From: Perkinsus chesapeaki
Lineage: Eukaryota; Perkinsozoa; Perkinsida; Perkinsidae
Length of the DNA stretch: 33,432 bases
Direction: 5' to 3'
Assembly: GCA_013115145.1 (NCBI GenBank)
Contig: JAAPAO010000393.1
Span: 1-33,432, forward strand
Shown here: positions 1-33,432 of the stretch, in pieces
How positions within the stretch are numbered: the first letter of the stretch is position 1
Layout: each line of letters starts with the position of its first letter
Program-made: the position numbers and the translations under genes
Notes under the pieces: generated by a model
Databases searched by the model: none
The model's input: only the letters and a program-made list of their open reading frames with translations
What the model was told of the DNA's origin: nothing

Positions 1-2
1 CC

Positions 3-215
3 TTGACGTTGAGAAAGTCTTTGCCTCATGCGTTACTTATCGCCTCAATTGAAGGCGGATATGATCCTTTACAGACCAGTGAATCTGTGCGGAGCTTAGC
101 GACTGGTCTAAGGAGAATGACGGAGAAAGCTAGGATGCTTGAATTAGAGAAAAGCAATTCTCTTACTAAGGCTGCAATGGTAAGGATTGATGTGATTAGG
201 AATGCTCCCCTGTGA
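3..215 (+). CDS. Open reading frame at left window edge, possibly a 3' terminal exon
   Basis: An open frame of about 70 codons runs in from the left edge and ends with TGA at 213-215. The second half is rich in Glu, Lys and Arg and could form a helix. A GTAAGG at 180 could be a splice donor, so the true end may be earlier. No family is recognised and there is no second line of support. It could be the tail of a gene lying mostly outside the window, or chance. Confidence 0.18.
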   Translation: MTLRKSLPHALLIASIEGGYDPLQTSESVRSLATGLRRMTEKARMLELEKSNSLTKAAMVRIDVIRNAPL

Positions 216-1657
216 TGTGTGTATTTTAGGATGTATGGCGAACTCACGTGTCCCCTCAAGTTGGTTTGTACCGTTCGACAGGATGGAGGATTGGAAATCT
301 ATCAGACTGAGTCGTCTCTTCCCCAGGCAACAACATTACGATGTAGAAGATATATCATTCTATAATATAATGGCTTAACAAAGGCTGGCCTCACTTGCTC
401 ACTTCATTCTTATGGCTTTTGAGTACCATCTGACGTATACCATTCCATCCAATACTAGCAAATGCGTTTTACACTAAATGCTCCGGGTTGAGAGAACTTG
501 AGTTTGCAGTATCCAATACGACATTTAGCTAGCTGCCGGCAGCTAGGCTTCACTGAAGCCTGAAGCCGCTCCAGGCTTCTACGGTGGCCGCCGATTTTTC
601 GGAATTTGAAATTCAAATTTATCGCCAACTCACGAGCTGACTAAGATGTTTGGTGTTTGGTGTCTATTAGCTGAGTAATTGTTTTTCTGATTGACATCTA
701 TTTGCCAAGATGTATTAGCATGGTATGCTAAAAAAGTTGAAGTGGTGTACAAGTCACCGAAGTATTTCACCTTGCCGAGGAATCATCTCTTAGAGTTCAT
801 CAACCGCTACCGCGACTGACATTAGTCGACTCTCAGCTCGTTGGCTATAAAGATGACTTCAAAGGCTTGACCATCACGGGCAAGTCTTGGAAGGGCATCG
901 AACAATCCTTACGATATGGCAACAACCTTCAGAGCACAAGAGTTTTCGGGGAACCGGGACCGTAATGTGTAGGCCTTCTTACGCCACAAGCATATGTCGG
1001 AGTATCCGGCTAATGGGACGGTATTTGCCGAATACTATGTTGTTGCTACACTAATGTATGCCGAATACGGTAACAATCGGTAGTTAGGAATTGACCGGGA
1101 AGTGCGCCCTGCACGCAAGTACAAATGAGAGCAAGCGTCAAACAACAAGTAACATGGTTGTCAGCAGGAGATCTCGCTCTTAACTTGCTAATTTTAGTAA
1201 GTGATTATTGCCAGCATCTCCGGTGCTTGTGGGCTTCTCGATCGGCTAACGCTATGCCTGAATGGTCGGGAGGCAACGGATGTATTGAGCGGCACGCCTA
1301 CATTCTAGGTTCCGAAGCGCGCGCAAAATCGCGCCGGCGGCAGCTATAATAACAATTTTTCTGCAAATTCCGCAATGCAAAAGTTTCACTATACCATAGA
1401 AAAGCCGCCGCCTTAAGGTTTTGCTTAACTATGGTTTCGCAATTGGTTCGGTGAGGCATCACTAGGATACTCATCGATCCTTTGGAACCGTCCCTATTCG
1501 CGATAAGTGACGCCATTGCTCGGTGCTTCTCAACTTGGGCTCTCGTCGTATTATTGATGATATGTTTTCCAAGCCCGGTTGTCATTTGTTGAGTTGATGA
1601 TAAATTTGTCCTGCAACGGGTAGGGTAGGTTAATTCTATCATTTCACTTCGAGCATA
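216..1657. other. Stretch without a recognisable gene upstream of the first aldehyde dehydrogenase
   Basis: I see no conserved protein in either strand here. The minus-strand open frame covering 1298-1882 overlaps the first ALDH exons and looks like a shadow. The notable content is the palindrome cluster at 529-619, listed separately. The last few hundred bases probably hold the promoter and 5' leader of the ALDH gene that starts at 1658. Confidence 0.5.
529..619. repeat. Cluster of four short perfect palindromes
   Basis: Four inverted repeats follow each other. At 529-546 there is a gapless 18-nt palindrome with 9-bp arms centred on CCGG. At 546-560 arms of 7 bp (GGCTTCA/TGAAGCC) flank one base. 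At about 562-577 GAAGCC pairs with GGCTTC across a short loop. At 603-619 arms of 8 bp (AATTTGAA/TTCAAATT) flank one base. The GAAGCC/GGCTTC unit occurs repeatedly. It could be a small hairpin element, a protein-binding site or a structured RNA end. Confidence 0.6.
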
Positions 1658-3818
1658 ATGAGCAAGACCTATCGTGTGCTCATTGGAGGGAAGCTGGGGT
1701 CTACGACTCGGTACTTTCCAAAGCACAACCCGGCCAATGGAAATATGCTCGGGAATGTAAGTCATACTCTCATTTTCCCCAAAACCTGAGTTACTATAAA
1801 TAATCAGATTCCGGAAGCGACTCCTAAGCAAATTGACGCTGCAGTGGCGGCCGCTCAAGAGGCGTTCAAGACGTTTGGCCATACAAAAAAAGCAAATAAT
1901 TTTTGACTGTTGTGATTTGTAACATGCATGCCGTCAGGATGAACGGATCCCCCTACTTCTGGCTTGTTCTGAGGCCATTATGGCCCACTTCACTGAGTTG
2001 GCAGAGCTGCTATGCAATGAGCAAGGAAAGCCGCTGTCTAACGCAAGCAAAGAAGTCGAATGGGCGGCCAGCTGCTTTAAGAAAGCTGCGAGGGTAGGCT
2101 CAAAACAGGTTCCCGAATTCGACGACATAGCTATTGATTGCTAGTTATGTCAGGCGCATGAGAATGAGAAACATTTGTCAGATACCGATCCCGATCAAGC
2201 TCCTTCACGAAGATGGTTCCTGCAGAGTAGAAGTTCGCCATCGACCGGTCGGTCCAGTAGCCGCGATAGTGCCTTGGAATTTTCCCCTCGGAATCGCTGC
2301 TTGTAATCATCATGCAAGCGACGGCTCGGAATGATGGGCTCTCCTAATGTCAGCAAGGGCGGCAAAGGCGTTGGCTTTCGGTAATCCAGTGATCATCAAG
2401 CCATCACCTCAAACCCCGATAACTGCCCTTCGTCTGGGGGAAATCTTGGGCGATATTGTGCCGCCAGGTGTTATACAAGTTGTCACTGGATCTGACTCTC
2501 CGGTGAGCTGCATTATTCGTCTTCCGTCTATTATCTTTCCCGCAGGGTGAGTTCAACGTTGGAGACTACTTGGTACGCCACTCTGGTATTCGCAAGGTGT
2601 CATTTACAGGAAGTGTCAAGACGGGTAGGAAAGACAGTGTCACACCTGACTGACTAAAAACCTCAATCGTGATGCGCTGATGTCAAACGTCACTCGTTCA
2701 GTACAATATTCAATTGTCGAGCCGCTCTATTAATCTATTTGTCCTAGGAGCTCAAGTTTAGGTAAAAGCGTGTTGGCCAGCTCCGTGAATGACCTGACAA
2801 GATGCACTTTGGAACTGGGTGGAAATGATCCGGCAATTGTTTTGGCCGACGCCGACGTTACACAAGTCGTGACCCCAATACTGAGGGCAGCATTCATGAA
2901 CTCTGGACAGGTCGACTTACAGTCTCCTGAAGGTCAGTTCTGACTCTAGTTCTTGTATGTAGGTTTGCAGTGCCATCAAGCGTATCTATGTGCATGCTGC
3001 AATTTACGAGAAGTTCGTTGAAGCAGCATCGATTGAAGTAAAGAAGCTCAGCAGTCTTGTGGGTGATGGAATGGACCCAAACGTTAAGTGAGAAACGTTT
3101 CCTTTGGCGTCTAGGCCTTAACCATTGTGATATATCAGGTATGGTCCTATTAATAATGAGATGCAATACAACAGGGTCCGAGAGTTGGTCGCAGATGCTA
3201 CCAGTCATGGAGGCTGCGTGGTCCAGGGAGAACTGCACGCGAATCTTCCCAAGAATGGGTAGGCATTACTCTCGAAAGCGAATCCGCTCGTATCCCTCTA
3301 AGGTTCTTCATGGCTCCCGCTATCGTCACCGGCATTACTGATGGAGTCCGTCTAGTGGATGAAGAGCAGTTTGGGCCAGTCGTGCCGATAATGAAGTCAG
3401 CGTATTACTTAGTTGTTAAGATGACTGTAAACAGGTACACGGACGAGAGTGAAGTTATTTCTCGTGCTAATGGAACCCCTTATGGATTATCGGCATCAGT
3501 GTGGGGGAGTGACAGTACCATGCTCAATCGAGTAGCTGAACAGATCCTTGCTGGAGTCGTTCATATCAACAGTCACGGACCGAGTAAGAGATTCCTCCCA
3601 ATAAGGAGTTCCTCTCATGATCCAAATTGGATCATCCAATATCAAATGACCCTTCGCGTCCTGTTTCTACTGGTTTATTCATTGACTGTTCAGGAGCGAA
3701 TTATGATAATCCTTTCGGTGGATTCAAGGACTCTGGACTTGGTCGAGAGGGCGACTACTCGGATGCCGATCTCCTTGCCTATACTGAGATGCAAACTATA
3801 GCTGTTGCCATGCCATGA
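1658..3818 (+). CDS. Aldehyde dehydrogenase, tandem copy 1 (12 exons, 482 aa)
   Basis: NAD(P)-dependent oxidation of an aldehyde to the acid. Exons: 1658-1756, 1808-1891, 1938-2093, 2182-2302, 2354-2502, 2546-2624, 2762-2910, 2963-3087, 3139-3258, 3303-3395, 3435-3583, 3694-3818; the sum is 1449 nt, the usual family length. Visible signatures are PWNFP, the KPS cofactor motif, FTGS, catalytic base Glu247 in LELGGND, nucleophile Cys281 just after an intron (GQ/VC), EEQFGPV and NPFGGFKDSG. The NSGQVC-AIKR-YVH style and YGPINNEMQY place it near bacterial AldA-like/succinate-semialdehyde-type ALDHs; the substrate is unknown. No targeting peptide is seen, so a cytosolic enzyme is likely. The start ATG is the first in exon 1 and matches the position used in copy 2. 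Intron 2 (1892-1937) begins with GC, not GT. Confidence 0.93.
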
Positions 3819-5376
3819 GTCCAGCGGTAAGCTTTCCAAGACGCATAGTATTATTGCAAATCGTGGGTTGTAGTTGAATTTTTTCAAGCCAGGGTGAGTG
3901 AGATGCGTTATAAACACGGATTTATTCTATCGCCCGCGAGTTGCACAGACGGCGAGAAGGACGGCCATCGAGGCTGCCGGCGTCATACTAGACTCTAACA
4001 TCATCAGGGAAGATTACATCAGTCACGATATTCCATATCTGAAGTACTTTACTACTGTATGGGAAGCTTACACACAGCAGATATTTCCATTTGTGATAGT
4101 TCATAATTCATGGAAAAGACAGTTAGCGGGACACGATATGGTGTCGAAGTTCGACAGTCGAACAATGATGATCATTGAATGATCTGTTTTACGCTTGGCT
4201 GGGGAATCCTGCTCACTGGTTGCAATTGTATGTCGATTGTGTACAGGAAACATATTCGCTCAATGATTCTCTTTTACGCATGCCAAGGGCGGAAGAGTCG
4301 AGTTAACGACTGCGGGTGGGACTTAAGGTTACCATCAATGGAGCCGAGAAGCTTGAATGGAGAAGCAAGGCGCCCTGGCTTGAGAGTTTAAGATCGAGGC
4401 GACATGTGCGCAGGAAGTTGATGAGAGGGCAAGATGAATTAGAATACGGTCCTATTCTGCTTACTTGAGGGTGTCCGTGTGTAGTTTTGATACAACCCAG
4501 TAAATATGTTTGACTTCGGTTAGTTGTATCACGGTTGATTTTTCCCCACCCACTGCCACCCGTTTGGGCAGGTATCATTGAGCGTATTATCCTTGCTTGA
4601 CGCCTCATCGGACAGGGCTCGAGAATGGAAGAATTGCGGGATCCGAACTTTAGACACACGAATATCGATTGCACTCGCGCACGGTGCTCATATGCAGCCA
4701 CGCACAATGCATGTACGCTTTCAGTCCCTCAAGCCTCACCTTAACTTGAGTCCTCCTTCTCATCTCGAATCAGGAGTGGTATCTAACTCCCGAAGGTTAT
4801 TGGTCTATATTTACGGTTATATTTTAATGGCTTGTCGGGCTCAGACCTTTAAAGGTCAATTTATAGATAAAGGATCGACATGATTTGCTGCAACTGGGAG
4901 TGATCTTTCATTCATGTCTTCCCTGAAGAATCCAGGACCACAGATTTCCGCAGATTTACACTTTGGTTTATTCCATGACATGGAATCCGTGCTGTTGGGG
5001 TTGGTTACACCTTCCCACGATCGTCACTTTCTGCTTCGCGCGCACGAACAATGGAGCGCACGGCGCTCAACGAGCACCTGTCGCGGAGTTAATCGACGTT
5101 CTCCTGAAGGGCGCTATATTGAGTTGACCTACCAGCTCGTTTGAAGTCTTTCTCCTAGCTGCTTTCGTCGATCTGATTTTGTCACTGGGTTCAAATGCGA
5201 TACATCGTTAAGGACCTTTCTCCTTGGAGTCGGGTTGTGCGTGCAGCACAGCGTGCTCACCAGTGGGACGCTGCAACTGTTGTATCCCAACAGGAACAGA
5301 GGTCAGCTTGGAACTCTGAGCGGTACAGTACGATAATATGTAGAGTAGGGAGAACATTTGTTTTTTACCCAAACAT
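3819..5376. other. Spacer between the two ALDH copies
   Basis: No conserved protein is recognisable. The longest + strand open frame (3898-4182, 94 codons) has no family resemblance and no neighbouring exons that extend it. I saw no clear similarity to the region upstream of copy 1, so the duplicated unit appears to be the gene rather than a larger block. The 3' part presumably holds the promoter of copy 2. Confidence 0.45.
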
Positions 5377-7496
5377 ATGAGCATGGTCTATCGCATGAGT
5401 AACGGAGGAAAACATATATCGACTGCGCAGCACTTTCCGAAGTACAACCCAGCTAACGGAGAACTACTAGCAGAGGTGGGTGGGCTTCTCGTTCCCTTCA
5501 AGCAGTATGTCCGTTATTATGTTACCTTTACCGACTAGGTTCCGCAAGCTACCCCCGAACAAGTCGACAGCGCTGTTGCGGCCGCTCAAGCCGCATTCGA
5601 GACGTTCAGTTGCACGAAGAAAGTGAAATGCGTCTCGGTTGTCAAAGATAGCGGGCATGCTGTCAGGAAGAGAGACACCCAACCTTGTTGGCCTGCTCGG
5701 AGATAATTACGAATAGATTTGCTGAATTGTCAGAGTTGTTATGTAAAGAGCAGGGAAAGCCTATATCTTCCGCTCAGGAAGAGGTTGAATGGGCAGCAGA
5801 CTGTTTCAAGAGAGCAACAAGTGTAGGCCAGAGAGCGCGTCGCCGATTCGTTAACAAATCCAGGGTGGCTTGATTATCAGATATCGATACCTACCAAAGT
5901 CCTGTATAGTGACGAAGATTACAGGGTCGAGGTCCGCCACCGCCCGGTCGGCCCGGTCGCCGTCATAGTGCCTTGGAATTTTCCTCTCGGAATTGCAGCC
6001 TGTAGTTCTCATAACGGCCATTACCAAGGCCGAGCAGTACGTTGCTTCGTTTCAGTCCAGGCGGCACGGGCCATGGCTTTCGGTAATCCAGTGATCATCA
6101 AGCCATCACCTCAAACCCCGATAACTGCCCTTCGTCTGGGGGAAATCTTGGGCGATATTGTGCCGCCAGGTGTTATACAAGTTGTCACTGGATCTGACTC
6201 TCCTGTAAGCTGCATTATTCGTCTTCCGTCTATTATCTTTCCCGCAGGGTGAGTTCAACGTTGGAGACTACTTGGTACGCCACTCTGGTATTCGCAAGGT
6301 GTCATTTACAGGAAGTGTCAAGACGGGTAGGAAAGACAGTGTCACACCTGACTGACTAAAAACCTCAATCGTGATGCGCTGATGTCAAACGTCACTCGTT
6401 CAGTACAATATTCAATTGTCGAGCCGCTCTATTGATCTATTTGTCCTAGGAGCTCAAGTTTAGGTAAAAGCGTGTTGGCCAGCTCCGTGAATGACCTGAC
6501 AAGATGCACTTTGGAACTGGGTGGAAATGATCCGGCAATTGTTTTGGCCGACGCCGACATTACACAAGTCGTGACCCCAATACTGAGGGCAGCATTCATG
6601 AACTCTGGACAGGTCTGACTTATAGTTTCTTGAAGCTGCCAGTTCTCGTATGTAGGTTTGCAGTGCCATCAAGCGTATCTATGTACACGCCTCACTTTAC
6701 GAGAAGTTCGTTGAAGCAGCATCGATCGAAGTAAAGAAGCTCAGCAGCCTTGTGGGTGATGGAATGGACCCAAACGTTAAGTGAGAAACGTTTCCTTTGA
6801 CGTCCAGGCCTTAACCATTGTGATATATCAGGTATGGTCCTATTAATAATGAGATGCAATACAACAGAGTCCGAGAGTTGGTCGCAGATGCTATCAGTCA
6901 TGGAGGCTGCGTGGTCCAGGGAGAACTGCACGCGAATCTTCCCAAGAATGGGTAGGCATTACTCTCGAAAGCGAATCCACCCGTATCCTTCTAAGGTTCT
7001 TCATGGCTCCCGCTATCGTCACCGGCATTACTGATGGAGTCCGTCTAGTGGATGAAGAGCAGTTTGGGCCAGTCGTGCCGATAATGAAGTCAGCGTATTA
7101 CTTAGTTGTTAAGATGACTGTAAACAGGTATACGGACGAGAGTGAAGTTATTTCTCGTGCTAATGGAACCCCTTATGGATTATCGGCATCAGTGTGGGGG
7201 AGTGACAGTACCATGCTCAATCGAGTAGCTGAACAGATCCTTGCTGGAGTCGTTCATATCAACAGTCACGGACCGAGTAAGAAATTCCTTCCAATAAGGA
7301 GTTCCTCTCAAATTTCAACATGAAAGGGCCCTATGCGTACTCTTCACATATTTGGTTCACTGGTTGTTCAGGAGGGGACTATGACGAGCCCGGCGGAGGT
7401 TTCAAGGATTCTGGACTTGGTCGAGAGGGAGACTACTCGGATGCCGATCTAATTGCTTATACTGAGATGCAAACTATTACTGTTGCCACTGGATAG
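5377..7496 (+). CDS. Aldehyde dehydrogenase, tandem copy 2 (12 exons, 482 aa)
   Basis: Same family, exon number, exon lengths and intron phases as copy 1. Exons: 5377-5475, 5539-5622, 5667-5822, 5881-6001, 6056-6204, 6248-6326, 6464-6612, 6656-6780, 6832-6951, 6996-7088, 7128-7276, 7372-7496. Catalytic Glu247 and Cys281 are present. Exons 5-7 and most of 8-11, with their introns, are nearly identical to copy 1, while exons 1-4 and 12 differ at many positions. In the last exon the conserved NPFGG of copy 1 reads EPGGG, so the Phe of this family motif is lost; activity may be altered. Intron 2 has a normal GT donor. The reading frame is intact, so this is a gene and not an obvious pseudogene. 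Confidence 0.92.
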
Positions 7497-9072
7497 TGTT
7501 TTTGCTTCTTCTTCCACTTTTTACAGTCAATCAGTGCTATCGGTTGCCGGAATTGCTGAATCACTATCAACTGGTGACCATTGTGACCATTGTTGCATTG
7601 GCAGTGCGTGAATATCGACCGAGTCGGGAGAAAGAATAGCTCAATGGAAATAACAAATATTGTGATGTAGCAGAACAGGAGAACTTTCCGCTATTCAGTA
7701 ACCTACACCTACTGGCTATCATCCATGAGAAAGTGCGGACCTTCTAGCACACAACAGGTTGAATCGCTTAAACCCCGCTTCCTCCGAGGAAGTTTATCGG
7801 TTAGATGTACTAAACCACTCTGCCGCTGACGGTTTCAAGACACTGCTCGGATTCTGTCAATGCAACCCATGTAGGTGACTCAAGATCCGTTATTCCAGAC
7901 GGGAGCCTTTCAAAAACGTTGTGCTGTATCCGACCGTGCCGACTCAATCTACTGTACTGCTTCATGTCAATCCTAGCTCGTGTGAGATTCGTTACTTGAT
8001 GATTGGTCATATCCCATTATTGTCCCATGCACATCCGATAGTACCCCTACAAAACGAAATGTAACATTACTGTACTATTAACGAAGTACAGAGTATAGCA
8101 TCACCAGGGTTTCTCACTCCCCACAGGGCGTTTTAAATCGACCAAGTTGAAGTATAACACAAGTAAGCCTCCTCTACACAGAACTTTCCAACGCAACATC
8201 ATCCATTTGTAACCATTGATGACTTATGAAAAAGGCAGCTAGGGTCGCATGATAGCACCACTAGCCACGCGATGCGATATCCAACCAAGTCACACTCATA
8301 AACTCTGAATACACTCCTGGCCAGTAATGGTTATTATTAGCAGTAATGAAGATCACTGGATACGATGCTGATCGCAACCAAAACGGAGGTTCACAACCAC
8401 GCTTCAATAACCGCTGTCAAGGAGTTACACGGGCGTTGAAAACACAGTAATAACTACCATCTGTTGGTAACGCACGAGAAGGCAAGAGATGACATTTCAA
8501 TGCTACGGACAAAAACATACTTTTTCAATCTTGTCATCAACATCTTGACTCATATAGGGATACAGGAAATTATCGCGAGAAATATTATCACTACTCAAAC
8601 ACCAGTAGGTCTTGCTGCTGCCGGAAATCCCGGAACATTATTCTTCCTCGCATACTACTAAGATGATAACGACGTCAATAGAAGCAGCAGCTGTTATAGC
8701 ATAGTAGCAGCAACAACCAGACGTATAGGACGGTGGACAATAGAACAACACACTTGTGATGACTTGTGTCTTAGCCGGCAAACTGCCACTGCTTTTCAAC
8801 ATCAATACGCATATCATCTACTAAGTTATAAAGGAGGAGTAGCTGGGGATTGGCAGTTACTCGATAGGGATCATTTATAAGGTGTTAAGCAGCGGAGCAA
8901 CAGCAGCAGCAGTAGCTTCAGGGTCATCTTACAAATATAGCCAACACCACCACCACCACAACCACCACCGACTGCTCTAGCGCTATTAAACTACTACAAG
9001 ACCAGTGGAGTTAATATCATCATAGTCAAAATCTACTTATAAGTAGGATGACTTTCACATAAAGATTTACCT
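7497..9072. other. Long intergenic stretch between convergent genes
   Basis: This lies between the end of ALDH copy 2 (+) and the end of the minus-strand gene at 9073, so it should hold two 3' ends. No conserved protein is visible. An open frame at 8464-8661 has no support. Low-complexity CAN/CAC triplet runs occur near 8890-8975. Confidence 0.5.
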
Positions 9073-10559
9073 CTATTGGAGCCAATCTATTAGCTCCAAT
9101 GCAACCACCAATTCATCGAATTTGATGGCTTGTACTACACCACTATCATGAGGTGCTTCACCCTTATCGGTGCTCAGCTTGGCAGCATCGAAATCAACAT
9201 AGTAAGCGTTGCCCATGAGGACCTTAGTACCGCTGCAAACACCACCGATGCTGATGCGGAACTTCATACGAGCTCCCTGGGGGCAGTCGAGCTCAACGGC
9301 AACACAACCGGGCGCGGATTTGCCAGAAATGCCGAAAGGGAAGAACTTGAACTTCATTGGTGGACCAGGAGTGAAGTCGTCAAGAGGTAACCGAAAGGTT
9401 GCGCTGACCAAGCCTTCACCAGGAGCAATAGTCTTCAGTTGGTCACGGACTGCACCAAGATTCCAGCTAACCTTGCGGAGTTGGGCGTTGACACGAACTC
9501 CCTGTTGGAGATGGGCATTTCTAAAGAGTTGTTCAATACTACTGCTGTTGGTACCAAATGCCTTCGACTGGATGGGTGACTGAGCAGACATCTTCTGTTG
9601 GCTTTGATGGGGTACAAACGGCGGGGCAGATGCGGACAAAGACGATTGGCATGGGACAAATGCAGGAGCGTCAGCAGACAAGGGTGTTGTCGGATGACGT
9701 GGCTTGCCATTCCTAGAAGAGTGCCTACGATAATAATAAACATATAGCGTATAGTTGTTGGAGTTGTAGCTTACTTAGATGATTTCTCACTACTGTCGCT
9801 CGTGGCCACATTGCCACTGGCGGTAGCAGCCTCCATCTGAGCTTGAGCATTAGCGAGCAAATTGGTAAGGGAAATCTTCTGTTGCTCCTTCGTTGACTTA
9901 TCCACGGGCTTCTTGGTGGGGCTGCCGATATGAAGCTGCTTCTTGATGAGTGCTGTGGCATCTACTGCTGTTGGAGAGCTGCCAGCCGAAACGGCTACTG
10001 CTGTAGTGGTGGTGGACGAGGAGGAAGCCATGACTAGACGGGCGTCCATAGTCTCAATAGAATTGAACTTGCCATTATCGTCTTTAATCTCCCATCTAAA
10101 CTCACAATCCGACTTGTTAACAGGTTTAACGCACCGAGCCACAACGAAAAAGCTACCCTCAGAAGAGTCCCCATCCAGCCATCCTACAACCCAGCCAGCT
10201 AGGCCGCCGCTGCTGCTGCAGTCATCAGCACCCTTTGGAGAGGTGCCTAGCTCAGGGACACCCTCACCATAACACATTATTTTTTTACCCCCTACAGACT
10301 TCCCCGCATCACTGGTAGTCTTGGTATAACGAAATTGCCATTTCTTGTCCATATTATCGATAGTGGAGGATGACTGTAGTACGTAGCTTCCATTGATGTC
10401 ATTGGCGTAGCAACCAGTGGCACCACTAAGTTGGACATGGCTCGGGAAGGACACAGCGGTGGTCGAAGGGGGTTGACCAGAGGCACCGTTGGCCGTGACG
10501 GCAGGTTTACCAGTAGAGTTTTGGGGGGTATCATGGGAGCTTGCGAGAACCAAAGGCAT
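9073..10559 (-). CDS. Two-exon protein with two PAM2-like motifs and a C-terminal beta-rich domain (478 aa)
   Basis: Exon 1 10559-9775, intron 9774-9725 (50 nt, GTAAGC...TAG), exon 2 9724-9073; the phase fits (aa/g). The start is the first ATG of the open frame; the frame upstream of it uses GTG only, and a further 5' exon is possible. Residues about 45-190 contain a Trp/Gly/Cys-rich module with an NGSY-VLQ motif and a WVVGWLDGD segment. Residues 277-286 (LSADAPAFVP) and 291-300 (LSASAPPFVP) both fit the PAM2 pattern L-x-x-x-A-x-x-F-x-P, known to bind the MLLE domain of poly(A)-binding protein. The C-terminal 160 residues look beta-rich with FKFFPFG and a Cys-Pro-Gly patch, faintly like a MATH-type fold. 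No signal peptide or membrane segment. Function unknown; link to mRNA is inference from the motifs. Confidence 0.8.
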
Positions 10560-11174
10560 GGATTCAATGGCCTTCGTTACATTAACTACGATAGAGAGCA
10601 CAAGCCACGAACAGCATCGGGATGACGGAGGCGACTGTGCGACACAAGCTAGGAGACAGCAGCACTGACGATGGCTTTGGACTCAAGATCTACCTACGGT
10701 AGGCAGAGGCAATCTAAGGCAGGTAGAGTGCACTATACGAAACCAAACGAGCTAGGAATGCACAATACTGTAGGGAACCGCCGCAACCGAGAAGAGCTTA
10801 GCCTAGGAGACGAAGGAAAAGGCAGACCCGATTCGTGAAACTTAACCTATCGATTGCTATTGAGAGGGCGTACCCCTTCATCATATCAGCTAACCTAACA
10901 GCTAACAACAGTACCGATCTTGGCGGTATCCTCAACTAGGACCTTTCGACAGAAACAGCCGAGGATGCTGCCGGCGGGCGAGAAAAGCTTTACGACGGAG
11001 CGAAGCTTATCAACGAATTTTCGAGGAGAGGGTGACCTGTTTTGAAGTTCAGCCAGAAATGCTCTTTACACTTAAAATGCGTTGCTAAAATCGAATCTGC
11101 ATCCCAGAATGGATTTAATGAAGAGTAGATGAAACTTTTGCAGCAGTAGCATTGAATAGTATTATATATCGTCA
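10560..11174. other. Intergenic region between divergent genes
   Basis: The minus-strand gene ends its 5' side at 10559 and the + strand gene starts at 11175, so these 615 bases should hold the 5' regions of both. No conserved protein is seen. An additional short 5' exon of the PAM2-motif gene could lie near 10600. Confidence 0.45.
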
Positions 11175-11708
11175 ATGGCTTCCCTCGAAACAACCAATCC
11201 CCATTCATCCAGCTTTGTCCCTAAAGTGTATGAAGCACCAAAAGGGGCCTCACCGAAGGAGCAGTCTCTAGCCAAGTGGAAGTAATAGGAGGCTTATAGG
11301 CACCACCACCACCGGCATTCACCTACTTGGACAGGTCAGCCGCTGGGTGCCCCATCTACGAGGATGCGAAGCCTCGGATGACCTTCGAATTTAATAATCA
11401 TGATTTTGTGCTGGCCGATGTCCGTCTGATGCGCGTCCAGGACAGCGACGACGGTGTCCGCTTGGAACTCTTCTATGATGGAGAGATTGCGGATGTTGGT
11501 AGGTCCTAGGTTCGATCCTCGGGTCCGGCAGCATTCTAGGGCAGGCACTGATTTACAGGGGTTCGTAGACGCCATACAGGCTTCGGTGTCGAAGGGATTG
11601 CAGGAGCGGAAAATGCAGAGGTTCCGTCACATGCTGGAGAGGAAGGAAGCTGGTCACAAAGAGGAGTGGGAGAAATATATGAAAGAAGTAAACCCTCGAG
11701 CCCAGTAG
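11175..11708 (+). CDS. Small three-exon orphan protein (144 aa)
   Basis: Exons 11175-11281, 11335-11498 and 11545-11708, joined through introns of 53 nt (GTAATA...ACAG) and 46 nt (GTAGGT...GCAG) with matching phases. The protein is hydrophilic. The N terminus is Ser/Pro-rich with SFVPKVYEAP. The middle is acidic (MTFEFNNHDFVLADV and RVQDSDDG) and looks like beta strands. The last 45 residues are Lys/Glu/Arg-rich (LQERKMQRFRHMLERKEAG) and should be helical. No signal peptide or membrane segment. No family recognised. It sits 51 bp upstream of a small membrane-protein gene on the same strand. Alternative acceptors exist at 11558 but break the frame. Confidence 0.65.
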
Positions 11709-11759
11709 CATGCCTATTGCTGATAACAGACTAATGAGAAAGGGGATGTAGAGATCAAA

Positions 11760-12287
11760 ATGGATATCGATTTGAACGGCGCTACATCAGCGGAGGACAC
11801 CTGCTCCCCGTTCCGTGAGGCTGGCTGTGTACTCTCGTTTGTGGTACGATTTACATCTGCAACACTTCGAATACCCACGGATTCAGGCTGTCTCCGTTAC
11901 ACTGTCTCCCGACACTGCTGACCTCCTTGGTGAGATATGCTTCCCCGAGTAAGCTCGACGACTTCACAGATGCTTGCTGTTGATGAATGTTGTCGGACAG
12001 GTACTTCCTTGACAAGGATTGCTCGGAGCGAAAGGCTTTTATGGATAAACAAAACGAGGCGACTCTTCCTTGGTGGGTCTACTTGTTCTTCATCCCCATT
12101 GTAATAACATCGACGCATTCGCCTGGTCAAGTGTCACCGCCGTTGGTAGGTCATCTGCTTCATAGCAGTCGTCTTTGCATGGAGCCGAGTAGCTCAAGTG
12201 TTGTACAGCAAGTACTTCAATGGAGACGTCTCTGGCGATATGGGCACCTCTCCTGCCTTCAACTTCTCCACAGAGGTTGAGTTGTGA
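11760..12287 (+). CDS. Small single-pass membrane protein (four exons, 127 aa)
   Basis: Exons 11760-11843, 11887-11948, 12001-12100 and 12150-12287; introns of 43, 52 and 49 nt; phases agree. The segment before the membrane helix is Cys-containing (CSPFREAGC, LSPDTADLLG, LDKDCSERK). One strongly hydrophobic helix near residues 70-92 is formed only after joining exons 3 and 4 (WWVYLFFIPI, then VICFIAVVFAW). The tail (about 35 residues) is polar, with a Tyr-based YSKYF near the membrane. No N-terminal signal peptide is apparent, so a signal anchor is likely. Not recognised as a known family. Confidence 0.65.
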
Positions 12288-12466
12288 TGAGTTCCTCCTA
12301 GTTCCTTAAGTGGCCTATATTCCCACTGTAATTTTGGTGCTTGTAAAGCAGCCTAGCATAAATAGCAACAACCACAGCTGTCCAATTCCACCGTTTCGTG
12401 CTACCCCCGGGCCTAGCGTTCAAGTTACTCACCCGTCGACCACTATAGCCGTCCTCCCTCACTTAA

Positions 12467-14651
12467 ATGTGGCGACAGCATCGGCTCGGATGCCGGCTCG
12501 GATCGAGGCCTTTCCTGCGGACATCAAGTCGGGCATATGGGTATGTGGAGCCCAAGGATCCCACACAACTGGCTGGTACTATCACTGGGGGTTCAGAAGG
12601 CTGTGGTTCAGCGAAGGTGATCAGGTCTTTCTGGACCGTACGTGGCACCACGGACCAATATGACACAGCAGTCGGTGTTGGATACGATGCTACCTAAGGA
12701 GCTTAAAAAGATGGACCTCACACGGTAGCTGTGGGTTAGAATGGTATTAGTCGAACCACTGTTCGATAGGATATATCAAATGATACCACCAGGAGGGATG
12801 TCGGAGTTCTTTCTTAAGCGCTTACATAAGACCATGCGGAAGGGAGGGAATCCAGCCAGGGTAGTACCAGCGGGTAGATGCTGGATAGGCCGTGGATGTG
12901 GCGAAGGTACTTGGCCTGTATAAGCAGTACCAAAAGCGTGAAGACTACCCTTCTATGGAGTTCTTAGTGCGGTAGTGTACAACTGAACCTTATATAGGGT
13001 TAATTCAATGGTGTTAGGTGTATGGTCTGCCTCGGCTACTGCTTTGATTGGCATTCTTTCTGGTCTGTTCGGGATCGCCAAACCTTAACCGCAACCAAAA
13101 TGTTCCGTTTCTTGGCATCAGACCTCGTCAGTGGGGCTGATAAAGTAGCACTATCCGTCTTAAACCCTCGTTATCATATAGCTTCAGATTCGGCCTCGTG
13201 ATCACCTTGGCCTCCTCTATGCCTTAGCTTGCCTCCACTACCGCCCTCCGGCCTTGGTCCCTATACTGTTACAAGGCATAGAGAGTAGCCTATTGGTGTG
13301 TGTAGGGAAAACCGTGTTGGTAGGTAACTATACACAGTACAGGTTAGAAGCACTGGCAAATGCAGCTCACAGCATGGCCGTCCTTGGACTTGGTGATAGC
13401 CAAGGCGAAAACCGCTTCAATTCCTTCAGAGGCGGGGATGACAGAAAACGTACCTTTTAAGCTGGTGTATGGTGAAGTAGGGATGCTCAGATTCAAAGGA
13501 CCTAATGGTGGTCTACGAGTGTTATAATAAGGACTTTACTGGCCTATTAGATAGGGTAATCACGGAGGCCTACGTTCGATACGGTAGCATGCCTGAGGCT
13601 GGCTCCATCCATGACTGGGCGCAGCTCGCCTATGCCATGACGCTTCATGGCTTGTAAGGAAGGCAGCACTTCTAAGGCCTGTATGGTTACATGCGTCGGG
13701 TAGGTACGATCTGAAGGGCCCAGCTGGGGAGCTCGTGCTGCCGGTGTTCCTTGCCAATGCCTGTAGTGGCATAACGAGTGAAAGCATCGCCGAGAATATG
13801 GGTAAGGTACAGAGAGAGACTCCCTATCGGGGACGGGTGCTGTACAGGGTGGGCTGGTTACCACATATACATGACATTGTACTCCTTGGATGTGGAGAAG
13901 CCTGAGGCGGAGATACCTGCGAAGAAGGCAGTTCCTATGGACATACAGCTCAAGCTGCATACTACCTGGCTGAGGAATGTACTGCCATAAGGAGCATTGA
14001 TGGTCGGATGAGTTGAGTTAGATATTATTGCCAGCTCAACCACAGGGATCAGAAAGGCTGCAGCTCGATGTCGATGCAGCATTCAAGCGCACCAACACCC
14101 AGGCCCTCATCAACTGCAGTGTCGGGCGCCCAGGTGACGCAACTCTCTTCGGGAATGGTGAAAGATGACCGACCTTAGATGACGAGCAGCACACTATATT
14201 TGCCGGACATAAACTGAATCCAGGCATCGCATTCGAATACGACTACCTGCATCCTATAGCACCGGACACTCCTAAGGTTGGCGTGGTGTAGTGAGGCTGT
14301 TGATTGTTGCAGAACAGGTGTCGGGTGTGGTGGCCCACAAGCTTAGGCTTATGCGACATTTCGGCATCTACTCTGTTGTGGTCCATGATTGCTTTTGGAG
14401 CAAGCTGACAGATGATCAGAAGGACGAACAAGTTGTGGTGCTGCGGACGAAATTAGGGTAGGTCGCATGGTGTAAGATGTAGTTAAAATATTATTAATGT
14501 TAGATACATCCACGACAAGGCAATGGAGGATAGCGCCATAAGAGACCATCGACAGTCCCATCATCGACCATCTCCACCTAATACTGGCCTTTCTTATTCT
14601 AGTGACATTCATCCTGTACCAGAGATGCAACGTGCTACTGCTAAGAAATGA
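12467..14651 (+). CDS. Mitochondrial helical-repeat protein with RAP-like C-terminal domain (15 exons, 530 aa)
   Basis: Exons: 12467-12637, 12669-12724, 12770-12860, 12889-12971, 13018-13144, 13188-13295, 13338-13392, 13430-13464, 13499-13653, 13704-13801, 13848-13978, 14046-14133, 14179-14285, 14318-14457, 14504-14651; all phases close (1593 nt). The N terminus (MWRQHRLGCRLGSRPFLRTS) is Arg-rich without acidic residues, a typical mitochondrial presequence. The middle shows helical pairs such as LGLLYALACLHY, LEALANAAHSMAVLGLG and DWAQLAYAMTLHGL, like FASTK/heptatricopeptide repeats. The end (KLRLMRHFGIYSVVVHDCFWSKL) resembles the second half of a RAP domain, but the usual DGPxHF region is missing. 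In alveolates such proteins act on mitochondrial RNA, including fragmented rRNA; that role is inferred here. The acceptor at 12888 is uncertain (12906 also keeps frame). Confidence 0.72.
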
Positions 14652-14971
14652 GGCATGTTTTTGAAGTGATGTGTTTCTGGCAAGTATCTGCTTGAGTGCC
14701 GTACTAGTGTGCGATAGCATGGGGGCTCATAGAGGAACATCTGATGTTCCCAGGAAGAATGCGTTCGATGTTTTCTGCCTGTTTCTAGGAACACCTCTTC
14801 TGTCGAATTCTTCTTGTACTATTTTCGCGTTAGGAACAGTTTTTGACCCTCGAGGAATGAATTTCTGTGAGGCTGGAAGACTTGCTGGATGCCAGCGGAC
14901 AGGTTTTCCGACTGTAATGATTCTTTCGCAACCGTATGTGTAAAAGCAGGGATAACGGCTTTCAAGTTCAA
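14652..14971. other. Spacer between the RAP-like gene and tRNA-His
   Basis: This holds the 3' end of the RAP-like gene. One + strand open frame (14671-14943, 90 codons) begins with a hydrophobic MFLASICLSAVLVC segment that could be a signal peptide, but the remainder is unlike any family I know and the opposite strand is equally open. I do not call a gene. Confidence 0.35.
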
Positions 14972-15042
14972 GTCGCTATCGTCTAGTGGTTAGGACGTCA
15001 CGTTGTGGCCGTGACAACCCCGGTTCAAATCCGGGTAGCGAC
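14972..15042 (+). tRNA. tRNA-His (anticodon GTG)
   Basis: A complete cloverleaf without intron. The acceptor stem is GTCGCTA/TAGCGAC (7 bp). The D loop contains AGTGGTTAG, close to the A box. The anticodon stem is TCACG/CGTGA with loop TTGTGGC, giving anticodon GTG. The T arm is CCCGG-TTCAAAT-CCGGG, close to the B box. CCA is not encoded and the G-1 of mature tRNA-His would be added later. A weak T-containing stretch follows (CTTCTT). Confidence 0.97.
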
Positions 15043-15061
15043 TTCTTCGAAAACTCTCAAC

Positions 15062-15665
15062 TCAACTATATCTCAGCCATAGTATGACTTCTTCTGCTTC
15101 GCTCCACTCATCCCAATCATTCACTTTTCCACCCTCTGCCCCTCCATCAAAGGAGACCTCAATGTCATACACGAATTCAGGGTCATCTGGTCGAACCTGA
15201 CAAAACAGACATGGCCAGTTCACGGACTCGTGACGCCTAACCTGATTCTGCTTAAAAGTAACTTCCATCTGCGCCTTAACTTTTTGTAGTTTATCATCTC
15301 CGAGTTTATTCAGGTCTCTCTCCTCTGATTCTATCTGTTGCTCTTTCCCGCTTCGAGGAGCTCCATCTCTCAACCTTCTCACCAATCCAAGCAACTATCA
15401 CACCGAAATCGAATACTGTTACGCAACAATTTACCTGCTCATCAGATATCAGGTGTCGCGGTAGATAGTCTCGGAACCGCTTCCTCAATCTCTGAACTAT
15501 TTCTTCGGGATCAGACTGGGCATCAAGCCTCGGCAGAGGCATCCGCCTGTGATACAATTTCCCGTTCAATTTAGCGAACTCGAGGACGAGTGTAGGAGTC
15601 GGTGTGTAGAGTAAACCGATTCGTCTCGGCCTTATTGGGGACTCGTCATCTCCATACGAGGTCAT
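15062..15665 (-). CDS. CEP19: CEP19-like centrosomal/ciliary protein (three exons, 172 aa)
   Basis: CEP19 sits at the mother centriole/basal body and in animals helps recruit RABL2 and IFT to cilia. Exons 15665-15435, 15394-15242 and 15196-15062. The diagnostic C-terminal block is present: ERDLNKLGDDKLQKVKAQM, then DDPEFVYDIEVSF followed by a Trp/Asp/Glu tail, matching the same block in animal CEP19, and the length is close to the human 160-170 aa. The N-terminal part (LVLEFAKLNGKLYHRRMPLP) also fits. The second intron (15241-15197, 45 nt) contains no stop and is a multiple of three; removing it restores the family alignment. It implies a flagellated stage. The gene is the last of a minus-strand array and its start is 115 bp from the stop of the CMTR2 gene. 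Confidence 0.88.
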
Positions 15666-15780
15666 GTTTCGGACAGGTGGGACCCGAATGGCAATTTGTG
15701 CTTAGCGGAAAGATCGTCCGAGTGGTGAATTCTTGATACAGCTGAGAATTGACCAACTCAACGAAAAGTGGCAGTAGACA

Positions 15781-18700
15781 CTAGTGTTGATAAAGCTTTC
15801 GCTCTCGTATAAAATCAAGTAGCTGAGGGTTCATACCAGTCACCCCTCCTTCCGGCGCCGCAGCTATGGCAGATCTTATCCGAGTTGAAGACAACGCTGG
15901 GTAAGGATCTGAATAGTCTTCCGCCACCGACACCTATAAAGGTCAACAATTCGCAAAGGGCAAGGGAAAGCTTCACCTACTTTTCGACGGATTCTTGGAG
16001 GAACCTCTTCAACAGCAGCCTTTAGGGGTTCGGTGTTCTGTGACCTCGGGAACACCAGAATGCTGGTGTCAAGATCGGCAAGCCCAATGAAATGGCGTGT
16101 GGTCTTATCTCGTGTACTCCCCTTTAAAGCCTTCATGAAGGAATCCTCTCCGCATAATATCATCGGCACAAGTATGTCAGTGGTCTTGGCAGCCATATCC
16201 CCGACAAGGGCATGCGCCAAGGCCTCTCGGTCGGCCCAGCGTTGGCTGTTCCTCGAGTAACCTGACGCGACTGACACTCTATCGCCTACGTCTGAGGCGA
16301 TGACGCGTTCTCGAAGCAGTTCCTGTCGGGTGGCAAGGGCGGAGGCTTTCGGCTTGGAAGGGTTGTTCTCAGCATTCGCAACCAGTATGACAGAAGACAC
16401 CAGACCATTAGACAACGCGTGCTCGACGACTGCCCAGTGGTTCTCGTGGATCGGGTCGAAGGTGCCGAAGAAGACGCCGACAAAGGTTGTTTTAGCGTTC
16501 TCGAAGGTGAACCGCTTCAATCCTTGCTCGGCAAGGTACCCCAAGGCCACCGTACGGGAAGTAGCCTCGATTGGCGATGTGAGCCAATACCTGAGTGAAG
16601 GTGAGGGACGCGCATAGATGGGGGATGCCTACCTGGCCTGGTTTCTAAGGCAGGTCTCGTTGACATCCCCGAGCCACTGACGAAACGTGGAGTACCTTAG
16701 GAGATTAATTCTGGATCGTCAGAAGACGGGTCAGAAGTTCGGTATTACAGTGTGCAAGTCATCGGGGCCAATGGCGTGGAAACATCCCCAGCGGCCAGGC
16801 TATCCCGCAGAGCCCTCAAGCTCGACTTTGCTCGACCGCCGGTGAGCCGACCGATACACACAAGCCAGCTGCTGCTCCTCAGTACAGAGGTATCTGACGC
16901 GGGAGCAAGAGTTCTGCTCCACAGGATCTTCCCCGATTCCTCACCTGAAGACGGCTGGACAAGTTTCACCTTGTGGAATAACTGACCAAGGCGAAACACT
17001 ACACTGCCGACCCACACGGCCACCACTGGGGCGGCCCCAATCTCTAGCAACAGTACGCTCGAGTGGTCCATGGCAAGAGCTTCAATGCCTTCAATTGCCG
17101 ACTCCAGCAACACTTTCCGGGCCGCGGGATCGAACTGACTATAAAACGGATCGACAAAGATCGTCGGATCGCGCAACGCCCTCACGCTGACGTGAGCAGT
17201 GCCAGCTGCGGGAGCGGGGTGGGATGCAGAGTCCCAAGTAGAGACATGGTCCGGATCGATGCCCACATGTTCTCTGAGGAGTTCCGACACTGTCGTTCGC
17301 CTGCATTCCTCCAAAGTTAGAGAGCACGTCACGGCGTCACCAATCGCTCTTGGCGGGATCGTTGGAAACTTATCGAACCGTATAAGCCTCTTTCGGACGA
17401 GATCTTTAAGCTCTTTTGCATTCCAAACCAGAGGACTGTAGACCACTGAGCTTGACGTGGGAATCTTGCGGTTGTTGTGGGAATCGAAGCCCGTCATCCT
17501 CCTGTAGGCCCCTGGGCAATCAGAGATCTGTTGTGTTGTCAGAATCAGCTCAGGCCACTCTGTAGAGGGTGAAACAGTGGGCCGTGGAGCTCCAGTGGAC
17601 CGTTCGTCCACGCTGGTCAAGGTGAAAGCAGCGCCGCTCGGTAGTTTTTTTCGGAGACCCACAAGGGCCACGTCCTCGTCATGAGCATGAACCCTATCAG
17701 TAACGGTGCCACGACTGACCCTCCTGCTGTCCACACCTCCAAGTCGACCAGCAGTGTCGGACGACAACAGGGGCTTCACCGATCTCAGGTCACACTTGTC
17801 CGGTAGGAGCTTAGAGACGTACTCGGCGATGGAACTCGAGGATGTCTTCCGTCTCTTCGTGTAGGGATGAGGGTCCGAGTCCTCGACATCTCGCCACCTC
17901 GCCAACTTGCCTTCAATCGCCGATGCCTGCCGACTTGCCAGCGATACCGCAGCCTGCTGGGCCGCAACGATAAACTCACCAAGACCTTTACCAGGGCAAG
18001 ACGGAAGCTGGAGCTCCCTCGTGGGGTCTGGACACGCTGGATATGCGAGCGTGAGTCACGTGGCCGTACCTTGAAGACCAAGGAAACCCTTTAGCCATTT
18101 CGCATCATCTTTGGCCAGGCCACGGAAGCCCAGACAAACCCAGTACCTATGGACACAACATTGCCAACTAAACAGCGACAGAGCCCCTACGTCTCACTGT
18201 TAGCAGGCTTGCTTGCCGCTGGCTTCACTATCTCGATCTTGTCGAACATGGAGCCAGCCAAACACAGTGCAGCAACAGTAGAGTCATCAAGGAGGGAATA
18301 CGCCTTCATAACACAGGAGCCACCGGCACCCAGCAGTCCAATGGCCAGAATAAGTTCTCGAACAATAAGGGGAAGGCAGAGACTCTCTTGCCTATACTAT
18401 TAGTTGATTCAAAGAGTCTGCTTCGCCAAAGGCCTACTTATTAGGGGCATACTGTACGTCCATGCTACCATCAGCCGTAACCAGTTGACACTTTCCTTCA
18501 GGTGCCCTACAACTATACCTGGACATCACTATTGGCTACTCGGATGGTTGAGAGGGAAATCTCACCATCTCCACAAGTCTTGGGCAGCACCTGCTTGGAG
18601 AATATTTCCGGAACCATCTGGGCCCGTCCACCTGAGGGAAGTGATAAGCCTGATGGAGACCAAAGTCTACCAGCGGTCCTGTGTCCTGCGATATAAGGCG

Positions 18701-19305
18701 TCATCGTCGACCATTTGCTCGAGGTCGTTCCCCTCATAGTAAGGGTTCAACGAGGCTCCCATCCACTTCCAGTCAGCCCTCGGTCTCGTAAGGGCTGAGC
18801 AAATCACCTTCACAAGCTACGCAGCGGTGATTACACAGATAAACGTTGAGAGCTGCGACGAAGCCGCCAGGGCACTCGCAGAGGTGCATGGTCCGGAGGG
18901 TGGCGGAATCTTGCTCTTCAGGACCAAGAAGCGATGGCCCGAATGTCGACAGTACTTCATAAAACTTAGCCCAAGCATTGTTGATCAGTGGCGCGTCCAC
19001 ACCAACTCGAGAACGTATCTGATACCGGTAAGGCAATCTGTATGAACATGTCGGCCTACTACCTCTTTGGTGAGGCCGTCAAGAGCATTATGGTGCTTAG
19101 AGAAGGCCCGCCACTCAGAGATGTCAACAGTGTCTATTTCATCCCTTGCTTTATTGAGGCGGAAACGGGCCTTCTCGACCGCATCATCTGCCGAACTCTT
19201 CCCCATCTTTTGTGAAGGTGCTTGCAGCAGCCCTCCTAACAAGCTCGAATCGTGCGGTAAATTGGGCAAGGGCAGTCGGAGGATCTCAACAGTTGGTTCG
19301 GCCAT
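15781..19305 (-). CDS. CMTR2: CMTR2 cap-2 ribose methyltransferase joined to an NMN/NaMN adenylyltransferase-like domain (11 exons, 1026 aa)
   Basis: Exons: 19305-19063, 19018-18835, 18794-18671, 18631-18566, 18518-18438, 18391-18191, 18146-18070, 18027-16749, 16695-16633, 16590-15981, 15933-15781; total 3081 nt, every phase agrees. The first part is CMTR2, which 2'-O-methylates the second transcribed nucleotide of mRNA using SAM. It has AWAKFYE (Lys99), the SAM site MHLCECPGGFVAALN, LNPYYEGND, LVTADGS (Asp222), GGSCVMK (Lys262) and KPANSE (Glu299), matching the K-D-K-E catalytic set. Residues about 400-750 hold a second Rossmann-like domain (LVQPSSGEESGK), as the non-catalytic one of animal CMTR2. 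From 753 on a nucleotidyltransferase follows: GTFDPIHENH (815-824; the usual HxGH is HxNH) and SSTRIR (991-996). Two genes are the alternative: see findings. The splice acceptor for exon 8 at 18037 is also possible. Confidence 0.85.
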
Positions 19306-19561
19306 TGAGGATACCGGGAGAAATTACTGGATGGTGACTCCTTCACGAACTGCTCTTCTAAATCATATACACGACGATTTTCCAGCTTGGTATATTGGAT
19401 GCCCATACTTATCAAAACCACCAAGATCTCCGCGGAGCCCTGACTCAACTCCCAACATGTCTTCATGAAAACTAATACCGAGTAGCAGGAAAGTATCACC
19501 ATTATAAACGCCATGCGGTAAGCTGGCAAGTCCCGTCACGCCGGATCATGGGAATAACAAA

Positions 19562-22500
19562 TCAATCGGCCGCAATCTCATAGCCGATAGTCGAAGACCC
19601 GAGCCATCGCTCTGACTCTGCCACTGAGCAGTCACGTCGTGCGGAGTAGTCCGCCACTTGGTCCTTATTTATCTGTCCAACTGCGAAGTACTTTGCCTGA
19701 ACGAAGTATGTAAAGCGGAGGCCGCAAGTACTCACTTTTCCGTGGGCAAAACAGAGGGCGCACACGCTGGCTGCCGGTTGCATCATCAAAGATTCTGTTA
19801 AGACCATTTTACCCTGAATAAAAGTGTATCCTCGCCAACTTGGCATCGACCTTACTCCAGAGAGGCTCTCCGCATCCAGTAGCCTCCAAAGGGTTTCCTT
19901 CTCTCGGTGATCCGGTTGAGTTGGGTAGCCCGGGGCTGGCCGGATCCCAACGTATTTCACCTAACCGCGAAGATGCCACCAACATAGAGCACCTGGGCTC
20001 GACCTTAAGCATGTCCGAGAGCGATAGGTCCTCCTCTGGTACATAACCCCAAAACTGTGGGTCAGTACGTATCTTGTGATGAATGAGCTCCGCGAAAGCC
20101 TCTGCCAGGCGGTCAGCCAAGGCCTCCAGCATAATGGACTTATCTATGTCATTAGTAGCATCATAAACCTATTGTACCATGGAGAGCTTGAACGACGTTA
20201 AGATATACGCTCACTTTCTTCCGCTCCGCTACACCAACGCCTGCTTGACAGCAAAACATGGCGATGTGATCTGGCAGACCGGAGGACTCTGGGGCTACGA
20301 AATCACCTACAGTGCAACCGACTGTTAAGTGAGACCTGCGGATGAGCTAACCAAGAGCGAAGGTCTGATCCTGCTCGGTGTCCAGCTGCTGGCGAAGGCC
20401 ATAAAATGTCTCGATAAGATCACCTTCCTCGGAGAGGACCTACGAGGATCTCGCGCCGCTATCTGTTGTAATACTAGTTAGCTACTACCTTAACATCATC
20501 TCCAGACCCACATGCACGGTACACCCCAACAACTGCCGTAGCGCATATCCACTTCTCTCGAATAACCGTAGCGAGCAATTCCTAAGTGTACAGTTTAAAG
20601 AGGCGGTGCTCATCACCTCTACCTGGGCTTCCTCAAAGAGCTGCTTAGCCTCCTCACCAACCCTTTTATCGTCGAATATCTTCGGGTAGTCTTTATTAGG
20701 GTACCGTCCACGCAGCTGATATACCTGTTCAACCACAGCAGTAGGTAGAACAAGAAGCAGTGTAAGTCTTATGAAAACATAGTGAAGGCCTGCTAGGAAC
20801 ACTTGGGCACGCCGTTGTGCGGTCAAGTTACGGTTACGTCGTCCAATATATCTATGAACCCTGACCTGGAAGAATGGTGTCCAGTCTATATATTGGCTGA
20901 TCTCCTCCAGTGAGTAGTTGTCCAGGTATGTGTTACCAACCCTTCTAGGCGCTGGGGCTGGAGGATACTTTGCAAAGTCGATAGTGTACCTGAGAAAGAT
21001 GCCTACCTACGTCGCTCAATGGTATTAATGTAGGAACCCATAAAGGCTATTAGCTACCTCATCTTCCTAGCCTCATGTATAGGAAGCCATCTCTTATCAA
21101 CAAGTGTACTATAATAGTCCTCCCTCAAGGCATCATACTCCTCCTTTATATCCTCCATATACTCTATCTGACAACACGACAACCAATAAGCGCTACTGCA
21201 TTATGAGGGCCATGCCCTCCCAAGGTGGTTTCCCTCCCTTACGGCTAGTCTCCGTTTCCCTCAAAAGTACTAGGTGTTATGTAATTACTTACAGATCAAT
21301 ATTCTACATCTGCGCATCCCTCGCCCGGCCTACCCGCCGCTCAGGGTTCTGTATCAAGCTATTAACAACAACCACACTCCTACTGGCGTCCAGTACATGG
21401 ACCACTCCTCCTACAGGCACCACTCCCTAAAACACCACACAGTTGAAGGCAGCCTAACTCCTCGGAGGACCTTCTCTCCCGACCGCTCGCTCGCTTCGTA
21501 CTGCGGCCATATCTTCACTGCTGTGTGCTTACGGCTGGTCGTAGCACCTCCGATGAGCAAGGGGATCTGCATGCCCTCTTTTCGCATTTGCTGGGCTACG
21601 AATCTGCCATCGCATAACTGGGGATAGGCCATGCCCACCGCTGCTCGCTCCTACACCATCTCATCAAGACTAGGCGTAATTAAGCCGCTGAGACCAACCA
21701 CGTCAGCCTTCTCCTCCTGGGCTTTCTTAAGTATTTGGTCACATGGCACCATAACACCCATATCGATAACCTAACAAAAAACAATTACCTCCGTAATGTC
21801 CATCTTGATCAAGATATCCGATGGACCTTCCAGCATATCGACAAGGTAAGCATACAGAAGAACTCCAATTATTGATGATGCAGAGCAATGAGCAATCAAA
21901 CTTGACCTATTCGGTGTTGTTCCGCATTACCAATGACGAAGTGTATAATGTAGCCTTGTCGTCATCCTCCGACCCCAAATGCAGAGGATGCCTTCAAACC
22001 CCTTACCCTGAAGTTGTTGCAGCCAAGGACCACTCCAACGATATTCTTACCAATATCATGCACATCACCTAACATCATACACCATAAACCATCTCCCTGG
22101 TATATAGTATCTTACCCTTTACAGTTGCCAAAAGTACCGTACCATTCCAGTTGGGACGGTCGGGGTCCAGACCCTCCTCTAGGGCCTTACGTCTGTTCTC
22201 AGTTTCCATTATCGGTACTAAGTGCGCTACGGCTTTCTTCATCACCCTAGCAGACTTGATGACCTGAACACGACTGTTATGCTGATGATGCTGCTCGAGC
22301 CGCCACACCTCACCTGTGGGAGGAACATTTTTCCTGAACCAAAGAGATCACCAACCACTGACATCCCAGCCATTAGAGGACCCTCGATAACCTGAAAGCA
22401 TAGTACAAGCCAATAACAACAACCCGCTGCTGTTCCTGGCAGAGCCGCACAGCCCTCGGCAGCCAGAAGGCGTTATTACCTCCAAGGGCCGAAGTTGAAG

Positions 22501-25500
22501 ATCATCTAGGCACTCCTGTACATCACCAACTATATACTTGTCAATGCCCTTCACAAGACTATGTTCAAGCCTCTTCTCCACGCCTTGTGTCCTCCACTCC
22601 TCCACAGCCTTCACCGCTAACCCACCCAGCATAGCCCCCCATCACAGGGCATCCCCTCACCTCCAGTCTCCCCGCCTCCCTTTTGGGCCTTTTTCTCCTT
22701 CAATTCGCTGGCGAACTCTAGCAGCTTCTCGGTCGCCTCGGGGCTAACATTCATCACCACATCCTCCAACAGCCGCCTCATCTCATCCGGTATGTCCGTG
22801 TAGATCGGCAACGCTCCGGCGTTAACCTGTCCGAATCTTATTCCCCCTCGAACTGATGTTGCCTCTCACTATGGCCATACTGAGGCCTTTAGGAATGGCA
22901 TGGTACAGGAACACCGAGTGCATTGCCTCTCGAAGCTCAGTGAGGCCTCGAAACGAAAACGAGAGGTTCGAAAGACCTGAGACGGTTAATAGATGGATCA
23001 GCAACCGTGTCTCCGCGAGCAGCCTACCGCCGCTGGTGTAGCATCCGGGACATTTCCTCCGAACAACCTCAATAGCATCAATGAAGTCCTTAGCGTAGTT
23101 GTTATGTTCCTCCATGCCTGAGGAAGGCTGCTGATGGTGGTGCAGCTGCCTAAATGCTCATCACCTGTCGCTATGGTAAGAATGTTGCAATCAAAGATTA
23201 TGTCCCGGCCTTCGTAGCCACACCTCTCTGTGAGGATCTTATACGTCCTTTCGCATATCCGAACCTGATACCAGCAGCAGCACCACAAGTCAGATCCTCT
23301 ACAATGCTAAACGGCAAACTGAGAAGCATGTTTTAGACTTCTCCTTCGGCTATTGAGAATCTAGATGTAAAAGGATACTAGTAGAACATTACTACTTGAC
23401 AACTAGTAATAGTGTATATTGTAATGCGTTAGGAGGGGGAATAATATCCGATTATAACTACTGAAATTTACTATTATTCTGCCCAGTCTATTCGGTATCA
23501 ATACCGAGTTACCACTATAACACATACCAATACCCTTGCTTTCCCTCCCCCTCCTTCCCTACTCTATTACTACCTTATCCTCAAAGGTAGCAGCCTGACC
23601 TTGCTCATCAAACGCCATACACACCAGGCTGGCACCATATTTACGGACCTAATACCAATATTATACCTCCTAAGGGAAGTAGTAGCAGCAGTAGCACCAG
23701 CTTGGCATGTGATATAAAATCGTCCTCTCCCACTTTCAAAGATAACGAGTTTACTATGCACTTGCCCTGTACACACTGAAGGCCCTCTTCGATCACCTAA
23801 CAATAACAACAACAATCTAAGACCACCCACACGATGAGGACAAGTTAAACCGGAGATTGCCGTCTGGCGGAGGCGCTTTGGTATTAGTTCAATTTACGAG
23901 GTAGCCTTATATGTTAAAGAAACCAACAATGAGGGCCTCACACAACCCGTAGAGCTATTTGTCCATTTTGTCTCCCGTTAGGAATTATAATAATACTACA
24001 GAGAACGATTGAGTAATAATTGAGCAGCAGTACTATAGGATTGAGGAAATGCTCATACCCACCCACTCAAGAGTATCCTACCTTAAACTTGGAACTATCA
24101 ATCATAAACGGCACCCTCGCTATAGCTGGCTCAGTAACACATGATCTCATAAACCTGCCCATTGCCAACTGACCATCGATCAGATCAGCATCGAAGTTGA
24201 AGTCCAAAATCTGTGCTCCATTCTCGACCTTAAAACAACCGTTCTCCTCAGCGCCCTACCCGAACCTGTTCTACCTGTTCCTTGGCCACCTCCAACGCCT
24301 CATCCCACCGACTCTGCTCTACCATCTTTTTGAACCGCAGACTGCCCATAAGGTTGCACCGTTCACCAACGTTCACAAACCCCAGCTCTGGTGTGAGATA
24401 GAGCGGCTCCAATCCCGACAAGTGCATAACAGGATCATGCCGGACATGAAGGGGTCTCGGAGGGAAGCCCTAAAGCGCCTTACACTTGAAAAGCAAGACT
24501 AGCGCCCCCCAAGTCGGCTGCACATAGATAATTTATCGACAAATCGACCCTTGGCAATCCTCGATGAGTAATAGCAGCACACGAGCCGGATGTTTTCCCT
24601 TTTTCATTGGAATGGAGTAAATAAGCGAGTTAACTACTATGATTGTAACTAGGGTCTCCCGACTCACCTTAAGCCGATCATGAACCGCTTTAATGTGAGC
24701 CGGAAAGGTACCGCAGCAGCCACCAACCATATTGAGGAGATGGTCTTGGGCGTAAAGGACGAGGGACTCTCCAAAGGACTCTGGTGTCTCATCATAGCCA
24801 CCCATAGCATTCGGTAGCCCCGCATTAGGATACCTAGATACCGTCCCCTTATTACTCATACCGCCGCTCTCTTATACTACACATGAACATTGACTGTTGC
24901 CAGCTTTGCCAAGGTCTCGAAGAAGGGCCTCATTTGTGCCGCTCCCAGAGCGCAGTTGATCCCGACACACAGCGGCCGGGCGTGCTGAGAACAGGCCGAA
25001 GAGTACTGGTAAACACGACCGAAATGTCCTACCATAACCGAAACCAGAAACGCATCGATGGTTTGGCCAGACAAAGTGCGGCCACTCTGAAAGAGAGCGT
25101 TCAATCTCAACCATAAGAGTCCCTTACCTGATCCACGATCGTAGCCGATATTATTGTTGGCAGTCTAGGCTGTTCGGGATGATCCTCATAATAGCTATCA
25201 ATAGCAAAGAGGGCCGCCTTAGCGTTAAGAGTATCAAATATAGTCTCAACCAGTAGAACATCAGAGCCACCAGCTACCAATGCATCCACCTGAACTCCCC
25301 CTCGCACCACAGCTCCCTTCACCACCGCCCTACTTGCTCGTAATACGCCTTTACCAGCTCCGTCCACGTAACATTCCTAAAGCTAGAGTCCTCTACACTT
25401 GGAGATACGCTTAACGTCCGACTGGTGGGACCAATAGCTCCTGCTACCAGTCTTCTGATGCCCGTCTCGGCTCCCACCTACCGAACCCACCGTAACACAG

Positions 25501-26159
25501 AGCCAGTAGCCGTCGTCCCAGACCTCTTGGCAGGCTTGCTTGGCCAGCCTGGCCGCTTCGAAGTTGAGATCCCTCACTAGATGCTCACACTGATACTCTG
25601 CCTGTGATATGGTTGTGCCATTAAAGGTGTTTGTCTCTATCATATCAGCTCCAGCATTCAAGTACCTACATTAGGCTACAAGTGACCGAAAGATCTGTGT
25701 ACGGTACCGTGGGAAAATATGAGTTACAAAAGCCATGAGCATGAGCTTCAGGGGAGAGTAAACGAAATAACGCACAGCTCAATTATCATCCCTTTGCCCG
25801 GCACTACTCTTTATGGATCTTCACCACAAGCTCTGGTCTAGTAAGGCAAAGCAGGTCATTATCTCCTTTCAACTCCTTAGGATGATCCTTCAATATATCC
25901 CCTCGGAAATCTTCCTCCTGTAGACGCTCCGCTTGTATCCTACCCCACTCCGCCCTACACCACACCTCCACTTTATCAACCTACCTTGTTCCCATACCGC
26001 CATCCAAGAATACAATCCTCTCCGAAAACAGCTGACGGAGGTAGCTCGTCGACTCCGACTCCCCACCCGGATGCTACAACACCAAATCCTTACAACACCT
26101 GACCTTCCCCCGTTTCCTACGTCGGCATGAGAGGCGACCGGCGGCGCAATTTCACCCAT
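19562..26159 (-). CDS. MTR/metH: Cobalamin-dependent methionine synthase (many exons)
   Basis: Transfers methyl from 5-methyl-THF to homocysteine through cobalamin. Start [13 protein letters not shown] at 26159 (exon 26159-26121), then 26073-25985, 25939-25808, 25675 onward; the stop is at 19562. Domains in order: homocysteine/zinc domain ([16 protein letters not shown] near 24950; [13 protein letters not shown] near 24725), pterin domain ([26 protein letters not shown]), cap (IYTDIPDEM), B12 domain (DVHDIGKN near 22060; [22 protein letters not shown]) and SAM reactivation domain ([42 protein letters not shown]). All key motifs, including the zinc Cys residues and B12-binding His, are present. 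About 24 introns, mostly 30-60 nt, several near 250-300 nt (for example 23575-23266). It implies use of B12. Not every intron border was fixed. Confidence 0.95.
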
Positions 26160-26432
26160 TTAAAAACAACTACGTTGAACTCTCGAGGTATCCGTGGTCC
26201 AGAGCTCTGCTTTAGTCCAATAATTGACTTTAATAACTGCTAACACAAGACATACTATTGATAATACTCCCTTTATAGGTAATACTCTCTACTAACAAAA
26301 TACTACCAAACCTTTATCACACTTTATTCCTTCGGGAAAATATAAGACTTATGTCGTATCATAACGTTACTAGGGAGACCTAAGGGCAGATAGAGCCCCG
26401 CACATGGGGCAGCAGCAGCAGCGTGGCATTCC

Positions 26433-29400
26433 TTATCTCCTGCTACGGTCTCTCGAATCGCTTCTATCTCTTCTAGACCTGCGGGATCTATCACGGGAGG
26501 AGGACCTCGGACGGGCGTAGCGGCCTTCACGACTACGAGAGCGATCATCTCTGAGGAAGCAAGAAATGCTATCACCAAACCATCGCCAAAAGCCTCAAGA
26601 TTTCTTAGCGTCGTGTACTATAGCCGAGTCATCTACAGTAGTAGTGAAGACTGAAATGTACTCGAGACAGTGATGTCAAGACTTCATCGAATAGATCCCC
26701 ACAGTGGCTCATTAGTTAGGGACGACCCTCTACAGTAATAACCATTCGTTTATTATTTTGGGGTCCTTATAATACCCTTACTAATACTTATTACAATAAC
26801 CCACTGCTAATTCCTTCCGCTATTATTACCTGCTTCTGCGGTCCCTAGGACTAGCCTCCCTTCTCCTACTAGATCTACGCTCCGACTCCGATCTCGATCT
26901 ACTACGCCTCCTATCTCCACTGCGTGATCGACTGCGTCGGCGGCGGCTGCTATCTCTCGGACTCTCAGACCTATCTCTCTTGGGAGGTGACATCGGCTCC
27001 ACATCACTTCCCTCATCGACCTTCCCATTCTTCGAAGGCGACTTCTCGTCTGATCTGCGTCTCGGGCTATCCTTATCCACCGAAGCCGGGCTTCTGGCCC
27101 TATCGTCTTTACGCACAGATCTATCGCGCGAAATAGACCTGTCGCCACTGCGGGACATAGACCGTCCGCCACTCCTTGAGCGCCTTCTCTTGCGCTCCCT
27201 CGGAGATCTGTCGTCACCAGAGCGAGATCGGCGCCTAGAGCCACTTCTAGACCTTCGGGCTGCCTCAGCTTCCCTGGCAGCTCTAGCCTCCCGTTCCTCG
27301 CGCTCCCTAGCCTCCTGTTCCTCTTTCTGTTTGGCCAACATAGCGTCCTCCTCTTCAATGGATGGTAGGCCTAGACGCTCGCGACGCTTGGTCTCTATCT
27401 CAGGGTTACTATGGCGATTCAGGAACGGGCGGTGAATACCTCCTTTACCTACGAAAATAATTTAACAAGGACAACTGCACTACTACTAAATAAGAACAAT
27501 ATAAGCCATACATATAGTCCACATCAAACCACCACTATAGAGTTTAACAGCAAGTGCACTGTCCCATGCAGCAATGGCTATACCATATCTACTCGTTATA
27601 TCACAAATGATATCATAATATAGTCCCTCAAACCCAATTCCACCTTTATTACCTCTTTCTTTATCCTGTTCAATCTTCCTATGTATCCTGCCCCTAACCA
27701 TCTCCTCAGCATCATCTCTACGTCTCGAATCATAACAGAATATCAGCAGCCTCGGAGGAGGTCCATCTCTTGGACGCCGACGAGCTCTCTCTCTATCATC
27801 CCTCCAACTCGAATATCCCTTCCCCTTTCCTCTGCTGCCCCAACCACCTTTCCCTTTACCCCACCATGGACCATCAGATCGGACAAAGCTCTGATCGCAG
27901 CCATCAACAAAGCAAAATGTACCAGTGCGCTCTTCAATAGAGCGGAGCTCGCTGCCTTTATGACCGGTGATGAAACCGATGTATTCCTCTGGAGTCTCAA
28001 CTGCCGTCACATCCTCCCGGCCCTCCAATTTCACATTAACCTACCAGAACACTTCCACACATACACTAAGGAACAATTTCCAAAGTGAGAGAGATTTCGG
28101 CAAACTTAAGGCACCGACGCCTTCGAACTGCATCTACTATGGATTATAACGCATGACGAGGCCCCTCTATATTTTGCCAGAGCCCCTCATCTTCATGGTA
28201 GATACGTTGAGACTCGAGGTATATAGTATATCCATGCAAGACACATATAAGGCTTACACTTGCGGAGGCCCCAGACCAGACTATAACAGATCGAGTAGGA
28301 CAGTTAGAAACACACTTTCCGGAGGCGATTTCGACTGTACGACATGACCAGTTTCCCCTTTCTCCCAGCTCACCTCGCCTTCACGTTGATCGAGCAAGAA
28401 GTTGAGATAATCACGACCCCGGCGCCTCTCTGGCTTACTTCCAGAGATGAATGCCGTATAACCGATGTATCTAAACAAAACCAAACCTTTACCGACAGCA
28501 ACGGGTGAACCACAGCAAAATGAATCTCCTTTATATATTCTTATGCTTCGCTCCGCTAAGATAAGTGGAATATTTCCTTCCTCCACTGGGCACCTACTCC
28601 TCAGCTATTTTCAATCATGGTGATGGTGAATTCGATTAGTCCCTCGATCCCGCGAAATCGTCTCCGATCGAAGAGCATGATGATCTTTTCGGATTGAGCG
28701 TCTCCTCCTCCTCCGCCCGATCTTCCTCCTCTCAGTCCATCTCTCAAATTATCGATCACATTGTCATTCCACCAAATCACTGCCACCACTTTACTCAGTT
28801 TCCACTGACGGACAAATCGATCAACATGGCCCCGCCACTGCCGTCGTCCTATCTCCGTCACCCCCATCCCTAATAAACCCCTTATATTCCCCCAGCCTAC
28901 TCAATAATAGCTCCGCTGGCTCTCTCCAACTTCTTCCTAGTAGCCCCGCGCCTTCCCAGAGCGTAAGTAAACTGTGCCTCCGTCCTGCCAACACATATCC
29001 ACAGCAATCCCCAGTAAAAGTAACCGCTACATTTTAACTGTTGTTAGTCCGAGTTTGCCGCCATGAGTGTCATCCAGGTTCCATCTCTCGCGATGGTCCA
29101 AAAAGAAGCCCGGAGACTTGGACTCGATCGCCGACATCAACTGAGCTACCATATTGCCTATCACAGCCTCCACTCCTTCACCTTCAGTTGTGCAATGCGG
29201 CGTCCTCGTGTGGGCCCCAGTATAATAAGCTTCTCGATCTCATCAGAGCGGCCTCTGACTCGTGGCCCAGCGTCCCCTCCAACGTCCTTATCTGAACCAG
29301 CGGCGGTAATGCAGTATCTCAGACTCCCTATCACAAGTCTACCTTGGAAGAACATAAGGGTTTCTGTCTCCTCCTCTAAAGCATGTAGAGTAGATCTCTC

Positions 29401-30221
29401 ACGACCAGTAACATAACCAATGGTATCCTGAGGCACCTACCACACACGACAAGACTTTCCCCCCCCCCCCACACAATTCAACCTAATTCCAATAAAAAGT
29501 TTTTGTTGGGATTAAAAATAACGTGTCTTTTGAAACACATCATATCACATTATTATGATTAAAAACAGTCTTCATAAATTCGTGAATGAAATTCCCCGTA
29601 TTGTCGCTGGAACTAGTCGAGCAAGACTCCTCGGCATAGATCCTGCACCAGCAGTGATGGGCAGCAGCAGCAGCTGCAGCTCACTTCTCTGGTGGTGACT
29701 CTGTAGCCCGGCCCTACTCTCCCATATTACGTCTATCCAACTACAGTCATCACGCTCCTCCGGGTCAAGATCAAGCGGCTCATTCTTCTTATTAAGAAGG
29801 AGAAAGCAGATGTAGTCTCGGCCAAGCTCCCTGTTACGTGCTGGCCCTCTCAACTCCACATTAGAGTCGCCACCCTCTGACAAAAATGACAATTAAAAAG
29901 AGCGGAGCGGAGCACATCGGACTACCAGTATTAACAAGCTCGATATCGCAGTCGGCGGCATTCTCCAATTTCCTTTTAGTACTGCCACCTCTCCCCAATA
30001 CCAAAGCTGCCTCATCTGACTTAACCTTTATAACAGACAGGCCCTCGGCTCCAGGATCCGACGCCTTCGATGACAGAGAGCTAGATCTGAAAATATATAT
30101 TCAATTACTAAGAGGGCTCCCAAACCTACCTGGATCTCGACGAGCCGGACCTAGAGCCCGAGCGACTACCGCTCTTCCCCCTCCTACTGCTGGCGGAGCT
30201 ACGGGAGCGAGAGCGAGGCAT
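26433..30221 (-). CDS. Four-KH RNA-binding protein with RS-rich ends
   Basis: Starts at 30221 (MPRSRSRSSASSRRGKSGSR; exon 30221-30130), then 30086-29936, 29874-29731, and later exons near 29436-29161, 28960-28880, 28470-28330, 28045-27632, 27440-26830 and 26550-26433. KH-like modules appear in an A-B-A-B order. A modules carry GRGG or GRRG loops followed by RDYxxFLL (ALVLGRGGSTKRKLENA; YALGRRGATRKKLERASG). B modules carry IGYVTG or IGFITG, then an EE-T-T/C-F stretch and KLIILG or RLLIFC. After the last module a charged helix (LAKQKEEQEAREREEREARA) leads to a long RS tail split by a 279-nt intron (26829-26551). Nuclear, splicing-type function is inferred from KH plus RS content. Intron borders near 29700-29440 and 28330-28045 are not fixed. 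Confidence 0.8.
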
Positions 30222-30489
30222 GCCTTAACTAGGGACACTGTGGAGGTCAGTGTGATGCGGTCGTCAACTCAACAACAGTGGAAGATAAATGAATTGGTGA
30301 GCAGGATTAAAAATGTGTAATGATAAGAAGTGATATGCTGCCACGTGAACCCGAGTTACGGAATGATTACATCTTCAGAGTCGCTCAACACTTCAATCCG
30401 AGCAAGGCATAAAACCGAATCACGAATGTGGCAATTTTTCTATGGCACAGCAGTAGCAGTAGTCTCAGCACCGGACGATATCGATGCGT

Positions 30490-32198
30490 TCAGATTCTTG
30501 AATTCTCCACCGCTCCCGAGAGCCCATAATCGTTCGACCGTTCACGAGCCTCATCATCATCGTTTGTAAGGAAGTCCTGGTAGGAGGGATACCTACTAGC
30601 ATTCTTCCTCAGAACATCAGTGATAGGACCAAGCACTCTACTGAAGGCTTCGCGATCGACCGAGAGGACCTATGCCGACGACTATACAAGTACACGGCAG
30701 CGCGGCAAATGCCTACCCGACATCCATCATCTCCAGCCTTAATCGTGGCCTTACGTGGCTCTCCTGGCTTTAGTAAAGCAATCTCACCGAAGTACTCCCC
30801 GGGCGTAGTATATTTCTTAACCTAAGATGCCATCTTCATCGACAGGCTAGCAGCAGCGTGAGACTACCTCCACTTCACCCTCCTCACCAGACATGAACGC
30901 GGTACATTCACCGTCCTCCAGTACATAGAAACTGAACACAAAGATTGTCCCGTATGGACCTGGGACCTGGTCTTCTTACTTGTCCCCAGTGGTATCCCCT
31001 TGAGTCACTATAACCTCGCCTTTCTTAAAGACCTCTGATGTTAGCATGTCCGATAGTTGAGACAGCTCGAACCTGTACAATGACACTAACACTCTATGAG
31101 AGCCAATAGACTACTTGTTCAGATCAGCCAGGATCGGCACCTTCTCCAGGAACCCCTCATACTCCTTCTTCTTGATATTCTCACTCGTCACCACCATCAA
31201 CTGGAAGCAGTCTCTATCCAGGCACCTACACCCCAGACACGATCTCCATAATGTGCCGATCAACAACAGGACTAACCACAGTTTGGCGTCAGATGTGGCG
31301 GTGACAGTAGCAGCTCTCGGAGCGTTGTACATCAGGGCTAGCTCCCCAAATGATGACCCTGGCCCACACTCCATCACCTACATAGAAGTATCTTTCACCG
31401 CAGCTGATGCACGGATCTACCTTCACTGGCTCCTTATCCCCACGCTTAACATAGATATCAAAAGTGCCTTCATCAACTATATAAAACGCATCTCCAAAGT
31501 TGCCCTGATCACCACGTCGTAAGCAGCCCTCCGATCTCATGTGGCAGCCTACCTGTTGGATGACACATTCCCCTTTAGTGACATCCCTCCTCCGCATCGC
31601 CATGACAACCTTCTCGATGTCGCGCTCTCGAAGATGACCAAAGAGAATCTGATACCCACATTCCCACCCTATCCCCGCCCACTTCCCCGCTTTACCTGTC
31701 TCTTGCCGCTCTCATCAGATGCCATCATCTTTTTAATGGCTTCTATCTCCTCCGGTGTCTTATGGTACATAGGGGCCCTCCAACTGTCCATTCTCTCCAC
31801 AGTGCATGCCTCAGCCGACACTCCAGCTCGTCGCCCACTAGCCTTCTGTACTGTTATCCTATGCTCCTCCTCCTACATAGACAACAACATTCCCCGTCTC
31901 TGGTCACCCTCTACTACCAACCTCCTTATCATCAGAGACGCCAACTGCAGCGCCAGAGGGAGATGAGTCCCTTTCGCTTATAGGACTGCCGACATCTATG
32001 GTCACTGGGGCAGGCGGCAGAGACGTCCCAGCTGTGGCTGCCACAGTGTCCGAAATAGTCGATCGAATGTCCAGCTAATTCAACTAATCCCTGTCGGTCG
32101 ATTGTCATCCCTATTACATGCTGGCTGCCATCAGGTGGGGGCGGGGATGGGTCGCTGTCCGATCCTGGCTTCCCTTTGCTGCAGAAGTTGTTACCCAT
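30490..32198 (-). CDS. cAMP-dependent protein kinase regulatory subunit, acylation-type N terminus
   Basis: Inhibits the PKA catalytic subunit until cyclic nucleotide binds. The N terminus [10 protein letters not shown] has Gly2 and Cys6, the pattern of N-myristoylation with palmitoylation, so membrane attachment is likely. No dimerisation/docking domain is seen. A pseudosubstrate [10 protein letters not shown] (near 31830) resembles the RRGAISAE of type I subunits, with Gly at the phospho-acceptor position. Two cyclic-nucleotide-binding domains follow: the first has [18 protein letters not shown] and [16 protein letters not shown] (near 31345), the second [15 protein letters not shown] and [17 protein letters not shown] (near 30770). 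The C terminus [16 protein letters not shown] is typical of PKA-R and is followed by an acidic tail ending at 30490; no kinase domain follows, which rules out PKG. Several short introns; not all borders were fixed. Confidence 0.9.
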
Positions 32199-32309
32199 AG
32201 TGGGGAACTATAGGGCTGATGAGACCAAAGGGTGGTATGGCCGGGTAACTCAAAGCAACAGCGGAGAGGCGAAATGATACACAATGGAAACACTGTATTG
32301 AAAATGACG

Positions 32310-33138
32310 TTATCGTGGAGGGGCTGCCATCGCACGGTCCTTCACTACTACCTCGGTAGCCCCGCTCTCCTGTGCTACTCTCGAGATCGAATGGCGCTGT
32401 AGGAGGGCCTTTGCCCGCTCTGTCACCGCTGGGTCGGACTTCACAGGCAGTACCGGCCGAGGCGCTGCTGATAGGGTTGATGGCGCTTTAACGTGCCGCC
32501 ACTTGCAATTGTTTCCAGCGCGGCAACTGCCATGCCAGAAGAACCTATAGATGTTAAAATGACTGATGGATCAGACGGAGACGACCTACTTGCAAACATC
32601 TGGTGGAGGCCCTCCTTGGCTATTGGGTGCCGACTCTGGTAGGTGATGCGAGAACCGACAGGAGCTGCCATTGCGGCAGTTACCGTGGAGGAAATAAGTG
32701 CACACTACCGCCTTGTAATCATGTCGGAAGGGACAGGAGGAGCCATTACGGCACATACCTGCACAGAGGCTCGAAAGGCACCCAGCAACCAAGGCAAAAA
32801 TAGTCCAAAGCTGAATAATTGAACCACCCATGTGCCGATTACCTTTCACAAAGAAACGACAGAGCGGTTGCTCCTCGGTCACAGCCCCTTGCGGTGGGGC
32901 TGGTGATGCTTGGGGACTGCTCCTCTCAGGTGCCGTCTCCTGCTCTGGTGCAGAGCCTTCCGTATCTTCGACAAATAAAGGGCCTAAATAACCATAGTAG
33001 GCCACGACGATCATTGACATGAGACAGCCGGCCGATCTTACCGCTGTTACCAGCTACTGGCGGTGCCTGCTCCTCTCTAGCCCTCTTTTCTGGAGACGAC
33101 TCTGCAGCAGATTCTGGGGTATCGGAGGAACGCTTCAT
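32310..33138 (-). CDS. Triple CCCH zinc-finger protein (four exons, 213 aa)
   Basis: Exons 33138-33042, 32983-32843, 32758-32590 and 32544-32310; introns of 58, 84 and 45 nt; phases agree. Three CCCH fingers of the C-x7-C-x5-C-x3-H type are seen: Cys74-His92, Cys99-His117 and Cys135-His153. Fingers 1 and 3 are each cut by an intron and appear only after splicing. The linker before finger 1 is Pro/Glu/Ser-rich; after finger 3 a basic, mostly helical tail follows. Fingers of this spacing usually bind RNA, often in mRNA decay, export or splicing. No other domain such as RING is seen, so a makorin is unlikely. Its stop is 111 bp from the PKA-R start. Confidence 0.88.
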
Positions 33139-33432
33139 TGTGTTATGGTTGAATTAGACGTGCTACGCGGAGAGTACGGTATGAGCAACAATAACCGGTT
33201 AACACCCTGATTGTAGCCGTGTGAATTCAAGGCGGAATCGAGGAATAACCCATTCCCACTTCACACGGCATTTCACCATTCAAGATACGCGCCACGAAAT
33301 ACCGCGCACGCCCAAAAACCAGCCCGCGGCACGTTGGCGGCGACGGAGCGTACCAGGTAGTGTAGATGCATGACGTTTGTATATCTGTGATACTTCGCTT
33401 CGCTCATGCGAGCGCGGTTTCATTTCCGTTTC
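33139..33432. other. Upstream region of the CCCH gene at the right window edge
   Basis: I see no coding sequence here with support. This should include the 5' region of the CCCH gene. The stretch from 33290 onward is GC-rich. Confidence 0.4.

Follow-up and report, generated by a model that had tools for sequence, protein, structure and literature searches.

A CMTR2-type cap methyltransferase gene of Perkinsus chesapeaki whose reading frame continues into a NadD-like nucleotidyltransferase domain

The locus and its gene model

Perkinsus chesapeaki is a clam parasite, and the stretch of its genome analysed here (the window) comprises the 33,432 nucleotides of contig JAAPAO010000393.1 in GenBank assembly GCA_013115145.1. 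The gene of interest lies on the minus strand at 15781-19305 and was reconstructed as 11 exons, from an ATG at 19305 to a TAA at 15783-15781, separated by ten introns of 39-53 nt, all of them GT-AG. Spliced in frame, it gives 1026 codons plus the stop, with neither frameshift nor in-frame stop, and both parts of the encoded protein sit on one gapless stretch of the contig. This anatomy, including the two introns that flank the junction of these parts (intron A, 16748-16696, 53 nt, and intron B, 16632-16591, 42 nt), had been put forward in the original prediction and was reproduced. As to intron sizes in the genus, those of P. marinus genes span 39-1622 bp according to PMC3101222, most being shorter than 100.

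Exons 2-6 (18147-19018 with their introns, minus strand) encode the larger part of the catalytic FtsJ domain, which spans residues 94-307 and reaches into exon 7, whereas exon 8 (16749-18027) would provide a linker and the second, degenerate methyltransferase-like domain of CMTR2. Then follow intron A (16696-16748, phase 2), exon 9 (16633-16695, 63 nt, YSTFRQWLGDVNETCLRNQA), which putatively encodes the last helix of the C-terminal domain of these methyltransferases, and intron B (16591-16632, also phase 2). The core of the nucleotidyltransferase domain (15874-16475) is distributed over exon 10, an intron at 15980-15934 and the start of exon 11, and the remainder of the gene (15781-15873) encodes the C-terminal end of that domain, IAAAPEGG...LLDFIRERKLYQH, and the stop. 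For intron 7, a 33-nt choice with a worse acceptor, which led to 1029 codons, was dropped for the 42-nt form that gives 1026 and is backed by the EDPRLELR of a Perkinsus olseni protein (P0002, see below); the Pfam domain positions given here refer to the 1029-residue version.

The donor of intron A creates an in-frame TAA, at which a reading frame followed without splicing would end. Six of the ten introns are in phase 2, and in all six, intron A included, the donor itself forms an in-frame stop (TAG, TGA or TAA), so that the TAA with which intron A opens gives no indication that the gene stops there. It was also confirmed that no in-frame ATG lies between intron A and the nucleotidyltransferase core; the last earlier one is found at 16762, which is 14 nt before intron A begins, and might be the start of a shorter product.

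Directly upstream on the same strand there is a methionine-synthase activation-domain gene (19562-21006; PF02965 at 20485-21006, 7.3e-8), the end of whose frame was named by eye and lies 256 nt before the CMTR2 ATG. A CEP19-like gene (15062-15665, minus strand) starts about 115 nt past the stop of the gene described here and, considered by itself from its own initial Met onward, gives a match to PF14933 (4.6e-26). Elsewhere in the window, aldehyde dehydrogenase exons (PF00171) occur on the plus strand at 3160-3801, 5827-6252 and 6853-7323, the first and the third of which are nearly identical by eye and thus probably represent a recent tandem duplicate. The minus strand also carries an RS-rich frame (26826-27461), a KH-domain frame (27486-28040; PF00013, 5.2e-5) and a CCCH zinc-finger frame (32586-33053; PF18044, 2.1e-12).

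The two halves of the predicted protein

With the spliced protein as query, five proteins were found at E 0.001 among 7997 scored candidates. One of them, with 98% identity across 98% of the query, is the database entry of this very locus (P0001, 1178 aa, named 'FtsJ methyltransferase domain containing 1 [Perkinsus chesapeaki]'); two are partial P. olseni proteins (P0002 and P0003), 64% identical, and the other two come from rotifers (P0004 and P0005). P0002 aligns over the junctions of exons 2-6, and both P. olseni proteins align with exon 8 up to their ends.

In the Pfam search, the first half of the spliced protein matched PF01728 (FtsJ) at residues 94-307 with 75.8 bits (E 5.4e-21), and in the PDB it is related to a viral methyltransferase (E 1.1e-21) and to human CMTR1 (3.1e-10). 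The FtsJ domain contains the conserved motifs LCECPGGF, LNPYYEGND, MVDDD, TADGS and NSETYWVCLGFRG. We take K99, D222, K262 and E299 to occupy the positions of the K-D-K-E tetrad, by alignment with K117, D235 and K275 of human CMTR2; D222, K262 and E299 are invariant in an alignment of five proteins and K99 in one of three. Three of the human tetrad residues are named in PMC9479742. To judge by its sequence, then, the first half is an enzyme of the CMTR2 type whose active site is intact, and the identity first assigned to it holds, on the grounds of the FtsJ domain and the tetrad.

An inactive C-terminal methyltransferase-like domain is described in PMC6414751 as a defining feature of CMTR2, needed for activity in mammals. 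In the P. chesapeaki protein, the C-terminal region encoded by exon 8 had no Pfam match, and a PDB sequence search with residues of the C-terminal domain returned two matches, both unrelated. A human CMTR1 segment compared with the parasite's own genome gave three matches, of which the best is the CMTR2 half of the present gene, and the end of exon 8 together with exon 9 fits a CMTR1-type tail profile weakly. The protein has in common with CMTR2 (FTSJD1) an FtsJ domain with the tetrad, followed by a putative methyltransferase-like C-terminal region, but differs from it in the addition, in frame and C-terminally, of about 215 residues resembling a nucleotidyltransferase.

This added domain matches PF01467 (CTP_transf_like) at 815-999 in the 1029-residue numbering (E 1.4e-5, 25.7 bits, above the cut-off of 21), and the general model TIGR00125 was likewise passed (28.6 bits against a cut-off of 27.7). 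Its motifs GTFDPIHENH, LCGEDS, SSTRIR and LLDFIRERKLY follow each other in the same order as in E. coli NadD, with which it also aligns at the C-terminal end, so the predicted NadD-like core in one frame with the CMTR2 half is borne out. Is it then a genuine NMN or NaMN adenylyltransferase, making NAD or NaAD beside the cap enzyme on one chain? The best specific NCBIfam model is indeed TIGR00482 (NadD/NMNAT, E 2.8e-8), with which it shares the order GTFDPxHxxH, GxDS, SSTxIR and C-terminal xLY, and NadD structures took ranks 1-3 when an AlphaFold2 model of exon 10 alone was compared with the PDB in Foldseek. Nonetheless, its 34 bits are far under the TIGR00482 cut-off of 112.45, and the fold-search matches (E 0.012 or worse, none at E 0.001) come from a poor model (pLDDT 42.8). 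Moreover, SSTRIR is intact but HENH stands in place of HxGH, and the FPTWYEY segment of E. coli NadD, which we take to hold the nicotinate ring, has no clear counterpart, the alignment (three sequences, low identity) showing no tryptophan that matches. An AlphaFold2 model of P0001, built with three alignment rows, was set aside (pLDDT 29.9).

A better NMNAT candidate exists in the same genome, on contig C378 (2544-3034, minus strand; L015, L017), with the motifs GGSFDPPTLAH ... WVVPCGNRPDK ... IGSDLPPTLPDW ... ISST and, as a rough composite of exon pieces, 78.2 bits on TIGR00482, which is also below the cut-off. Ordinary NAD synthesis is probably carried out by its product, and a NAD-making role for the domain on the CMTR2 chain, as originally suggested, is left unsupported and appears distinctly unlikely. 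Further superfamily members lie on contigs C68 and C369 and, read by eye, are an ethanolamine-phosphate cytidylyltransferase and a phosphopantetheine adenylyltransferase. Given these members and the separate NMNAT-type gene, the domain joined to CMTR2 is best regarded as an extra, divergent nucleotidyltransferase.

The second domain alone had no homologue at E 1e-3 among 2717 candidates of about 151-480 aa, and within longer proteins (7994 scored candidates of about 480-1526 aa, all sharing exact words with the query) only P0001 appeared at E 10. Among genome contigs, peptide patterns of the domain retrieved 52 stretches containing no relative, and the codons for FDPIHENH a single stretch with no open reading frame of at least 80 aa on the matching strand. 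Viral contigs gave no relative with the second domain as query (7 stretches), with the CMTR2 alignment (82) or with E. coli NadD (3), and no stretch at all with the FDPIHENH codons; plasmids gave no match. This absence of relatives in the searches made, together with the low score, HENH and the attachment to a cap enzyme, sets the domain apart from NadD/NMNAT.

One chain or two genes

Are the two halves made as a single protein? The database entry P0001 carries the same join, and the fusion is in this sense already visible: NCBI and UniRef name the joined protein as CMTR2 (FTSJD1) type, by an automatic model. The original prediction knew of no described CMTR2-NMNAT fusion, which agrees with the literature searched, where none was found among the matches listed (most subscription journals lie outside that scope). 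P0001 is itself rejected as a three-domain model, since an intron of about 136 nt (15836-15701, by eye) removes the NadD-like end with its stop and leads into CEP19; a further 14 residues (GQLFHKVKLVQPSS), to which P. olseni P0002 has a counterpart, are missing from it as well. Because of these two faults, the wrongly added CEP19 and the residues dropped, P0001 is no independent proof of the fusion. No orthologue spans the join, both P. olseni proteins stopping short of it. Their ends lie within about 10 residues of each other, just before the join, on contigs of 3455 and 3594 bases.

The exon between introns A and B bears directly on the question. In human CMTR1, and likewise in the CMTR1-like part of rotifer P0004, the chain extends beyond the last Rossmann strand to a helix-like end (EFTDYMIRSNESHCSLQ in human, QFQQYLADTSQRLLQRE in the rotifer), and exon 9 reads FRQWLGDVNETCLRNQ in the frame of the fusion. 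On adding exon 9, the local alignment score rose from 28 to 52 with P0004, a value reached by 2 of 2000 shuffles of the exon, and from 28 to 41 with P0005 (11 of 2000), while the pairwise alignment with human CMTR1 gained nothing (24 with and without it; 2000 of 2000 shuffles as high). A tail profile built from these three sequences gave 4.8 bits when exon 9 was included, against -0.4 when it was not, and only 2 of 4000 stop-free peptides of the window (4241 being available) equalled the higher value; when exon 9 was shuffled against the same profile, none of 1000 shuffles reached its score, which was 3.8 bits in this case. Spliced into either of the other two frames, or with the intron retained, the sequence failed (-0.2, -1.4 and -1.5). 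With an earlier, longer profile a fragment scored 2.3 bits with exon 9 and -0.9 without, and this stretch within the whole protein -2.1. Human CMTR2, to be taken as a lead, reached 17.8 bits on the three-sequence profile, and its pairwise local alignment with the window ends before exon 9. The reading of exon 9 as the final cap-methyltransferase helix, with CMTR2 continuing through intron A, has moderate support from these comparisons, and the frame that stops at the TAA, which had been regarded as full-length CMTR2, is probably incomplete, since the exon that follows looks like the final helix of such enzymes.

Splice sites were scored with matrices derived from eight further introns of this gene. 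Donor and acceptor together gave 8.1 bits for intron A and 11.5 for intron B, while the eight themselves, one at a time being omitted from the matrices, ranged from -0.2 to 10.5. Among the 103 GT-AG pairs in 16950-16450, intron B is second and intron A twelfth, and the top pair (16632-16527, 15.1 bits) suits neither a fusion nor two genes; the scores therefore allow intron A without singling it out. Codon bias is positive for exon 10 in the frame of the fusion (0.10 per codon, against -0.33 and -0.37 in the other frames) and poor for exon 9 (-0.15), still the highest of its three frames. Across codons 755-811 it is average, 51% of 1184 stop-free frames being as high.

The same region could instead hold two adjacent genes, with CMTR2 ending at the TAA in the region of 16747-16745, where intron A begins, and a nucleotidyltransferase gene running from an ATG at 16666 or 16615 through one intron, its mRNA perhaps bearing a spliced leader. 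From the ATG at 16666-16664 (within 16660-16666, minus strand) eight models arrive at the core in the right frame by way of a GT-AG intron 30-120 nt long, and from that at 16615 seven, the resulting 15 all being one-intron models with an AUG start. The claim that a separate gene could begin only within CMTR2 was consequently too strong, as these ATGs lie in other frames, although what they require is less good: the best of their introns (16632-16523, 7.4 bits) is 110 nt long, against 39-53 nt for the others in the gene, and its acceptor is weak (-2.4 bits), the seven other distinct ones score 3.2 or less, and all eight fall below introns A and B. Two genes would also leave the match of exon 9 to a cap-methyltransferase helix to chance. 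On the other hand, genes of the same strand are tightly packed here, the methionine-synthase-like frame ending at 19562 and CEP19 beginning near 15665 (by eye), the automatic annotation over-joins at this locus, as P0001 illustrates, the join lacks orthologue cover, and exon 9 adds nothing against human CMTR1 or human CMTR2 in pairwise alignment. Spliced leaders, furthermore, occur in Perkinsus according to PMC3101222. Balancing these points, two genes seem rather unlikely.

Far less credible is an artefact of assembly or annotation, by which the parts would not be adjacent in the real genome, or a decayed gene. There is a single assembly, and the searches made turned up no relative for the domain, but both parts share one contig, the frame is open through 1026 codons and exon 10 has coding bias; such an origin is very improbable. 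What the DNA itself establishes is a continuous frame with two domains and their catalytic motifs, whose spliced form is, among the frames tested, the only one to fit the helix. We consider it fairly probable that a single gene encodes one CMTR2-nucleotidyltransferase protein of 1026 residues, the join being known from one genome.

Possible roles of a joined protein

Made as one chain, the protein would consist of a CMTR2-type cap-2 2'-O-ribose methyltransferase (residues 1 to about 780), with an active-looking FtsJ domain followed by a degenerate domain closed by the helix of exon 9, and of a divergent NadD-like nucleotidyltransferase domain (residues about 812-1026). It would methylate caps, while the added domain might bind a nucleotide such as ATP, and might then either pass a nucleotidyl group on to some acceptor or, as a module that senses nucleotides or binds RNA ends, tune the methyltransferase. 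The reading preferred here is a CMTR2 with an added nucleotide-binding module, which may be enzymatic or regulatory. Since the inactive C-terminal domain of mammalian CMTR2 is required for activity, a module attached at that end could tune cap methylation.

A coupling to NAD caps is speculation, considering the score far below the NadD cut-off, the lack of a relative and the NMNAT-type gene elsewhere, and NAD capping by the fusion protein is possible but unsupported. A bolder version would make it a cap enzyme of two chemistries, one half methylating the cap-adjacent ribose and the other adding or sensing an adenylyl or NAD-type group on RNA ends or spliced-leader RNA, which would link the cap state to the nucleotide or NAD level in perkinsids; this we regard as very unlikely.

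If the chain is single, it represents a CMTR2 domain arrangement not found described in the literature searched, in a genus where spliced leaders can occur on mRNAs, and a physical tie of cap 2'-O-methylation to nucleotide or NAD metabolism becomes directly testable. If there are two genes, the locus is a caution, with a public annotation that strings three unrelated domains into one protein. The bdelloid proteins P0004 and P0005 likewise combine a CMTR2-type domain and a further module in a single chain; in their case this module is a CMTR1-like unit of G-patch, FtsJ and WW domains and not a nucleotidyltransferase as predicted in P. chesapeaki.
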